A stretch of DNA of 64,000 bases from Fluviicola taffensis DSM 16823. GTDB taxonomy: Bacteria > Bacteroidota > Bacteroidia > Flavobacteriales_D > Crocinitomicaceae. Of the stretch, positions 1 through 64,000 are shown piece by piece. Numbering within the stretch: position 1 is the stretch's first letter; every line of letters starts with the position of its first letter. Below the pieces are notes generated by a model. The model searched no databases, was not told the origin of the DNA, and saw only the letters and a program-made list of their open reading frames with translations. The stretch covers positions 4,526,001 to 4,590,000 of the forward strand of contig NC_015321.1 in assembly GCF_000194605.1 (NCBI RefSeq). The letters are read 5' to 3'. The position numbers and the translations under genes are program-made.

Positions 1-549
1 ACAGTATACGACAATATTCAACTTCCTGCAGTATTTATGGGATACAAATTCCCGAAAGAAACAGATAAAGATTTTGCTGCAATCGAATTTTTAAATGCGG
101 TTTTATCTGGAAGTAATTCTTCCCGTATGAACAAAAGCATCGTTGAGAAAAAACAACAAGCTGTTGCTGCTTTCTCTTTTGCATTCAACATGGAAGATCC
201 AGGACTGGGAATCGTTGCTGCTATCTCTTCAAACGGAACGAAAGTAGAAGACTTAGAGAAATCATTGGATGAAGAGATTAAATCAATTCAGGATAATTTA
301 ATCTCTGAAGAAGAATTTCAAGCAGTGCGAAATCAATTTGAAAATCAAATAGTTAGCTCCAATTCTACTGTTGCAGGAATTGCTGAAAACTTAGCTCAAA
401 ACAAAATGTATTTCGGAAGTACTGAATTGATCAACAAACAAATGGAAATCTACATGAGCATTACACGCGAAGATATTCAACGTGTTGCTAAGAAATATTT
501 GACTCAAGACAACCGAATCATTTTATATTATTTACCAAAGGCAAACTAA
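1..549 (+). CDS. M16 family zinc peptidase, C-terminal part (5' end outside window)
   Basis: The reading frame is open from base 1, so this is the C-terminal ~182 residues of a longer protein. The stretch NAVLSGSNSSRMNKSIVEKK followed by an AAFSF segment is the C-terminal domain pattern of M16 (pitrilysin/processing-peptidase) enzymes. It stops 11 bases before a second M16 gene, an arrangement typical of Bacteroidota, where one partner carries the zinc-binding HxxEH and the other does not. The downstream gene lacks HxxEH, so this one is inferred to be the catalytic partner, but its N-terminal domain is not in the window. Likely periplasmic, degrading peptides. Confidence 0.85.
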   Translation, partial: TVYDNIQLPAVFMGYKFPKETDKDFAAIEFLNAVLSGSNSSRMNKSIVEKKQQAVAAFSFAFNMEDPGLGIVAAISSNGTKVEDLEKSLDEEIKSIQDNLISEEEFQAVRNQFENQIVSSNSTVAGIAENLAQNKMYFGSTELINKQMEIYMSITREDIQRVAKKYLTQDNRIILYYLPKAN

Positions 550-560
550 TAGAATAGATC

Positions 561-2639
561 ATGAAAAAGTTACTTACACTTGTTGCTCTTACAGCAATTA
601 CAGGAGTTTACGGACAAATCGATCGTTCTGTAAGACCCGCTGCAGCTGCGGCACCAACAATTAATATTAAGAATTCGGAGGTTTTCAAATTGAATAACGG
701 AATTACAGTCATTCTTTCAGAAAATCATAAATTACCACGTGTTTCTTTCTCTTTAACAATGGGAGCTTCTCCTATGATTGAAGGTTCTAAAGCTGGAACA
801 AACAATCTGATGGGAGAGTTATTGACTTCTGGTACTACAAAGCGTTCGAAAGACGTACTAGACAAAGAAGTGGATAATATGGGAGCTTCATTAAATGCAA
901 ATGGACATTCGATTTATTTTTCTTGTTTGACAAAACACTTGGAAACAGGTTTAGATATCATGCAAGATGTGGCAATGAATCCTGCATTTCCAGAAAGCGA
1001 ATTTGAACGCATTAAAAAACAAAATGAATCTGGATTACTATCTGCTAAATCAGATCCAAGTACAATGGCTTCGAATGCGGAAACAAAGATTGATTTCCCA
1101 AATCACCCGCTAGGTGAAGTAATGGATGAAGCTTCTTTGGCTGCAATTACATTAGATGATGTAAAAAATAGCTACAAGAAAGTATTCACTCCAAACGGAT
1201 CTTACTTGGTAATTGTTGGAGATATCACCAAAGAAAACGCACTAAAATTGGCTGAAAAGTACTTTGGTGCTTGGAAAGGAAGTCCTGTTTACAAAGAAGA
1301 CTTTGGAAACGGATTGAAAGCAAAAGGAAACCGTGTGATTTTTGTTCCTAAACCTGGAGCAGTTCAATCAGTTATTTCAATTACTTTCCCAATTGAAATG
1401 AAACCTGGAGCAGATGACCAAATTGCCTTAAATGTGATGAACAGTATTCTAGGAGGTGGATCTTTTGGAGCTCGTATCATGCAGAACTTACGTGAAGATA
1501 AAGCATATACTTATGGGGCTTATACTTCTTTTGAAGTAACAAGAGATGGAAGTTGGTTTGGAACTTCAGGAAGCTTTAGAAATGAAGTGACCGATTCTGC
1601 AATTACTGAAATTCTGAATGAGATTACTAAAATAAGTGATAGTTACGTGACAGATGATGAATTGAACTTAGCAAAATCTGCAATGGCAGGTGGTTTCGCT
1701 CGTTCATTGGAAAGCCCTCAAACAATTGCTCGTTTCGCACTGAATATCATTCGTGAAAACTTAGCTGCTGATTATTACCAAACTTATTTGAAGAAATTGG
1801 AATCAGTTAGCAAAGACGATGTATTAACAGTTGCTCAAAAATATTTCAAAGGCGGATTCAATATCGTAGTTGTTGGTAATGAGGAAATTCTTCCAAAATT
1901 GAAAGCTTTTGACAGTGACGGAGTGATTGAAAAATTAGATGCTTTCGGAAATCCTGTGAAGGAAATGAAAAAAGCAGATATTACAGCTGATCAATTAATT
2001 GAGAGATATATCAATACCGTTACAGCAACTAAATCTTCAAAAGAATTGACTAAAAAAATGAAGAAAGTGAAATCAATCGTTAAGAAAATTGAGCTTTCTT
2101 CTCCTCAAATTCCAGTTGTAATTAGCATGACTGACGTATTCGTTGCTCCAAATAAGGAAGCAATGAAAATTGAAGCGCAAGGAATGGTTTTCCAAAGCTC
2201 TTATTACGATGGAACGAAAGGTTCTTCGATGAATATGCAAACGGGTAAAAAACCTCTAACTGCTGAAGAATTAGCCTCTAAGAAAAAAGGAGAAGGTCTT
2301 TTCCCTGAAGTAAATTATAAAACTTCTGGTATGACTTACGAAATCAAAGGAATTGAAACTATTAACGGAAAAGATTACTATGTCTTGACAACTAATAATG
2401 GTGAAAGCCAATCATTTGATTACTTCGATGTTGCTACAAACTTGAAATACAAAACAATTTCAATTTCTAAACAAGGCGAAGAAACAGTAGAATCTACAAT
2501 CGTTTATGATGATTACAAAGATGTAAACGGATTTTTATTCGCTCATAAACTAACTCAAACTGCTGGAGAGATGAGTCTTTCTGGAACAGTACAAACAATT
2601 GAGTTTAATGGCGAAGTTGACAAGACTATGTTTGAATAA
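561..2639 (+). CDS. M16 family peptidase-like subunit, catalytically inactive type, with extra C-terminal domain
   Basis: 692 aa with a Sec signal peptide (residues 1-19, cleaved near VYG/Q). Residues ~35-460 form an M16 N- and C-domain pair: LNNGITVILSENHKLP starts the fold, but the position of the zinc motif HxxEH reads NNLMGE, so the metal site is absent. The C-domain R/Y motif is kept (GGGSFGARIMQNLRE...YTYGAY). This combination marks the non-catalytic partner of a heterodimeric M16 peptidase, the catalytic partner being the gene 11 bases upstream. Residues ~490-692 form an added domain of repeated beta-strand pattern resembling LolA-like or DUF4292-type lipoprotein-binding folds; that assignment is weak. 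Probably periplasmic and co-transcribed with its partner. Confidence 0.88.
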   Translation: MKKLLTLVALTAITGVYGQIDRSVRPAAAAAPTINIKNSEVFKLNNGITVILSENHKLPRVSFSLTMGASPMIEGSKAGTNNLMGELLTSGTTKRSKDVLDKEVDNMGASLNANGHSIYFSCLTKHLETGLDIMQDVAMNPAFPESEFERIKKQNESGLLSAKSDPSTMASNAETKIDFPNHPLGEVMDEASLAAITLDDVKNSYKKVFTPNGSYLVIVGDITKENALKLAEKYFGAWKGSPVYKEDFGNGLKAKGNRVIFVPKPGAVQSVISITFPIEMKPGADDQIALNVMNSILGGGSFGARIMQNLREDKAYTYGAYTSFEVTRDGSWFGTSGSFRNEVTDSAITEILNEITKISDSYVTDDELNLAKSAMAGGFARSLESPQTIARFALNIIRENLAADYYQTYLKKLESVSKDDVLTVAQKYFKGGFNIVVVGNEEILPKLKAFDSDGVIEKLDAFGNPVKEMKKADITADQLIERYINTVTATKSSKELTKKMKKVKSIVKKIELSSPQIPVVISMTDVFVAPNKEAMKIEAQGMVFQSSYYDGTKGSSMNMQTGKKPLTAEELASKKKGEGLFPEVNYKTSGMTYEIKGIETINGKDYYVLTTNNGESQSFDYFDVATNLKYKTISISKQGEETVESTIVYDDYKDVNGFLFAHKLTQTAGEMSLSGTVQTIEFNGEVDKTMFE

Positions 2640-2657
2640 AATTTATTGAATTAATCC

Positions 2658-2716
2658 AAAGGGTTTCAAGCAGGTATGTGATGCATCACGTATTTACTTG
2701 AAACCCTTTTTTATTT
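2658..2716 (+). terminator. Rho-independent terminator after the M16 pair
   Basis: A perfect 13-bp inverted repeat (AAAGGGTTTCAAG at 2658-2670 and its complement at 2697-2709) is followed by a T tract. The loop holds a second perfect 12-bp palindrome, GTGATGCATCAC (2678-2689), so the element may be bipartite. Confidence 0.85.
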
Positions 2717-2740
2717 TCAGGCAACCTATCTCATTTTTCA

Positions 2741-2771
2741 ATTGTAATGAAGAAACAAATCACATTACAAT
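2741..2771 (+). promoter_or_regulatory. Inverted repeat abutting the start codon of the delta-60 protein
   Basis: ATTGTAATG (2741-2749) and CATTACAAT (2763-2771) are perfect 9-bp complements 13 bases apart. The second arm ends directly against the ATG at 2772. It could be an RNA hairpin controlling initiation or a dimeric DNA operator. Confidence 0.45.
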
Positions 2772-4274
2772 ATGAAATCAATTTTTACACTTATTACGAG
2801 CTTCTCTTTATGCTCGGTTTTTGCACAAAATGTAACCCTAGACCCCAATTTTGGTAATGCTGGAATCACATTTACCCCAAACACTTCTGAAATTAACGAC
2901 CTTGCGATCGGATCTGATGGTTCCATTTTCAGTTCTGGATACAGTATTGAAGCAGGAGGAAGTGGGATTTATCATTTGACAGTAACAAAACACAACAGTG
3001 ATGGTTCGATTGCTACCAACTTTGGAACAAATGGAATCGCAAACACTATTATTGATTATTCCGAATTTCCATTAGATCTGAAAATCCAAGCGGATGGAAA
3101 AATTTTGGTTTCAGGATCAACTTACCTTGGGCCAACACAAAATGGACCTGGTGATTACAAATCATTTGTGGTACGTTATTCAACTGACGGTACTTTAGAT
3201 GCAAGTTTTGGAACAAACGGAATCTTTCAATTAATTCACTCGGATAGTCATATTGCTTCCATTATTACCTTAACTGATGGATCAATTCTATTAGCAGGAA
3301 ACAGTTATGGAAGTGCTGCAATTAGTAAACTGAATTCAAACGGAGTTCTTGATAATCAATTTGGAACAAATGGCACGAGTCACCTATCTGACATGAATTA
3401 CAGCTTTATTCTTTGGAGTGCTATTTTACTACAAGACAATACGATTCTTTGTGTTGGATATGAAAACTCTGAATCAAATAACTCAAAGCTTACTTACTGC
3501 AAAGTAGATACAAATGGGGATTTCATTCCTGCTTTCGGACAAAATGGAAAAGTCATTATAGATTTATCAAACACAACCCCAGAAATAACTGAATTATTTT
3601 CCATGGTCAAAGAAAGTGCTGATGGGAAAATTTTAATCGGTGGTTACGCATCCACCAATATTTTACTTCAAATTCATCCAAATGGAACCCCGGATAATTC
3701 ATTTGGAACGAACGGAATATTGAATCATCCCTATCCTTTTACTGATTTTGAGTTTCAGGAAGACGGGAGAATTCTGATTGGCGGAAACAAAGAAATGAGT
3801 GAGTACAATTATGGTTACACCGTTACAAGACTTCTTGAAAATGGGAATTTGGATTCTTATTTCAACAGCGTAGGAACATTTGATTTAGATATTTCAACTG
3901 GACATGATTATCTTCAATCCATGAAAGTAGATGAAGATCGAATCATTGTTGGCGGTTCTTCCAAGCAAAATTCAATTTCAAATTTCACCTTAGCAAGTAT
4001 TGATATCAGTCAAAGTTTATCGATTCAAGAAATTGCTGGTGAATCATTTAACACTTACCCTACTCCATGTGAGGATTACCTTTTTATTAAAACAACAGAT
4101 TTAATCATCCAAAAAATAGAGTTAGTAGATGCTGCAGGAAAGTATATCGATGTATCTACTCATTCACTTGAAACAAATACAATCAATACAACACATTTAT
4201 CAGGCGGAGTGTATCAATTAGTTCTAACTACAGCTGATGGAAATCTATTCGTACAAAAAATCGTGAAAAAGTAA
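2772..4274 (+). CDS. Secreted delta-60 repeat protein with T9SS type A sorting domain
   Basis: 500 aa with a Sec signal peptide (residues 1-19, ...CSVFA/Q). Seven copies of the delta-60 signature (LDPNFGNAGI, DASFGTNGI, DNSFGTNGI and variants) recur every ~50-60 residues, which predicts a beta-propeller-like chain of DGSI(L/F)-rich strands. Residues ~430-500 are a T9SS C-terminal sorting domain (TYPTPCEDYLFIK ... LSGGVYQLVLTTADG ... QKIVKK), which targets the protein to the cell surface and is removed on export. The ligand is unknown. The gene follows a strong terminator and is preceded by an inverted repeat touching the ATG, so it is probably its own transcription unit. Confidence 0.9.
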   Translation: MKSIFTLITSFSLCSVFAQNVTLDPNFGNAGITFTPNTSEINDLAIGSDGSIFSSGYSIEAGGSGIYHLTVTKHNSDGSIATNFGTNGIANTIIDYSEFPLDLKIQADGKILVSGSTYLGPTQNGPGDYKSFVVRYSTDGTLDASFGTNGIFQLIHSDSHIASIITLTDGSILLAGNSYGSAAISKLNSNGVLDNQFGTNGTSHLSDMNYSFILWSAILLQDNTILCVGYENSESNNSKLTYCKVDTNGDFIPAFGQNGKVIIDLSNTTPEITELFSMVKESADGKILIGGYASTNILLQIHPNGTPDNSFGTNGILNHPYPFTDFEFQEDGRILIGGNKEMSEYNYGYTVTRLLENGNLDSYFNSVGTFDLDISTGHDYLQSMKVDEDRIIVGGSSKQNSISNFTLASIDISQSLSIQEIAGESFNTYPTPCEDYLFIKTTDLIIQKIELVDAAGKYIDVSTHSLETNTINTTHLSGGVYQLVLTTADGNLFVQKIVKK

Positions 4275-4306
4275 GATTGAGATTCCGTAAATACTACCTT
4301 TAATCC

Positions 4307-4891
4307 ATGGAATTGAAATCATATTTTGAGTGTTTCGATATTTTTACTTCTGGAGAAATTGATTATGCTATTAGCCTATTTTCGAAGCGAAAGTTAAATA
4401 AAGGTGATTATTTCATTCAAGAAGGTCAAAAATGTTCAGAAGTTGCTTTCGTTCAAAAAGGAATATTCAGATCTTTTTATGCCTCACAATCTGGAGATGA
4501 AATCACCTATTGTTTTCGTTTTCCGAATGAGTTAATCGCTGCTTATTCTTCTTTCATTACTGGAAATCCCAGTGTGGAAAACCTGCAAGCACTTTCACCA
4601 GCAGAGCTATTGATTATCCAACAAAAAGATATTGACTTATTGGTGAAAGAAAATCCAAAATGGGTAACGTTTTTGAGAATAATTGCAGAACAAAATTATT
4701 TAGAACTTGAAACTCGGGTATTTCAATTGCAACGAGATTCAGCGCAAGAGCGGTATCAAAACATGCTTAAAAAGCAGCCACAGTATATTCAACAAATTCC
4801 CTTACAGTACCTTGCCTCTTATTTAGGAATTACACAACGTCACTTGAGCCGAATTCGGAAACAACTCGTTTTTGAGACAAATGTCCTGTAG
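4307..4891 (+). CDS. Crp/Fnr family transcriptional regulator
   Basis: 194 aa. Residues ~1-115 form a cyclic-nucleotide-binding beta-roll (KGDYFIQEGQKCSEVAFVQKGIFRSF), joined by a dimerisation helix to a C-terminal helix-turn-helix (LQYLASYLGITQRHLSRIRK, ~170-190). The phosphate-binding cassette of true cAMP receptors is not recognisable, as is usual for Bacteroidota members of this family, so the effector is unknown. The flavodoxin-fold quinone reductase 41 bases downstream is a likely regulatory target by the common regulator/oxidoreductase neighbour pattern; this is inference. Confidence 0.9.
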   Translation: MELKSYFECFDIFTSGEIDYAISLFSKRKLNKGDYFIQEGQKCSEVAFVQKGIFRSFYASQSGDEITYCFRFPNELIAAYSSFITGNPSVENLQALSPAELLIIQQKDIDLLVKENPKWVTFLRIIAEQNYLELETRVFQLQRDSAQERYQNMLKKQPQYIQQIPLQYLASYLGITQRHLSRIRKQLVFETNVL

Positions 4892-4909
4892 ATTACATGA
4901 ATGACTCTT

Positions 4910-4917
4910 TAACTTTG
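4910..4917 (+). promoter_or_regulatory. -7 promoter element TAACTTTG
   Basis: An exact match to the Bacteroidota consensus TAnnTTTG, 15 bases before the quinone reductase ATG. No well-placed -33 TTG is visible, so the element is only moderately supported. Confidence 0.5.
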
Positions 4918-4932
4918 CTCTAAACAACTGAA

Positions 4933-5514
4933 ATGAACAAAAAAATAGTAATCATCAATGGTCATCCAAATGCAAATTCATTCAACTTTGGACTTGCAGA
5001 AGCATACAAAAAAGGAGCAGAAATAGCTGGTGCTGAAATCAAAGAAATTGTCATTGCGGAATTAAATTTCAATCCAAATTTGCAATTTGGTTATCAAAAA
5101 AGAACCGAACTAGAACCCGATTTACTCGAAGCGTGGGAGAAAATCAAATGGGCAGATCATTTGGTTTGGATTCATCCAGTTTGGTGGGGTGGTTTACCCG
5201 CGATTACCAAAGGATTTATTGATCGGTTATTCCTTCCAGGGTTTGCCTTTCAATACCGCGAAAACTCTTCTTTTTGGGACAAACTATTGAAAGGGAAAAC
5301 AGCACACATCATTACAACTTTGGATCAACCCGGCTGGTTCTATCGGTTCTATTTTAGAAGACCAAGTGTGAATCAATTGAAGAGATCTACTTTGCAATTC
5401 TGTGGAATTAGCCCTGTGAAAGTGAGTTATATTGCGATTGTCAAAAACTCATCTACAGGAATGCGTGAAAAGTGGCTAAAAAAAGTTGAGAATTGGGGAA
5501 AAGGGCTGAAATAA
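4933..5514 (+). CDS. NAD(P)H-dependent oxidoreductase, flavodoxin-fold (NQO/KefF-like)
   Basis: 193 aa. The N-terminal IINGHPNANSFNFGLAEAY is the FMN/FAD phosphate-binding loop of the NAD(P)H:quinone oxidoreductase/KefF/MdaB family, and WADHLVWIHPVWWGGLPAI with KGFIDRLFLPGFAF is the family's active-site and flavin-contact segment. Length is normal for the family (about 180-200 aa). It should carry out two-electron reduction of quinones or other electrophiles in the cytoplasm. It lies just after a Crp/Fnr regulator and has its own -7 element, so it can be expressed alone or with the regulator. Confidence 0.9.
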   Translation: MNKKIVIINGHPNANSFNFGLAEAYKKGAEIAGAEIKEIVIAELNFNPNLQFGYQKRTELEPDLLEAWEKIKWADHLVWIHPVWWGGLPAITKGFIDRLFLPGFAFQYRENSSFWDKLLKGKTAHIITTLDQPGWFYRFYFRRPSVNQLKRSTLQFCGISPVKVSYIAIVKNSSTGMREKWLKKVENWGKGLK

Positions 5515-5589
5515 TAAAAACTATGTTTTCTATGTGAGCTATGTGGTTAAATGGAAACCACATAGAAACAGAGGGAACATAGCATGAAA

Positions 5590-6498
5590 TCAAACACTTC
5601 CATTCTGTAATCCACCCGTATGAAGAAAAATAACAGTCTGAGGAGTTTGGAAATCCTGCTGTTCCAACCAATTCATTAAGGCATAAAATGCTTTTCCAGT
5701 ATAGATTTTATCCAGTGGCAAATCGAATTCAGCCTTACGATCTTGGATAAAATCTATTAATTCTTGGTTCCATTTTCCATAACCTCCAAAATGGGATTCA
5801 GAGTGCACTTCTACTCGATTTATATATTCGGTTATCGTTTCTTCATCTATCAGAAAAGGAAAAAGCTGTTTGCGCATTTCGGCTGTCGAATCAAATCCTT
5901 TCAAAACAGGAACGACATGTAAAGTTGTGTTCTCATTTGAACCAACCAGCAAACCGCAGCTGGTCGTCGTTGTTCCCTGGGCTACAAATAAATGATCAAC
6001 CTGATCGGGCAATTCCTTCCAAATTTCCTGGCAACCAACCAACCCGTAATAATTCGAGCCACCTTCAGGAATTAACAAAAAAGACGGATATGCTTCTTTC
6101 CAACCTTCTTGACAACTTTTCTCGTTACGTTCATCATAGGATTCTCTCGGAACAAATAACAGCTCCATTCCCAATTCTGAACAGCGTTTCAAATTATCGT
6201 TGCTCGTTGCTGTCAACTCCTCTCCGCGAACAATTCCAATCGATTTCATTCCTGCTAATTGACAAGCTGCAGCGGTTGCCAACAAGTGATTCGAATAAGC
6301 TCCTCCAAAAGTCAGAATCCCGTCTTTCTTTTGAAATTGCACCAATTCGATGTTGTATTTCAGTTTACGCCATTTGTTCCCAGAAACTTCCGGATGAATC
6401 AAATCGTCGCGTTTTACAAGTAACCGAATATTCTTAAACTTAGACGAATCAAGCTTTATTTCTTGTAAAATGGATTTTGAAGATTCGAATAGCTCCAT
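5590..6498 (-). CDS. PLP-dependent D-cysteine desulfhydrase / ACC deaminase family enzyme
   Basis: 302 aa from the ATG at 6498. The frame runs on upstream, but a start at 6498 is preferred because the conserved protein begins near MELF and an upstream start would run into the divergent gene at 6519. VKRDDLIHPEVSGNKWRKLK carries the PLP-binding lysine (K42) in the GNKxRKL context, TFGGAYSNHL is the phosphate or substrate loop, and QGTTTTSCGL plus HTGGLQ are further family motifs. Members convert D-cysteine to pyruvate, sulfide and ammonia, or open 1-aminocyclopropane-1-carboxylate. The specificity cannot be decided from sequence alone, but desulfhydrase is more usual in Bacteroidota. Confidence 0.87.
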   Translation of the reverse strand: MELFESSKSILQEIKLDSSKFKNIRLLVKRDDLIHPEVSGNKWRKLKYNIELVQFQKKDGILTFGGAYSNHLLATAAACQLAGMKSIGIVRGEELTATSNDNLKRCSELGMELLFVPRESYDERNEKSCQEGWKEAYPSFLLIPEGGSNYYGLVGCQEIWKELPDQVDHLFVAQGTTTTSCGLLVGSNENTTLHVVPVLKGFDSTAEMRKQLFPFLIDEETITEYINRVEVHSESHFGGYGKWNQELIDFIQDRKAEFDLPLDKIYTGKAFYALMNWLEQQDFQTPQTVIFLHTGGLQNGSV

Positions 6499-6506
6499 GA
6501 AATGTT

Positions 6507-6514
6507 TAATTTTG
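6507..6514 (+). promoter_or_regulatory. -7 promoter element TAATTTTG, leaderless spacing
   Basis: Exact TAnnTTTG match ending 4 bases before the ATG at 6519. This places the transcription start at or next to the start codon. Confidence 0.55.
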
Positions 6515-6518
6515 TAGA

Positions 6519-6713
6519 ATGAATGATGATTTTCGTCCGCTCCCCAAAAATAATGGTTTAGATCCAGATGACTTTTATTATACACCAGAAGGTTATATTG
6601 TTTTTACAGAGAAGTATCATTTAAAGCGCGGACATTGCTGTAAAAGTGGCTGCAGACATTGTCCGTATGGATACGATAAACGAACAGACACTTTTAAGAA
6701 ACATTCCGAATAA
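6519..6713 (+). CDS. DUF5522 small cysteine-rich protein
   Basis: 64 aa. DFYYTPEGYIVFTEKYHLKR is followed by GHCCKSGCRHCPYGY, a tight Cys cluster (CC-x3-C-x2-C) matching DUF5522 proteins, which are widespread in Bacteroidota and occur as short stand-alone proteins. The cysteines suggest a zinc or iron-sulfur site, but no function is known. The gene is divergent from the desulfhydrase and converges on rlmF. No ribosome-binding site is visible, and the promoter element is 4 bases from the ATG. Confidence 0.85.
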   Translation: MNDDFRPLPKNNGLDPDDFYYTPEGYIVFTEKYHLKRGHCCKSGCRHCPYGYDKRTDTFKKHSE

Positions 6714-6759
6714 TTGAAAATTATCATTTTTTTATCTCCGGAATAAATAGCGTCGAATT

Positions 6760-7737
6760 CTACCACCTCGTTTGGCGCCATTCTTTTTGTTCCGTTTTGG
6801 AAAGGAATGTCCAACAAACGATACGGCTTCTTTTATTTCCTGTTCCCATTGGAATTGTTTTGATTTGAACAGCTTGATTCTTATCCAATGACTGATAGAT
6901 TCCTTTCAAATTGGATTCTTTTGAGACCAAGGACGAAAACCAGTAACAGTTTTTAGAGAACTTTTTACTTTCCTGAATCATGTTCATGAGAAACTGAAAT
7001 TCTCCTCCTTCACAAATCAGTTCGTTGCTATTTCCAGAAAAATTAAGTTCTGGCATTTTTAACTGTTTCCCTGAAAGGTTTTTGATTTTTCTTCGTGTTC
7101 CGTTTTGTGCATCATCCAAGGACGAGTGAAAAGGTGGATTGCAGATTGTCAGATCAAATTTTTCTTCGTTTCCTATAATTCCACTAAAAATAGCTTTCGG
7201 TCTTGTTTGTAAACGACATGTAATCTTATTTCGAAGAGAAGAATTGGCCTCCACAACATGCCGTGAAGAAGCAACCGATTTCGGATCAATGTCAGACCCA
7301 ATAAAACTCCAGTCGTATTCCGTAACTCCAAGAATGGGATAAATACATGTGGCTCCAACGCCAACATCCAAACAGGTGATTTGATTCCCCTGCGGAATAC
7401 CATTCGGATTGTTTTCAGCTAACAAATCGGCCATGTGATGAATATAATCAGCTCTTCCAGGAATTGGCGGACATAAGTTCTCATCTGGAAATTCCCAATT
7501 CCTTATTCCATAATAATAATTCAGTAAAGCCTTGTTCAGAAGTTTGACCGCAGCTGGACTTGAAAAATCAATGGAATCGTCACCAAATTTATTTGGTTTT
7601 ACATAACTTTTCAACTCCGGAGTAGAATGGATTAAAGCAGTTAAATCATAACGTTCTCGGTTTTTGTTTCGAATGTGCAATCTTTCCACACTGCTCCTCT
7701 TCTCAGCCTGCAACTTATCAAATTTAGATTTGTCCAT
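6760..7737 (-). CDS. rlmF: 23S rRNA (adenine(1618)-N(6))-methyltransferase
   Basis: 325 aa from the ATG at 7737; a TTG five codons earlier is possible but abuts the upstream stop. After a basic N-terminus, FSSPAAVKLLNKALLNYYY and CPPIPGRADYIHHMADLL are RlmF signatures. CLDVGVGATCIYPILG is the SAM-binding motif I, and DLTICNPPFHSS contains the NPPF catalytic motif of N6-adenine methyltransferases. It methylates A1618 of 23S rRNA. The gene is last in a row with the DUF3037 and HipA-like genes. Confidence 0.95.
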   Translation of the reverse strand: MDKSKFDKLQAEKRSSVERLHIRNKNRERYDLTALIHSTPELKSYVKPNKFGDDSIDFSSPAAVKLLNKALLNYYYGIRNWEFPDENLCPPIPGRADYIHHMADLLAENNPNGIPQGNQITCLDVGVGATCIYPILGVTEYDWSFIGSDIDPKSVASSRHVVEANSSLRNKITCRLQTRPKAIFSGIIGNEEKFDLTICNPPFHSSLDDAQNGTRRKIKNLSGKQLKMPELNFSGNSNELICEGGEFQFLMNMIQESKKFSKNCYWFSSLVSKESNLKGIYQSLDKNQAVQIKTIPMGTGNKRSRIVCWTFLSKTEQKEWRQTRW

Positions 7738-7752
7738 TTTGGAATTGTTCAA

Positions 7753-8127
7753 TTAACCAACGTATTCCGCGAACAATCGCTCCACTTCCTTCTCCAAATC
7801 AGGTGTTCTTCCTGGATGTGGCCGTGACGTTTGAATGATGGAACTTCTCACAGCTGTTAGCCAACGAAAACGCTCTGGTAATTCCTCACAGGCAATTGGT
7901 CCGCCAGCTTTAGATCCGAGAGCAATTAATTCAAAGGCTTTCAAATTTGCTTTTACTTGATCGATATCCAATTCACATTTAAACCAAGCTAAACGCTCTT
8001 CGTCCAATTCGATTTTCGCCTGAATAAATTTTTCCCGCTTCGAAAACAAGATAATCCCGACATTGATGAATTCTTCGCGCTCTACCATTGGTACCAACCG
8101 AATTACAGCATATTCATATAAGAACAT
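7753..8127 (-). CDS. DUF3037 family protein, partner of HipA-like kinase
   Basis: 124 aa. YEYAVIRLVPMVEREEFINV followed by GIILF is the DUF3037 signature, and RFRWLTAVRSSIIQTSRPHP is its second conserved block. It overlaps the HipA-like gene by 14 bases, so the two are translated together. DUF3037 genes are commonly coupled to HipA_2-type kinase genes; no biochemical role is established. It could be a regulator or target of the kinase. The following rlmF begins 15 bases downstream. Confidence 0.85.
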   Translation of the reverse strand: MFLYEYAVIRLVPMVEREEFINVGIILFSKREKFIQAKIELDEERLAWFKCELDIDQVKANLKAFELIALGSKAGGPIACEELPERFRWLTAVRSSIIQTSRPHPGRTPDLEKEVERLFAEYVG

Positions 8128-8908
8128 TTCGGGCAGTTTTAGCTTCGTTTACAAAATTGGCAGAATGATTCAAGCGAATGGTTAAAAATTGCTTGTACAC
8201 TTCTCTAATTTCATCTGGAGTAGCATCCAAATCTTCCCAGTTCAACCACACATCAGGAATGGAATCCACTAATTGATGGATTTTTTCTTCACTCAATTTA
8301 GAGCGACAAAATGTATCTGCTTCGTCCATCTTAGAGGCTTGAGGCAAAAGTACATGGTCTTTGACATATACAAAATTGCTGCTTGCCGTTTTCTCCCAAT
8401 TGTCCCAAGTATGATGAAAATAGAACGAAGCACCGTGATCAATTAGCCATAATTCCTTCTTCCAAATCAACATATTGGTATTTCGGAAAGTTCGATCTAT
8501 GTTCGTAATAAAGGCATCCAACCACACAATTTTAGAAGCAGTTTCTTCATCTACTTTCGTCACAACTGGATCGAAGGTAATTGCTCCAGAAAGAAAATGT
8601 AATCCTAGATTTAAGCCATGACTTGCGCGCAATAAGTCTTGAATTTCTTCATCAGCTTCTGAACGTCCAAAATCTTCATCTAAATGAATGAAAACCAATT
8701 CGGGAACTTTAAATCCAAGCATTCGAGCAATTTCTCCACCTAAAAACTCTGAAATCAATGCTTTTACGCCATGTCCAGCACCACGAAATTTCAATACATA
8801 CTTGAAATCATCGTCTGCATCCACCAAAGCTGGAAGAGATCCTCCCTCTCTCAACGGAGAAATATACCGTGTTACGTTTACTGTTCTTAGAAAATCCAAC
8901 ATCATCAT
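8114..8908 (-). CDS. HipA-like (HipA_2) kinase-domain protein
   Basis: 264 aa. YVLKFRGAGHGVKALISEFL holds the ATP-lysine strand and following helix, VWLDAFITNIDRTFRNTNML the catalytic D-x4-N region (D at DAF, N at NTN), and WLIDHGASFYFHH the metal-binding D of a HipA-type Ser/Thr kinase fold. It lacks the long N-terminal domain of HipA toxins, and no HipB-like repressor lies nearby; the coupled neighbour is DUF3037. A toxin role is therefore not supported by context, and the substrate is unknown. Confidence 0.8.
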   Translation of the reverse strand: MMMLDFLRTVNVTRYISPLREGGSLPALVDADDDFKYVLKFRGAGHGVKALISEFLGGEIARMLGFKVPELVFIHLDEDFGRSEADEEIQDLLRASHGLNLGLHFLSGAITFDPVVTKVDEETASKIVWLDAFITNIDRTFRNTNMLIWKKELWLIDHGASFYFHHTWDNWEKTASSNFVYVKDHVLLPQASKMDEADTFCRSKLSEEKIHQLVDSIPDVWLNWEDLDATPDEIREVYKQFLTIRLNHSANFVNEAKTARNVLI

Positions 8909-8925
8909 ATCTTGCTTTGTTAAAG

Positions 8926-9052
8926 CTTATCCTCACAATTTTCGCACTGACGTTTGTCATTGATTCTACTTATCCTCACAATTTTCGCACTGACGTTTGT
9001 CATTAATTCTACTTATCCTCACAATTTTCGCACTGACGTTTGTCATTAATTC
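8926..9052. repeat. Three tandem 43-bp repeats
   Basis: Units start at 8926, 8969 and 9012 with CTTATCCTCACAATTTTCGC and are nearly identical (one G/A difference near the unit end). Each unit holds TGACGTTTGTCA, able to form a short TGAC/GTCA stem. The array fills the intergenic space between the HipA-like kinase promoter region and the 3' end of the acyltransferase. A minisatellite is the simplest explanation; there are no unique spacers, so it is not a CRISPR array. Confidence 0.9.
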
Positions 9053-9063
9053 GTCTTCGATAG

Positions 9064-9624
9064 CTATGCTATCTCTTCTTTGCGAATTCCATTTTCAGGT
9101 ACTTTCCCAGAATACTGAGACAAAATACTCTTAATATACTTGATATCCGCATCCACATCTCCTGTTGGCGTAAACAAAGAATGGAATCCTCCAATTTTTC
9201 GTTTGTAATCGATGTAACCAATGTAAATAGGAACATTCGCATTTTGAGCAATGTAATAAAATCCTTTTTTCCACTTTGGTTGGTAACTTCTCGTTCCTTC
9301 GGGTGTGAAAACCATGAAACATTTTTCGTTCTCATTGAAATATTTCACAGCCTGTTCAGTAATATTATTCGTCGTTTTCTTACGATCTACAGGAACTCCA
9401 CCCATTGCCTTTAAAAGATATCCGAGTGGAAAAAAAAACAAATCTTTCTTAATTAAGAATTTCCCATTAACGTTGTAGTGCGAAAAAGCAATTTTTCCAA
9501 TTATAAAGTCCCAGTTAGAAGTATGTGGCCCCATCACTACAACTGCCTTATTAACACCCACTGGAGTGTGATTGTCTATCTTCCAACCAAATAGCTTAAG
9601 AAGCCAGAAAAAGAATTTTCCCAT
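9064..9624 (-). CDS. 1-acyl-sn-glycerol-3-phosphate acyltransferase-like protein
   Basis: 186 aa. MGPHTSNWDFIIGKI contains the catalytic H-x4-D motif (HTSNWD), GGVPVDRKKT is the glycerol-phosphate contact block, and VFTPEGTRSY the third acyltransferase block. The protein is shorter than classical PlsC and resembles the small stand-alone members of the family common in Bacteroidota. Membrane-associated phospholipid or lipid acylation is likely, with the acceptor uncertain. The -7 element TAACTTTG is only 4 bases upstream of the ATG. Confidence 0.85.
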   Translation of the reverse strand: MGKFFFWLLKLFGWKIDNHTPVGVNKAVVVMGPHTSNWDFIIGKIAFSHYNVNGKFLIKKDLFFFPLGYLLKAMGGVPVDRKKTTNNITEQAVKYFNENEKCFMVFTPEGTRSYQPKWKKGFYYIAQNANVPIYIGYIDYKRKIGGFHSLFTPTGDVDADIKYIKSILSQYSGKVPENGIRKEEIA

Positions 9625-9628
9625 GAAA

Positions 9629-9636
9629 CAAAGTTA
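9629..9636 (-). promoter_or_regulatory. -7 promoter element TAACTTTG, leaderless spacing
   Basis: Reads CAAAGTTA on the + strand, an exact TAnnTTTG match 4 bases upstream of the acyltransferase ATG (9624). Confidence 0.55.
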
Positions 9637-9653
9637 CAATTTCAATAAAAAAT

Positions 9654-9661
9654 TACCTTTA
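9654..9661 (+). promoter_or_regulatory. -7-like element TACCTTTA, leaderless spacing
   Basis: One mismatch to TAnnTTTG, ending 4 bases before the ATG at 9666. It lies back to back with the divergent acyltransferase promoter. Confidence 0.4.
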
Positions 9662-9665
9662 TGAT

Positions 9666-11042
9666 ATGCAAATAAAAAAACGCTTTTATTCAGCCTTCCT
9701 TGTAGTGCTACTTACTGCTTCTAGTTTATTGATTTTTATTTGTATAAACATACTTTCTACAAGTCCCAATAATCCTCACATTCCTATTCCAATAGATGTA
9801 AAATGGATTATTCGTTTAGATGCTGAATCATACATCAAAAGAGAAGTTTACAATACACTTTTCACTGAAAAAGACGATGTTTTTATCCAACAACTCAGAG
9901 ATATCTATGAAAATAATACCAATGAGGAATCTAAAAAGAAATCCCTCCACTTAGATTTACAAGAAGATGCGGTGGTTTATGGAATAGAACGTGACGGTAA
10001 AAATTTACTTGTTATTGCTGTACAAACTCAAAACAGCTCTGCATTCAATGAAAATATATTGGATTACTGTAAATCCAATCAAATTGGAAAATCAGAAGGG
10101 CATAACGCGCTATTTATTACTCAATTGAGCGGAAAAAAATCCAGTAAGAAAGAGCTAGAAGGATACATCTCTCAATTATTTCAAGCGCCAATCATTGAAT
10201 TGCAGAAAGCGGCTCCAGAAAAGAATGAATTCATTGCCTTAGATTTCAAAAAACTCCCTACTTCAACTGGTTTTTCAAGTTTAAACCTGTCGATTCAACA
10301 TCAAGATGAAGAAATTAATTTGGAAGGAGAATTGGTGTATCCTAAAAAATTGGAGAACAGCTTGAAATTTGGACTAAAACCAAAAGGAGTATACATTTAT
10401 TCTCGATTCATTTCTGAAAAATTACCCGATACCTTATTGAATTTTTTACCTGCTGGAATTCCTCATTTCAAAGATATTCAAGCTTATGCGGTAGATTTCA
10501 AAGGAACATATTTAGAAGATCCAAAAGATAGTCTACCAAGCATCATTGGCTTCTTACCAACTCCAGTAATGAATCTGATTATTCAAACTAAAAACAAGTG
10601 TAAGGTAGAAGATTTATGGAAGAGCTTTCCAAAATCTGTACGCAAATCAAATCTTACCTTGAGCTTTGGAAATACGGTATTTCACTTGAAACAACTTTCT
10701 GAAAACACTTATTTCATTGGTGTAGATCCTTCTGCGATTATTCCTTATTCTGGAAATGACATTTTCTTCATCAAAGGGCATTTGGAAAAATCAACCAAAA
10801 TATACGGAAGTACTTTTGTTACTGCCTTCATTGAAAACATGGGGCCAGTTAAAGCATTTAATGATTTCTTGAAAAGTACTGAATCCATAAACATTGAAAT
10901 CAAACCTAAGAAAGGAACTCTTTATGCGATTATCGGACAAATCAAGTTCAAGAAAACCAAGTATCCGCTTCATGAAATAAGTAAAATGGTATTGACTTTA
11001 AGTCTTTTTGATCAAAGTTTCGGTGGACTTTCAGCTCATTAA
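9666..11042 (+). CDS. Membrane-anchored or exported protein of unknown function
   Basis: 458 aa. Residues ~8-30 (FLVVLLTASSLLIFICINIL) form a single membrane anchor or uncleaved signal. The rest is soluble, beta-strand-rich and has no motif I recognise; a repeated layout of long charged and hydrophobic strands suggests a periplasmic domain pair. It overlaps the convergent DUF2141 gene by 4 bases at the 3' end. No domain family could be assigned. Confidence 0.75.
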   Translation: MQIKKRFYSAFLVVLLTASSLLIFICINILSTSPNNPHIPIPIDVKWIIRLDAESYIKREVYNTLFTEKDDVFIQQLRDIYENNTNEESKKKSLHLDLQEDAVVYGIERDGKNLLVIAVQTQNSSAFNENILDYCKSNQIGKSEGHNALFITQLSGKKSSKKELEGYISQLFQAPIIELQKAAPEKNEFIALDFKKLPTSTGFSSLNLSIQHQDEEINLEGELVYPKKLENSLKFGLKPKGVYIYSRFISEKLPDTLLNFLPAGIPHFKDIQAYAVDFKGTYLEDPKDSLPSIIGFLPTPVMNLIIQTKNKCKVEDLWKSFPKSVRKSNLTLSFGNTVFHLKQLSENTYFIGVDPSAIIPYSGNDIFFIKGHLEKSTKIYGSTFVTAFIENMGPVKAFNDFLKSTESINIEIKPKKGTLYAIIGQIKFKKTKYPLHEISKMVLTLSLFDQSFGGLSAH

Positions 11043-11482
11043 ACGTAACGAACTTTTACCGTCACTGCTTTATCTTCTTTTAGAGAAAATTTAAAACTAT
11101 CATATTTTGGTTTACTCCAAGATGTGTGATAGTAATCCGCGAATCCGAACCCTTCGTCAGGCATCAGCATGGTATAGTCCATTTCCTTATTCTTATTTTC
11201 GTCGTCTAAAAGAGCCATACCATACTCTCCCGATTCAATTCCAGTGAAGGTACAAGTAATTGTATTGTTTTTCATTTCACTTTTATCAACTGTCTTTATT
11301 TTCCAAGCAAGTCCTTTGTTGTAGTTTTCTGCACTTCGAAAAATTTGAAGCTGAATATTTCCAGTACTATTACGAATATTGGTTACTTTAACGGTAATTG
11401 TATGATAAGCTGGTGTTTTAAATGATACAGACACTAAACTCACTAATGCAATTAGAATGAAGCTTAAAAAAAATCTTTTCAT
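11039..11482 (-). CDS. DUF2141 exported protein
   Basis: 147 aa with an N-terminal signal peptide (residues 1-~21). ITVKVTNIRNSTGNIQLQIF, GIESGEYGMALLDDENKNKE and DEGFGFADYY match the DUF2141 pattern (an immunoglobulin-like beta-sandwich, GxYxxxxxHDxNxNGxxDxN-type loop, with GFG after it). Function is unknown; probably periplasmic or outer-membrane associated. A weak -7-like TATTTTAG sits 4 bases before the ATG. Confidence 0.85.
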   Translation of the reverse strand: MKRFFLSFILIALVSLVSVSFKTPAYHTITVKVTNIRNSTGNIQLQIFRSAENYNKGLAWKIKTVDKSEMKNNTITCTFTGIESGEYGMALLDDENKNKEMDYTMLMPDEGFGFADYYHTSWSKPKYDSFKFSLKEDKAVTVKVRYV

Positions 11483-11534
11483 GGTACTAAAATAGATGTG
11501 CGATATAAATTTAATTGTTCTGACTGAAACTTTT

Positions 11535-12320
11535 TCAAACTGAAATCAGATTTAACAATTTCTTGAAATAGTTGGGGGCTTCTACTAATCGAGAACCATA
11601 CCAAGAAAAGAACTCACCATCAACCAAAATAACCTGGCTATTAGGAAACTGCACTTGAAGTTCTTCGATATGTTTTTCTTTGAATGGAAAAGGTTCTGAA
11701 CTCAGAAAAATAAAATCAGGATTCAATTTTTCCAGATTCACTTGCGGATAACGATCTTGTTGAACCGCGTTTTTAAACCCCAAACGTTCTAGCATTGCAT
11801 CGATAAACGTATTTCCAGCCGCTGCGATATACGGATTTTTCCAAATCAGATAAAGTACACTTCCTCTTTTCTTTGCGGGTTCGTTGATTGTAGAAAAATT
11901 CGTTTGAATCCTTGATACAATTTCAGTAGCTTTTTCAGTTGTTCCAGTAATCTCTCCTAGCTTCTGAATCATCTCCAACGCATCTTCCAAATTGAAAATA
12001 TCGCTCATCCAAGTTGGACATAAGTTTTGTAAAGCTTCAATATCCGATTGATTATTTTCTTCCTTATTTCCAATAATCAAATCCGGATTCAAAGACTGAA
12101 TCAACTCAATTTTCGCATTTTTTGTTCCACCTATTAATTGAATTTCTTTCCGTAACTCTTTCGGATGAACACAAAACTTGGTAATCCCAACTAAGCGGTC
12201 TTTCAATCCTAAATCGACCAACAACTCGGTTTGAGATGGAACCAACGATACAATACGCGAAACGGTGGAATGAATCTCCACCGTTCGCTGCATTTGATCT
12301 GTATATTTTATTTTATCCAT
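11535..12320 (-). CDS. BtuF-like helical-backbone substrate-binding protein without signal peptide
   Basis: 261 aa. RIVSLVPSQTELLVDLGLKD and LVGITKFCVHP are hallmark motifs of cobalamin/iron-siderophore binding proteins, and GNTFIDAMLERLGFKNAV and LSSEPFPFKEKH belong to the second lobe. No signal peptide or lipobox precedes the domain, so a cytoplasmic role is suggested and transport in the periplasm is not supported. No permease or ATPase is adjacent. It follows the cystathionine beta-synthase gene by 33 bases on the same strand and could share its transcript. Confidence 0.82.
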   Translation of the reverse strand: MDKIKYTDQMQRTVEIHSTVSRIVSLVPSQTELLVDLGLKDRLVGITKFCVHPKELRKEIQLIGGTKNAKIELIQSLNPDLIIGNKEENNQSDIEALQNLCPTWMSDIFNLEDALEMIQKLGEITGTTEKATEIVSRIQTNFSTINEPAKKRGSVLYLIWKNPYIAAAGNTFIDAMLERLGFKNAVQQDRYPQVNLEKLNPDFIFLSSEPFPFKEKHIEELQVQFPNSQVILVDGEFFSWYGSRLVEAPNYFKKLLNLISV

Positions 12321-12353
12321 TCAAACTTTTATGTTCTTCCGCGGTAGGTTTAT

Positions 12354-13715
12354 TTATGCCAAAGAAGCAATCACATCCTGACGAGTCAAGATTTTCTTAT
12401 CACCATTAGCGCGCTCTACTATAACCGCCGGTGTTTGCTCATTGATTAATTTCGCTACCTCTTCCAATTTCGCTGTTCCTTGAACTACTGGGAAAGGTTT
12501 TTGCATAATTTTCGAAATCGGCGTGTCTCTCAAAGTAGGATTATCAACCAACAATTGATAAACCTGAGAATCATTCAAAGAACCAACCAATTCTCCGTCT
12601 CTTAAAACTGGAATTTGAGAAATGTTGTATTTACGCATTTTCATAATTGCATGTGAAACTAATTCTTCCGAATACAAGGTTACCAAAGGCAAATCTGCAT
12701 GACGAGCAATTACATCTTCAGCTGTTTTGAACTCTTCTTCCAAGAATCCACGCTCACGCATCCAATCATCGTTAAAAATTTTACCCACATAACGACTTCC
12801 ATGATCGTGGAATAAAACAACCACTACATCATTTTCTGTTAATTGATCTTGCAATTGCAACAATCCACCAATCGCTGCACCAGCAGAATTACCTACAAAA
12901 ATCCCTTCTTCACGCGCCAAACGACGAGTGTAAACGGCTGCATCTTTATCTGTTACTTTTTCAAACAAATCAATCACATCAAAATCTACATTTGCAGGAA
13001 GAATATCTTCTCCAATTCCTTCAGTGATATATGGATAAATCTCATTTTCATCAAAAATTCCAGTTTCCTTGTATTTCTTGAAAACAGAACCGTACGTATC
13101 AATTCCCCAAATTTTGATGTTTGGATTTTTCTCTTTCAAGGATTTTCCAACTCCAGAAATTGTTCCTCCAGTACCAACTCCTACAATAAAGTGCGTTACT
13201 TTCCCTTCTGTTTGTTCCCAAATTTCTGGTCCAGTTTGTTCGTAATGAGCAGTTCTGTTTGATAAATTATCATATTGATTCACATACCAGGAGTTTGGAA
13301 TTTCTTTCGCCAATCGTTTTGATACTGAATAATAAGAACGAGGATCTGAAGGCTCAACAGCAGTTGGACAAACAACTACTTCCGCACCAACAGCACGCAA
13401 AATATCCATTTTCTCTTTCGACTGCTTGTCATTCAAAACGCAAATAAGCTTATAACCTTTGATAATTGCTACCAATGCCAAGCCCATTCCTGTGTTTCCT
13501 GAAGTTCCTTCAATGATTGTGCCTCCTGGTTTTAGAACCCCTGATTTTTCGGCATCTTCTACCATTTTTACAGCCATTCTATCTTTCACCGAGTTTCCTG
13601 GATTCGTTGTCTCAACTTTTGCTAAAACAGTTGCTTTACAGTTTTTTGTGAGCTTGTTCAATTTCACCAAAGGCGTATTACCAATGGTTTCCAATATATT
13701 GTTATAAACTTTCAT
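12354..13715 (-). CDS. Cystathionine beta-synthase-type enzyme with C-terminal CBS pair
   Basis: 453 aa from the ATG at 13715. The frame continues to 13757, but that extension contains the promoter element, and MKVYNNILETIGNTPLVKL is the usual start. Residues ~1-310 are fold-type II PLP domain: NPGNSVKDRMAVK carries the PLP lysine, EGTSGNTGMGLA binds substrate, and GVGTGGTISGVG holds the phosphate. Residues ~330-453 are two CBS motifs that bind adenosyl ligands (SAM activates several homologues). There is no N-terminal haem region. It makes cystathionine from serine and homocysteine, or cysteine from O-acetylserine; context does not settle which. Confidence 0.9.
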   Translation of the reverse strand: MKVYNNILETIGNTPLVKLNKLTKNCKATVLAKVETTNPGNSVKDRMAVKMVEDAEKSGVLKPGGTIIEGTSGNTGMGLALVAIIKGYKLICVLNDKQSKEKMDILRAVGAEVVVCPTAVEPSDPRSYYSVSKRLAKEIPNSWYVNQYDNLSNRTAHYEQTGPEIWEQTEGKVTHFIVGVGTGGTISGVGKSLKEKNPNIKIWGIDTYGSVFKKYKETGIFDENEIYPYITEGIGEDILPANVDFDVIDLFEKVTDKDAAVYTRRLAREEGIFVGNSAGAAIGGLLQLQDQLTENDVVVVLFHDHGSRYVGKIFNDDWMRERGFLEEEFKTAEDVIARHADLPLVTLYSEELVSHAIMKMRKYNISQIPVLRDGELVGSLNDSQVYQLLVDNPTLRDTPISKIMQKPFPVVQGTAKLEEVAKLINEQTPAVIVERANGDKKILTRQDVIASLA

Positions 13716-13730
13716 CAATTGAATTTTACA

Positions 13731-13738
13731 CAAAGATA
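13731..13738 (-). promoter_or_regulatory. -7 promoter element TATCTTTG
   Basis: CAAAGATA on the + strand, an exact consensus match 15 bases upstream of the ATG at 13715. It supports that start over longer frames. Confidence 0.55.
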
Positions 13739-13872
13739 GTTTTAATTCAAAATTCAAAATGTAAAAGTTTGGGTTTCTGATTCAAGTTTTATTGCAATAG
13801 CTATCCAGATTACATTTTGACATTTTTATTGATATCTATTTAAAGCTTCACTTATCTATTTAAATAATCAAA

Positions 13873-13880
13873 TATATTTG
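13873..13880 (+). promoter_or_regulatory. -7 promoter element TATATTTG
   Basis: Exact TAnnTTTG match, 20 bases before the lipoprotein ATG at 13901. No clear -33 TTG. Confidence 0.45.
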
Positions 13881-13900
13881 TTAAGAAATAAAACTATACT

Positions 13901-14935
13901 ATGAAACAAATACTTGTAATTGGAATTATTAGCACATTGATTTTCAGTTCTTGCAGAACAACTCAAGGGATGCGAATTCAGGTTCAAAAACCTTCTCGAA
14001 TCTCAGTAAACAAAGCTATTAAAACAATTACATTATTAAATCATTCAATTCCTGGAAGAGAAGGTTTACTTGAAGGAACACTGACCTTGGAAACCCCTAA
14101 ACAAGACAAAGAGCTTTCGAACGAATGTATTCGCGGAATTGATGAATTATTGAGGACAAGTGAACGTTTTCAAATCAAACGTTGTGACAGTAGCATGCTC
14201 GCTTCAAAAAGTTCAAGTATCGATTTTGGAACAACGATGAATTGGGATCAGGTAGATAGTATCTGTAAAAAGTATGAAACCGATGCCTTATTAGTTTTAG
14301 AATTTTTCGATACCGATTTCAGTGTCATTAATCCGGCAGCTACAGCAGTCAATACTGTTCAAAATGTATTGAATGGGAACTCACCTGAAGTTCAGATAAC
14401 AGGTAAAGCAACAGCTAGAGCTGGTTTTAGGTTGTATTATCCCGCGACTAAAACAATTGAATATGAGGATCGCTACAAACAAGACCGAACTTGGGTTCAA
14501 CGTTCAACCAATCCAATTGAAGCTATTGCCCGATTAATTAAACGCAACGATGCATTAATTGAAGTTAGCTACTATACAGGAGAATCTTTTGCACATGATT
14601 TAGTACCACTTTATTTTTGGCAACAACGCATGATGTATATCGGCAAAAAAGACGGGATGAAGATTGGAGCTCGTCAGGCCTTAACTAGGGATTGGGAAGG
14701 AGCATTAAAAACATGGCTAGAGGTTTACGAATCAAGTCCAAAAGCCAAATTCAGAGCCCGTGCTGCCTACAATATAGCGCTTGCATACGAGGTGTTGAAT
14801 GATTTGCAGAACGCCAAAAAGTGGGTTCAAACTTCTTACGTTGAAGGTGGAAAAAGTGAAGCATTGGAGTATTCGAATATCTTGGAGAATAGGATTAAAG
14901 AATTGGGAATCTTGGAAAATCAGCTTACACAGTAG
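13901..14935 (+). CDS. Lipoprotein resembling DUF6340 family, TPR-like C-terminus
   Basis: 344 aa. Signal peptide with lipobox IFSSC (Cys ~19). The middle region has KAIKTITLLNHSIPG and a later SICKKYETDALLVLEFFDTD segment seen in Bacteroidota DUF6340-type lipoproteins. Residues ~255-335 have a TPR-like helical pair (ARAAYNIALAYEVLNDLQNA). Probably lipid-anchored facing the periplasm; function unknown. The family name is from memory of pattern and should be treated as tentative. Confidence 0.78.
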   Translation: MKQILVIGIISTLIFSSCRTTQGMRIQVQKPSRISVNKAIKTITLLNHSIPGREGLLEGTLTLETPKQDKELSNECIRGIDELLRTSERFQIKRCDSSMLASKSSSIDFGTTMNWDQVDSICKKYETDALLVLEFFDTDFSVINPAATAVNTVQNVLNGNSPEVQITGKATARAGFRLYYPATKTIEYEDRYKQDRTWVQRSTNPIEAIARLIKRNDALIEVSYYTGESFAHDLVPLYFWQQRMMYIGKKDGMKIGARQALTRDWEGALKTWLEVYESSPKAKFRARAAYNIALAYEVLNDLQNAKKWVQTSYVEGGKSEALEYSNILENRIKELGILENQLTQ

Positions 14936-15026
14936 TTTAAAGGTGAAAGAGTTCAAAGAAAGTTCAAAAAGTTCCAAGTTTAAAAATGTTTAAGAGGTTT
15001 AAGCCAACATACTATTGAACTATTGA

Positions 15027-15044
15027 TCCCGATAGCTATCGGGA
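15027..15044. repeat. 18-bp perfect palindrome TCCCGATAGCTATCGGGA
   Basis: A perfect palindrome standing between copies of an ATTGAACTATTGA-type direct repeat (about 15010-15066). CCCGATAGCTATCGGG-type palindromes recur in intergenic DNA of many Bacteroidota genomes, so this looks like a dispersed REP-like element. Confidence 0.75.
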
Positions 15045-15114
15045 ATTGAACTATTGAACTATTAAACTTTTAAACACTTTCAACTTTAAGCTGTCATTTT
15101 TGCGAAAGTTTAGC

Positions 15115-15122
15115 TAATTTTG
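15115..15122 (+). promoter_or_regulatory. -7 promoter element TAATTTTG, leaderless spacing
   Basis: Exact TAnnTTTG match ending 5 bases before the dnaX ATG at 15128. A TTG lies only 12 bases upstream of it, too close for a classical -33. Confidence 0.5.
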
Positions 15123-15127
15123 TTTTC

Positions 15128-16243
15128 ATGTCGGATTTTGTTGTTTCTGCCCGAAAATACAGACCCCAAACCTTTGATACGGTTGTTGGGCAAAAGGCAA
15201 TTACTAACACTTTAAAAAACGCAATTAAGAATCAGCACTTAGCTCAAGCATTCTTATTTTGTGGTTCTAGAGGAGTTGGTAAAACGACAACTGCCCGTAT
15301 TTTAGCAAAAACAATCAATTGTTTTAACAGAACAGAAGCTACAGAGGCTTGCGATCAGTGTGAAAGCTGTAAATCTTTCAATGAAGGTGCTTCCTTAAAT
15401 GTTTACGAATTAGATGCTGCATCCAATAACTCCGTAGATGATATCCGTGGATTGATTGAACAAGTGAGAATTGCCCCTCAATTGGGAACTCACAAGGTGT
15501 ATATTATTGATGAGGTTCACATGCTCTCAGCTTCGGCTTTCAATGCTTTTTTGAAGACATTGGAAGAACCACCAGCTCACGCAATTTTCATTTTAGCAAC
15601 GACCGAAAAACATAAAATTTTACCGACTATTTTATCTCGTTGTCAAATTTTTGATTTCCAACGAATTAAAGTAAAAGATATTGCAGATCATTTGGCACAT
15701 GTTGCCACTCAAGAAGCTATTTCAGCAGATCCAGATGCACTTCATTTGATTGCTCAAAAAGCAGATGGGGCTTTGCGTGACGCGCTTTCCATTTTTGACC
15801 AAATTGTTAGTTTTTGCGGAACAACAATCACGCACAAAGCGGTTCTCGAAAACTTAAATATTCTCGATCACGATTACTACTTCAAAATCGTTGAAAATGC
15901 ATTAAATGAAGATATTCCAGCCTCCTTGTTGCTTTTCAATGATGTGATGGAAAAAGGATTTGATGGTCATAATTTCTTAGTTGGATTAGCTGAACATTTC
16001 AGAAACTTATTGATTTGTAAAGATCCTAGAACGGCAAACTTATTGGAAGTTGGAGAAGCCACAGAGAAACTATTTGTTGATCAGTCTAAAAAATTAGACG
16101 GCGGAATTGCTTTAAGATGCTTAGGGGTTTTAAGTAAAGCAGACGTAGATTACAAATCAGCAAAGAATCAGCGACTCTTAGTTGAATTAACCTTGATGCA
16201 AATTTGTTCAGTGAAATCTGAGCTTGAAAAAAAAAATCCCTAA
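15128..16243 (+). CDS. dnaX: DNA polymerase III gamma subunit (short product of dnaX)
   Basis: 371 aa. AAA+ clamp-loader ATPase: Walker A GSRGVGKTT (~46-54), a four-cysteine zinc module (CFNRTEATEACDQCESC, ~65-82), DExx box YIIDEVHML, and sensor-1/arginine-finger region ATTEKHKILPTILSRCQ. Domain III (collar) follows to about residue 365. The frame ends at TAA 16241-16243, seven bases after a run of ten A residues, giving a gamma-like protein with the tail ELEKKNP. It loads the sliding clamp on primed DNA. The tau-specific C-terminus is in the -1 frame (see next entry). Confidence 0.92.
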   Translation: MSDFVVSARKYRPQTFDTVVGQKAITNTLKNAIKNQHLAQAFLFCGSRGVGKTTTARILAKTINCFNRTEATEACDQCESCKSFNEGASLNVYELDAASNNSVDDIRGLIEQVRIAPQLGTHKVYIIDEVHMLSASAFNAFLKTLEEPPAHAIFILATTEKHKILPTILSRCQIFDFQRIKVKDIADHLAHVATQEAISADPDALHLIAQKADGALRDALSIFDQIVSFCGTTITHKAVLENLNILDHDYYFKIVENALNEDIPASLLLFNDVMEKGFDGHNFLVGLAEHFRNLLICKDPRTANLLEVGEATEKLFVDQSKKLDGGIALRCLGVLSKADVDYKSAKNQRLLVELTLMQICSVKSELEKKNP

Positions 16244-16845
16244 CTGATCCTGTTGCAATTATTCCTTACATTGGTCAAAGCCTCCGAAATGAGCCTTCTA
16301 AACCAGTAAACAAACCTTCCATTACACCAGAAAGAGCTGCGTTTTCGGTAAAACCCGAAGCAAAAGTGCTTTCTGCTCCAACGGGTAATTTAAATACCAA
16401 TAACTTATCCATCAATCAATTAATTGGACAACAGAAATCAAAACCAGTTATTCCTCAAAGCGATTTACCCAGAAAGGAATTTCATCGAGACGATGTTGTT
16501 CGATTATGGAAAACAATGGCTCATACACAAAAACTTCGTGGGCAAGATCAGGTTTATCATGTGATGATCAAACGTGAACCTGTGCAATTAGATGAAACTA
16601 CCTTCCAATTTGAAGTAGATAATACGATTCAGATGACACGATTAGAAGGTGCTCTTGGAGAAGTAATGGCCTATCTTCGTGAAGAAATTCAAAATTATGA
16701 TTTAAATATTCAACTAGAAATGATCAAAGATGCTCCAGAAGAAGTGAAGTATTTGAATGGACCTGATCGTTTTGAAAAATTAGCTAAAAAAAATAGCAAC
16801 CTTTTTGACCTGAAAAACCGTTTTAACTTAGACATTGATTATTAA
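15128..16845 (+). CDS. dnaX: DNA polymerase III tau subunit, produced by -1 frameshift at the A10 run
   Basis: Reading shifts by -1 (or one extra A is transcribed) at 16227-16236, and the frame then stays open to TAA at 16843-16845, for about 572 aa. The continuation is a Pro/Lys/Thr-rich linker (~16237-16470) and a conserved domain from DVVRLWKTMAHTQKLRGQDQ onward, ending NRFNLDIDY, which matches the C-terminus of Bacteroidota DnaX proteins. In other bacteria tau holds polymerase and helicase. Conservation of this domain argues that the shift is functional and not gene decay. A sequencing error in the homopolymer is the main alternative. Confidence 0.75.
16227..16236 (+). other. dnaX slippage site: run of ten A
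   Basis: Ten consecutive A bases in the zero frame GAA AAA AAA AAT, followed by CCC TAA. Thermus dnaX uses a similar A9 run for transcriptional slippage and E. coli uses A AAA AAG for ribosomal -1 shifting. No strong downstream hairpin or upstream Shine-Dalgarno-like enhancer is visible, which favours transcriptional slippage. Confidence 0.7.
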
Positions 16846-16851
16846 ACTGAT

Positions 16852-17649
16852 ATGAAATCATTCTCCATAGGCCTAATTTGCCTTTTATTTATTGTAAGTT
16901 CTTGTGATGAAGAAACTACTTCAACGACTGAAAATAGTGAAACAACCACTTCTCATAATGAAAGTTTTGATGCGCGTGCAAAAAGAGAAATTGTAGCTGC
17001 ATTAGGAATTCCAACAAATGAGAAGTACAGCATTCGTATTTACAAAGAATTTATTAGTTCGGATACAATTAAAGATGCTATTATTACGGTAAACCGTATG
17101 GAATATGCCATCAATGAATCCATTAGAAATCAACGTGAAGCAAAAGCTGCTGAGACAGGGTATACCGGTAATTATAACTACATTTTCTATTACGACGGTG
17201 AATTAGACAAAATTTCAAGTCCCATTTTTGCTCCTTCCAGCCCAGGAAGAGAATTAGATGTCGAGTTTAAATCAATCGTTAGTCCAGCTAGAAAAGATTT
17301 AATCTTAGGTTACCGCATTCGCAACTCAGGTTGGAAATGCTATTTTTCTGTTTTTAACGACCATGATTTCAGGATGATTTTTCAGTGGAAATCATTCGAC
17401 TTTGCAGGAGAAGACAATCCTGAGGTATTGTTTCATTCCTATGAAACAAATCCTAGTCAAGTTCCAAAAGACATTGCAATTTACACCAGTGAGATTGATA
17501 GTTACACCAAGAACATTGGCGATATCTACCAATATGTTCCATCTATTACGAAGAAAAAAGAATTGAAATTAAAGTTCTTCTTGGATCTTTCAGCTAAAAA
17601 ATACCGACTTTATCCTGAGTTTGCTAAAAATCTTCCGAAAAAAATATGA
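16852..17649 (+). CDS. Lipoprotein of unknown function
   Basis: 265 aa. Signal peptide with lipobox IVSSC (Cys ~19), then a Thr/Ser/Glu-rich linker (~20-42). The globular part (NYNYIFYYDGELDKISSPIF, SGWKCYFSVFNDHDFRMIFQ) has no recognisable catalytic motif. The gene begins 6 bases after dnaX and overlaps the next gene by 4 bases (ATGA), so it belongs to a dnaX-lipoprotein-hydrolase-barrel operon. Confidence 0.8.
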   Translation: MKSFSIGLICLLFIVSSCDEETTSTTENSETTTSHNESFDARAKREIVAALGIPTNEKYSIRIYKEFISSDTIKDAIITVNRMEYAINESIRNQREAKAAETGYTGNYNYIFYYDGELDKISSPIFAPSSPGRELDVEFKSIVSPARKDLILGYRIRNSGWKCYFSVFNDHDFRMIFQWKSFDFAGEDNPEVLFHSYETNPSQVPKDIAIYTSEIDSYTKNIGDIYQYVPSITKKKELKLKFFLDLSAKKYRLYPEFAKNLPKKI

Positions 17650-18272
17650 ATTCAGTAGAAAGTGTCATTGAGATTCCCTCTTCTTTGAGGTATCGTACCA
17701 CACAATCCAATGGAAGCGTGAAACACTTGGTATACTTACTTCATGGTTATGGTCAATTGGTTGAATACTTCAGTAAAAAAATAGAAAATATCGATTTGGA
17801 GAATACCCTATTGATTTTCCCTGAAGGTCGGCACCGTTTTTACTTAAAAGGCACCTCTGGAAGAGTTGGCGCATCGTGGATGACAAAAGAATGGAGGGAA
17901 GAAGATATTCGCTTGAATATACTTGGTTTGGATCTATTGCACGAGGAAATTTTAAAAATGTGTACTCCAGAAAAAGTAACTGTTCTTGGGTTTTCTCAAG
18001 GTGGGGCAACCGCAGCACGTTGGGTTTCTCAAGGCAAAATAAGATGTAATCATTTTATTTCATGGGCAAGTGTTTATCCAGATGATTTAAGGCTCAATAA
18101 TAATGAAAACTTGGCTTCTAAAGAAACGTTTGTAGTTGGAACAAATGATTTGTATTTCCCTGAAGATGAACTAAAAAAATTGATCTCTCAATATGAATCT
18201 AAAGGAATTCAAATTGTACGATTTGAAGGCGAACATGATATTCAACTAGAAACTCTTAAAACACTTTTATGA
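17646..18272 (+). CDS. Alpha/beta hydrolase, carboxylesterase/phospholipase type
   Basis: 208 aa. LVYLLHGYGQLVEYF is the oxyanion-hole HGYG segment, VTVLGFSQGGATAARW contains the nucleophile elbow GFSQG, and the acid and base are probably D in VGTNDLYFP and H in EGEHDIQ. Size fits the small carboxylesterase/acyl-protein thioesterase group. No signal peptide, so cytoplasmic. ATGA overlaps at both ends show translational coupling with the lipoprotein before it and the barrel protein after it. Confidence 0.87.
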   Translation: MNSVESVIEIPSSLRYRTTQSNGSVKHLVYLLHGYGQLVEYFSKKIENIDLENTLLIFPEGRHRFYLKGTSGRVGASWMTKEWREEDIRLNILGLDLLHEEILKMCTPEKVTVLGFSQGGATAARWVSQGKIRCNHFISWASVYPDDLRLNNNENLASKETFVVGTNDLYFPEDELKKLISQYESKGIQIVRFEGEHDIQLETLKTLL

Positions 18273-18895
18273 GAACTATTTTTACTCTACTCCTATTGCT
18301 ACTTGTTACAACTTCTAGTTTTTCCCAAGAAGATCGGGAATTGTATGTAAACGATGAAGAAGAACTAACAAAAAAGCCTGCTTTTGAGCCACATAATGAA
18401 ATTGGAGGCGATATTCACTTTTCTGCAAGTACCTTTGGTGGAACAGGAGGAATTGGTTTAAAGTTTGGTATTGTTCGGAGCCAATACATTTCATTTGGTC
18501 CAAGCGCTCGCTTCCACTATTCCTACTTCAAAAACAATGGGCTTTCTGGGTCCTATTCTGTTTATGGTGGTGGAGTATTTGTACATGGAAGATTTTTTAA
18601 TTACCTTTTTATAGGACTTGAATTCGAACTACTTTCTAATCCGTATAGTAACGGAAATGGAGTTATTTCCGCTAAACGGACTTGGGCACCAACAGGATTG
18701 CTCGGAGGTGGATTTTCACACGCATTTGGAAAAGAAGAAAATTTCAGATTAAATGCAGGAATCATGTACGACGTCATCGATAATGTAAATAGTCCATTCA
18801 GACCAGGGTATTTCATGAGAAAACAAACCGCGAACGGTACGCCCGGTGCACTGATCCCATTGATTTATCGAATAGCCGTTTTCTTTAAGATTTGA
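18269..18895 (+). CDS. Exported outer-membrane beta-barrel-like protein
   Basis: 208 aa. Signal peptide (residues 1-~19, SSFS/Q). The mature part is built of alternating amphipathic strands with many Gly and aromatic residues (IGGDIHFSASTFGGTGGIGL, YSVYGGGVFVHGRFFNYLFI), and ends in a strand with terminal hydrophobic residue (IAVFFKI), as in small outer-membrane barrels. Function unknown. Last gene of the dnaX operon; its 3' end overlaps the convergent acetyltransferase by 11 bases. Confidence 0.75.
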   Translation: MRTIFTLLLLLLVTTSSFSQEDRELYVNDEEELTKKPAFEPHNEIGGDIHFSASTFGGTGGIGLKFGIVRSQYISFGPSARFHYSYFKNNGLSGSYSVYGGGVFVHGRFFNYLFIGLEFELLSNPYSNGNGVISAKRTWAPTGLLGGGFSHAFGKEENFRLNAGIMYDVIDNVNSPFRPGYFMRKQTANGTPGALIPLIYRIAVFFKI

Positions 18896-19439
18896 AAAGC
18901 GTATAAACAACCATATCGGAATAAACTTCGTTGAAATAAATCCGATCTTTAAAATGCGCTTCTTTTTCAAAGCCTAGATATTCCAACAAAAATATGGCTC
19001 CTCTATTCTCGGGAGAAACAAGTGCCTCAATGGCATGTAGATTCATTTGGTCAAATCCAAAAGTTACGATTGCCTGAACCGCTTCCAAAGCAATATTTTT
19101 CCCCCAGTATTCGGTAGAAAGTTCTCCACCAATTTCAGCGCGATTGTTTAAGTAATCAATTCTATTGAATCCACATGTCCCAATAATATCTGAGCTATTT
19201 CTTAAGATCCCAGCCCAACCAATTCCTACTTTGGATTCAAAAGCATCCACCGTTTTTTTTACCAATTCCTCAGCGGCTTCTAAACCTGAAATACTCGTTC
19301 TAGCAATAAATTGATTCACGCGGTTATTCTGACGCATTTCCATGATTTTAACGGTATCTTCCAGTTGAATCTGTCTCAATAGCAATCTTTCAGTCTGAAT
19401 GACTGGAAATTGATCGAATACTTTTTGATTGATTTTCAT
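18885..19439 (-). CDS. GNAT family N-acetyltransferase (RimJ-like)
   Basis: 184 aa from the ATG at 19439; a TTG eight codons earlier is possible. PVIQTERLLLRQIQLEDTVK is the N-terminal signature of the RimJ/RimL group, AEIGGELSTEYWGKNIALEA contains the acetyl-CoA pyrophosphate loop, and ALVSPENRGAIFLLEYLGFE is motif B. It probably acetylates protein N-termini or small amines; the substrate is unknown. Confidence 0.88.
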   Translation of the reverse strand: MKINQKVFDQFPVIQTERLLLRQIQLEDTVKIMEMRQNNRVNQFIARTSISGLEAAEELVKKTVDAFESKVGIGWAGILRNSSDIIGTCGFNRIDYLNNRAEIGGELSTEYWGKNIALEAVQAIVTFGFDQMNLHAIEALVSPENRGAIFLLEYLGFEKEAHFKDRIYFNEVYSDMVVYTLFKS

Positions 19440-19510
19440 GAGAGTAGGATTAATAACATACAAAGGATAAGAAAGTGATTTGTTAATCGTTTGTAGTGGT
19501 TAGATAAAAG

Positions 19511-19546
19511 CAAAAAAAATCCCTCAGCCAAATGACCAAGGGATTT
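19511..19546 (-). terminator. Rho-independent terminator after the FKBP pair
   Basis: Arms AAATCCCT (19517-19524) and AGGGATTT (19539-19546); on the minus strand the stem is followed by a run of T (19512-19519). It ends the two-gene FKBP transcript. Confidence 0.85.
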
Positions 19547-19553
19547 CAATTTC

Positions 19554-20468
19554 TTATTTCACGGTTCCTGCTGGCCCCATATCAATCAACTCGATATAGA
19601 ATACCAAAGTGGAGAACGGTGGAATTGTATTTGGATCTGGTGAATCTTTTCCATAAGCCATTGCTTGTGGAACATACAATTTGTACTTCCCTCCTTTTTT
19701 CATGAATGGAATACCAACTGTCCAACCAGGGATTACTCCATTCAAGTTAAATACTTGAGGTCCTCTTGATAAAGAAGATTGAAGTGTATCTCCGTTTGTA
19801 TTTAACAATACATAATGCGCTTTTACATCACTAGAAGACGTTGGATTACCTCCGTTTCCAGCTTGAATTGTTTCCATGTAAAGACCATTAGTCAATTCTT
19901 TGATGTTAGCCATAGCTTTCACTTTTGAAAAGTATGCCTTTTCTTTCTTCGTTACTTCAGCCATTACACGAGCGTTGATTTTATCCATGAAGGATTTCAA
20001 CATCGGTTGTTTCAAATCAGCTTTAATTAAAGTGTCGCTTTTATTCAGTCCTAATTTGAATCCGTAAACCAAGTATTCTTTTTCGAACTCATTAAATGAT
20101 TTAGCTTGCTGCCAACTCGTTTTAAACATTCCACCCAAAAATTTACCAATACATAAAGAAGCCTCTTTCACATATTTCTCATTAAACTCTTGTTGCGATG
20201 GTCCTAATAAATCTTGAATCGTTTTTTGACAGGCTTGATCAAACGATTTCTCATCATTCAATCCAACTTCAAAACCTTTCAAAATCTCTTCTTTATTGTA
20301 TTTTGCGAAATTTGGATCTTGGAGCAATTGATTTGCATTATCTGCACCCATTAAATAGGAAATTTTTTGTTTTTCCGAGTTCAATGGCAATACCTCTTCT
20401 GCATTTTTCTTGTCTCCACAAGCAACTGTAATTGCTATCAGTAAGGTAGCTATGATTATTTTTTTCAT
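19554..20468 (-). CDS. FKBP-type peptidyl-prolyl isomerase lipoprotein
   Basis: 304 aa. Lipobox TVAC (Cys ~17) after a signal peptide. Residues ~30-180 are the FkpA-like N-terminal dimerisation/chaperone helices (KISYLMGADNANQLLQDPNF). The FKBP domain is at ~195-300 (VKAHYVLLNTNGDTLQSS, VIPGWTVGIPFMKKGGKYKL, YVPQAMAYG). It should catalyse proline isomerisation on folding envelope proteins. It lies 1 base after the other FKBP gene, same operon. Confidence 0.92.
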   Translation of the reverse strand: MKKIIIATLLIAITVACGDKKNAEEVLPLNSEKQKISYLMGADNANQLLQDPNFAKYNKEEILKGFEVGLNDEKSFDQACQKTIQDLLGPSQQEFNEKYVKEASLCIGKFLGGMFKTSWQQAKSFNEFEKEYLVYGFKLGLNKSDTLIKADLKQPMLKSFMDKINARVMAEVTKKEKAYFSKVKAMANIKELTNGLYMETIQAGNGGNPTSSSDVKAHYVLLNTNGDTLQSSLSRGPQVFNLNGVIPGWTVGIPFMKKGGKYKLYVPQAMAYGKDSPDPNTIPPFSTLVFYIELIDMGPAGTVK

Positions 20469-20469
20469 C

Positions 20470-21075
20470 TTAATTGTTTTCGATTCCTAGTAATTCAACA
20501 TCAAAGATTAAGGTCATGAAAGGCTTGATTGCTCCACCTGGATGAGGGTGCGCTCCATAAGCTAAATCTTCAGGGATGTACAAACGATATTTAGATCCAA
20601 CAGGCATCAATTGTAATGCTTCTGTCCAACCTTTAATCACTTGATGGACTCCAAAAGTTGCTGGAATTCCTCTTGTAACTGAGCTATCAAAAACAGTTCC
20701 GTCAATCAAGGTTCCATGATAATGAACATTCACGGTATCCGTGCTTAACGGTTTTGCTCCTGTTCCCAATTCAATTACTTCGTATTGCAAACCTGAATCA
20801 GTTGTAGTGACTCCCTCTTTTTTCGCGTTTTCAGTAAGAAATTCAGTTCCCTCTACTTTATACACTTCAAATTTAGAAGTTGTAATTTCCTGAACATAAC
20901 TTTGAATGATTTCGTTTGCTTGTTCTGGTGAATACTTCATTGTTTTCCCTTGAAAAACATCTGAAATAGCCTCTGCCAATGCAGTTGGATCAATTCCACC
21001 TAAATCTTGTTGTAAAAGGCTATCAGCTACGCTTAAACCGATACAGTAGCTAACCGCTTGAATATCTTGTGACAT
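20470..21075 (-). CDS. FKBP-type peptidyl-prolyl isomerase
   Basis: 201 aa without signal peptide. Residues ~1-95 are FkpA/Mip-like dimerisation helices (AVSYCIGLSVADSLLQQDLG). Residues ~105-198 are the FKBP domain: VNVHYHGTLIDGTVFDSSVT, VIKGWTEALQLMPVGSKYRL and YIPEDLAYG, with the expected active-site aromatics. Cytoplasmic, in contrast with its lipoprotein neighbour, with which it is co-transcribed. A full -33/-7 promoter lies upstream. Confidence 0.92.
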   Translation of the reverse strand: MSQDIQAVSYCIGLSVADSLLQQDLGGIDPTALAEAISDVFQGKTMKYSPEQANEIIQSYVQEITTSKFEVYKVEGTEFLTENAKKEGVTTTDSGLQYEVIELGTGAKPLSTDTVNVHYHGTLIDGTVFDSSVTRGIPATFGVHQVIKGWTEALQLMPVGSKYRLYIPEDLAYGAHPHPGGAIKPFMTLIFDVELLGIENN

Positions 21076-21092
21076 GCTTAATTAATTTGGTG

Positions 21093-21121
21093 CAAAGATA
21101 AGGGATAATTCCTAATTGCAA
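21093..21121 (-). promoter_or_regulatory. Bacteroidota promoter TTG-N18-TATCTTTG
   Basis: On the minus strand TTG (21121-21119), an 18-base spacer, then TATCTTTG (21100-21093), an exact match to the -33/-7 consensus, 17 bases before the FKBP ATG. Confidence 0.7.
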
Positions 21122-21196
21122 ATGTCGAATTAGGAATGAAGAGAGAATTCAACGAGCTTCATAAAACTCTTTGCATTTTACATTCTTAATTCAAAA

Positions 21197-21658
21197 TTAG
21201 ATAAGATTTTTCTCCATCTTGATGTTTCCTCTTTCATAAACACCTTGTTCCAATTCAATTTCTACAAATCCGTATGTCCGATACAGGTGAATTGCTGGCT
21301 CAAGAAGCGTGTTTGAGTAAAGAATGAGTTTTTCGATTCGCTTTTCTGTTGCAACTTTCAGACAATGTTCCATCAATATTTTTCCAAGTCCTAATCCTTG
21401 TGCCTTCTTAGAAACAGCCATTTTACCCAATTCAAATACATAATTGGACTTTTTAAGAAGTGATACTGTTCCAACTATTTCTTCGCCATATTTTACATAA
21501 AAAATGAATCCTCCTTTATCTATAATGGTTTCCTGGGGGTTGCAAAGTGAAAGGCGGTCTCCTTCTTCTACATGGAAATATTCCTCTAGCCACTCATAAT
21601 TGAGAATTCGGATAAATTCCTTCAGTTCATCCGAATAATCTATGATTTCTATCTTCAT
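21197..21658 (-). CDS. GNAT family N-acetyltransferase
   Basis: 153 aa. ELGKMAVSKKAQGLGLGKIL is motif A, holding the Q/R-x-x-G-x-G/A loop for acetyl-CoA (QGLGLGK), and LLEPAIHLYRTYGFVEIE is motif B. The N-terminal strand set (EWLEEYFHVEE) matches small stand-alone acetyltransferases. Substrate unknown. It starts 19 bases after tolC of the RiPP operon on the same strand and could be read through with it, but it is probably not part of that system. Confidence 0.88.
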   Translation of the reverse strand: MKIEIIDYSDELKEFIRILNYEWLEEYFHVEEGDRLSLCNPQETIIDKGGFIFYVKYGEEIVGTVSLLKKSNYVFELGKMAVSKKAQGLGLGKILMEHCLKVATEKRIEKLILYSNTLLEPAIHLYRTYGFVEIELEQGVYERGNIKMEKNLI

Positions 21659-21677
21659 TTTCTTCTATCAATTCAAC

Positions 21678-22967
21678 TTAATAAAATGACAAAATCATCT
21701 GCTTAAAAAGCATTTGATAATTCGCTTGAAGTAATTCTGACTGAGCAGCAACCAATTTGTTTTTGGCTTCGATTAACTGTGTAAATGTTGCACTTCCCGC
21801 TTCATACTGAATTTCAAAATTATCATGATTCTTTGAAGCTGAGGAAAAAACGACCTCCAAAGCTTCCAGCTGAGAACTAATATTGATAATATCCAAGGAA
21901 ATTTGTTCTATTTTTTGTTTGAGCTGATTGTATTCATTCTGCTTATCAAAATACAAGGATTTCAGTTCAAGCTCTTTAACTTTAACCTGATTTCGAGTAG
22001 CATTTTTATTAAAAATAGGAATCGAAAGCGACAAAAAGACCGATTGGTAAAGATTATTAGTTATTTGTTCACTAAACGATCTGGGCACATATTCTCCTGA
22101 TGCCGTAAGTTTTTTATTGTTTTCAGAATAACCACTTCCTATTGACCCGATTAAGGATAAAGTCGGATAGTATTTCCCTTTAGTTGATTGGAGAGCAAGT
22201 TCTTGTTTCTGAATTCCTACCTCCAATTTCATTATTTCTGGTAATTCAGCTATCGATGAATCAACCATTAATAGTTTGCTAATGGGCTCTGAAATCGAAT
22301 CTGATACATCAAAACCATTACTTATCTGAACGTTTAATAATTGCTGAAGGAGTAATTTAGAATATTTCAAATCGTTTTCAGCCTTAATTAATAGGTATTT
22401 ATCCAGATTTAATTGTGCTTCAATTTCCAATTGTTCAGCTTTCGTTCCTTGACTTTGGGAAACGAGTTCTTTGATCCGTTCGTACTGCTGGTTGGTTTTC
22501 TCAATGTTATTTATAGCTAGTAGAATCATTTCTTTATTCAACAATACCTGAAGAAAAGCTGCCGAAACATCAATTTTCACATTCCGCTCAACAATCTGTT
22601 GATCCAGAAATTGTTCCTCGAGCGAAAGTTTGGACGATTTCACAGAGTAATAATTTTGAAGTCCCGAAAACAAAACCACACTGCTGCTTAAATAAAAATT
22701 TTCATACATTACCCGGTCAGTGGCAAACTGATTGGTAAATAAGTCAATTGTTTGTCCCCAATTGTAACCGTGAGTTGCCCCTGCGCTCAAAGAAGGCAAC
22801 AAATTCTGTTTCGAATTTCTCAAGTTAACAGAAGTAATGTCGGAACGTATCAATCCAGATTTCAAAGTAAGATTATTCTTTAAAGCAGTGTCGATACAGT
22901 TATCCAGGGTCCATTGCTGAGAAAAAACCCAAATTGGAAAAGCCAGAAATACAAATACTAATTTCAT
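21678..22967 (-). CDS. TolC family outer-membrane channel of the RiPP exporter
   Basis: 429 aa. Signal peptide (1-16, ...WVFS/Q). Two OEP repeats, each of long coiled helices (STAFLQVLLNK-type segments around 120-200 and 310-420), with the trans-membrane strand segments between. It overlaps the HlyD gene by ATGA, so it is coupled to the exporter. Together with the C39 ABC transporter and HlyD it would form a continuous channel from the cytoplasm to the outside for the processed peptide. Confidence 0.9.
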   Translation of the reverse strand: MKLVFVFLAFPIWVFSQQWTLDNCIDTALKNNLTLKSGLIRSDITSVNLRNSKQNLLPSLSAGATHGYNWGQTIDLFTNQFATDRVMYENFYLSSSVVLFSGLQNYYSVKSSKLSLEEQFLDQQIVERNVKIDVSAAFLQVLLNKEMILLAINNIEKTNQQYERIKELVSQSQGTKAEQLEIEAQLNLDKYLLIKAENDLKYSKLLLQQLLNVQISNGFDVSDSISEPISKLLMVDSSIAELPEIMKLEVGIQKQELALQSTKGKYYPTLSLIGSIGSGYSENNKKLTASGEYVPRSFSEQITNNLYQSVFLSLSIPIFNKNATRNQVKVKELELKSLYFDKQNEYNQLKQKIEQISLDIINISSQLEALEVVFSSASKNHDNFEIQYEAGSATFTQLIEAKNKLVAAQSELLQANYQMLFKQMILSFY

Positions 22968-24262
22968 CGGTCAAAAATCTTCCTGAATTGATTGAATATC
23001 CGATCCGTTATTCTCAGATCTTCAGTTATAATCTCAGCACTACCACTCATTTCAGGAATGTAGTTCAACTCCTTATGATAAGTAGTCTTTAATCCATTTA
23101 GTAGTTTAACATTCACCAAATAACTTTTTTCAGCAGCAATTAATGAAACTGATTTTACTTTTCCAACTAACTGTCCATATTCATGAGATGGAAAGTTATC
23201 TATTTTAAGCATTACTTTTTGTCCCACTTTCACCTTTCCGTAACCACTTTTTGGTATTTTTAAATGAGCAACGTACTCCTGATTTTCTGGAATAACGGCA
23301 AACAATTCCTTTCCTTGTTCGATAAATTGGTTTTCAGAAAGGGTCAGTAAATAAGTTAATTTCCCTTTAATAGGCGAAACAATCTGATAGTTTCTAGACC
23401 AAGTTAAAAGTGCATTCTCTAAAACGGACAATTGGGTATCTATTTCCAATAGCAAGGTTTTTTTTCGCTGCTCAAAATTAAATCTCAAATCATTTAATTG
23501 TTTTTCCAGATCAGTTATTGTTATCGCCGTTGTAATCTTCGTTTTCTCCAAATTGTTGATTTCACCAATCGCAGTTTCATACGCCTTTTCTCGTTCAAAA
23601 AACTCAGCTTGGGAAATAACTCCTTTCTCATAGAGTGTTTTATCCGATTTGAACTTATTCCCAGCATTGCTTACTAGTTTATTTACACTATTCAATTCTT
23701 TTGAAATCAATTGCATAAGTGCTTTTTGGTTCTTTATTTGCTGTGAAACATTGAGCATGTTGAATGACGTATTATCATCATTTATGAGGTATTTATAATT
23801 TTTTAATGCGTTCTTTAAAATCGAATAATTAGTTTGCAAATCGCCAAATAGCATTGGAGTGTTTTTCAAGTCCAGTTTTTGCAAGGAATTATTGATGTAT
23901 GATTTTCGTACTTCTGCAAGTTCAACCACTAGATAGGCCTTGGCATTATCAGACAATGTACTTTTGATAGATGCAATAGTTTGATTTTTCTCTACCATCG
24001 AATTATCAGTCAAAATCAAATGCTCTAATTCTCCAGATGATTTCACAACTAATTTTACTGGAGGAACAGATGTCGTAACAATAGTCTCACCCTGAATAAC
24101 ATCTGGGTATTTAATAATCCAGGAAAGAATTAAAAACAAAATGATTATTCCAAAAACGAGCGAAATTCCCCAACGAATAATCCAATTTGGAATATGAGAC
24201 ATAATCTCCTGAACCTCATAGGAACGTATTTCATTTTCCCTTTTGTATTCTGTTTCCTGCAT
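22964..24262 (-). CDS. HlyD family periplasmic adaptor of the RiPP exporter
   Basis: 432 aa. A cytoplasmic N-terminus of ~30 residues, one trans-membrane helix (~35-55, GIIILFLILSWII), a lipoyl-like half (VVKSSGELEHLILTDNSMVE), a long coiled-coil hairpin (~100-285) and the second lipoyl half (YQIVSPIKGKLTYLLTLSEN), ending in a beta-barrel domain. This layout is that of bacteriocin and RiPP adaptors (LcnD/HlyD type). It starts 4 bases after the ABC gene. Confidence 0.9.
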   Translation of the reverse strand: MQETEYKRENEIRSYEVQEIMSHIPNWIIRWGISLVFGIIILFLILSWIIKYPDVIQGETIVTTSVPPVKLVVKSSGELEHLILTDNSMVEKNQTIASIKSTLSDNAKAYLVVELAEVRKSYINNSLQKLDLKNTPMLFGDLQTNYSILKNALKNYKYLINDDNTSFNMLNVSQQIKNQKALMQLISKELNSVNKLVSNAGNKFKSDKTLYEKGVISQAEFFEREKAYETAIGEINNLEKTKITTAITITDLEKQLNDLRFNFEQRKKTLLLEIDTQLSVLENALLTWSRNYQIVSPIKGKLTYLLTLSENQFIEQGKELFAVIPENQEYVAHLKIPKSGYGKVKVGQKVMLKIDNFPSHEYGQLVGKVKSVSLIAAEKSYLVNVKLLNGLKTTYHKELNYIPEMSGSAEIITEDLRITDRIFNQFRKIFDR

Positions 24263-24266
24263 AGCT

Positions 24267-26459
24267 CTAATTTCCTAATTCCAATTGATTTTTCACTAGA
24301 TCATAATATTTTCCACGCAATTTAACCAGCTCCGTATGAGTTCCTTTCTCTGCAATAATTCCATGTTCAAGAACTACAATTTGATCTGCATTTTTCACTG
24401 TACTTAAACGGTGTGCAATAACAATAGCTGTTCTTCCTTTGAAAAAAGTATCCAATTGTTCCATGATAACCCGCTCATTGTTAGCATCTAATGCGCTAGT
24501 AGCTTCATCAAAAAAGATGAATTTAGGTTCTTTGTACACTGCACGAGCGATTAGTAAACGTTGTTTTTGTCCAGTACTCATACCTGTTCCCTCCATCCCT
24601 ATTTTTGTATTGTATCCCAAGGGTAATTCGTCAATAAATTCTCCAATATTAGCTATTTCTACGGCTTTTTTTAATCGTTTTTTATCTATCAAATCTTCTC
24701 CTACAGCAATATTATTTGCAATTGTATCATTGAAAATATATCCTTCCTGCATTACAGCACCACTTTGGGATCTCCAGGTTTTCTGACTGATTAATCCGAG
24801 ATCTACATTTCCTATCCTTACAGATCCTTTTTCTGGCTCGTAAAATTTAAGAAGCAATTTAAGCAAAGTCGTTTTACCACTTCCGCTAGTACCTACAATA
24901 GCTGTGATTTTATTTGAAGGAATGGTTAAATTCAGTCCTTTTAGCACTTCTTCATGGCTTCCTTTGTAACGGAAATGAAGATCAGAAATTACAAAATCGC
25001 CATCTGCAGGAATCTCATGTACTTTCTCCTCATCTACGGGTTCTTCATCTTCGCGGTTATGGATTTCTGAAAGTCTTTCCAAAGCAATTTTGGCGTCCTG
25101 AGCTGAATAGATAAAACCTATTAACTGCTGAATCGGATTGTTTAACTGTCCAATGATATAAGATATTGCCATCATCATTCCAAGTGTAATCTGGCCATCT
25201 ATTACCAGTTTAGCCGAAAATATGGTAATAAAAATATTTTTTAACTCGTTGATGAAAGACGACCCGATGTTTTGAATTTGTTCTAATACCAATCCTTTCA
25301 TTGAAATTTTAAACAAGCGTGCTTGCAAAAACTCCCAACCCCAACGTTTCTGCTTTTCGGCATTGTGTAATTTGATTTCCTGCATTCCGTTAATGAGCTC
25401 CATTACTTTGCTTTGCTCATTTCCCATTTGAGAAAATCGTTTGTAATCCAAATCCTTTCTTCTCTTCAAGAAAAGAAGTATCCAACCCAAATACAGGGTA
25501 CTTCCCAAAAAGAAGATACCAAATATTTTTAAATCATACCAAGCCAGAACACCTCCGAAAATAATCAGATTGAAAAAAGAAAAGAGCGTATTGAGAGAGG
25601 TTGAAGTCAGTAAATTTTCAATCCGTTGATGGTCATTGATTCGCTGCATGATATCTCCAGTCATTTTCGAATCAAAATAAGCGATTGGGAGATTCATTAG
25701 TTTGATGAAAAAATCTGAAATCAATGAAATATTGATTCGGGTACTTAAATGAAGTAAAATCCATCCCCTGATAATATCGACACTTGTTTTACCAATAAAC
25801 AAGAACAATTGAGCGATCAGAATCAGATAAATGAAATTGATGTCTTGATTTTGAATCCCAATATCTACAACACTTTGAGTTAAAAAAGGAAATATCAATT
25901 GCATCAATGAACCAAGAAGTAAACCCAGCATCAATTGAAAAATGTATTTCTTATAGCGAAATACATATTGATAGAGAAATGAAAAACCTTTTTTGCTTTC
26001 CAGATCATCATCCTCTATTTTTTTTAAACGCGGTGTAGGCTCTAACAATAGAGCAATTCCTTCTTCCGTTGTAACACTTGTATTATCTCCTATCCAATTC
26101 TTCAGGAAATCGCCAATGGAATACTTCAGGATTCCATGCCCAGGATCTGCAACATAAACATGCTGTTTGGAAATCTTATAAACCACTAAAAAATGATTTT
26201 GTTTCCAGTGAACAATACAAGGAAGCGGAGCATCTTGCTGCAAGGTATTAAAATCAATCTTAACTCCGATTGTTCGAAAACCAATTTTCTCCGCAGCATC
26301 AGAAATATTTTTCAAAGATGAGCCTTCTCTTGTGGTTTCTGACAGCTTCAGTAATTTCTCCAATGAAATAACACGTCCATAATACTTTGCTATCATGCGC
26401 AAGCATGTAGGTCCGCAATTCATTGCGTCAGGTTGCTGGTAAAAAGGAAATTTTTTCAT
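24267..26459 (-). CDS. C39-peptidase-containing ABC exporter (double-glycine leader processing)
   Basis: 730 aa from the ATG at 26459, which overlaps the SPASM stop (ATGA). Residues ~1-140 are a C39 peptidase: catalytic Cys in DAMNCGPTCLRMIAKYYG, His in VHWKQNHFLVVYK and Asp in VADPGHG. Residues ~165-440 hold the six-helix trans-membrane domain. The ATPase follows (~485-730): Walker A VGTSGSGKTTLL, signature MSTGQKQRLLIARAVY, Walker B FIFFDEATSALD, H-loop IAHRLST. It should cut the precursor leaders after Gly-Gly and export the modified core. Confidence 0.93.
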   Translation of the reverse strand: MKKFPFYQQPDAMNCGPTCLRMIAKYYGRVISLEKLLKLSETTREGSSLKNISDAAEKIGFRTIGVKIDFNTLQQDAPLPCIVHWKQNHFLVVYKISKQHVYVADPGHGILKYSIGDFLKNWIGDNTSVTTEEGIALLLEPTPRLKKIEDDDLESKKGFSFLYQYVFRYKKYIFQLMLGLLLGSLMQLIFPFLTQSVVDIGIQNQDINFIYLILIAQLFLFIGKTSVDIIRGWILLHLSTRINISLISDFFIKLMNLPIAYFDSKMTGDIMQRINDHQRIENLLTSTSLNTLFSFFNLIIFGGVLAWYDLKIFGIFFLGSTLYLGWILLFLKRRKDLDYKRFSQMGNEQSKVMELINGMQEIKLHNAEKQKRWGWEFLQARLFKISMKGLVLEQIQNIGSSFINELKNIFITIFSAKLVIDGQITLGMMMAISYIIGQLNNPIQQLIGFIYSAQDAKIALERLSEIHNREDEEPVDEEKVHEIPADGDFVISDLHFRYKGSHEEVLKGLNLTIPSNKITAIVGTSGSGKTTLLKLLLKFYEPEKGSVRIGNVDLGLISQKTWRSQSGAVMQEGYIFNDTIANNIAVGEDLIDKKRLKKAVEIANIGEFIDELPLGYNTKIGMEGTGMSTGQKQRLLIARAVYKEPKFIFFDEATSALDANNERVIMEQLDTFFKGRTAIVIAHRLSTVKNADQIVVLEHGIIAEKGTHTELVKLRGKYYDLVKNQLELGN

Positions 26460-27565
26460 TCTTCTCCCCAAAGTTCTTTATTAACTTCTACTATCCGATT
26501 GTGATCAATCGAAAATTCATGTTCGTTGGAAATCACACCGCATTCCAACAGGGTACGATAGCCCTCTTCGGTTGACCATTTAGCAATATATGGATTATAA
26601 TTACATTTGGACGGTCTTGCATTTTTTCGGGAGGAACTATCTGTAAAAACCCGACAATCCAAACACATATACCGGTATTCACAGTCTCTGCAAACTTCAA
26701 TTTCATCCTTGTTCATTTCCGCCAAAAATGTATACTCCGAACTCTTCAAAAAAGAATCTGTATTTGATATATCAACCTGTAATTTCGATTCCTGAACGGA
26801 GGGGCAATTACATACTTTGCCCTGAAAGTTCAGTGAAAGTTTCTTATACAAACAGGAGTTATATGCTTCATTCGTAAAAAATGATTCTCTGTTGATACTG
26901 AAATTTTCTTGTTCTATATTTCCACAGTCTAAAGTAAAATCAACACTTTCAATTCTATAATTCGTTTTATTGTTTTGTTTGATAAAGGGTGCGCTATAAA
27001 CGAAATGTTCAATAATCCTATCTTCGTTATTAATGATGGCTTCTAGTTTTGTATTATCCGATTCTGAAATAAATTTAGAATACAATGATACTGTTTTAAT
27101 AATGCTATCATGAAATAATTTACAGATTTTCTCGAATTTATCGATATCTAAATCTTCAATTCTTAGCTCCAACCGTGAACATAATTTGGATTTTAAATCC
27201 TGAATAAAATCAACAGCGGCAGCGAAATTTGAGTTCGTAATTTGAATGATCGAATTTTCAATCACTTCTGGCTGATCGACAATCCCTTCCATCGGTTTCA
27301 AATGATTCTTTAAATGCTCATCTCCAATAATCCCAAATTCATTAGATACAATAAATTCAATATACTCGCTGATGACTTCAGATTCTTTCGGATACTTTTT
27401 AAGGACCTCTTCAATGGAATTTTCTTTAAATTCAGGAAGAATCAGTGCTAACGATAAGGGAATTTTATTTGAGTTGGATGGTCTAGACAAATCATAAATC
27501 AATGAATGAAAATACCCATTTACTACTTTACAATCTTCAAATAAAATAAGAAAATCTACTGTCAT
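26456..27565 (-). CDS. SPASM-domain peptide maturase of grasp-with-spasm type, no radical-SAM motif
   Basis: 369 aa. The C-terminal third has the SPASM cysteines: NSCLYKKL, GKVCNCPS, EVCRDCEYRYMCLDCRVF and SKCNYNP, expected to hold auxiliary iron-sulfur clusters. The N-terminal two thirds show no CxxxCxxC triad, so the SAM-cleaving 4Fe-4S cluster cannot be formed in the usual way. That matches the partner protein named for the grasp-with-spasm peptide systems of Bacteroidota, in which a SPASM protein sits next to an ATP-grasp enzyme. Role probably precursor recognition or redox chemistry; not established. ATGA overlaps join it to the small ORF before and the exporter after. Confidence 0.85.
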   Translation of the reverse strand: MTVDFLILFEDCKVVNGYFHSLIYDLSRPSNSNKIPLSLALILPEFKENSIEEVLKKYPKESEVISEYIEFIVSNEFGIIGDEHLKNHLKPMEGIVDQPEVIENSIIQITNSNFAAAVDFIQDLKSKLCSRLELRIEDLDIDKFEKICKLFHDSIIKTVSLYSKFISESDNTKLEAIINNEDRIIEHFVYSAPFIKQNNKTNYRIESVDFTLDCGNIEQENFSINRESFFTNEAYNSCLYKKLSLNFQGKVCNCPSVQESKLQVDISNTDSFLKSSEYTFLAEMNKDEIEVCRDCEYRYMCLDCRVFTDSSSRKNARPSKCNYNPYIAKWSTEEGYRTLLECGVISNEHEFSIDHNRIVEVNKELWGEE

Positions 27566-27720
27566 TTTTTTAAAAAATTTGAACTCTTTTTATAATAGGC
27601 ATTCAACTCAAGTCTTTTTGTTTGAAGCTGCGAACAGGTCACAAAAAAACCTTCCTTTTTTGAATTGGACTTCACGGTTTTTAAAGCATTAAAAATCAAT
27701 GGTAAATTATCCTTTTTCAT
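27562..27720 (-). CDS. 52-aa basic small protein coupled between ATP-grasp and SPASM genes
   Basis: A short gene of 52 codons with ATGA overlaps at both ends (start over the ATP-grasp stop, stop over the SPASM start). It begins MKKDNLPLIFNALKTVKSNS and ends YYKKSSNFLKK; it is Lys-rich, has one Cys (FFVTCSQ) and no double glycine, signal or membrane segment. The tight coupling on both sides argues that it is translated. It does not resemble the two precursor peptides, so it is more likely an accessory factor (recognition, stabilisation) than a substrate; I do not recognise the family. Confidence 0.75.
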   Translation of the reverse strand: MKKDNLPLIFNALKTVKSNSKKEGFFVTCSQLQTKRLELNAYYKKSSNFLKK

Positions 27721-28682
27721 CCTGCTAAATAATTAAACACTTCCAAATCCAAATTGTAATTACCAAAATATTGAACCATTCCGTATTGACCTACTGGATT
27801 AACCTCCAGAAAAACATACTCATTGTCATTCGTCAGAATCATATCAATTGAACCTGTATTTAACTCCATTTTTTTCATGAAAAGAATTATTTTATCCTCC
27901 ACCAAATCAGGTAGTTTATAGGGAAGCATCCGATTCATTTTTTCAAAATTGTAATTTCTAAAATCCAACTTAGTTTTAGGATCCAGCTGCGAGAAAATTG
28001 CCATGCTAAAAATTTTTTCGTCAATGTAAAATATTCTAAGTTCAATTTTTTTCTCAATATATTCTTGAAGACAAGAGGGGAATAGAAATTCATCTTTATC
28101 GGCAAGAATTTCTTTATTCAATAATTTGTACTCTGTATAAGAATATTCATCTGTGCTGCTTGAATAAAAACCATCTTCAAGCGGTTTCACAATTTGTTTC
28201 GAATTTGCGTATTGAAGTAAAAATTGAGTATCCGAACTTATTATGGACTTGGGAATGTTCAAGCCAACTTCTGAAGCAATGCTGAAACTGATTAATTTAT
28301 TCCCATCACCAACAGCATAATTCCCCAGCGTTTTCTTTTTTTGAAGACTGTAAATCAAAAAATCTTTCAAGGCTTTGAGTTCCGAATCGGAAATAAAATT
28401 GCAAATTTCTCGTTTATCAATAGTTAATTCGGTACAAATCTTCACGTTTTCAAATAAGAGAAGATCATTTTTTCGGAACCAAAAAGAGGTAATCTCATCA
28501 AAATCCAGAATAGAATCACCAATTAGCAATTTGATTTCAATCTTCTCACTAGATAGCTGTATATAAACGGAGTTCACAAAATTCTCTTCAGAAAATCGCA
28601 TAAAGGGAATTTGATTTAGAATACAGTGTCTTATTACATCATTGGTAGATTCGTCGACCGCTTTTGAAATAATAACTATCAT
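27717..28682 (-). CDS. ATP-grasp peptide ligase (graspetide-type maturase)
   Basis: 321 aa. ATP-grasp fold: GDGNKLISFSIASEVGLNIP (helix entering the fold), KQIVKPLEDGFYSSS (ATP-lysine strand), LQEYIEKKIELRIFYID (adenine-binding hinge and R), and NTGSIDMILT ... YVFLEVNPVGQYG (metal-binding Asp, Glu and Asn). Size and motifs match MvdC/MvdD-like enzymes and the ATP-grasp partner of grasp-with-spasm loci. Such enzymes use ATP to link Asp/Glu side chains to Ser/Thr (ester) or Lys (amide), forming macrocycles. Both precursor cores offer Asp, Thr, Ser and Lys but no Glu. Confidence 0.9.
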   Translation of the reverse strand: MIVIISKAVDESTNDVIRHCILNQIPFMRFSEENFVNSVYIQLSSEKIEIKLLIGDSILDFDEITSFWFRKNDLLLFENVKICTELTIDKREICNFISDSELKALKDFLIYSLQKKKTLGNYAVGDGNKLISFSIASEVGLNIPKSIISSDTQFLLQYANSKQIVKPLEDGFYSSSTDEYSYTEYKLLNKEILADKDEFLFPSCLQEYIEKKIELRIFYIDEKIFSMAIFSQLDPKTKLDFRNYNFEKMNRMLPYKLPDLVEDKIILFMKKMELNTGSIDMILTNDNEYVFLEVNPVGQYGMVQYFGNYNLDLEVFNYLAG

Positions 28683-29824
28683 ACCATTATTTGAATGAAA
28701 ATTCTATTTTCAAATGATATTGCATCCAGTTCACTATTACTGAAGCTTTCGGGAAGTTTCTTTTTGGTCTTTATAAAATAAAGGTGGCGGAGTAATTCTT
28801 CTTCTTCTTCTAAAGAACGGAATCCATACTTTTCCCTACTCGCATTTATTGTATTTTTTTGAACAGCATCCATATTGTATTTATCAGAATAGCTCATTTT
28901 TAATCCCAACCAAACTCGCGAATAATATGTGAGAGCAAGGTCATTTTCGAGTAATCTAGAAGATTCCAACATATTTACTAGTAAAAAAGGAGACGCCTTC
29001 AACTCATCTAATCCACCTTGAATAAGCCGAAAGAATGTTGAATCCACCTGATTGATATTTTCGCTGTTAATATAATGTGATAGAAACCAAGCTCCTGGAT
29101 CAGAAGAAGACCAGATAGATGTTTTAGATTCACTGGTTACTTTTAAACATTTTTCCTTAAAGTATTCCGGCATAAAAGGATCATTCGAAAGATTTAAACA
29201 TGTCGATTTTTCACTTGCTTTCGTTTTACACTTTTCTACTTTTGTTTCAAACCGTCTCCCCGAATCTTTATCACTTACATATCCATAAATACCTACAAGT
29301 TTTATGTATCTGTCGCGCAACAAATTCATCTGCTCATAATAGGCGGTATGATTACTCTCGCTAAGAGGGTAGGTTTTTGTAATGTATGAACGATAAACAT
29401 CCAATTTATAAAAAGCAGCTGTTTTATCCCAATTTAATTTTTGAAGATAAGCTACTCTATATTTTTGAAAATCAAATAATATCAATTGATCCGGATTTAA
29501 TTTCTTCCATTCCGTAAATAACGAATTGAATTCACTTTCATTCAATCCTAAATTTATTGCCTGTTCTAACAAGTTAGTAAACTGGACTTTGTCTCCTACA
29601 AAACTAGCTACATAAGCAGCTTGCATTGTTTCTTTGACATAAGGATAATTGAACTTTTCCAGTGTACTAATATACTTCCCCAATGATTCTTTATAATTCT
29701 TCGCTATAAACTCTTTCTGTGCCAATCGTATTTCAGAAGAGAATTCGCGGTATCCTGCAAATGAATTATTGGTGATAACTATAATTAATAAGCAGAACTT
29801 GAGTATCGAATAATGGAGTCTCAT
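28679..29824 (-). CDS. Exported protein of unknown function in RiPP operon
   Basis: 381 aa from the ATG at 29824, chosen because MRLHYSILKFCLLIIVITNN then forms a normal signal peptide (cleaved near SFA/G) and because the alternative ATG at 29860 lies inside a terminator hairpin. The mature part is helical (AQKEFIAKNYKESLGKYIST resembles a TPR helix pair at the N-terminus) with three Cys in the middle. Its stop overlaps the ATP-grasp start (ATGA), so it is the first gene of the coupled operon. A periplasmic role such as immunity or reception of the product is possible, but nothing in the sequence shows it. Confidence 0.75.
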   Translation of the reverse strand: MRLHYSILKFCLLIIVITNNSFAGYREFSSEIRLAQKEFIAKNYKESLGKYISTLEKFNYPYVKETMQAAYVASFVGDKVQFTNLLEQAINLGLNESEFNSLFTEWKKLNPDQLILFDFQKYRVAYLQKLNWDKTAAFYKLDVYRSYITKTYPLSESNHTAYYEQMNLLRDRYIKLVGIYGYVSDKDSGRRFETKVEKCKTKASEKSTCLNLSNDPFMPEYFKEKCLKVTSESKTSIWSSSDPGAWFLSHYINSENINQVDSTFFRLIQGGLDELKASPFLLVNMLESSRLLENDLALTYYSRVWLGLKMSYSDKYNMDAVQKNTINASREKYGFRSLEEEEELLRHLYFIKTKKKLPESFSNSELDAISFENRIFIQIMV

Positions 29825-29841
29825 AGTGTAAAAAAATAGTG

Positions 29842-29883
29842 TAAAAAAACTCAAGACCATCCCAAATACAAACAGCCTTGAGT
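29842..29883 (-). terminator. Terminator after precursor peptide 2
   Basis: On the minus strand ACTCAAG (29883-29877) pairs with CTTGAGT (29855-29849) and is followed by seven T (29848-29842). It lies between the precursor and the maturation operon, so the operon must be reached by readthrough or another promoter. Confidence 0.8.
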
Positions 29884-29904
29884 ATTCAATAATGAATGAA
29901 TATC

Positions 29905-30084
29905 TTAGAATGTAATCTGGTCGTTATTTCCTGATTGACCATCCCGACGATTCGTATAAACGGTTTTTCCAACTCTAAGGTCTGTACCGCCCCAAGCTTG
30001 TGTTGTAACGATGTCTCCTCCTTTAGTATTAGCCAAATGAGTGTTCGTAATCTTTTGATCAGTAAAATTTTTAATTGATTTCAT
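29905..30084 (-). CDS. RiPP precursor peptide 2, double-glycine leader (59 aa)
   Basis: Translated from the ATG at 30084: leader MKSIKNFTDQKITNTHLANT then KGG (residues 1-23), predicted C39 cleavage after G23, and a 36-residue core starting DIVTTQAWGGTD and ending SGNNDQITF. It shares 49 of 59 residues with precursor 1 (22 of 23 in the leader). Core Asp residues are D24, D35, D48 and D55; Lys K40; several Thr/Ser; no Glu and no Cys. These are the expected donors and acceptors for ATP-grasp ester or amide links. It stands just upstream of the maturation operon, separated by a terminator. Confidence 0.88.
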   Translation of the reverse strand: MKSIKNFTDQKITNTHLANTKGGDIVTTQAWGGTDLRVGKTVYTNRRDGQSGNNDQITF

Positions 30085-30146
30085 AATTATTAAGTGTCAA
30101 ATAAATATGTCTACTCTAAGTGGTTTTCGACATTCCCGGAAAATAG

Positions 30147-30195
30147 TGTGAAAAAGACTCAAAACCATCCGAAATTCAGACAGCCTTGAGTCTTT
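30147..30195 (-). terminator. Terminator after precursor peptide 1
   Basis: On the minus strand AAAGACTCAA (30195-30186) pairs with TTGAGTCTTT (30162-30153), followed by TT and CACAC. Same layout as the terminator after precursor 2, with a longer stem and shorter T tract. Confidence 0.75.
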
Positions 30196-30212
30196 AATAA
30201 TGAAAGAACATC

Positions 30213-30392
30213 TTAGAATTTAACAGTATCGTTATTCGCTGTTCCACCATCTAAACGGTTCGTATAAACAGTTTTTCCAACTCTAAGGTCTGTACCACCC
30301 CAAGTTTGTGATGTAACGATGTCTCCTCCTTTAGTATTAGCCAAATGAGTGTTCGTGATCTTTTGATCATTGAAATTTTTAATTGATTTCAT
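30213..30392 (-). CDS. RiPP precursor peptide 1, double-glycine leader (59 aa)
   Basis: Translated from the ATG at 30392: leader MKSIKNFNDQKITNTHLANT plus KGG, then core DIVTSQTWGGTD...KTVYTNRLDGGTANNDTVKF. Differences from precursor 2 lie at residues 8, 28, 30, 47, 50, 51, 52 and 56-58, so the centre WGGTDLRVGKTVYTNR is invariant and the tail varies. The tail keeps NND with a Phe end. It is the first gene of the locus and should be transcribed from the AT-rich region 30393-30530; a TATTTTTTG (30485-30477 on the minus strand) is one base longer than the -7 consensus. Confidence 0.88.
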   Translation of the reverse strand: MKSIKNFNDQKITNTHLANTKGGDIVTSQTWGGTDLRVGKTVYTNRLDGGTANNDTVKF

Positions 30393-30533
30393 AGTTATAA
30401 GTGTAAAATAAATATGTCTACTCTAAGTGGTTTTCGACATCCCCAGTAAATAGTTGTCTTCTTTTTTGAATAACAACAAAAAATACTAAATTTTGTTGCA
30501 ACGATGATTTAGTGAGCACAATATAGTTTTTTT

Positions 30534-30547
30534 GTTTCAAATGAAAC
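30534..30547. promoter_or_regulatory. Inverted repeat GTTTCA-AA-TGAAAC upstream of the precursor genes
   Basis: A perfect 6-bp inverted repeat with 2-base spacer, flanked by T tracts, about 140 bases upstream of precursor 1 and 123 bases beyond the metZ stop. It may be an operator or a weak terminator of metZ. The rest of 30393-30669 is AT-rich without a credible gene. Confidence 0.35.
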
Positions 30548-30669
30548 TTGATTTTTTTATTTATTTTTTAGAGTGTTTTATAGAGCCATGCAACGAATCA
30601 ATTTTTAATAACTTACACATTCGAAAGAAAATTGATAATGAACCCTTTAAAGAAATCCAGTTCCGAAGA

Positions 30670-31836
30670 TTATCTCAGTGCCATTTCAATATCTTCCCAA
30701 ATATCTTCAATATTCTCCAAACCAATACTCAAGCGCACTAATCCGTCTGAAATTCCTACAGCTTCTCGCTCTTCCGATTTCAATTTGCTATGTGTTGTAG
30801 ATGCTGGATGTGTTGCAATACTTCTACTATCACCCAAATTTGGAGTTAATGAAAACAATCCCAATTGATCTAAAAATTTACGTCCAGCTTCCAATCCACC
30901 TTTGATTTGAAACGTCACAATTCCACCACCGTATTCCATTTGGTCTTTTGCGATCACTTGTTGTGGATGAGAATCCAAAAATGGATATTTCACCCAATCA
31001 ACAGATTCATTTCCTTCCAATCGTTTGGCGATTTCAAAGGCTTGCGAGCAATGTTTTTCCATTCTAAGATGCAATGTTTCTAAGGATTTAGAAAGAATCC
31101 ATGCATTGAATGGAGATAATGCAGGTCCGCTGTGTCGTGCAAACCCTTGAATTTTTGCGATAATTTCTTTGGTAGAAACTATCAATCCTCCCAAAACTCT
31201 TCCTTGACCATCCATGTATTTCGTTGCAGAATGAATCACGATATCCGCTCCTAATTTCAAAGGTTGTTGTAAAACAGGAGTCGCAAAACAATTATCTACC
31301 ACCAACAATACATTCTTCGCTATGCAAATTGCAGCTAATCGTTTGATATCGATAATATCCAAGCCTGGATTGGAAGGTGTTTCAATATAAACAATCTTCG
31401 TTTCTGGCTTAATTTCCCGTTCATATCCTTCGTAATCAATTGCATCAACGTAAGTTGTTGTGATTCCCCATTTTGGAAGGATATTTACAAACAACTGATG
31501 CGTGGAACCAAAAACAGATTTCGAAGAAACAATGTGATCTTCGCTTTGAAGCAAGGCTGCAAAAGTGGTGAAAACAGCAGCCATTCCTGTAGCAGTTGCC
31601 CAAGCAGCTTCACCAGATTCTAAACACGCTACTTTCTCCAAGAGTTCATCCACATTTGGATTTGAATAACGCGAATAAATATTGGCTTCTATTTCATCTG
31701 AAAAAGCAGCACGCATTTGCTCTGCATCCTCAAAAACATAACTCGATGTCAAATACAATGGAACGCTGTGTTCAGCTTCTTGTGAACGTTCGTTTTGAAT
31801 ACGGATGGCAAGTGTTTCGTTTCTGTAATTTTTCAT
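30670..31836 (-). CDS. metZ: O-acetyl/succinylhomoserine sulfhydrylase (Cys/Met PLP family)
   Basis: 388 aa. ANIYSRYSNPNVDELLEKVA holds the phosphate-binding YSRxxNP motif, and VIHSATKYMDGQGRVLGG carries the PLP lysine (SATKY). The N-terminal HSVPLYLTSSYVF and the C-terminal GDSRSIATHPASTTH are typical of MetZ/MetB. Direct sulfhydrylation to homocysteine is favoured by its place at the end of a metX-hom operon and by MetZ-like features; cystathionine gamma-synthase cannot be excluded. Its start overlaps the OsmC stop by ATGA. Confidence 0.9.
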   Translation of the reverse strand: MKNYRNETLAIRIQNERSQEAEHSVPLYLTSSYVFEDAEQMRAAFSDEIEANIYSRYSNPNVDELLEKVACLESGEAAWATATGMAAVFTTFAALLQSEDHIVSSKSVFGSTHQLFVNILPKWGITTTYVDAIDYEGYEREIKPETKIVYIETPSNPGLDIIDIKRLAAICIAKNVLLVVDNCFATPVLQQPLKLGADIVIHSATKYMDGQGRVLGGLIVSTKEIIAKIQGFARHSGPALSPFNAWILSKSLETLHLRMEKHCSQAFEIAKRLEGNESVDWVKYPFLDSHPQQVIAKDQMEYGGGIVTFQIKGGLEAGRKFLDQLGLFSLTPNLGDSRSIATHPASTTHSKLKSEEREAVGISDGLVRLSIGLENIEDIWEDIEMALR

Positions 31837-32246
31837 GATTGATGTCTAACTTCTAATTGAATGTTTATAGCAGGATTTAACGATGCAGAAACAGAGCAAT
31901 ATTTTTCATAGCTCAATTGAATAGCGGCATTTGCTTTTTCAATATCTACTTCCTGATTAAAAGTGAATACGAGGTGAATGGTTTCAAATGGAGAAGGAAC
32001 ATCATCTTTGCGATTTGCATCAATGTTCACTTCGTAAAAGCTAACAATTTGTCGTTGTTTTTGCAAAATCAACAAAATATCGATGGACATACAACCTGCC
32101 AATGAGCTCGCTAATACTTCCATAGGTCTCATTCCTTTGTTTTTTCCTCCAATTTTTTCCGTTGCATCCATTTTCAGGGAAATACCTGATTCATTTTTAA
32201 CTTCCAGTACGAAAGGAGATTCTGTTAATTTCAATTCTAATTTCAT
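31833..32246 (-). CDS. OsmC family protein
   Basis: 137 aa. GKNKGMRPMEVLASSLAGCM contains the OsmC/Ohr fold helix with the active-site Cys context (SLAGCMSIDIL), and the second cysteine is in KYCSVSASLNPAI. This pattern is the peroxidase/thiol-handling OsmC group. Its position inside the methionine operon, with ATGA overlaps at both ends, suggests a task linked to sulfide or thiol metabolism, such as handling reactive sulfur or acting as a hydrolase of hydroperoxides. No established role in methionine synthesis. Confidence 0.88.
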   Translation of the reverse strand: MKLELKLTESPFVLEVKNESGISLKMDATEKIGGKNKGMRPMEVLASSLAGCMSIDILLILQKQRQIVSFYEVNIDANRKDDVPSPFETIHLVFTFNQEVDIEKANAAIQLSYEKYCSVSASLNPAINIQLEVRHQS

Positions 32247-33490
32247 GACAATTCCTCAATTAAATGTGCTGATTTTTCAGTAGAAATATCTGTGTTTTTT
32301 GTCAATTGAATACTATCTGGAATAACTGCCAAGAAATAATCAGGTGCATTGTTCCAATCTTGCTTAGAAATTTCCTCATACGAAATGATTCCAATTTTAT
32401 AGCTATGAGATTGTCCGGTATACGTTTCATGTGTTTCAATAAACGTTATCTGATCCAATTTTTCCTGACTGGTTGCACTCAAGTACACTTTCAGCGAATA
32501 ATCACTATCAAAACTCAAGTGTTCTTCTGTTTTTGATTTTTTGTATTCGTACGCATAGTCAAACTGCAAAGCCGAAATATCTGAAAGAACCGCACTTGCC
32601 GTTGGGTGACTTCCGGCACCTTTTCCTAAGAACAATTGCTTATCGGAAAACAAAGCTTCAACAACCACTGCATTAAACTCGTTTTCGACATTAAATGCAA
32701 AGTGATTATTCGGAATGATATGCGGAGCTACAAAACCAACTATTTGATTATTAATTCGGGTTCCAAATGCCAATAATTTAATTTTCAATCCTTTTTCGCG
32801 TGCATATCTTGCATCCCAATCTTTCAACTGACGAATTCCGTAATTCCAAACGGCATCTTGCTTCGTAGTGAATCCAAAAGCATGTTTCAGTAATAAAACC
32901 AACTTATATTTTGCGTCAAAACCGTCTACATCTGATGTTGGATCCAATTCTGCGAAACCTAGATCTTGTGCATTTTTCAATGCTTCATCGAAAGATTCAC
33001 CTTCCGCCGTCTTTGTGAGAATGTAATTCGTTGTTCCGTTTACAATTCCACTGATATTTGAAAGTGAATCGTTGTTATAATATTCCTCCAAGTTTCGAAT
33101 AATTGGAATGGAACCACCAACTGAAGCTTCGTATAGAAATGAAACATTATTTTCTTTTGCCAACGAAACCAGTTCATTCAGGTGATATGCAATCAGTTTT
33201 TTATTTGCGGAGACTACATGTTTTCCAGCTCTTAGTGCTGTGGTGACAATTTCATAAGCAGCTTCTGAATCATTGATTAATTCCACCACCACATTGATCT
33301 CATCATCTTGCAAAATTCGATTTGAATCCGTACTAAAGTAACTTGAATCAATGATCCGTTTTTTGCTCAAATCTTTGATAACAATGTGCTTGATCGATGC
33401 TTGAAGCAAGGTTGTTTTATTTAATACTTCGTATAATCCTGTTCCAACACAGCCGAAACCAAATAATCCTATTGTGAGTTGATTTTTCAT
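32243..33490 (-). CDS. Homoserine dehydrogenase
   Basis: 415 aa. NAD(P)-binding GLFGFGCVGTGLYEVL at the N-terminus; VVSANKKLIAYHLNELVSLA and YEASVGGSIPIIRNLEEYYN (with GGSIPI) and GIVNGTTNYILT followed by FAELDPTSDVDGFDAKYKL are catalytic-domain signatures. Residues ~330-415 are a short, poorly conserved C-terminal region that may stand for the ACT-like regulatory part. It supplies homoserine from aspartate semialdehyde for MetX, 1 base upstream. Confidence 0.93.
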   Translation of the reverse strand: MKNQLTIGLFGFGCVGTGLYEVLNKTTLLQASIKHIVIKDLSKKRIIDSSYFSTDSNRILQDDEINVVVELINDSEAAYEIVTTALRAGKHVVSANKKLIAYHLNELVSLAKENNVSFLYEASVGGSIPIIRNLEEYYNNDSLSNISGIVNGTTNYILTKTAEGESFDEALKNAQDLGFAELDPTSDVDGFDAKYKLVLLLKHAFGFTTKQDAVWNYGIRQLKDWDARYAREKGLKIKLLAFGTRINNQIVGFVAPHIIPNNHFAFNVENEFNAVVVEALFSDKQLFLGKGAGSHPTASAVLSDISALQFDYAYEYKKSKTEEHLSFDSDYSLKVYLSATSQEKLDQITFIETHETYTGQSHSYKIGIISYEEISKQDWNNAPDYFLAVIPDSIQLTKNTDISTEKSAHLIEELS

Positions 33491-33491
33491 C

Positions 33492-34538
33492 TTAATTGTT
33501 TTTTAAAAATTGTGTAATGTGATTTGCCAAAATTTCTGTTTCTACTAAAAATCCATCGTGACCAAAATCAGATTTTAGGCGAATAAGTCTCGCATTTGGC
33601 AATTGTTTGGTCAGTTCTTCCTGTTCTGTGATTGGAAACAATAAATCGGTGTCGATTCCAATGACCAAAGCAGGCATGAGGCATTTTCCCAAAACTTTTT
33701 CGTCTCTATTTCTAAAAACATTGTGCGAATCCATTGCTTTTGATAAAACCCAATAACTAAATGCATTGAAGCGATTTGCCAGCTTTTCTCCTTGGTACTT
33801 TTGATAGGAACTTGCTTTGAAGCTGTCGAATTTGGAATCAGTTTCTTCACTTTGTGTGATTTTATAACCTTCATACGTTCGGTAACTCAACATTCCAATC
33901 GCTCGAGCAGCTTTCAATCCTTCTATTCCGCCATTTTCTTGTTTGCTATAAAATGTTGAATCTGCTTGAATTGCCAATCTTTGGGCCTCATTAAATGCAA
34001 TACCAAATGGAGAATGCTTCAAGTTCGTTGCAATTGGGATAATGCTACCGATTTTCTCTGGAATTAGTAAAGCCCATTCTAAAAGCTGTTGTCCGCCCAA
34101 AGAAGCGCCAATCAAGGTGTGAATCCATTCGATTTTCAGTTCTTTCCTCACCAATTCCAATCCAAAAACCATGTCCCGAATGGTCAGAACTGGAAAAGAA
34201 TCAAACTGTTCTTCGAGTAATAAATCGGTACTCAAGGGACCAGTTGAACCGTAAGCGCTTCCTAGAACATTGACCGCAACGATGAAATATTCTGCTGGAT
34301 CAAAACATTTTCCTGCTCCAAATAATCCGCCCCACCATTCTTGTACACGGTGATTTCCCGTAAGCGCGTGGCATACCCAAACGACGTTTGATTGGTCTTC
34401 ATTCAGCTTTCCCCAAGTTTGATAAGCCAATGAGAGACTGGAAAGTACCTTTCCCGATTCTAATTGAAATTCGGATTTAGAAGAAAAAATAAACTGTGTT
34501 GGCTGCAAAAGCGAAGCCTTCGAATAAATTGTTGACAT
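33492..34538 (-). CDS. metX: Homoserine O-acetyltransferase
   Basis: 348 aa. Alpha/beta-hydrolase fold with LAYQTWGKLNEDQSNVVWVC, HALTGNHRVQEWWGGL (oxyanion region), GSAYGSTGPLS and nucleophile elbow GASLGGQQLLEW; Asp and His are in IGIDTDLLFP and FGHDGFL. It activates homoserine with acetyl-CoA (or succinyl-CoA) as first committed step of methionine synthesis. First gene of metX-hom-osmC-metZ. Its translation start is immediately preceded by the 3' arm of a pairing with an upstream poly-Cys ORF, and a SAM riboswitch lies further upstream. Confidence 0.93.
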   Translation of the reverse strand: MSTIYSKASLLQPTQFIFSSKSEFQLESGKVLSSLSLAYQTWGKLNEDQSNVVWVCHALTGNHRVQEWWGGLFGAGKCFDPAEYFIVAVNVLGSAYGSTGPLSTDLLLEEQFDSFPVLTIRDMVFGLELVRKELKIEWIHTLIGASLGGQQLLEWALLIPEKIGSIIPIATNLKHSPFGIAFNEAQRLAIQADSTFYSKQENGGIEGLKAARAIGMLSYRTYEGYKITQSEETDSKFDSFKASSYQKYQGEKLANRFNAFSYWVLSKAMDSHNVFRNRDEKVLGKCLMPALVIGIDTDLLFPITEQEELTKQLPNARLIRLKSDFGHDGFLVETEILANHITQFLKNN

Positions 34539-34539
34539 G

Positions 34540-34603
34540 AAATGTGTTGTGAAATATAAATTATTGAACTGAAAGAATTAACAACAGCAACAACAACACA
34601 TTT
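34540..34603 (-). promoter_or_regulatory. Long-range hairpin joining the poly-Cys uORF start to the metX start region
   Basis: On the minus strand AAATGTGTTGT (34603-34593, covering the uORF start codon and first Cys codons) is perfectly complementary to ACAACACATTT (34550-34540), which ends two bases before the metX ATG. Eleven base pairs, 42-base loop. The pairing would hide the metX initiation region, and a ribosome on the uORF would disrupt it. Confidence 0.7.
34578..34601 (-). CDS. Leader peptide uORF: Met followed by six cysteines
   Basis: ATG TGT TGT TGT TGC TGT TGT TAA, eight codons, 39 bases before metX. Six consecutive Cys codons by chance are very unlikely in this AT-rich genome. 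Poly-Cys upstream ORFs are known as cysteine-sensing attenuators in actinobacteria, and the same logic is proposed here: ribosomes slow on Cys codons when charged tRNA-Cys is low. Too short to be a functional protein. Confidence 0.72.
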   Translation of the reverse strand: MCCCCCC

Positions 34604-34629
34604 TCGTAAGAAGAGAAATAGATAAAGAC

Positions 34630-34645
34630 GACTCGAATTTGAGTC
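34630..34645 (-). promoter_or_regulatory. Hairpin between SAM riboswitch and the poly-Cys uORF
   Basis: GACTC (34645-34641, minus strand) and GAGTC (34634-34630) form a 5-bp stem with loop AAATTC, followed by a pyrimidine-rich tract toward 34605. It may be the expression-platform terminator of the SAM riboswitch; the T tract is weak. Confidence 0.4.
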
Positions 34646-34719
34646 TGAAGTTCGGATTTGAATGTTTCGCACTTTTCATAAACGCCATTTTTATATTCGT
34701 CTGACTGCAACATGCATCA

Positions 34720-34835
34720 AACTCGGAAGTTGGCACCGGTTTTCCAATCCACCCGAACTATTCGGAAGAACTTAAAGTTGGTTGCCAGAGGGTCAAAAAG
34801 TCCGTCTCTCGCCTCTTCTGTATAAACTAGTTGTA
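34720..34835 (-). ncRNA. SAM riboswitch (S-box type) of the metX operon
   Basis: Minus-strand core: AGAGGCGAGAGACGGAC, then GACCCTCTGGCAACC (AGAGG pairs with CCTCT), a hairpin CCGAATAGTTCGG (about 34764-34752), and TTGG...GGTGCCAACTTCC, the typical GCAACC and GGTGCCAA signatures of the S-box (SAM-I) class. Position upstream of metX fits repression of methionine synthesis by S-adenosylmethionine. The exact boundaries, and the P1 stem in particular, are approximate. Confidence 0.75.
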
Positions 34836-34856
34836 TTCTCGCTTAGAATTACGGTA

Positions 34857-34887
34857 CAAATGTTCTAAAAATAAATGGATAAATCAA
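34857..34887 (-). promoter_or_regulatory. Promoter of the methionine operon: TTG-N20-AACATTTG
   Basis: On the minus strand TTG (34887-34885), 20-base spacer, AACATTTG (34864-34857), one mismatch to TAnnTTTG. It would start transcription just before the riboswitch. Confidence 0.5.
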
Positions 34888-34989
34888 AATTTCTTGAGAA
34901 AAAAATGAAAATAACTGGAATACCAAGAAGTGGATTGTTCTAATTCTTGTAGATGATTTTAACAGTTTTCGCTTAGTATGAATTCGTTG

Positions 34990-35241
34990 GAAAATAGACT
35001 CATGTCTATCCGTCTTTTGGAGTGGAGATTTGTTGGTTATAAACTGAAATAGTTACTGTTCCCTATCAAGACTGTTTCAATACTCCGAAAGATTTGAGGA
35101 AGAATCATCCCCTTAAACGCCCAATTATACTGGCGAATAGACTCATGTCTATCTGTCTTTTTGAGTCGAAGTTGTTGGGCTTAGAATCGCTATTTTACCA
35201 ATCGCTCTTGAAAACCATTTTTAACACTCCGAAATATTCAC
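34990..35241. repeat. Diverged direct repeat of the sdaA 3' flank
   Basis: Two units, about 34990-35099 and 35133-35241, share AATAGACTCATGTCTATC plus TGTCTTTT/CGTCTTTT and end in AACACTCCGAAATATTC versus CAATACTCCGAAAGATTT. The second unit runs into the last codons of sdaA; the first carries a pseudo-copy of that end (minus strand reading NLSEY-stop against the real NISEC-stop). Each contains the hairpin ATAGACTCATGTCTAT (34994-35009 and 35137-35152). The stretch 34888-34989 has no gene that I can support. Confidence 0.7.
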
Positions 35242-36645
35242 GGAAATATTCGTCGCTAATCCTCCATCGGATGTTTCTTTGTACTTTGAATTCATGTCCA
35301 AAGCAGTTTCCCACATCGTTTTAATCACTCCATCCAACGAAACTTTTGCCGTATCCGGATCTCCCTGCAAAGCCAACTGACAAGCTGTAATTGCTTTAAT
35401 TGCTCCCATCGTATTTCGTTCGATACATGGAATTTGAACCAATCCACCAATCGGGTCACAAGTTAATCCTAAATGATGTTCCATGGCAATTTCCGCAGCC
35501 ATCATTGCTTGATTTGGGCTTCCCCCCAAGCATTCTGTCAAAGCAGCAGCAGCCATTGCAGATGAAACGCCAATTTCGGCCTGACAACCACCCATGGCAG
35601 CCGATATCGTAGATCGTTTTTTGAAAATACTTCCGATTTCCGCAGCTACTGTCATGAAGCGAATGATGTCTTTCTCTTCTGTTCCTCCCGCAAAGCAAAC
35701 GTAATACATCATCACCGCAGGAATAACTCCCGAAGCTCCATTTGTTGGTGCAGTAACAACTCGCCCAAATGCGGCATTCTCTTCATTTACAGAAAGAGCA
35801 AAACAACTCACCCAATTCAAAGTGTTCTGGAAAATATTACTCGTAGCTTGAATTTGTCTGATGAAATCTTTGGAATCTTTACAAGCAATTCCGTTCAATA
35901 AACGTCTGCTCATTTCATACGCCCGTCTCTTTACGTTTAATCCTCCAGGAAGTGTTCCTTCTGTATTTACGCCTCTGAAGACGCAATCACGCATAACATT
36001 CCAAATTTCCAAACATCCAGCAATTGTTTCTTCCTGAGTTCTCCAAGTCAATTCGTTTCGCAATACAATTTCAGAGATGCTAACACCTTGCTCTTCACAA
36101 TATCTTTTAAGGTCAGCAGCTGTTTCAATAGGAAATGGTAACTGAGCTGAATCGGATAAAGTAAGTTCCTCTTCGCCTTCTTTTACTACAAATCCTCCAC
36201 CAACGGAATAATAAGTATGAGATTCTTGAAATCCATCCATCATGGTAATAGAAAGTGTCAATGCATTGGGATGTCCAGGAAGTGATTTATCGAAATGGAA
36301 AATCAAATCTGTTTCGGGATCAAAAGTGATGACTTGTTCTCCGCAAATTTCGAGTGTTTTTGTTTGATGAATCTTCCCAAATTTAGGATTGATTGTATTT
36401 ACCTCAATGGTAACAGGATCTTCACCCATCAATCCTAAAAGAACGGCAATATCTGTACCATGTCCTTTCCCAGTTTTAGCTAAAGAACCATACAAATCCA
36501 CATGAATTCGCTTGATTTCTTTAATTCCAGGTTTTACTTTATAGAGATTTATAAATTGTTGAGCTGCTCTCCAAGGTCCCATTGTATGCGAGCTTGAAGG
36601 ACCAACTCCGATCTTGAATATATCAAAAACACTAATTTGTTCCAT
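35221..36645 (-). CDS. sdaA: L-serine ammonia-lyase (single-chain, iron-sulfur type)
   Basis: 474 aa. The beta domain starts [20 protein letters not shown], with GPSSSHT, and the alpha domain carries [40 protein letters not shown] and [20 protein letters not shown]. The cysteines of GGCQAE, LTCDP and IPCIER bind the 4Fe-4S cluster, as in SdaA. Normal full length with both domains. It deaminates serine to pyruvate in the cytoplasm. The upstream -7 element leaves a leader of about 50 bases. Confidence 0.95.
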
Positions 36646-36700
36646 TGGGGTGAATTTACTGAAGCAAGATTAAGCAAAGATTCTACTTTCACAGCTTCTG

Positions 36701-36708
36701 CAAAGGTA
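36701..36708 (-). promoter_or_regulatory. -7 promoter element TACCTTTG upstream of sdaA
   Basis: CAAAGGTA on the + strand, exact TAnnTTTG match 55 bases upstream of the sdaA ATG. No -33 TTG at the right distance. Confidence 0.4.
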
Positions 36709-36857
36709 AGTTTTCATGCCGATATTGTTAAGAATTCAGGATTAAATGACTATAAATTTATATCCACTTCGTGGATAACATATCAGAAGCTGTGCTTCTT
36801 CCCTCAGAACACGCCTTACAGGCTTTCCTTAGTCTTCAATCAGCTTTAGCTGATTTC

Positions 36858-37622
36858 TTATCTCACAAAAACCCATTCAGTTGGGGAAGATTGCTTTTCA
36901 TCGTAAGTATAACCATCCACATTGTAAGCTTTCAAGTCTTCCGAGTGTTTCAAATCATTTTGAATGATATAGCGAGCCATTGCACCACGCGCATGCTTTG
37001 CGAAAATCATAATCATTTTATACTCTCCATTTTTAAATTCTTTGAAAACAGGAGTAACAACCGGATTCTTTACTTTTTTCCAAAGAATTGCTTTATTGTA
37101 TTCTGCAGAAGCTAAATTGATAATCGCCTCCCCTTTTTCGGTTTCTTTCAGAAGTGATTTCGTCAATTTATCTCCCCAAAATTGGTACAAACCAGTAACT
37201 CCTTCTTTGATTTCTAATCTCGTTCCCATTTCCAAACGATAGGGGTGAATTAAGTCCATCGGTTTCAAAAGGCCGTACATTCCTGATAAAATACGCAAGT
37301 TTTGTTGTGCATTTTCCAATTCCTTTTCAGAAAGTGTTTCAGCATTCAATGCTTTGTAAACTTCACCTGTAAACAAAAAAGCCGCTGGTTTCACATCCTC
37401 TGTTGGAGTTTCTGAAAGATGCCACGCTTTATTCCTATTCACGTTTAGCTCTGCAATATCTTTTGAAACGTGCATCAATTCCATGATATCTTTCACTTTC
37501 ATTTTTTTCAACTTCCCAACAAGTGTCTTCGCTTCTTTCGAAAAGATAGGTTGGGTGTAATTAAATGATGAAATCTGACAATTTTCATTGATCGATTTTG
37601 CAGGAGAAATGAGAACTTTCAT
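36858..37622 (-). CDS. yaaA: Peroxide stress protein YaaA
   Basis: 254 aa from the ATG at 37622. A TTG start seven codons upstream falls in the promoter element and is not used here. MKVLISPAKSINENC is the invariant YaaA N-terminus, AFLFTGEVYKALNA and ILSGMYGLLKPMDLIHPYRL with EMGTRL and NLASAEYNKAI are the other conserved blocks. YaaA/DUF328 lowers free iron and protects DNA during peroxide stress in E. coli. Size is normal. Confidence 0.95.
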   Translation of the reverse strand: MKVLISPAKSINENCQISSFNYTQPIFSKEAKTLVGKLKKMKVKDIMELMHVSKDIAELNVNRNKAWHLSETPTEDVKPAAFLFTGEVYKALNAETLSEKELENAQQNLRILSGMYGLLKPMDLIHPYRLEMGTRLEIKEGVTGLYQFWGDKLTKSLLKETEKGEAIINLASAEYNKAILWKKVKNPVVTPVFKEFKNGEYKMIMIFAKHARGAMARYIIQNDLKHSEDLKAYNVDGYTYDEKQSSPTEWVFVR

Positions 37623-37640
37623 ACGTGAATTTACTTTGCC

Positions 37641-37648
37641 CAAAAATA
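37641..37648 (-). promoter_or_regulatory. -7 promoter element TATTTTTG upstream of yaaA
   Basis: CAAAAATA on the + strand, exact match, 18 bases before the yaaA ATG. Confidence 0.5.
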
Positions 37649-37692
37649 CGTTGAAAAAAGGGAATTGGTTTTATGAAAATAACTTGAATAAA

Positions 37693-37728
37693 TAAAAAAA
37701 TCGCCTCAAGTTTTATCTCAAGACGATT
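37693..37728 (-). terminator. Rho-independent terminator after the T9SS type B protein
   Basis: Minus strand AATCGTCTTGAG (37728-37717) pairs with CTTGAGGCGATT (37710-37699) through 12 positions including G-T wobbles, loop ATAAAA, then a T tract (37700-37694). Confidence 0.8.
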
Positions 37729-37751
37729 CCTTCATTCCTTATTGAATCTAA

Positions 37752-40700
37752 TTATTTGATGAGTACTACATGACCGCCTAATTCAACTTTTTTGTCGTTT
37801 GATCTGCTTTTTACTTTTATTTTCCAACTGTATGTTCCATCCATTGTTGTTTGTCCATCAAATGTTCCATCCCAACCAACTTCATAATCTAGAGACTCAA
37901 AGACAAGTTGTCCCCAACGGTTAAATATTTGAAGATGATAACTTTTTACATCAAAACCAGAAGTCAAAACAGGTTTAAAAACATGATTAAATTCATCTCC
38001 ATCTGGAGAAAATGCATTTGGAACATAGTAAATCAAATCTTCTTTCACTTGAACTGTTTTAGATACAGTATCCGTACAGCCATCACTATTTATTGCAACC
38101 AATATCACTTCGTAATATCCAGCCTCGACCCCAGGGAATTCATGTGTTGGGTTTTCCAAATTACTGTACGATCCATCTGAAAAATCCCATTGATAGTCTA
38201 CCGCTCCATAAGAGTCATTGAAGAAATTCACAAAGGTATTCGATGTTTCAACTACATCTGGGGTTAAATTAAATCCTGCAATTGGATTCGGATAAACACA
38301 CAATAAATTAGACTGTGTTCCTGTATTTGTACATCCTTCTGGCGTAAAAACAGTCAGTGTTACATCATAACATCCTGGATTCATTAATTCAAGATTAATA
38401 GAACCACAACCAAAGTATTGAGATCCATCAGACAAAGTCCATTGACAATCATTCAAATTTCCTGTAGACTGATTGGTCAATGTTGTAATCAAAGGAGAAC
38501 ATCCTGCAAGATTCGTAGCAGAGAAATTAATCTGTGGAGTTGGAACAACTGTAACATGAATCACATCTGTATTTTTACACCCATTTACATCAGTACCAAT
38601 AACAGTATAATTCGATGTGTTTTGAGGTACAAATGCAACTCCATCAGTTACAGAATTATCCCAAACATAACTCACAGCGCCTTGTCCATTCAAAGTAGTT
38701 GAAAACCCTTCACAAACAGGATAATCAATACCCGCAGAAACAATTGGCAAATCCCAAACTCTCACTAAAATAGTATTACCTACTGCATTCGTACATCCAG
38801 AAATAGAACTTTCTTGTACAGAAATCAATTGATAATTAAAATCTCCTGCCACATTTGTTGGAACCGAAATAGTTGCTTGTCCAGTATTGGAAGAAATGGT
38901 TTGATTTGCTCCACCATTCAAAGAATACGTAAAGATGAAAGGTGCAACTCCGTTCAATCCTTGAAAAGTAACAACAGGTTGGGGTTCATTTAAACACAAA
39001 CTAACAGCTCCAGCAATAGTTGCCGTTGGAAGCGGGTTAATGATAATTGTTGCAGTACCTGCTTGATTCGCTGAACACGCCGTAGAAGATGCATCCTGAA
39101 CACTAATCAACTGATACACGAAATTTCCAACAACATTTGTAGGGGCATTAATCGTAGCATTGTTAGATCCTGCTGGTGTAGATACCGTTTGAGGAGCTCC
39201 TCCATTTAATGTATAAGTAAATGTATATGGTCCTACTGTATTTCCACCTGTAAAAGTTACCTGTGGCTGATTCGAGAATTGACAAATCGTTACATCTCCA
39301 GCGATTGTTGCTGTTGGCAAATCATTCACAACAACCGTTACAGAACCTTGCTGCAGATTCAAACAAGTAGTTGAACTCGCATCTTGAACACTAATCAAAT
39401 CATAGACATGTGAACCAGGAACATTCGTAGGGATAGAAATTGTAGCCACTCCAGCAGCATTTGAAACGACCTGGATGGCAGCACCATTGTTATACGAATA
39501 GCTGAATGTATAAGGAGCAGTTCCGTTAGCTCCTGTAAAAGTAACCGTTGGCTGAGGGGAATTTAAACAAAGTGTTGTATTCCCTGTAATTGTTGCTGTT
39601 GGCAATGGATTTACTGTCACAATTCGACTATCCGTATTAATACATCCTTGAGCGCTTGTACCTGTTGCAGTATAGGTTGTTACACCAAGAGGTGGGGTTA
39701 CACTCGAACCATTAGCAGGAACACCTTGATCCCAACCATAATTAGCTGCAGTTCCAGTTGCTGTAAGTGTAACCTGAGCTCCATCACAAACTGCAATATC
39801 ATTTCCTGCATTTACTGTTGGAAGCGCATTTACTGTTACTGTTGTGGTTGTTGGTAAATAACAAGGAACTGACGGTGTAAAAGTGATCGTATATAACTGA
39901 CTCGTTGTCGTTGTACTCGTAGATAAATCTAAAACACCTGTATTTGCATTAATATTCATTGTTGCAGGTGCAATACTATAAGCTCCAGCTAATGGAGTAG
40001 AAAGTGTTGCTGACGGATCAGCTGCATCGATACAATAAGCTGGATTTGGATAAGATACGGTATAAACATTCGCTGGATTTACTGTCACAAGAACTTGATC
40101 AGTTGCTGGACAACCATTCAAACCAATTCCATTAACAGTATATGTTTGTGTAGTTGCAGGAGTAAATGGAACACCATCGACACCACCGTTGTCCCAAACA
40201 AAATTTGTTCCAGTAACTCCTGCCAATGTGACACTTCCTCCAGCACAAACTGTTTGATCTAGCCCTCCATTGATAAAAGGAGTTAAAATTGTTACCGTTA
40301 AAGGAGCAGATTGACATAAAAGAACTCCATTTGGATCATATAATCCAGCTACAATAACTGTGTCACTATATATTGGAATCGTAATCGTATTTGAAGAAGG
40401 TGTATTACTTCCTGGGATATCCCAGCCAACATTTGTTGTTAAGCAAGGTCCCGCGTTTATGAAGATATTATCCAATCCCCAGTTATCACAACATCCACCA
40501 GATGAATTTACTTGAATCCATCGGAACATCGTGTTTGTAGTGGTAGCACCAGGAGGAATTGGAATAGAGAAATTACTCCAATTTGTATAAGCAGTAGCAC
40601 CGTTGATAGAGTTATTTCCACCAGGGTTTGCTGGGAGTTGGAATCCCCATGGACTAAAATACACAAACTCAATCCAAGTTGCTCCGCCATCAATACTGTA

Positions 40701-41117
40701 TTGAATCGAAACTCCTTCATCTTGTTCGTCTGGTCCTTCACAAGGCACACCTCCTCCTTGAACGGCGTATTTCATATCAAAGTCGATGGTCCCCCCTGAA
40801 CAAACATCAAAATTATCACTTGTAATTTGTGGTGTTCCAGCCGCAGTTGAAGCCCAAAAATAAGGTGTGTTATCCAATGAATTTCCACATAGAACACCAT
40901 AGTTGGCAGTTCCTGAAGTAGACCAACCAGCTGGAAGCGCATTATTGTTGAAATCAAAAGCTTGGTTTGCCTGCGTTACTGTTCCAGTAGCAGTTAAAGT
41001 AATTGAAGTCCCTGGACAAACCTGAAGAGGGTTGGGACCCGCGATCGTGACAGTGCACGTTTGTGAAAATCCGGTTATAGAACCTAATAAACACATTAAA
41101 AACAAGATTGTTTTCAT
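37752..41117 (-). CDS. Giant secreted adhesin-like protein with T9SS type B (gliding-motility-associated) C-terminal domain
   Basis: 1121 aa. Signal peptide 1-19 (...GSITGFS/Q). Residues ~60-230 look like a carbohydrate/jelly-roll type region with Cys (WSTSGTANYGVLCGNSLDNT, GGCCDNWGLDNIFINAGPC). A series of Ig-like/PKD-like repeats follows: NAGNDIAVCDGAQVTLT; ATITGNTTLCLNSPQPTVTF; ATIAGDVTICQFSNQPQV; ATIAGAVSLCLNEPQPVV; and similar, each about 90-100 residues with one conserved Cys. PKD domains lie near 890-1030, and the tail VPNAFSPDGDEFNHVFKPV ... FNRWGQLVFESL ... GTYSWKIKV is the type B sorting domain. Likely cell-surface adhesin. A terminator follows. Confidence 0.92.
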   Translation of the reverse strand: MKTILFLMCLLGSITGFSQTCTVTIAGPNPLQVCPGTSITLTATGTVTQANQAFDFNNNALPAGWSTSGTANYGVLCGNSLDNTPYFWASTAAGTPQITSDNFDVCSGGTIDFDMKYAVQGGGVPCEGPDEQDEGVSIQYSIDGGATWIEFVYFSPWGFQLPANPGGNNSINGATAYTNWSNFSIPIPPGATTTNTMFRWIQVNSSGGCCDNWGLDNIFINAGPCLTTNVGWDIPGSNTPSSNTITIPIYSDTVIVAGLYDPNGVLLCQSAPLTVTILTPFINGGLDQTVCAGGSVTLAGVTGTNFVWDNGGVDGVPFTPATTQTYTVNGIGLNGCPATDQVLVTVNPANVYTVSYPNPAYCIDAADPSATLSTPLAGAYSIAPATMNINANTGVLDLSTSTTTTSQLYTITFTPSVPCYLPTTTTVTVNALPTVNAGNDIAVCDGAQVTLTATGTAANYGWDQGVPANGSSVTPPLGVTTYTATGTSAQGCINTDSRIVTVNPLPTATITGNTTLCLNSPQPTVTFTGANGTAPYTFSYSYNNGAAIQVVSNAAGVATISIPTNVPGSHVYDLISVQDASSTTCLNLQQGSVTVVVNDLPTATIAGDVTICQFSNQPQVTFTGGNTVGPYTFTYTLNGGAPQTVSTPAGSNNATINAPTNVVGNFVYQLISVQDASSTACSANQAGTATIIINPLPTATIAGAVSLCLNEPQPVVTFQGLNGVAPFIFTYSLNGGANQTISSNTGQATISVPTNVAGDFNYQLISVQESSISGCTNAVGNTILVRVWDLPIVSAGIDYPVCEGFSTTLNGQGAVSYVWDNSVTDGVAFVPQNTSNYTVIGTDVNGCKNTDVIHVTVVPTPQINFSATNLAGCSPLITTLTNQSTGNLNDCQWTLSDGSQYFGCGSINLELMNPGCYDVTLTVFTPEGCTNTGTQSNLLCVYPNPIAGFNLTPDVVETSNTFVNFFNDSYGAVDYQWDFSDGSYSNLENPTHEFPGVEAGYYEVILVAINSDGCTDTVSKTVQVKEDLIYYVPNAFSPDGDEFNHVFKPVLTSGFDVKSYHLQIFNRWGQLVFESLDYEVGWDGTFDGQTTMDGTYSWKIKVKSRSNDKKVELGGHVVLIK

Positions 41118-41179
41118 GGTAGTAAGTAAAAAAGTGTTAGTAAAATCTAAATCAATTAAGTTTCAATCTGCGTAGAGCA

Positions 41180-41602
41180 TCATTCAACCACCAAGTTTTC
41201 AATTTTTAATTGCTGAAAATGCCAAGCTCCAGAAAAATTAGGATTTTGCAGATAGACTTTCGTCTTGTCATTTGTTCCACAATTAGCAGTAAAAATTTGA
41301 TTTGGAGATAAACTTTGATAATATAAGCTCTCATCACTTCCATTGCACCCTGCACATCCTTCTTCAAATTGAACAACGATATTAAAACCTACATGTAGAT
41401 TTGTATTCGTTAGATTTTCAATTTTCAAAAAAGCGAATTCATAGGGTTGTTTTCCTGATTCAACATCACACGGGCCTTCAACATAGGAAATTTTAAGTTC
41501 GGGAGTAGTAATCAGCGTAAGCTCTTCTTGAGAATACGCTGCAGAGCCAAAAAGTAAGCTTAGTGCAATACCTTTCGCTACCTTGATAGGATCTTTTATC
41601 AT
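41180..41602 (-). CDS. Exported protein of unknown function
   Basis: 140 aa. Signal peptide about 1-24 (SAAYS/Q). The mature part has an even number of Cys (GPCDVES, EGCAGCNGSDESL, TANCGTND), consistent with disulfides outside the cytoplasm, and beta-strand character (HVGFNIVVQFE). It precedes the T9SS giant protein by 62 bases on the same strand, so the two may form one transcription unit. No family recognised. The 41603-42081 stretch upstream is AT-rich without a credible gene. Confidence 0.7.
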   Translation of the reverse strand: MIKDPIKVAKGIALSLLFGSAAYSQEELTLITTPELKISYVEGPCDVESGKQPYEFAFLKIENLTNTNLHVGFNIVVQFEEGCAGCNGSDESLYYQSLSPNQIFTANCGTNDKTKVYLQNPNFSGAWHFQQLKIENLVVE

Positions 41603-42081
41603 AATCTAACTTTTAGTAGTAAAATTCATTTAATGAATAAATGAATGATAATTAATGTGTAGTTTGTAAGTAGGACTCAATTTTCACTTTGGTAATTTGA
41701 ATCCCCTTATCTATAAAACGAATCATTTACCGAAAGAGCTTGTTAACTTTAACATTAATCAGGATTCATTTAATATTCTAGCAGTTTGATCGAATATTAA
41801 CATTTAGTAAACTTTTACTGATAAAAAAATTAAATATCAAGCATTTAAATGAATTCAACACTATTAAGGTTTGATTCATTGGATTGCGGAAAAAGCACTG
41901 AGAGAGCGTGATATTTAGATTAGAAGGTATCTAGAGAATCATCCAAAGAAATCACTCATTCAGAATTGGATGTCAAATAGTATCAATTTTAAGGCAGAAC
42001 AAGACAGCCTTCATTATAAATAGTAGGGCAGATTACTTCCTATGGAATAAAAATGGGGTGCGAGCTAATATACTATCAAAA
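41603..42081. other. Intergenic region, 479 bp, no gene seen
   Basis: AT-rich, with small dyads such as ATTCATTTAATGAAT near 41630 and AATATTCTAGCAGTTTGATCG near 41775. No promoter matching TAnnTTTG, terminator or open frame worth reporting. It probably carries the promoter of the 41180-41602 gene. Confidence 0.5.
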
Positions 42082-43293
42082 TCACTTCAAGCCAAAATGC
42101 TTTTCAGCTTCGTCCACAATCTGACCACCAATTGCTAATGACGCAGTTGCAGCTGGAGAAGGAGCATTTAAAACGTGGATAGAATTTTCATGAAATTCAA
42201 ATCGGAAATCATCACGAGTGTCTCCGTCTTCGGCTAAAAGAAGCGCTCTTACTCCTGCTCTACCTGGATGAATATCTTCCATTGTTAAGGATGGAACGAT
42301 TCGTTGAAGTGTTTTTAAGAATAATCGTTTTGAAAAAGCTCTGCGGTATTCATCAATCCCAAATTTCATGTTATTGAAGAACAATTTCCAAGTTCCTTTG
42401 TAAGACAGGGCATCGAAAGTATCTTTGAAGGAGAAATCTGTTTTCCCGTACCCTTCTCGTTTAAATGTGAAAACAGCATTTGGACCACATTCGATTTCGC
42501 CATTGGTCATTCGTGTAAAATGTACTCCTAAAAACGGAAAATCTGGATTGGGGACTGGATAAATCAAGTTCTTCACTTTATGTTTGGCTTCAGGAGTCAA
42601 TTCATAATAATCTCCTCTAAAACCAACAACTTTCTCTTTCAACTTTACACCATCTTTTTTAGCCAATCGATCCGCTTGAAGTCCACCACAGAAAATCAAA
42701 AACTTAGCTTCTATGTTTCCTTTGTTCGTAGCAATGATTGTTTTTTCAGCTGAGCGCTCGATTCCAACAACTTCATGATTCAATTTCATGGCGCTTTTTG
42801 GTTGCATTGAAAGTGCAATTTCTGCCATTTTTTCGGTTGCTCCACGGAAATCAATAATTCCTGTACAAGGAACCCAAATCCCTCCAATACTTTCTACAAA
42901 AGGTTCGATTTCTTTCACGCGCTTTGCATCGATCATTTCAATACCTTCTGTATTATTTGCCAATCCATTCTGGAAAATTTTATCCATATTCGATAGCTCA
43001 GAAGAATCTACTGCAACGACTACTTTTCCACAAACATCGTGATCAATACGGTGTTCTTTCGCAAAAGCAACTAATTCATGTCTCCCTGAAACACAATTTT
43101 TAGCTTTTAAAGAACCTGGCTTATAATACAAACCACTGTGGATTACTCCGGAATTGTTACCCGTTTGATGATCTGCCAATTTTGCTTCTTTTTCAATCAA
43201 AACAATTGCCAAATCAGGATAACGCTTCTGCATTTTGTAAAGCGTTGCTGCACCTATAATTCCACCACCAATAATTGCTACGTCGAATGCCAT
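42082..43293 (-). CDS. lhgO: L-2-hydroxyglutarate oxidase
   Basis: 403 aa from the ATG at 43293; the upstream TTG frame overlaps the promoter. FDVAIIGGGIIGAATLYKMQ is the FAD dinucleotide-binding motif, HQTGNNSGVIHSGLYYKPGS and KAKNCVSGRHEL are LhgO/YgaF signatures, and PFLGVHFTR plus HPGRAGVRALLL follow. It oxidises L-2-hydroxyglutarate to 2-oxoglutarate, passing electrons to the quinone pool or oxygen; peripheral to the inner membrane. Full length for the family. Confidence 0.92.
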   Translation of the reverse strand: MAFDVAIIGGGIIGAATLYKMQKRYPDLAIVLIEKEAKLADHQTGNNSGVIHSGLYYKPGSLKAKNCVSGRHELVAFAKEHRIDHDVCGKVVVAVDSSELSNMDKIFQNGLANNTEGIEMIDAKRVKEIEPFVESIGGIWVPCTGIIDFRGATEKMAEIALSMQPKSAMKLNHEVVGIERSAEKTIIATNKGNIEAKFLIFCGGLQADRLAKKDGVKLKEKVVGFRGDYYELTPEAKHKVKNLIYPVPNPDFPFLGVHFTRMTNGEIECGPNAVFTFKREGYGKTDFSFKDTFDALSYKGTWKLFFNNMKFGIDEYRRAFSKRLFLKTLQRIVPSLTMEDIHPGRAGVRALLLAEDGDTRDDFRFEFHENSIHVLNAPSPAATASLAIGGQIVDEAEKHFGLK

Positions 43294-43311
43294 GTAGATA
43301 TAAATTTGGTG

Positions 43312-43319
43312 CAAAGTTA
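43312..43319 (-). promoter_or_regulatory. -7 promoter element TAACTTTG upstream of lhgO
   Basis: CAAAGTTA on the + strand, exact match 18 bases before the ATG at 43293. Confidence 0.5.
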
Positions 43320-43394
43320 AAAAAAAGTGACGGTTTAGAAGGGTAAGTCAATACAAACGTTTGGTACAAAGTGATGCGGAAAAATCGAAATGAC

Positions 43395-43402
43395 TACATT
43401 TG
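43395..43402 (+). promoter_or_regulatory. -7 promoter element TACATTTG upstream of the acyltransferase
   Basis: Exact TAnnTTTG match, 37 bases before the ATG at 43440. The purine-rich AAAGGAAC just before the ATG may act as a ribosome-binding site, unusual in this window. Confidence 0.5.
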
Positions 43403-43439
43403 AATAACTTTCAAGAGAACTATCAAGCAGAAAGGAACA

Positions 43440-44555
43440 ATGCAGCAAGAAAGAATTCATTTTGAGAACTTAAACGGATTGCGATTCATTGGTGCTTTCC
43501 TCGTTTTCATTTTTCATGCATTTACGATAAATCGCGAAGTTTGGGGGAGTTTTTTTGAATCTGGACCATTTCTTTTGTTCCGCAAACTAACTTCCATCGG
43601 ACATTACGGTGTAAACTTATTTTTTGTTCTTAGCGGATTCCTAATTACTTATTTGCTCTTAAACGAATTGAAAGAAAAAGGAAAAATTCATATTGGATTC
43701 TTTTTAGTTCGCCGAATTTTACGACTTTGGCCCTTGTATTTTGTTCTTGTTATTTTTGGCTTTTTTATCTTTCCCTTGCTTCCATTTGGCGTTCAAACAA
43801 TTCATGAATTTTGGAGATATGCCTTATTCTTATCGAATTTTGATGAAATTATTCATGGAAGTCGGGATAGTTTGAACTTTCTCACAGCGACTTGGAGTGT
43901 TAGCATTGAGGAACAATTTTATATCATCTGGGCACTCTTTATTGGACTTTTTCAATGGAAAACAATTCGTTCTTTTCGCATCTTTTTTTTGATTATCGTT
44001 TTCGGATCTTTCTTCTTTAGATGGTATTATTCAAACAATGTAAGTGTTTTATATTATCATACATTGAGCGTCATTTCAGATATGGCAATGGGCGGTTTAT
44101 TAGCAACTTGGGTATTTAAAAAATCCATCATCTCTTCAGTTCAAGAGCTCAAGAAATGGAAAATTGCACTCATTTATTTGATGGGGATTTCCTTTTTATT
44201 TTTCGCATCTCATATACTTCCAGGGAAGTTCATTGCATTAGAACGTTTGGTTTCTGGAGCATTTTTCTCCTTTGTATTGTTGGAACAATTACAAGCCAAA
44301 TATTCATTCTACAAGGCAGATCGTATTCCTTATTTTGAACGAGCTGGGAAATTAACGTATGGATTTTATTTGTTTCATTCCTTGATGATCTTTTACCTGT
44401 GTAAATCGTTTGAGACACTGGAATGGAATCAACATATTGAAGGATTTATTGCTTATTTCATCCTCCTCTTAGTGATTAATTCTTCACTATCCATTCTTTC
44501 CTACCGATACTTTGAAAAACCACTATTGAATCTAAAACGATATTTTCGGGTATGA
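43440..44555 (+). CDS. Acyltransferase 3 family membrane protein
   Basis: 371 aa. FENLNGLRFIGAFLVFIFHA contains the conserved R-x10-H pair of acyltransferase-3 proteins, and SVSIEEQFYIIWALF a second conserved block. About ten hydrophobic helices are spread over the length (FLITYLLL, LYFVLVIFGFFIFPLL, FFLIIVFGSFFF and others). Such enzymes O-acylate surface sugars such as LPS or peptidoglycan; here the acceptor is unknown and no sugar cluster is adjacent. Confidence 0.9.
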   Translation: MQQERIHFENLNGLRFIGAFLVFIFHAFTINREVWGSFFESGPFLLFRKLTSIGHYGVNLFFVLSGFLITYLLLNELKEKGKIHIGFFLVRRILRLWPLYFVLVIFGFFIFPLLPFGVQTIHEFWRYALFLSNFDEIIHGSRDSLNFLTATWSVSIEEQFYIIWALFIGLFQWKTIRSFRIFFLIIVFGSFFFRWYYSNNVSVLYYHTLSVISDMAMGGLLATWVFKKSIISSVQELKKWKIALIYLMGISFLFFASHILPGKFIALERLVSGAFFSFVLLEQLQAKYSFYKADRIPYFERAGKLTYGFYLFHSLMIFYLCKSFETLEWNQHIEGFIAYFILLLVINSSLSILSYRYFEKPLLNLKRYFRV

Positions 44556-44631
44556 GGGGAAAGTAACTAGTTATTAGTGGTTACTTTTTAGACATAAACT
44601 TCTGAGTCTTCAGATTGGAAAAATTGAACAT

Positions 44632-44659
44632 AAAAAAACCCGAACAAGATGCTCAGGTT
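44632..44659 (-). terminator. Terminator after the 85-aa protein gene
   Basis: Minus strand AACCTGA (44659-44653) with TCGGGTT (44643-44637), one mismatch, followed by seven T. Confidence 0.7.
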
Positions 44660-44683
44660 CAATTCAATATTTGATTGATTGGT

Positions 44684-44941
44684 TTATTGTAAACCGTTCA
44701 ATTCTTCGATAAAATAAACACCTTTATCTTCCATCATTTGACGAATAGCAGGGAAATCTTTTTTTGAATTAGCTGCATGGATCTTAGCCAAAGCAAGATC
44801 TCCAAAACTCAATGCTTCTTCAATTAATTTATCAGTAGCTCCAGTTTTTGATTCGTTATACAATTGGATAGAAAAACACTCGTCAAGAACGTCGATAATC
44901 ATCCCGTTCAATTGTTTTTTGATTAATCTCTTATTTGCCAT
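44684..44941 (-). CDS. Small cytoplasmic protein of unknown function
   Basis: 85 aa, mainly helical, no signal or membrane segment (MANKRLIKKQLNGMIIDVLD ... GVYFIEELNGLQ). It has its own promoter element 17 bases before the ATG and a terminator after the stop, so it is a single-gene transcription unit, which argues that it is real. No family recognised. Confidence 0.75.
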   Translation of the reverse strand: MANKRLIKKQLNGMIIDVLDECFSIQLYNESKTGATDKLIEEALSFGDLALAKIHAANSKKDFPAIRQMMEDKGVYFIEELNGLQ

Positions 44942-44958
44942 TTTTGAATTATTTTCGA

Positions 44959-44966
44959 CAAAAGTA
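44959..44966 (-). promoter_or_regulatory. -7 promoter element TACTTTTG
   Basis: CAAAAGTA on the + strand, exact match, 17 bases before the ATG at 44941. Confidence 0.5.
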
Positions 44967-45039
44967 AGGAATATTCTAGGACAACTGGTAAATTATCTTT
45001 TACAACGTTATTTGCATTCTCAAAGCACTAAAAAATAAG

Positions 45040-45047
45040 TAACTTTA
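45040..45047 (+). promoter_or_regulatory. -7-like element TAACTTTA, leaderless spacing
   Basis: One mismatch to TAnnTTTG, ending 4 bases before the GTG start at 45052; a TTG lies 25 bases upstream. Confidence 0.4.
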
Positions 45048-45051
45048 TGCC

Positions 45052-46428
45052 GTGAATTATGCAATTGTAGATATCGAAACAACCGGTGGGTCAACAAAAT
45101 CTTCGAAGATTACCGAAATTGCTATCTATAAACATGATGGAATGAAAATTATCGATTCCTTCGACACCTTGGTTAATCCTGAAATGCCCATTCCAGAATT
45201 TATTTCAAGATTGACTGGAATCCATGACGATATGGTGGAAAATGCCCCTAAATTCTATGAAATAGCGAAACAGATCATCGAATTCACGGAAGATTGTATT
45301 TTCGTAGCCCATAATGTGGGATTCGATTACGGAATTATTCGGCATGAATTTAAACTATTAGGATACGATTACCGCAAAGCACATTTATGTACTGTTCGAG
45401 CATCTCGCTATGTTATTCCTGACCATGAATCCTATAGTTTAGGGAAACTTACCAAAGCTTTAGGAATCCAGCTAATTGGTCGCCATCGCGCAAAAGGAGA
45501 TGCAGAAGCAACAGCGCACTTGTTCACTTTATTACACACAACCGATTCAAAAGGATTGCAAACCTTCATTCAAGAAGAGATAAATCCGAAAATATTGCAC
45601 CCAAATTTAGATTTGGAAACCCTAGAAGAAATACCAAATAAACCTGGTATTTATAAATTCTACAACGATACCAATCAGCTGATTTATATCGGTAAGAGTA
45701 AACATATAAAAAAACGGATTGAACAACATTTAAAGAATGTAAAAACATTAAAAGGATCCATCATGCGCGAAGAAATAGCGCGTATTGAATTTGAATTGAC
45801 GGGTTCGGAATTGATTGCTTTGTTGTACGAATCTGAATTGATTAAAATTCACAAGCCCATTTATAATCGGGCGCTTCGTAGAAACAATTATTCTTACGGA
45901 CTTTTTTCGTTTGAGGATCAAGCTGGCTTCATCCAGTTATATGTCGATAAAATCAATAAGACTTCCAATTTACCTATCACAACTTTTACCACCAAGAAAG
46001 AAGCAAATGATTACATTTTTCAATTGGTTGATGAATTTCAGTTGTGTCAAAAATTAGTTGGATTGGAAAAAAGTTCAGGAAGTTGTTTCGGGTATCAAAT
46101 CAAAAAATGTCACGGTGCATGCGTTGGTGCTGAAACTTCAGAGTCATATAATCTCCGTATTCAAGCACTCATCAATCAATTAACCTTTGATGATGATAAT
46201 TTGTTCTTGGTTGAAAATGGTCGCGACAAACGTGAAAAGAGCGTAGTTTGGATTGAAAATGGATCTTACCGTGGTTTTGGATTTGTTCCTTACTTCGCAT
46301 TAAAACAGCCTCATAGAAACTGGCTACGCTTTATCGATATGCATCCTGAAGACAAAGATGCTAGAACTATATTGAGGTATTATACCCGTAAGAATGTAGA
46401 GCTTCTTAAAATTCCTTACAACGGGTAA
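45052..46428 (+). CDS. DnaQ-like exonuclease fused to GIY-YIG nuclease domain
   Basis: 458 aa, GTG start. Residues ~1-170 are a DEDDh 3'-5' exonuclease of the DNA polymerase III epsilon type (AIVDIETTGG with D and E, FVAHNVGFDYGII, HRAKGDAEATAHLF). Residues ~205-285 are a GIY-YIG nuclease domain as in UvrC/Cho (NKPGIYKFYNDTNQLIYIGK). The C-terminal region has a Cys set (SSGSCFGYQIKKCHGACVG) seen in UvrC-like proteins. The fusion is known in bacteria as an exonuclease/UvrC-N homologue and suggests repair of damaged DNA. Confidence 0.88.
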   Translation: MNYAIVDIETTGGSTKSSKITEIAIYKHDGMKIIDSFDTLVNPEMPIPEFISRLTGIHDDMVENAPKFYEIAKQIIEFTEDCIFVAHNVGFDYGIIRHEFKLLGYDYRKAHLCTVRASRYVIPDHESYSLGKLTKALGIQLIGRHRAKGDAEATAHLFTLLHTTDSKGLQTFIQEEINPKILHPNLDLETLEEIPNKPGIYKFYNDTNQLIYIGKSKHIKKRIEQHLKNVKTLKGSIMREEIARIEFELTGSELIALLYESELIKIHKPIYNRALRRNNYSYGLFSFEDQAGFIQLYVDKINKTSNLPITTFTTKKEANDYIFQLVDEFQLCQKLVGLEKSSGSCFGYQIKKCHGACVGAETSESYNLRIQALINQLTFDDDNLFLVENGRDKREKSVVWIENGSYRGFGFVPYFALKQPHRNWLRFIDMHPEDKDARTILRYYTRKNVELLKIPYNG

Positions 46429-46440
46429 AAACCCAATTCC

Positions 46441-46509
46441 TTATCCTCTTCTTTGAATAATTACGTTCCCTACTAATAGTGCGAGAGCGAGTGAAACTAT
46501 AACAATCAT
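46441..46509 (-). CDS. Possible 22-aa membrane peptide
   Basis: A 22-codon frame MIVIVSLALALLVGNVIIQR plus RG, almost entirely hydrophobic with a positive C-terminus, which would form one trans-membrane helix. No ribosome-binding site or promoter can be shown, so it may be chance. Confidence 0.25.
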   Translation of the reverse strand: MIVIVSLALALLVGNVIIQRRG

Positions 46510-46567
46510 CGTTTGCGTTTTTATAATTGATAGATTTCATTCTGAAAGGTTGTAAATATACAGAAAC

Positions 46568-46602
46568 AAAAAAAGCGGCTCATCATTAGACGAACCGCTT
46601 TT
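46568..46602 (-). terminator. Terminator after secDF
   Basis: Minus strand AAAAGCGG (46602-46595) with CCGCTTTT (46578-46571) and further T bases to 46568; clean 8-bp stem. Confidence 0.8.
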
Positions 46603-46622
46603 CAAAATTATATATCTTAAAG

Positions 46623-49600
46623 TTACTTGCTTTTTTTCACTTTGAATGTCTTCGTAAAGTCCATCAAAATTGGAGTTGCTACACACAATGAAGAGTATGT
46701 ACCAATTACAACACCAATCAACAATGCGAATAAGAATCCTTTAATTGCTGGTCCTCCAAACAAGAACATGATCAACAATACTACAAACAAAATCATTGAA
46801 GTATTGAACGTACGACTTAAAGTCTTATTCAATGCATCGTTAATTACTTCTTTAGCTTCGTGTTGATTTTTATCAAAATTCAAGCTCTCTCGAATACGGT
46901 CAAATACAATGACGGTATCATTCATCGAGTAACCGATTACCGTAAGAACCGCAGCAATGAATGCTTGATTCACATCTAAACTAAATGGTAAAATACCGTG
47001 TAACAATGCAAATACAGAAAGTACGAATAAAACGTCATGTGCTAATCCTAAGATTGCCCCTAATGAATATTGCCATTGACCAAAACGGATGAAGATATAA
47101 GCGAAAATCGCAATCAAAGCTAAGGTAATAGACAAGGTAGCAGAAGACCACATTTCTTCAGAAACAGAAGCCATAATGGAACGTGTATCTGTCACTTGAA
47201 TCTCGCCTGTCTTTTCTTTAATGGTTTCAAACGCTTCTTTCATTTTACCTTCCACTTTTGCAGTAGCAGCTGCATCAGCCAATAAGTAATTTGTTGTGAT
47301 TTCGACATTATAAGAATTCGATTTGTTTTTGATTTCAACATTCGATTTTTCACCATTTTTTTCTACGAAATAGGTTTCCATTGCTTTTCTGATAGTTTCA
47401 GTATCAGCAGCTTTTTGCATTTTCACACCAAATGTTCTACCACCAGTAAACTCAACACTTTGTTTCAAGCCTCTGGTTGCCATTGCAGCGATTCCTAAAA
47501 CAGAAACTGTAATTGAGAAGATGTAGAAATATTTACGTTTTCCAATCCAATCAAAATGGAAGTTAGAGAACATATTGTGTGTATACTTTGTACTGAAAGA
47601 AACCTTCTTACCTTTTTCTATTGAAGAAGTAATAATCAATTTCGAGATAATAATTGCAGAGAATACAGAAGTGAAAATACCAACAATCAATGTTGTAGCG
47701 AAAGATTCAATCTCACCTGTTCCAAATATTTTCAAAATCATTGCAACCAATAAGTGAGCAACGTTCGCATCAATAATAGATGGTAATGCTTTAATGAAAC
47801 CAATGTTCACCGATTCTTCAGCAGATTTACCCAATGCGTTTTCTTCTTTTATACGCTCAAAGATTAAGATATTCGCATCGACTGCCGTACCAATAGTTAA
47901 TACGATACCTGCGATACCTGCTAAAGTCAATACTGCTCCAAATGAAGCCAAACATCCAAAGATTAAGATTACGTTGATTGCTAATGCAATATTTGCAACC
48001 AAACCACCTTTTCCGTAATAGAAATACATGTAGATGAAAACTGCTAAGAATGCAAAAGCAAATGATACTAATCCTGATTCTGAGTTTTCTTTACCGATTG
48101 TTGGTCCAACTTTCGTTTGCTCTTTAATAATACAAGGTGCAGGAAGCGATCCTCCATTTAACAAACCAGCCAAGTCATCTGCCTCAGCGATACTGAAATC
48201 TCCTGAAATTTCTGTTGATCCACCGTTAATTGCATTACGAACAACTGGTGCCGAATAAACAACATCATCCATAGTAATAGCAACCGAACGATTGATATTA
48301 TTCCCTGTCATGACACCCCATTTCTGAGACCCATCGATTGACATGGTTAAACTTACTGTAGTTTCTAACGTTTGAGAATTGAATGAACGAACAGCAGAGC
48401 GAATATCTTCACCACCTACTTCCGCTTTTCCATTTTCAGGAATTTTTACCGCATATAAAACGTATGCTTTTGATCCATTTGCACCATCTTCTAAATTTGC
48501 AGACCACATGAACTTCAAGTTCTCTGGAAATAAGCTAACAATATCAGAACGTTTTAAAATAGCATTTACTTCCTCTTTGTTTTCGGCACTTGCCATTCCA
48601 AGTCCCATTCCTGGTTCAACTTTCAAGTACTCAAACAATGACTTTTTAATACCCGAACCCGTTGCAGTAGGTGCAACCAAAGGTTTCGCTGGAGCAGGAA
48701 CTTTTGCAGTATCAAGTCCACTTGTATCAGAAACAGATGCTGTCTCAAGAACTTCCTTCTTAATCTCAGGAGTTCTTGATATAATATTCGCATTCGTCAA
48801 TCCAGCTTGAATCCCTGGGTCTCCTAAAGAATATGTTTCGAAGAATTGAAGATTTGCAGTTGACTGCAATTTTTCAGCTACTGTTGCCTCATCTTGAACA
48901 CCTGGAAGTTCAATATATAAACGATTTTTACGAGATTCTTTTTGAATATTCGGTTGTGCAACACCAAACTGGTTGATACGCTTACTCATGATTAACTCAA
49001 CTCCATCCATGGAAGCTGCAATTTTATCATGGAAGAAAGAAGCTACATCTGAATTTGAAGAATTATAAGACAATTCCTTTACCTCAGAAATTGCTAGGCT
49101 ACGAACCAATTTATCTTTTGGATTTTCTTTTTCGAATTCTGAAATAAACAAATCAACGAAATCACCTCCCTTAGTTGTATGTGTGTAATATGCAGCATCG
49201 AACGCTTTTTTGAATTTCAAATCACGCTTGTTACGTGCATAAGTCTCAACAAACTTTGGAACGTCAATCTCCATTGTCACACTCATACCTCCAACTAAAT
49301 CCAAACCAAATGCCAAAGAACGAGCCTTTACATCTTTAAATTTAGTACCGATAACTGGATAAACAGCTTTCTCCGCTTTCTCCGATAAAACCAAATTAAT
49401 CATCGCAGCTTTCGCTAACTCGAAAGATTCCGGTTTATTGAAGTCAATAGTTGTTCCGTTTGATAATGTTACAGAGTCACCAGTTAGAGCAGCTGTTTTT
49501 TTCAACTCTTCAACTCGTCCTAGAGCCTCACGCTCAGCTTCGTTTTCAACATTGATAGTAACCCAAGTAAATGACAATTGATAGACACAAACTGCAGTTA

Positions 49601-49640
49601 GCAATATTGTTAAAAACCAGAAAAATCCTTTATTACGCAT
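46623..49640 (-). CDS. secDF: Protein translocase subunit SecDF (fused)
   Basis: 1005 aa, SecD and SecF in one chain. SecD part: first trans-membrane helix (~8-28), periplasmic P1 region ending FGLDLVGGMSVTMEIDVP, a long periplasmic domain and GTAVDANILIFERIKEENAL. SecF part from about residue 680: VEFTGGRTFGVKM and IGYSMNDTVIVFDRIRESLN. Twelve helices in all. It uses proton motive force to help pull secreted proteins across the membrane after SecA. A promoter and a terminator frame it as a single-gene unit. Confidence 0.97.
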   Translation of the reverse strand: MRNKGFFWFLTILLTAVCVYQLSFTWVTINVENEAEREALGRVEELKKTAALTGDSVTLSNGTTIDFNKPESFELAKAAMINLVLSEKAEKAVYPVIGTKFKDVKARSLAFGLDLVGGMSVTMEIDVPKFVETYARNKRDLKFKKAFDAAYYTHTTKGGDFVDLFISEFEKENPKDKLVRSLAISEVKELSYNSSNSDVASFFHDKIAASMDGVELIMSKRINQFGVAQPNIQKESRKNRLYIELPGVQDEATVAEKLQSTANLQFFETYSLGDPGIQAGLTNANIISRTPEIKKEVLETASVSDTSGLDTAKVPAPAKPLVAPTATGSGIKKSLFEYLKVEPGMGLGMASAENKEEVNAILKRSDIVSLFPENLKFMWSANLEDGANGSKAYVLYAVKIPENGKAEVGGEDIRSAVRSFNSQTLETTVSLTMSIDGSQKWGVMTGNNINRSVAITMDDVVYSAPVVRNAINGGSTEISGDFSIAEADDLAGLLNGGSLPAPCIIKEQTKVGPTIGKENSESGLVSFAFAFLAVFIYMYFYYGKGGLVANIALAINVILIFGCLASFGAVLTLAGIAGIVLTIGTAVDANILIFERIKEENALGKSAEESVNIGFIKALPSIIDANVAHLLVAMILKIFGTGEIESFATTLIVGIFTSVFSAIIISKLIITSSIEKGKKVSFSTKYTHNMFSNFHFDWIGKRKYFYIFSITVSVLGIAAMATRGLKQSVEFTGGRTFGVKMQKAADTETIRKAMETYFVEKNGEKSNVEIKNKSNSYNVEITTNYLLADAAATAKVEGKMKEAFETIKEKTGEIQVTDTRSIMASVSEEMWSSATLSITLALIAIFAYIFIRFGQWQYSLGAILGLAHDVLFVLSVFALLHGILPFSLDVNQAFIAAVLTVIGYSMNDTVIVFDRIRESLNFDKNQHEAKEVINDALNKTLSRTFNTSMILFVVLLIMFLFGGPAIKGFLFALLIGVVIGTYSSLCVATPILMDFTKTFKVKKSK

Positions 49641-49664
49641 TTTGATTGATGTATTTTAAGCCCG

Positions 49665-49695
49665 CAAATATAGAATTTACAGTTGGCAATGTCAA
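49665..49695 (-). promoter_or_regulatory. Promoter of secDF: TTG-N20-TATATTTG
   Basis: Minus strand TTG (49695-49693), 20-base spacer, TATATTTG (49672-49665), exact -7 match; 24 bases before the ATG. Confidence 0.6.
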
Positions 49696-49779
49696 CTTTG
49701 TGTAAAAATGATTCGAAAAGGTTATTAACAATTAGGGATAAAGGAAGTATTCAAACGGAGTAATTAGCTGTAAATTAGA

Positions 49780-50898
49780 TTACAAAGCATCTATAAAAGA
49801 GCGTAATTTCTCTGAAAAATATTTCCAGCTGAAAACTAATTTCTCTTCCAAAAGTGCTTTTGAGAAGCCTTCTTTTTGATTGTTGCTGAAATAATTACGT
49901 ATAATCTCCGCGATTTCTACAGGCTCCTGACTAGCACTTAACCTACCATTCACTTGATCCTTAATGATTTCCTTTAAACCACCAACAGAAGTGGCTATGG
50001 AAGGACATTCAAAATTCAAAGCAATCGCAGAAATTCCACTTTGAGTTGCTGATTTGTAAGTCATCATTAATGCATCTGCCGCGGAAAAATAAGCCGCTAC
50101 ATCTTGGTCCGAAATATAGTGAAGATGTAACGTTAATTTCGATTTAAGATTCTCTGAATCAATGATTTTTTGATAGTTTTCAAAGGAACCATAGACCTCA
50201 CCTGCAACCACTAAATGATACGAATCGTCTAATTTAGCAAGCGTTTTGAGAAGGATATCTAGGCCTTTGTAATCGCGAATCAATCCAAAAAAGAGCAGAA
50301 TTTTCTTCTCGGGATTAATTTGAAGTTTTTTGCAAGCATCAATACGGTCTAATTTCTCACCAAACTGATCATAAATTGGATGATTGAGCAATAATACCTT
50401 TGCATCAGGTTTCAATAGTAACAAATCTGACTGAACCTGCTTTGACATTACGATAAATCCATCATGATTTCGGACAAAATAGGCTGTTAACTTCTTATCG
50501 AAGAAACGTGATTCGTGAGGTATCAAATTGTCTACAATAGCGATTCTTTTAGTTTTGGAATTCATTTTCTTTGCAATATATCCCATTGAGGGTGAAAAGA
50601 AAGGCATCCAATATCTTGTAATCAATACATCTGGTTTGAGCTGATTGATTTTAGCGGCTGTTTTTCGATAGCTAATCGGATTAATCGTATCTAACCAACG
50701 TTCTGTTTTGAGTACTTCCACCTGATCTTTTTCCGTAACAAGTTGTGTTTTTCCAGGGAAAAGAATCGCAGGATATTGTCTTTTGAAAGTTACAGAAACA
50801 ACCTCGTTCTCTTTACTCAACTCCTGATGTAACTTGGTGTTAAATTGAGAAATACCACCTCGGTATGGATATGCTGCAGAAAGAAGTACGATTTTCAT
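49780..50898 (-). CDS. Glycosyltransferase family 4 protein
   Basis: 372 aa from the ATG at 50898. N-terminal Rossmann lobe KIVLLSAAYPYRGGISQFN, then the GT-B C-terminal lobe with LLFFGLIRDYKGLDILLKTL and the nucleotide-sugar region TYKSATQSGISAIALNFECP. Retaining GT4 fold. It probably builds cell-surface glycans; the acceptor is unknown. It is followed on the opposite side by a lipoprotein gene 30 bases upstream. Confidence 0.9.
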   Translation of the reverse strand: MKIVLLSAAYPYRGGISQFNTKLHQELSKENEVVSVTFKRQYPAILFPGKTQLVTEKDQVEVLKTERWLDTINPISYRKTAAKINQLKPDVLITRYWMPFFSPSMGYIAKKMNSKTKRIAIVDNLIPHESRFFDKKLTAYFVRNHDGFIVMSKQVQSDLLLLKPDAKVLLLNHPIYDQFGEKLDRIDACKKLQINPEKKILLFFGLIRDYKGLDILLKTLAKLDDSYHLVVAGEVYGSFENYQKIIDSENLKSKLTLHLHYISDQDVAAYFSAADALMMTYKSATQSGISAIALNFECPSIATSVGGLKEIIKDQVNGRLSASQEPVEIAEIIRNYFSNNQKEGFSKALLEEKLVFSWKYFSEKLRSFIDAL

Positions 50899-50928
50899 AA
50901 AACGAAGGTAATACAATCACCCATTAAA

Positions 50929-51609
50929 TCAATTCCCGTAACTAACCATCTTCATTTCTAAGAAATGTCCTTTTTTGACATTATTAGGGTTTCCATTCAA
51001 TATTTCATAATCCTTGAAATACTTATGGACCATTCCAATTCCTTTTGCATAGACCTCATACTTTCTACGAGAATCAATAAAAGAGGTGAAATCTTCTTGT
51101 TCAACCGTAACTGTAGTTGGAAGATTCGTACTGTTGATGGAGTAAGGCTGATTCAAATTTGAATAATAGCAGTCCAATGCTTCCAAGGTATTGTATGCAT
51201 TCATATTCCAATCGGCAGATTCACTTGGTGCGAAAATCAATTTTATTGTTCGATTATTCTCTTCTACCAATTCTGCTCTAGGCCCATCAATAATACTTGT
51301 CCAAACATCCTTAATTGTCCAAGGTCCGTTTGCCGAATTACTAGAATAACGTTCGTATTTACGAGCTATTCGACCCGAATTATCTGTAATTGGTTCTCCA
51401 ACAACTGCTTTGATGTAATAATCGAATGTATCTTTATCTGTATCAATATAGATTTCATGTACAGAATAAACGACGTAATGCCCTTCATTTTGCGGGAAAT
51501 AATCGTATCCCATATCTACTTCAGTAGATTTTTTTTTACAAGATTGAGTTCCAGCTAGAACTAAAAAAAAAGTCAAAATGAAAGATATATAACCGATTTT
51601 CAGTATCAT
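50929..51609 (-). CDS. Lipoprotein of unknown function
   Basis: 227 aa from the ATG at 51609. Signal peptide with lipobox GTQSC (Cys ~23) followed by KKK, typical of a surface or inner-membrane lipoprotein. Mature part beta-rich (NEGHYVVYSVHEIYIDTDKD, ADWNMNAYNTLEALDCYYSN), no motif recognised. Upstream neighbour of the glycosyltransferase on the same strand, probably co-transcribed. Confidence 0.8.
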   Translation of the reverse strand: MILKIGYISFILTFFLVLAGTQSCKKKSTEVDMGYDYFPQNEGHYVVYSVHEIYIDTDKDTFDYYIKAVVGEPITDNSGRIARKYERYSSNSANGPWTIKDVWTSIIDGPRAELVEENNRTIKLIFAPSESADWNMNAYNTLEALDCYYSNLNQPYSINSTNLPTTVTVEQEDFTSFIDSRRKYEVYAKGIGMVHKYFKDYEILNGNPNNVKKGHFLEMKMVSYGN

Positions 51610-51674
51610 GCTCGAAAAATACAAAAATTCTAATAAAACTCTAAATCAAATGAATAAATGAACTATTTGATTGA

Positions 51675-52433
51675 TTAGCCATTCGGAGAAATCCCTTTTT
51701 GCTTACACATTTTCAAGTGCTTTTCCAATTCTTTTCCTTGAATGCGTTTCCCTGAACGAAAGTATACCTTCCCTGTCTCTACACCTGATTCATCATGCGC
51801 AGATTGCCATCCATGCTGAATTCCACCTTTATAACGTTCTGTCATCATTACTTTTCCATTTGGATGATTGATGACTCCAATTCCTTCTTTTTTACCCTTT
51901 ACGTAAGTGACTTTGCTTTTAATCACCCCAGTGTCAAAGTATTCAATCACTTCTCCATTAATTACACCCATCGTGTAAGGGGTCACTTTTGCAACAATCA
52001 CCCGCTTATCAGTTGCATCTTCAAATACGTAATAAACAGTCTGATTACCATTCAATTTTCCTTTTGAATAACTTTCTTTGGTACTAATTCTTCCCGAAGG
52101 CCCATAATATTCCCAAATACTATCTTTCTCTTGATTTCTGAAAATACCTTGTGCCATCAGTACTCCATTTTCATGATACATCACCGCACTAGAACGCCCT
52201 GTTTTTTGATCATGTACAATGATTGCTTTTTTCTTTGTAGAAACGTAATAGTAATAAAAGGTACCAACGGGTTTGTCATCCTTAAATTGACCTTTGTACT
52301 CGAATGCACGCGATTTTGGATAGTTTTTTTGCCAAGGACCTTGCTTTCTACCTTGCGTGTCTTTTTTATTGACTGCTTGACTCCAAGAAAACGGAGCTAC
52401 TAGCAACAAAACGATTAGGATTCTAAAGATCAT
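51675..52433 (-). CDS. Exported MORN/YwqK-like repeat protein
   Basis: 252 aa. Signal peptide (1-18, PFSWS/Q). Repeats of the type GxYxGGxxxGxW-like are seen as EYKGQFKDDKPVGTFYYYYV, SYSKGKLNGNQTVYYVFED and RYKGGIQHGWQSAHDESGVE, which belong to the MORN variant called toxin-antitoxin YwqK in databases, although no toxin is implied. Probably periplasmic. It overlaps the HAD phosphatase gene by 4 bases, so they share a transcript. Confidence 0.82.
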   Translation of the reverse strand: MIFRILIVLLLVAPFSWSQAVNKKDTQGRKQGPWQKNYPKSRAFEYKGQFKDDKPVGTFYYYYVSTKKKAIIVHDQKTGRSSAVMYHENGVLMAQGIFRNQEKDSIWEYYGPSGRISTKESYSKGKLNGNQTVYYVFEDATDKRVIVAKVTPYTMGVINGEVIEYFDTGVIKSKVTYVKGKKEGIGVINHPNGKVMMTERYKGGIQHGWQSAHDESGVETGKVYFRSGKRIQGKELEKHLKMCKQKGISPNG

Positions 52434-52975
52434 AGTTCAATAAATTTTATAAACAATTCAAGCGAATCAAAAGTTAAATCAGCTGTTTTATGTGCTTCCA
52501 AATCTTGATGATTAATAAACACTGTTTTCATTCCAAGTTTCTTGCCAAACTCAATATCCGAATCAGAATCTCCAACCATAATTGATTTGTTAAAATCAAC
52601 TGTAGGAAACTCTTCTTTCGCCAAAAGAGCCATTCCGGAGTTTGGTTTTCTTAATAGCGAATTTTCAGAAGCTAAATTTGGAGCAAAATAATACCTGTCA
52701 ATGCGCGCATTATCAACTTTTAGTAATTCACTACAATAATCATGAATGGTTAAAAGGTTACGCTCAGTCATCAAACCTTTACCTATTCCTTGCTGATTTG
52801 TAACCACAAAAACAGATGAAAACAATTGATTTGCCTTGGAGATAGCTTTGGAAACTCCAGGAAGTAAAATAAACTCTTCGGGGAGTTTGACATAGTCATC
52901 CATGATTCGTTCATTAATCACTCCATCTCTATCCAAAAACAAAGTCCATGATTGATCCAAATTCCAATGTTTCAT
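52430..52975 (-). CDS. HAD-IIIA family phosphatase (GmhB-like)
   Basis: 181 aa. FLDRDGVINERIMDDYV is HAD motif I, TNQQGIGKGLMTERNL follows, and VGDSDSDIEFGKKLG is motif IV; RKPNSGM is the substrate-linked region. These match D-glycero-D-manno-heptose-1,7-bisphosphate phosphatase and histidinol-phosphatase relatives. Upstream the glycosyltransferase is 8 bases away, so a role in heptose or other sugar nucleotide synthesis for the cell surface is plausible. Confidence 0.87.
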   Translation of the reverse strand: MKHWNLDQSWTLFLDRDGVINERIMDDYVKLPEEFILLPGVSKAISKANQLFSSVFVVTNQQGIGKGLMTERNLLTIHDYCSELLKVDNARIDRYYFAPNLASENSLLRKPNSGMALLAKEEFPTVDFNKSIMVGDSDSDIEFGKKLGMKTVFINHQDLEAHKTADLTFDSLELFIKFIEL

Positions 52976-52983
52976 TGAGATTT

Positions 52984-53934
52984 TTAGATTTCAGTTTCTA
53001 CCAAATAGTGATTTCTAGTGGAGGAATTCCTTCCTACTAACTCTGCTAAAAAGCCAGCCAAGAAAAATTGAACTCCCATAATCATCGCAGTAAGGGCAAT
53101 GAAAAATTCTGTTCTATCTGCCAATTTTATTGCCGTAGAATGAATAAAAAGTTTATCGATTGCTAAGTAAAACGTAATTCCAAATCCAATCATGAATAAC
53201 AACATTCCCATTGCTCCAAAAAAGTGCATCGGTTTTTTACCGAATTTCCCCATAAAAACAACCGTCATCAAATCCAGTGGACCGTTCAAAAAGCGATTCA
53301 ATCCAAATTTCGTTGTTCCGTATTTTCTAGCTTGGTGAATAACAACTTTCTCTCCTATTTTATTAAATCCAGCGAACTTCGCTAACGGCGGAATATAGCG
53401 GTGCATATCTCCATAAAGCTCTATACTTTTTACAACTGCATTTTTGTACGCCTTTAATCCACAGTTAAAATCATGCAAATGAATTCCAGTCATTCTACGA
53501 GCAGCCCAATTATAGAGTTTAGTTGGAAGTGTCTTCGTAATCGGATCATAACGTTTTTGTTTCCATCCAGAAACAACATCGAAATCATCTTGTATAATCA
53601 TGCGGTGCAACTCTGGAAGTTCATCTGGTGAATCTTGCAAATCGGCATCCATCGTTACAACTACTTTTCCTTGTGCTGCCTGAAATCCAGTATGAAGTGC
53701 CGCAGATTTACCGTAATTGCGTTGGAATTTAAATCCTCGAACATTGGAGTCTTCCAATTTCAAGGATTCTATCACCTTCCAAGAACCATCCTTACTTCCA
53801 TCGTCAATAAAGATGACCTCATAAGAAAGTTTGTGTTCATTCAATACGCGTTTAATCCATGCGTGCAATTCAGGCAAAGACTCTACTTCATTGAATAAAG
53901 GAACGACGATTGATAATTCAAGTTGATTTTCCAA
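52984..53934 (-). CDS. Glycosyltransferase family 2, polyprenol-phosphate-sugar type
   Basis: 316 aa starting with TTG at 53934; a stop (TAA) lies only three codons upstream, and no ATG precedes the conserved LSIVVPLFNEVESLPELHAW. VVTMDADLQDSPDEL is the nucleotide-sugar/metal motif, and GLKAYKNAVV is the acceptor region. Two trans-membrane helices near 230-290. Such GtrB/DPM1-like enzymes put sugars on undecaprenyl phosphate. First gene of a transcript with the HAD and YwqK-like genes. Confidence 0.9.
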   Translation of the reverse strand: MENQLELSIVVPLFNEVESLPELHAWIKRVLNEHKLSYEVIFIDDGSKDGSWKVIESLKLEDSNVRGFKFQRNYGKSAALHTGFQAAQGKVVVTMDADLQDSPDELPELHRMIIQDDFDVVSGWKQKRYDPITKTLPTKLYNWAARRMTGIHLHDFNCGLKAYKNAVVKSIELYGDMHRYIPPLAKFAGFNKIGEKVVIHQARKYGTTKFGLNRFLNGPLDLMTVVFMGKFGKKPMHFFGAMGMLLFMIGFGITFYLAIDKLFIHSTAIKLADRTEFFIALTAMIMGVQFFLAGFLAELVGRNSSTRNHYLVETEI

Positions 53935-53952
53935 CGCTATTTACTTTTTGAA

Positions 53953-53960
53953 CAAAAATA
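53953..53960 (-). promoter_or_regulatory. -7 promoter element TATTTTTG upstream of the GT2 gene
   Basis: CAAAAATA on the + strand, exact match, 18 bases before the TTG start. Confidence 0.5.
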
Positions 53961-54042
53961 AGAAAAAGCTTTGCTTTTGAAGACTAAATCATAACAAACG
54001 TTCCTGCGAAAATGATTTAGGAGAAGTGCAAGGTTTTGAAGA

Positions 54043-54089
54043 CCGAATTACAATCCGTCATCTGCCCCATCAGAGAGGCAGTAATTCGG
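54043..54089. other. Structured intergenic element with nested inverted repeats
   Basis: CCGAATTAC (54043-54051) and GTAATTCGG (54081-54089) are perfect 9-bp complements; CTGCC (54062-54066) and GGCAG (54077-54081) form an inner stem. It lies in the 53935-54193 intergenic stretch between the GT2 promoter and a small membrane ORF. Role unknown. Confidence 0.5.
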
Positions 54090-54193
54090 GATATTTAATT
54101 ACGAATGAAAAACTAAATGTCTTCTATTATAGCTTTATATTGAAACTTATTTAGCAAACATTTCCTATCCAGCAATTTGGTGTGTTATTCGAG

Positions 54194-54304
54194 CTAAAGG
54201 ATGAAAATAGCTGCGATAATAAAGATGATGATAATTGCTATGTATTGCCAAACATCCACAAAATAGGGGTATATTTTCTTGAAACGTTCTTTAATCTTTG
54301 ACAT
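54194..54304 (-). CDS. Possible 36-aa single-pass membrane protein
   Basis: ATG at 54304: MSKIKERFKKIYPYFVDVWQ then a purely hydrophobic YIAIIIIFIIAAIFIL end. A basic N-terminus followed by one trans-membrane helix is a plausible tail-anchored small protein, and the strand of 16 hydrophobic residues is unlikely to be chance. No promoter element at the usual spacing was found. Confidence 0.45.
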   Translation of the reverse strand: MSKIKERFKKIYPYFVDVWQYIAIIIIFIIAAIFIL

Positions 54305-54467
54305 TACTTGCAATTTTTGGCTAAATTAATACTTAATTTCTACCATTTCCAGAAAAAAAAATGTCATTTTGTCGGTTTTAAAATCTTAAAACTGTCTTTT
54401 TGTCTTGAAACAATTGCTGGACGTGATTTGGTTCACGATTTGACAAACAAAATCAAACTCAACTAAA

Positions 54468-57080
54468 ATGGATACGAATCTATTTACAATTAAGACACAA
54501 GAAGTCATTCAAGCAGCTCAAGATTTTGCTCAAATGGAAGGGCATCAAGCAATTGAAAATGCTCATTTACTGAAAGGGATTTTCCTTAAAGATACAGACG
54601 TAGTTCCTTATTTATTAAAACAATCACAAGTCAATCCCAAAACGATTGAATTAGCACTTGACCGCATATTAGAATCACAAAGTAAAGTTTCAGGAGGACA
54701 AATTTATCTTTCTCCAAAAGCACAAGAAACACTTCAGTTAGCTTTGAAAATTGCCAAAGAAAATGGCGATGAATATGCAACGATTGAAATGCTTTTTCTC
54801 GCTTTAATTGATTCAAAAGATCAAGCAGGACAATTATTACGTGACGCCAAACTGGATAAAAAAACGGTTATCAAACACATTATGGATTTAAGAAACGGAG
54901 AAAAAATAACTTCTAACCAACAAGAAGGAACTTACAAATCGTTGGAGAAATACGCAAAGAATTTAAATGAATTGGCCAAAGAAGGAAAATTAGATCCAGT
55001 GATTGGTCGGGATGATGAAATTCGTCGGGTACTTCAAATATTAACTAGACGAACCAAAAACAACCCGATTCTAATTGGTGAACCTGGAGTTGGAAAAACA
55101 GCCATTGCCGAAGGTATTGCCCATCGAATTATAGATGGAGACGTTCCTGAAAACTTAAAGTCCAAAATTGTTTACAGCTTGGATATGGGGGCATTGATTG
55201 CTGGAGCAAAATACAAAGGCGAATTCGAAGAACGATTAAAATCTGTTGTCAAAGAAGTAACGAATGCAGATGGAGAAATCATCTTATTCATTGATGAAAT
55301 CCACACATTGGTTGGCGCTGGCGGTGGCGAAGGTGCGATGGATGCCGCAAATATTTTAAAACCAGCTTTGGCAAGAGGAGAATTAAGAGCAGTTGGAGCT
55401 ACAACCTTGAACGAGTATCAAAAATACTTTGAGAAAGATAAAGCATTGGTTCGTCGTTTCCAAACGGTCTTGGTAGATGAACCAGATACCGAAGATGCAA
55501 TTTCAATCTTACGTGGAATTAAAGAAAAATATGAAAACCACCACAAAGTACTGATTAAAGATGCCGCTATTATTGCCGCTGTTGAATTATCGCAACGCTA
55601 TATTACCGAACGGCATTTGCCTGACAAAGCGATCGACTTAATTGATGAAGCAGCTTCTAAATTGCGAATGGAAATCAACTCAAAACCAGAAGAACTGGAT
55701 GAGTTAGATCGACGAATCATGCAATTGGAAATTGAACGTGAAGCTATTAAACGTGAAAATGACACGAAGAAAGTGGAAGGTCTCGGTAAAGAAATTGCAA
55801 CCTTGGAAGAGCAAAGAAATGCATTCAATGCGAAATGGCAAGCTGAAAAAGACATCGTTGAAGGAGTTCAAAAAAACAAGGAACTTATTGAAAACTTAAA
55901 AGTCGAGGCTGATCAAGCGGAACGTTCGGGAGATTATGGAAAGGTGGCTGAAATTCGCTATGGAAAAATCAAAGAAGCCGAAATTCAATTGGATGAAGCG
56001 AAGAAAAAATTGAGTGAAATCCAAGTAAATTCCAAATTCATTAAAGAAGAAGTAGATGCTGAAGAAATAGCCGATGTAGTTTCCAAATGGACTGGAATTC
56101 CAATTTCGAAAATGCTTGAAAGTGAAGTTTCAAAATTACTACGATTGGAAGATGAATTAGGAAAACGCGTTGTTGGACAAGAAGAAGCTATTGAAGCAAT
56201 TTCAGATGCGGTAAGACGATCTAGAGCTGGATTACAAGATATGAGAAAGCCAATTGGATCATTTATTTTCCTTGGCCCAACGGGAGTTGGAAAAACAGAA
56301 CTTGCGAAAGCATTAGCTGAGTTTTTGTTCAACGATGAAAATGCCATGACTCGAATCGACATGTCGGAATACCAGGAAAAACACAGCGTGAGCAGATTGG
56401 TTGGAGCACCTCCAGGATACGTTGGATATGATGAAGGTGGCCAATTGACAGAAGCTGTTCGTAGAAGACCTTATTCCATCGTATTGCTAGATGAAATCGA
56501 AAAAGCGCATCCAGATGTCTTCAATATCTTGCTACAAGTTTTGGATGATGGTCGATTGACAGACAACAAAGGGAGAACGGTAAACTTCAAAAACACCATT
56601 ATCATCATGACTTCCAACTTAGGATCTCATTTGATTCAGGAAAGTTTTGAAGGCGTGAAAGAAGAGAATTTGCACGAAGCAATGAACAAAGCGAAATTCA
56701 AAGTCTTGGAGCTGTTAAAACAAACTATCCGACCAGAGTTTTTGAATCGCATTGACGAAACAATCATCTTCACACCTTTGAACAAGCGATATGTAAAACA
56801 AATTGTTCAGTTACAGTTGGATCAATTGAAAGTAATGCTTCTTGAAAAAGGAATCAAAATTCACATGACTGAAGAAGCAAAAGCTCATTTGGTTGAAGCA
56901 GGTTACGATCCGCATTTTGGAGCAAGGCCAGTAAAACGTGTAATCCAAAAACAAGTGTTAAACGAATTATCCAAATCTATTTTGGGTGGAACATTAGATA
57001 CTTCATTGACTGTAGTAATGGATATTTTTGATGGGAAAATAGTATTTAGAAAACCAATTTCCCAGGAAGAGGAAGCATAG
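54468..57080 (+). CDS. clpB: ATP-dependent chaperone ClpB
   Basis: 870 aa. Clp N-terminal repeats (~1-150), AAA-1 with Walker [17 protein letters not shown] and Walker [12 protein letters not shown], the coiled middle domain (~395-530, [20 protein letters not shown]) and AAA-2 with [17 protein letters not shown] and [12 protein letters not shown]. Together with DnaK it disaggregates proteins. Length is normal. The upstream region has a stretch TTGACAAACAAAATC but no element I can assign to a heat-shock sigma factor. The stop codon lies in a small palindrome (GGAAGCATAGCTTCC). Confidence 0.97.
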
Positions 57081-57121
57081 CTTCCGAAGACTAAGGCTCT
57101 GTCTCACAAGACAGAAAAGCC
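57071..57121 (+). other. Hairpins at the clpB 3' end
   Basis: GGAAGC-ATA-GCTTCC (57071-57085) overlaps the stop codon, and GGCT-CTGTCT...AGACAG...AGCC (57095-57121) is a second perfect hairpin. Neither has a T tract; the true terminator is further on. They may stabilise the mRNA end. Confidence 0.4.
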
Positions 57122-57172
57122 GAAGGAAGAGGTTGAAGTAAAATCATAAGTAGTAGTTTAGTTTTAGGTATG

Positions 57173-57205
57173 AAAAGGCGGGCTAATTAGTTATTCCGCC
57201 TTTTT
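57173..57205 (+). terminator. Rho-independent terminator after clpB
   Basis: AAAAGGCGG (57173-57181) and CCGCCTTTT (57196-57204) form a 9-bp stem with a following T. Confidence 0.85.
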
Positions 57206-57379
57206 GTTTCTGAATCTTGGGACAGTTTGCAAATTCGTAAATTCACCAAATAGCGAACCACATTAAAGTAAAGCACGATGAATCAACTACTAAGAATCTT
57301 TAAATCAGCATTTTAAAAATGACTAATCATCTGATCCAAAGCTATTAAATTTAATAGCTAATCGAATTCATTTCATTAC

Positions 57380-57408
57380 TTGAGACTAGCTTAATTCTAT
57401 TATTTTTA
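57380..57408 (+). promoter_or_regulatory. Promoter TTG-N18-TATTTTTA upstream of sanA
   Basis: TTG (57380-57382), 18-base spacer, TATTTTTA (57401-57408), one mismatch to the -7 consensus; 19 bases before the ATG. Confidence 0.55.
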
Positions 57409-57427
57409 CACCAAGAATCAAGCAAAC

Positions 57428-58081
57428 ATGAAACGAAAACGCAACTGGTCAAAAATCATCAAACGAACACTTTTAATTAGTTTGTTTTTTCTTCTTTTCT
57501 GGTTCTTTGGAGCTAATTGGGTGATCGAATCAAATGCTGAAGGGAAACTATTCAACCAAGCCAGTCAATGTCCGAAAGCAAAAGTAGCATTGGTTCTCGG
57601 TACTTCACGCACGAACAAACACGGAAACGACAATTTATACTTTTCTTACCGTATAAAAGCTGCCGTGGAATTGTATCGAGCTGGAAAAGTGAAATACATT
57701 TTGGTAAGTGGAGACAATAGCATTACCACTTATGATGAGCCAACCGACATGAAAAATGCCTTGGTTAAAGCTGGAATTCCTGCGAATAGAATTTTTTTAG
57801 ACTATGCAGGATTTAGAACTTTGGATTCCATGGAAAGGGCTTTAAAAGTATTTGGACAGAAGGAAGTAATTGTTATCTCACAACAGTTTCACAATGAAAG
57901 AGCTATTTATTTGGGTGAACATTTCGGAATGACTGTTTACGGATACAACGCTCAAGATGTAGCCAAAATGGGCGGATTTAAAACAAAAGTTCGTGAGCGT
58001 TTTGCACGCATGAAAGTGTTTTGGGATATCCTATTCGGTATAGATTCAAAATTTTTAGGTGAAGCAGTTGAGATTGGATAA
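57428..58081 (+). CDS. SanA/YdcF-family membrane protein (DUF218)
   Basis: 217 aa. A basic N-terminus then one trans-membrane helix (~13-34, TLLISLFFLLFWFFGANWVI). The DUF218 domain has VALVLGTSRTNKHGNDNLYF, KYILVSGDNSITTYDEPTDM, AGFRTLDSMERALKVFG and VISQQFHNERAIYLGEHFGM, the exact SanA set. SanA links to vancomycin exclusion and envelope integrity in E. coli. The two following genes are di-haem peroxidases; the ATG of the first begins 7 bases after this stop. Confidence 0.9.
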   Translation: MKRKRNWSKIIKRTLLISLFFLLFWFFGANWVIESNAEGKLFNQASQCPKAKVALVLGTSRTNKHGNDNLYFSYRIKAAVELYRAGKVKYILVSGDNSITTYDEPTDMKNALVKAGIPANRIFLDYAGFRTLDSMERALKVFGQKEVIVISQQFHNERAIYLGEHFGMTVYGYNAQDVAKMGGFKTKVRERFARMKVFWDILFGIDSKFLGEAVEIG

Positions 58082-58088
58082 GAAGAGA

Positions 58089-59108
58089 ATGGCTCTCAAA
58101 AAGATGAGCTCACATAATTTCGTTTTCTTGGGAATTCTAAGTTTGTTATTGGTTGGCTTTGTTGAAGTTGATCCTTTTCAATCTATCCCTTTAGTAGAAG
58201 GTTTTCCTGAAATGCATATTCCTGCCGACAATACACAATCAAAAACAAGAATTGCTTTGGGTAGAAAACTATTCTACGATCCAATTTTATCGCTCGACAG
58301 CACTATTTCATGTGCCAGTTGCCATAAACAGAAACTTGCATTCGCAGATTCATTGCCAATAAGTCCTGGAGTTAAGAACAGAATTGGAAACCGAAATGCC
58401 CCAACACTCGCAAATGTTGGCTACAATCCTACTTATTTGTTCGATGGATTTTTAGAGTCATTGGAAAAGCAGGTAGTTGTTCCAATAGAAGAACATGCAG
58501 AAATGGCCTTCAATATGGTAGAAGCTTCAAAACGCTTAAAACGAAACAAAGAATATGTTGCACTTTCCAAAGAAGCCTATAATCGGGCACCTGATCCATT
58601 TGTAATAACCAGATCTCTTTCGAGTTTTCAGCGTACTTTCGTGAGTAATCACTCCAAATACGATTTATTTCTGCGCAAAAAAGTGAAATTCACAAAAAAT
58701 GAAGAACGAGGACGTATGTTGTTTTTCAACGAATTGCATTGTTCTAACTGTCATAATGGTTTTAATTTCACCAACTTTTCCACTCAAAACAATGGATTCT
58801 TTGAGATGTATGCAGATTCAGGTAGAATGCGAGTAACTCGGTTAGAAGTAGACCGTGATTTGTTCAAAGTACCCACACTACGCAACATTGCTCTCACTGC
58901 TCCATACATGCATGATGGAAGTTTCAGCTCTTTGCGCGAAGTCATTCAACAGTATGAAAAGAATGGATTTAAAAACAAAAACAAACACCCAATCTTACAA
59001 CCTTTTTCAATCAGTTTAGAGGATGAAGATGCCTTAATTGCGTTTTTAAATACTCTAACAGACCATCAATTTATTACTAATAAAAAATTCAGTAAACCGA
59101 AAAATTAG
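58089..59108 (+). CDS. Di-haem cytochrome c peroxidase
   Basis: 339 aa from the ATG at 58089, chosen because it follows a purine-rich AAGAAGAG and lies 7 bases after the SanA stop; an in-frame GTG at 58059 would overlap. N-terminal signal/anchor (FVFLGILSLLLVGFVEV). Two haem c sites: CASCHKQ (~82) and CSNCHNG (~221). Family features RNAPTLANVGYN, DGFLESLEKQVV and APYMHDGSFSSLREVIQQYE are present. Periplasmic reduction of hydrogen peroxide or, as for MauG/MbnH, oxidation of a protein partner. It converges with the MbnH-like gene by a 4-base overlap. Confidence 0.88.
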   Translation: MALKKMSSHNFVFLGILSLLLVGFVEVDPFQSIPLVEGFPEMHIPADNTQSKTRIALGRKLFYDPILSLDSTISCASCHKQKLAFADSLPISPGVKNRIGNRNAPTLANVGYNPTYLFDGFLESLEKQVVVPIEEHAEMAFNMVEASKRLKRNKEYVALSKEAYNRAPDPFVITRSLSSFQRTFVSNHSKYDLFLRKKVKFTKNEERGRMLFFNELHCSNCHNGFNFTNFSTQNNGFFEMYADSGRMRVTRLEVDRDLFKVPTLRNIALTAPYMHDGSFSSLREVIQQYEKNGFKNKNKHPILQPFSISLEDEDALIAFLNTLTDHQFITNKKFSKPKN

Positions 59109-60193
59109 AAGGGATTCTTGTACGCTGGATTGGTTAAATAAGTCTGATCTGTGAGTGTCTTCAAAAAATTTACCAGGTCAATTTTATCTTGAGTAGTAAG
59201 CATCAAACCTGTTGCCATTGTATTTGCCAAAGCAGGATCCAAGGATGCAGATTGTTGAATATTGTCACTGTAATGATTTACAACTTGTTCGAGAGTTGTA
59301 AAACGTCCATCATGCATATAAGGCGCCGTAACCTCTATATTTCGTAAAGATGTTACTTTGAATTTCCCCTTATCAGCTGGTGATTGCGTTACGTTTTGTC
59401 TGCCTAAATCAGAAATATCCCCCTCTTGGTCCAATCCGTTATTCATGAATTGATCGTTCTCAAAATTACTACCGCTGTGACAATGCGCACAATCAGCACC
59501 AGATGAGTTAGGGAAACCAGGATTGTATTCCGCAAAAAACAACACACGTCCGCGTTCTTCACTCTCTGTTAAATTGATCTCTCCACGCAAATATTGATCA
59601 TATTTCGAGTTATCTGAAACGATGGTTAACATAAATTGCTCCAATGCTAATGAAATTCGTTCAGCTGTCACGACTGCATCTCCAAACGCACGAACAAATT
59701 GTTTTCGATAGCGTTCATCGTTTTGGAGTTTATTGACTGCATTTTGAAGTGTTTCGTGCATTTCCAAAGGATCTTGAATTGGACGTAAAGATTGTTCACG
59801 CAAAGTATTTACACGTCCATCCCAAAAAAATCCATTCGTATTTAATCCTAAATTGAAAATTCCCATCGCATGCCGAGCTCCAAACAATCCGTCAATTCCT
59901 GTAGAAAATTGATTTAAATCTGAGAATCCGTTGACTTGTGTATGACAACTTGCACATGAAATGGTATTATTTCCGGACAACAATTTTTCGTAAAACAACA
60001 TTCGTCCCAATTGAACTTTTTGAACCGTTAAGGGATTGTCACTAGGAATATTTGGTGCTGGTAAAGTGGAACTAACGGCTAAATTGAAAGGGGTTGTATC
60101 TAAGGTCAAAAGTTCAGGTGTGGTTTCATTTTTTTTACATGCCACAAAAAGAATCACCAGAAACCCGAAGAGCAATAGAAACTTATTCTTCAT
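59105..60193 (-). CDS. MbnH-like di-haem cytochrome c peroxidase, lipoprotein
   Basis: 362 aa. Lipobox LFVAC (Cys ~19). Two haem c motifs: CASCHTQ and CAHCHSG. FNLGLNTNGFFWDGRVNTLR and APYMHDGRFTTLEQVVNHYS are typical of the MbnH/MauG branch of peroxidases. It begins 14 bases after the MbnP-like gene on the same strand. In known MbnH-MbnP pairs the peroxidase oxidises a tryptophan of MbnP to kynurenine for copper binding; that role is inferred here from gene pairing. Confidence 0.87.
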   Translation of the reverse strand: MKNKFLLLFGFLVILFVACKKNETTPELLTLDTTPFNLAVSSTLPAPNIPSDNPLTVQKVQLGRMLFYEKLLSGNNTISCASCHTQVNGFSDLNQFSTGIDGLFGARHAMGIFNLGLNTNGFFWDGRVNTLREQSLRPIQDPLEMHETLQNAVNKLQNDERYRKQFVRAFGDAVVTAERISLALEQFMLTIVSDNSKYDQYLRGEINLTESEERGRVLFFAEYNPGFPNSSGADCAHCHSGSNFENDQFMNNGLDQEGDISDLGRQNVTQSPADKGKFKVTSLRNIEVTAPYMHDGRFTTLEQVVNHYSDNIQQSASLDPALANTMATGLMLTTQDKIDLVNFLKTLTDQTYLTNPAYKNPF

Positions 60194-60206
60194 AAAGAAT
60201 TCAATA

Positions 60207-61160
60207 TTAATTGTTGATCAATTTGGAACTTTGTAAGACTTTGCCATCTTTCATTAAATTCAACATATAAAACCCTGGGTTCTCTAATTGAACGGAAAGA
60301 AGAGCAGCATCAGAAGATATTTTTCTGGTAGAAATTAATTTCCCTGAAACATCCAACAATTCAACTTCACAATTAGAAATATCCTCCATCAATTGAATCT
60401 GAACGGTTCCATTTGCTGGGTTTGGGAAGATTGAAAAATAAGTGGATTGATTCTCTTTTACGGCCAACACATTTGGAGTAAAAACATAATTAACAAAATT
60501 CGACACCAAATTAGCGGCCTCATTATCAGCACCGTGAACAACCAAGCCCGAATTGATATTTATATTATACAAGCCTAAGACATAGTCTGCATCAACATGC
60601 ATTTCCAATCCATTTTGTCCTTGCTCCCCATTCACGTTAACCGAAGTTTGGAAATAATTATGATCATCCAAACTATGAATTTCTAGTGTTTGATTGACCG
60701 TTGGACCACTTTGTCCTTCCAAAGCAATAAAACGGTATCCAGAAGTCCAACCCCAATGCATGGATGGAGCTTGAAAAGCAAGCGGGTGATAACTTGGAAA
60801 CAATGATGGATCTTCGTGATTCACTGGAGTGTGAACACCAATGTAAAATTTAACTCCTTCAATGTTTGTAATATTGAATTGCCCCAATTGAATCGTTGAT
60901 ATAAGATCTTGAGCTCGAATCAAACTAACGGTATCGGATGAAACTTGTGTGATTTGTCCACCATCGTGTACAATGGAATATTTCGTGATATAATATTCCA
61001 ATCTGATTAGTTTAAAACTATTTCCTAGATTATTTGTATGAACGGTATTAAAGGCAAAATCGTCATTTCCTAGTTTGTGATGAAACACAATAGAAACATT
61101 TGATTGCGAGAAAGCTAGTGCATTTGAGAGTAACGCTAGGGCTAAAAATATGTTCTTCAT
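60207..61160 (-). CDS. MbnP family copper-binding-type protein with T9SS tail
   Basis: 317 aa. Signal peptide 1-19. Family features: FHHKLGNDDFAFNTVH, LEYYITKYSIVHDGG, FYIGVHTPVNHEDPSL and MHWGWTSGYRFIALEG, the last holding the tryptophan region that MbnH modifies. A C-terminal T9SS sorting domain (FSIFPNPANGTVQIQL ... QLENPGFYMLNLMKDG) makes it a cell-surface protein. Gene order mbnP-mbnH is conserved in many bacteria, and the pair is transcribed toward 59.1 kb. Confidence 0.88.
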   Translation of the reverse strand: MKNIFLALALLSNALAFSQSNVSIVFHHKLGNDDFAFNTVHTNNLGNSFKLIRLEYYITKYSIVHDGGQITQVSSDTVSLIRAQDLISTIQLGQFNITNIEGVKFYIGVHTPVNHEDPSLFPSYHPLAFQAPSMHWGWTSGYRFIALEGQSGPTVNQTLEIHSLDDHNYFQTSVNVNGEQGQNGLEMHVDADYVLGLYNININSGLVVHGADNEAANLVSNFVNYVFTPNVLAVKENQSTYFSIFPNPANGTVQIQLMEDISNCEVELLDVSGKLISTRKISSDAALLSVQLENPGFYMLNLMKDGKVLQSSKLINN

Positions 61161-61265
61161 AATCTATTTTATGCTTTAGAGAAACCAATAATAAGGTTTA
61201 TTCGTCAAATTAACTGAATAGATTTAGAGCTATTGTTGAAATTCCAAGGTATTTATTTCAACTAA

Positions 61266-61625
61266 TTAATCTTTGAGCACTCTTTTTTCAACCATTTGAA
61301 GAATTCGTTTGTTGCAATCCGTTTTGTGATTCAAATACCACGTAAATTGATCCAATTCGAGAAAGCTCACAATTAATCCAACACATTGATTCCGCAAAGC
61401 TTGATTATTTTGAATCGTCTGCCGAATAAATCGGTTACGCTCTTTTTGAGGAAGATTTGATAAATTCGGATTCATTTGTTTGCAGCAATCCAAAACAAGC
61501 AAATTCAAATAGTCATTTTGATATTTCAAAATTGCGCGTAAGTGTTGATTCTGAAACAATTCGAGTCCTGAAGAATCCACTGATTCATCAAAGAATATTT
61601 CAGGAAGTAATGAAGAACGCATCAT
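61266..61625 (-). CDS. Hypothetical helical protein
   Basis: 119 aa, two adjacent ATG starts (61625 and 61622). Highly helical, Asn/Gln-rich (NQHLRAILKYQNDYLNLLVL, NNQALRNQCVGLIVSFLELD), no signal or membrane segment. Single gene with no close partner. No family recognised. Confidence 0.65.
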   Translation of the reverse strand: MMRSSLLPEIFFDESVDSSGLELFQNQHLRAILKYQNDYLNLLVLDCCKQMNPNLSNLPQKERNRFIRQTIQNNQALRNQCVGLIVSFLELDQFTWYLNHKTDCNKRILQMVEKRVLKD

Positions 61626-61684
61626 ATTCAGTTTACGTGTTTAATTATGTTCAAATTACTGAAAAACCTTTTTAAATGAAAAAA

Positions 61685-62188
61685 TCAACGCCCTAAAACA
61701 GACAAAACCTGCATGACATCTTCTTTTTGGGAGGTTCCTATCAATAATTTTCTGCCATCTTTAAAAACCAACTGAATACCTACTCTTCCAGAAACATTTA
61801 AAGCTCTTCCTTTTCCAACAAAACTATAGCGCATTCCCCAACCTCCGTATTCGGTTATTGGTGAATATTCTCTCAAATAAACGTGATCGATTTCCTCCCA
61901 GTTATATGTTCTGAATTTGAGCTGAATGGGATAGAATCTTACTCCAATTCCTCTATCTGAAATACGGGTTTCCAACTTCATGATAAAAAACAAGAAAGAA
62001 AGGACAAGCATAAATGAAAATGCGACCAACAATGATATATTATTTGCAACATTATTCCCAAAAGGCTTTCCTGCGATTACTTGTGTCACAATAAAAAAGC
62101 CCATAACACCCTTAATTCCAGCTAAAATAAACCACAGCCACCATTGTCTAAATTTTTGAGTTTCTGTAAAACGATAATTCTCTGTCAT
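61685..62188 (-). CDS. Membrane protein with two N-terminal helices and a PH-like domain
   Basis: 167 aa. Two trans-membrane helices at ~17-37 and ~52-72 (WWLWFILAGIKGVMGFFIVT; LLVAFSFMLVLSFLFFIM), then a cytoplasmic domain RGIGVRFYPIQLKFRTYNWE and GRVGIQLVFKDGRKLLIGTS, an arrangement typical of small bacterial PH-domain membrane proteins (possibly DUF6141). Function unknown. Confidence 0.75.
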   Translation of the reverse strand: MTENYRFTETQKFRQWWLWFILAGIKGVMGFFIVTQVIAGKPFGNNVANNISLLVAFSFMLVLSFLFFIMKLETRISDRGIGVRFYPIQLKFRTYNWEEIDHVYLREYSPITEYGGWGMRYSFVGKGRALNVSGRVGIQLVFKDGRKLLIGTSQKEDVMQVLSVLGR

Positions 62189-62308
62189 ACTTTTGACTTT
62201 TGGTAAAAAATTAAACTAGCACACCAATCTTTTCAGAACTTTAAATGGTCAATTGGTAAAGAGAATGGTATCAAGCGATTCATAAAATAGTGTTACTCAA
62301 ATATAGTA

Positions 62309-63394
62309 TTATTCCGGCAACTTTTCCAACAACAACAAATAAGGTTCCAACATGTGATTTCCGAAAATAACTTTCGGATCTTGGGGAAATTTCTGATAGT
62401 ACTCTGTATCAGGATACAAGACAATAAAATTTCCACATCGGGTGAAGTCAGTTGAATGAGCTAATTGAGGTGGTTCAAAACCCTTTAAATTTTTGGTCAT
62501 TAATTTTCCCACTTTCCGACCCAAGTATTTTTCAAATTGACGTTGCGATTTCTTCGTTGGTCTATTCAATTTATTATACATGTGCTTCACTACTATTCGA
62601 GGAATTAAAGGCAATTTTTTAATTGCTTTTTTGGCATTTTTAAATGGATTTACGGTATTGAAATCATTCACTGTTTGCACCGAGAAAGGAGATTCAGGAA
62701 CCCAATCTAACGAATTCACAGTATTGTAAGCCCAACCAGCCTGAGTCATTTTTTCGTAGTAATAAGCAAAATATAAATTCCCTGGTTTTGGAGCGGCACT
62801 ACAATACGTTTTAAACTGAACATCCGCAGGAATAAATCCATTTTCTTTCATAATTAGCAAATGAGCAGTCAACAAATACGCTATAGCCCCACCCTGACTA
62901 TGACCTGTAATGTAAAACTCTTTCTTTCCTTGATCGATTTGAGCAAAAAGTAAAGAATCAATATCTTTCCAAATACAACCCAAGGCAGTTGTCCAACCTA
63001 CATGAACCAAAGCTTTTGGATCTTTTGACAATTCGTAATTAAACGTATCCTTCTCTCCTATTTTTATCCAACCTTTTGCAGGAACCATTCCTGCATAGAA
63101 ATTGGCTCCCCAACTCGAAAAAGTACCCGTTGTTCCTCTTAAAGACAAAACCCCTACTCCCGCTTTATCTTCCCAGTAATCCCATTTATTGTCGAACCCA
63201 ACTGTTTTTGAACGGTATTTCAATTCAAAACGTTCTGGACCAGGCATAGAATCCCAAGCAGTGGAGTCTGCAAACCGGAAATTGACTTTTAAGAGTTCCA
63301 TTGCTTCAAATTTGTCATATCCCGATTTCAACTGAGCGAATGACAAATGAGTTACAAAAACAAGAAAACCGATTAGAAAAAGTTTGTTTTTCAT
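62309..63394 (-). CDS. Secreted lipase (class 3-type alpha/beta hydrolase)
   Basis: 361 aa. Signal peptide (1-20, HLSFA/Q). FYITGHSQGGAIAYLLTAHL is the nucleophile elbow GHSQG of fungal-type lipases; Asp may be in NSLDWVPESP and His in QLAHSTDF or GNHMLEPY. The SWGANFYAGMVPAKGWIK region is the usual lid-side segment of class 3 lipases. It starts 4 bases after the upstream unknown protein on the same strand. Confidence 0.86.
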   Translation of the reverse strand: MKNKLFLIGFLVFVTHLSFAQLKSGYDKFEAMELLKVNFRFADSTAWDSMPGPERFELKYRSKTVGFDNKWDYWEDKAGVGVLSLRGTTGTFSSWGANFYAGMVPAKGWIKIGEKDTFNYELSKDPKALVHVGWTTALGCIWKDIDSLLFAQIDQGKKEFYITGHSQGGAIAYLLTAHLLIMKENGFIPADVQFKTYCSAAPKPGNLYFAYYYEKMTQAGWAYNTVNSLDWVPESPFSVQTVNDFNTVNPFKNAKKAIKKLPLIPRIVVKHMYNKLNRPTKKSQRQFEKYLGRKVGKLMTKNLKGFEPPQLAHSTDFTRCGNFIVLYPDTEYYQKFPQDPKVIFGNHMLEPYLLLLEKLPE

Positions 63395-63398
63395 AGAG

Positions 63399-63950
63399 TT
63401 AGTTCATATGAGTCAAATAATCAATTAACGTGAGCAGATGATTCTTCTGCTGCATCATCAATCTGTTTGTATATTGAATAGAGTGAATACTTCCTCCACC
63501 AGTATATGTTTCTTGCATGAATTTACCAATCAAAACACGTTCTGTATCCATTAATTTTTTCCATTCTTGATGCCAAGAAACCAGTAATTCACGATCATCA
63601 TCTTTCATTTTAGCAGACAATATCTCGTAGTATTTTTGAACTAATTTCTCATATTCGGAAGAACAGGCAAGATTAGCCTTGTTGATTCCTAAGTTTGATG
63701 ATTCTTTATCTAGTTGCTTTCGAAGCAAATTTTCTACGATAAAAGTGTCTTTCAAAAACAACCGTTGAACGGAATCAGAAAAAACGGATACTTGTTCTTG
63801 CTTTGTTTTTTTTGTGACTAGCTCATTTGCTTGTTTTGCTAAGTCTATTCTCCACTTGACTTTCAATGATTCCATTTCAGAATCAGAAATTTGTGAAAAT
63901 GAATACGAACCTTGAAAGATAATCAGTAAAAAAACTATTCTTGAAATCAT
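63399..63950 (-). CDS. Exported protein of unknown function
   Basis: 183 aa. Signal peptide (1-19, GSYSFS/Q). All-helical mature part with many Gln, Glu and Lys (ELVTKKTKQEQVSVFSDSVQ, DDRELLVSWHQEWKKLMDTE), no motif recognised. It stops 4 bases before the lipase gene and could act with it, for example as a lipase partner; this is speculation. The start is complete, and the gene's upstream region continues to the window edge. Confidence 0.7.
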   Translation of the reverse strand: MISRIVFLLIIFQGSYSFSQISDSEMESLKVKWRIDLAKQANELVTKKTKQEQVSVFSDSVQRLFLKDTFIVENLLRKQLDKESSNLGINKANLACSSEYEKLVQKYYEILSAKMKDDDRELLVSWHQEWKKLMDTERVLIGKFMQETYTGGGSIHSIQYTNRLMMQQKNHLLTLIDYLTHMN

Positions 63951-64000
63951 GTTTTTAGTTTAAAAATAATCAATATTAAATAGCTGAGATGAATTGATCA

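Follow-up and report, generated by a model that had tools for sequence, protein, structure and literature searches.

A SAM-I riboswitch followed by a cysteine-rich leader ORF: a candidate two-input control of metX and metY in Fluviicola taffensis and other Bacteroidota

What does a run of six cysteine codons do in front of a methionine biosynthetic gene? In the 64,000-nucleotide stretch of the Fluviicola taffensis DSM 16823 genome analysed here (the window), a first-pass annotation made from the letters alone had singled out a Met-Cys6 frame 39 bases before metX, judged it too unusual to be due to chance and proposed that it is the shortest possible sensor of charged tRNA-Cys. The frame itself is as described: ATGTGTTGTTGTTGCTGTTGTTAA, positions 34601-34578 of the minus strand read 5' to 3', translates to MCCCCCC followed by a stop codon, and 39 nt separate this stop from the ATG of a metX-like ORF (34538-33492). 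The judgement on chance also stands, ATG(TGY)6 occurring once in the window and in 0/100 dinucleotide shuffles of it, and the shorter ATG(TGY)4 having a single occurrence in the 4,633,577-base genome (reversed control, 0). An alternative in which the run is a TGT microsatellite that arose by chance or repeat expansion and happens to be open has only the repeat-like codons in its favor; it is contradicted by the shuffles and by the conservation presented below, and we give it next to no credence. We refer to Met-Cys6-stop (34578..34601, minus strand) as the presumed stall site.

The gene behind this frame heads a cluster on the minus strand that consists of the metX-like gene of the homoserine O-acyltransferase family (33492..34538; best NCBIfam family TIGR01392), a homoserine dehydrogenase gene 1 nt behind it (32243..33490; NF004976, 347.5 bits, cut-off 205), a gene for an OsmC-family protein that overlaps the latter (31833..32246; NF008009, 63.9 bits against a cut-off of 138, a family resemblance only) and, overlapping the osmC-like gene, a metZ-like O-acylhomoserine sulfhydrylase gene (30670..31836; NF006003, 518.4 bits). 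The names metX and sulfhydrylase are those of the best families, whose curated cut-offs both genes miss (318 against 500 bits and 518 against 522 bits, respectively). A possible, weak promoter was recognized by eye at 34857..34889 of the same strand, made up of TTTTG at 34889-34885, which we take to be the -33 element, and AACATTTG at 34864-34857. The latter differs by one base from the flavobacterial consensus TAnnTTTG as given in PMC9723704; a promoter scan comprising only sigma-70 types returned no match at 34857..34889. We also note an 18-mer with an inverted repeat, AATAGACTCATGTCTATC, at 34993-35010 and 35136-35153, between the riboswitch described next and the upstream serine ammonia-lyase gene, of which the genome holds four further copies with one mismatch (reversed control, 0).

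Overlooked in the first pass was a SAM-I riboswitch aptamer (RF00162) at 34688..34828 on the minus strand, matched by cmscan over the full model (1-108) at 46.0 bits against a gathering score of 44.4. It lies 5' of the metX-like operon on the same strand, a position in front of methionine-pathway genes that is expected of RF00162, and is one of two SAM riboswitches above threshold in the genome, the other scoring 75.3 bits (G000:C1:1195601-1195725). Among the metX loci of the genus, 11 of 12 carry RF00162 above threshold and the remaining one (L057) falls slightly under it at 42.7 bits. At gathering scores, Rfam yields no other RNA in the whole window and, in particular, no T box. With this riboswitch in place, the Cys run would no longer be a lone cysteine sensor but the downstream member of a serial pair: the idea of a cysteine sensor survives, that of a single one does not.

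Nor is the peptide minimal. Met-Cys6-stop forms the last seven codons and the stop of a 33-codon ORF (34578..34679, minus strand; MKSAKHSNPNFRLKFESSLSISLLTKMCCCCCC followed by a stop) which begins 8 nt behind the aptamer and has in-frame counterparts in the genus. An alternative in-frame start lies at the ATG at 34688, ATGs further upstream vary between loci, and the leaders read range from 25 to 56 codons in length. A peptide consisting of Met and six Cys was considered and rejected, the ORF running upstream in frame with a conserved start behind the aptamer; the isolated ATG-(TGY)6-TAA is not the conserved unit, and the proposal of a shortest possible sensor has to be dropped.

The pairing of aptamer and leader recurs well beyond the window. 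Within the genus, 12 of 14 genomes have a metX-type SAM riboswitch, and in all 12 it is followed by an in-frame leader with three to six Cys in its tail; the leader of L047 is only 25 codons long, and in L051 and L054 the five Cys are followed by a terminal Arg. A scan of 84,980 species for an aptamer core, an ATG and (TGY)3 yielded 40 loci, in all of which an ATG situated 25-75 nt behind the core shares the frame of the run, the shortest ORF forms having 29-42 codons. The pattern demanded the run, and the scan therefore tests the frame and not the frequency of the arrangement; the frame, which was not demanded, is a further point against a microsatellite. In one leader (L109) the Cys run is not at the very end. 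Two of the record names concerned look wrong, that of a 'Kuenenia' MAG (L102) whose leader is nearly the same as those of a Flavobacteriales locus (L097) and a Fluviicola locus (L111), and that of 'Glaciecola amylolytica' (L103, CP034120.1). When the aptamer core alone was searched for in 395 genomes of the class, 18 matches were obtained, four of which lack a riboswitch context by eye (L130, L135, L141, L142). A leader is present in 11 of the 14 riboswitches of this core-only set; two of those without one are metH sites, and the third is L127. At L127, a SAM riboswitch and a five-codon ORF, MKHVF, stand before a different, glycosidase-like gene (named by eye); this ORF is perhaps a decayed leader.

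The contrast between metX/metY and metH is sharpest in family f45, where 59 loci, one of them a repeat (L196 of L162), gave 58 riboswitches, all of which were read. These were listed under stricter filters, at which weak matches are lost, and the leader ORF was chosen, by the same rule for metX/metY and metH, from those whose ATG lies 20-110 nt behind the core, the one richest in tail Cys being taken; the seven of the 59 loci in which the pattern found no core were all metH sites and were examined over a wider stretch. A Cys-tailed leader is found at 20/20 of the listed metX/metY riboswitches, with at least three Cys in the last 14 residues at 18 of them and two at L158 and L160. At metH the corresponding count is 0/38 (18/20 versus 0/38, Fisher p 4e-13, a guide only, the loci being related); one of the seven sites just mentioned (L172) contains, 194 nt from the start of the aptamer, an unrelated ORF of 20 residues that includes two separate Cys. 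This contrast likewise contradicts a microsatellite. A separate metH control consisted of the 43 top-scoring SAM riboswitch loci fetched, a subset of all matches, 41 of which were named metH by script (L035 and L059 were left unnamed; L035 reads as metH): at least three tail Cys were found in 0/41, which brings the metH riboswitches examined without such a leader to 79 of 79. As to background, at least three tail Cys occur in 4 of the 336 remaining short ORFs of the window and in 12/1273 in 72 mostly metH loci.

Family f1 is more varied. From 51 of 55 match rows (those dropped being L020, at a contig edge, and the weak or partial G047, G041:C25 and G021) we obtained 51 regions upstream of metX, 43 with a SAM core and eight with none. 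A leader with at least three tail Cys is present at 27 of the 43 SAM-preceded genes; three loci have two tail Cys (L211, L212, L224), one has a single tail Cys (L029), and one is ambiguous and has no short ORF (L216). In the other 11 the aptamer apparently lies directly at the metX start without a leader: four have a short ORF with fewer than three tail Cys and an aptamer that seems to abut metX (L208, L210, L213, L221), and seven have no short ORF and belong to one genus, g2. Given that 11 of 43 genes seem to do without a leader, SAM control does not require one. The g2 loci (L011, L014, L016, L017, L018, L228, L229), with the aptamer directly before the metX AUG, constitute a natural leaderless control.

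What is conserved has the marks of a coding sequence. Relatives in other genera and families retain both the frame and the Cys codons, the outcome on which the first pass had made its sensor depend, and the Cys codons of 47 leaders are split almost evenly between TGT and TGC (136:134). In-frame Met codons break up the Cys run (e.g. CMCCCCMCC, MMACCMCCCCCMC), and gaps in the alignment of eight close genus loci (A2) are three bases long. In the last 12 residues of the 47 leaders, Cys accounts for 258/564 positions against 12/1131 elsewhere, an enrichment that is partly by construction because the leaders were chosen for a Cys-bearing tail. This does not apply to Met, which was not a selection criterion and accounts for 92/564 tail positions against 4/1131 elsewhere. 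The f45 tails give Met at 63/240 against 0/607 elsewhere, and Cys, the criterion of selection, at 97/240. The enrichment of Met in the tails is therefore suggestive of a peptide that probably reads two sulfur amino acids, Cys and Met.

A Cys- and Met-rich peptide might alternatively be active itself, for example as a microprotein with a metal-binding or redox function, or by arresting the ribosome as a nascent chain in response to some other signal. Met together with Cys is a metal-binding composition, and Cys runs reach up to eight (L121). Against such a function, the sequence outside the tail differs widely between leaders, as do their lengths (25-56) and the number of tail Cys, and the site is fixed between aptamer and metX/metY and absent at metH, as would be expected of a leader acting in cis. 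We regard an active peptide as improbable. A leader that senses the supply of its tail amino acids, as the first pass had supposed in proposing a sensor of charged tRNA-Cys, is the most likely reading of a frame and Cys run kept across families; what has to be amended is that the sensor is not minimal and follows an aptamer.

How could such a sensor reach metX? In the window, the 11 bases directly upstream of the metX ATG (ACAACACATTT, 34540..34550, minus strand) pair in predicted folds with the Cys codons, the 5' arm (AAATGTGTTGT, 34593..34603, minus strand) overlapping the first of these codons and being the exact reverse complement of 34550-34540. Relatives keep the helix by G-U wobbles (e.g. 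L055, L057) or, in L048, form it at this position with another sequence. Of the 12 genus folds, nine have an unpaired fraction of the metX start region that rises from 0.13-0.33 when the RNA is free to 0.44-0.72 when the Cys codons are occupied, the window being at the low end of this effect (0.33 to 0.44); the folds of the other three loci (L047, L049, L050) show no opening. Over 17 cluster representatives, the leader tail pairs more strongly with its own gene start (mean -11.9 kcal/mol) than with re-paired partners (-9.6 kcal/mol; p 0.0001); an initial duplex test, which covered 47 loci, yielded a mean z of -0.99 (sem 0.20) with mixed results at single loci. The pairing in the window is not exceptional when taken alone (fold z -1.06; duplex p 0.25 versus shuffles; own versus re-paired z -0.62).

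These folds bear on a simpler explanation, namely that the leader provides translational coupling only: it would bring ribosomes to metX and melt the helix, and its Cys codons would be there for RNA pairing and not for sensing. In eight of the nine responsive genus loci (the exception being L048), the predicted opening of the metX start is about as large with a ribosome at the stop codon as with a stalled one, and the fold therefore does not separate stalling from plain translation. Moreover, the first four Cys codons are invariant among the eight loci of alignment A2 even at third positions (TGTTGTTGTTGC), as an RNA constraint would give and as fits a constraint on the RNA in addition to that on the peptide. 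Pairing on its own does not readily account, however, for an amino-acid run that is kept across lineages while its pairing partner moves or is missing, for the balanced use of TGT and TGC, for the in-frame Met codons that interrupt the run, or for the retention of tail Cys by 20/20 f45 metX/metY leaders with a different RNA layout. Coupling without sensing is in our view unlikely, if less so than an active peptide.

We also considered a single pairing scheme common to all lineages and rejected it, metY-type loci having no start pairing and the f45 helices being unclear over 22 clusters. At the metY loci with long spacers, no pairing of the leader with the gene start region was found. Five loci of the metY type (L088, L093, L101, L110, L119; L099 is similar) display by eye a hairpin with a GGGCCC-containing loop between the leader stop and the gene; an Rfam scan of 16 loci including these five returned SAM and one tRNA only. 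In the spacer between leader and metY of L165, ATTATCA-type copies are arranged head to tail. In many of the 20 f45 folds, the bases behind the stop have two possible partners, the Met/Cys codons of the leader on one side and a segment further downstream on the other. These helices (1:2 and 2:3) beat re-paired partners over 19 loci (0.0002 and 0/5000, respectively), with values of 0.03-0.17 across 22 clusters; the f45 leader alignment (A3) was too poor for pair counting and was left out, and A1 was likewise uncounted. This predicted layout resembles a classical attenuator with competing helices, which are all that we claim for it, no clear terminator being seen by eye in the f45 loci. On account of it, lineages seem to have different output stages.

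In the window, too, a search of 34400-35220 found no intrinsic terminator between leader and metX. The sole terminator-like site in that interval (one found, 0.6 expected) lies inside the leader ORF and coincides with a small hairpin, GACTC-AAATTC-GAGTC (34630..34645, minus strand; A2 columns 35-50). Across the eight loci of A2, 95% of its cells are paired and four of its five pairs have changed on both sides; its covariation score of 0.786 compares with 0.268 for shuffled alignments, is reached by 0/500 shuffles and exceeds those of slid controls (at most 0.150). It is perhaps a pause hairpin. Among the features of a leader-peptide attenuator, the locus displays a run of codons for a pathway amino acid and a conserved frame, and lacks a terminator of the transcriptional type.

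From the aptamer, the ORF with its frame and conservation, the association with metX/metY and not metH, and the complementarity of tail and gene start, all of them features of the sequence, we infer that the leader is translated, that ribosomes stall on it, that SAM acts on its initiation and in which direction control runs. The SAM-I aptamer would control the initiation of ribosomes on the leader ORF just behind it, low SAM permitting translation. A shortage of charged Cys-tRNA would then slow the translating ribosome at the Met-Cys6 end; in other lineages a shortage of Met-tRNA may do so as well, because the tails there hold several Met codons. Without a ribosome, the metX start would be masked by pairing of the first Cys codons with the bases immediately 5' of the AUG, and a ribosome held on these codons would keep the helix open such that metX is translated. 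The output of metX would accordingly be highest at low SAM and low cysteine, and lowest at high SAM. We put the probability of this reading, in which the aptamer gates the 33-codon leader and a ribosome slowed at the Cys codons exposes the metX start, at roughly 0.7. Somewhat less secure, yet still favored, is its extension to many Bacteroidota, in which metX or metY would be governed by a serial gate leading from a SAM-I riboswitch through a Cys/Met-rich leader to the enzyme, with both inputs kept and an output that has diverged between start masking and competing helices.

Why cysteine should be monitored at a methionine gene may be explained by the gene content of this organism. No cysE match over the cut-off was found in the genome (best 39 bits against 210). 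A cystathionine beta-synthase-like gene is present at a separate locus (12354..13757, minus strand; TIGR01137, about 484 bits, cut-off 510), along with a second PLP enzyme belonging to the transsulfuration family, which is full-length and best matched as cystathionine gamma-synthase (539 bits, cut-off 513) and next as cystathionine gamma-lyase (499 bits, cut-off 594). Together, the lack of cysE and the presence of these two genes indicate that MetX probably feeds cysteine too, and homocysteine from the MetX route may supply cysteine here in addition to methionine and SAM. Two end products would call for two sensors; metH only remethylates, for which SAM alone would suffice.

For its first half, this candidate riboswitch-gated cysteine/methionine leader is a member of RF00162; as a whole it has partial counterparts elsewhere. 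The described SAM-I/T-box tandem, found before metX and metY and predicted to follow NOT-A-AND-B logic, likewise consists of a SAM-I aptamer and a second element that reads tRNA charging. The second element differs in being here a predicted leader-peptide ORF that reads Cys (and Met) codons, with no T box by Rfam, so that the Bacteroidota arrangement would be a T-box-free counterpart of the tandem. Mycobacterial poly-Cys uORFs, as described in PMC1262725, are also short ORFs with a Cys run near the stop before sulfur genes, and such a uORF was reported to be a cysteine-responsive attenuator (Canestrari et al. 2020 as cited in PMC9031893). They are described as leaderless and, in the passages of these sources that deal with them, no riboswitch is mentioned, whereas the ORF found here is in Bacteroidota, behind a SAM-I aptamer and before metX/metY. 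Leaderless initiation, with an AUG at or near the mRNA 5' end, seems not to apply to the locus, in which a 141-nt aptamer precedes the leader AUG. The uORFC-8-2 before cysS in Rhodobacterales (PMC8632094), a proposed sensor of tRNA-Cys charging through Cys codons, differs in having two such codons, an intrinsic terminator and, in its described motif, no riboswitch. Translational control at a distance is known from the SAM-II riboswitch of Sinorhizobium metA, whose start lies 74 nt downstream (PMC9373788); that riboswitch is of another class, its AUG1 and AUG2 belong to one gene and share a reading frame, and the description in that paper includes no Cys leader ORF.

The first-pass annotation knew of no described poly-Cys leader in Bacteroidota, and a literature search, mostly over papers outside subscription, similarly yielded no title in which a SAM riboswitch is combined with a Cys leader peptide in this phylum. 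Hints of leader-peptide attenuation ahead of amino-acid operons were reported from a flavobacterial transcriptome (PMC9723704), and short ORFs reminiscent of leader peptides from a map of Bacteroides thetaiotaomicron (PMC7366714); in the portions consulted, neither names the present case, nor does such a tandem figure in those of the structured-RNA surveys PMC2864571 and PMC6429828.

The recurrence of aptamer and Cys leader across many relatives suggests that two gauges in series set the output of the operon. If true, this would be a serial logic gate of natural origin, its riboswitch acting on a sensor peptide and not on the enzyme, and Bacteroidota would gain a tRNA-charging sensor at metX/metY, where the described tandem elsewhere uses a T box. 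It makes for a testable claim on leader-peptide control in a phylum in which, as far as our literature search shows, little of it has been tested. For F. taffensis, it would link the supply of SAM to that of cysteine at the branch point that may lead to both.
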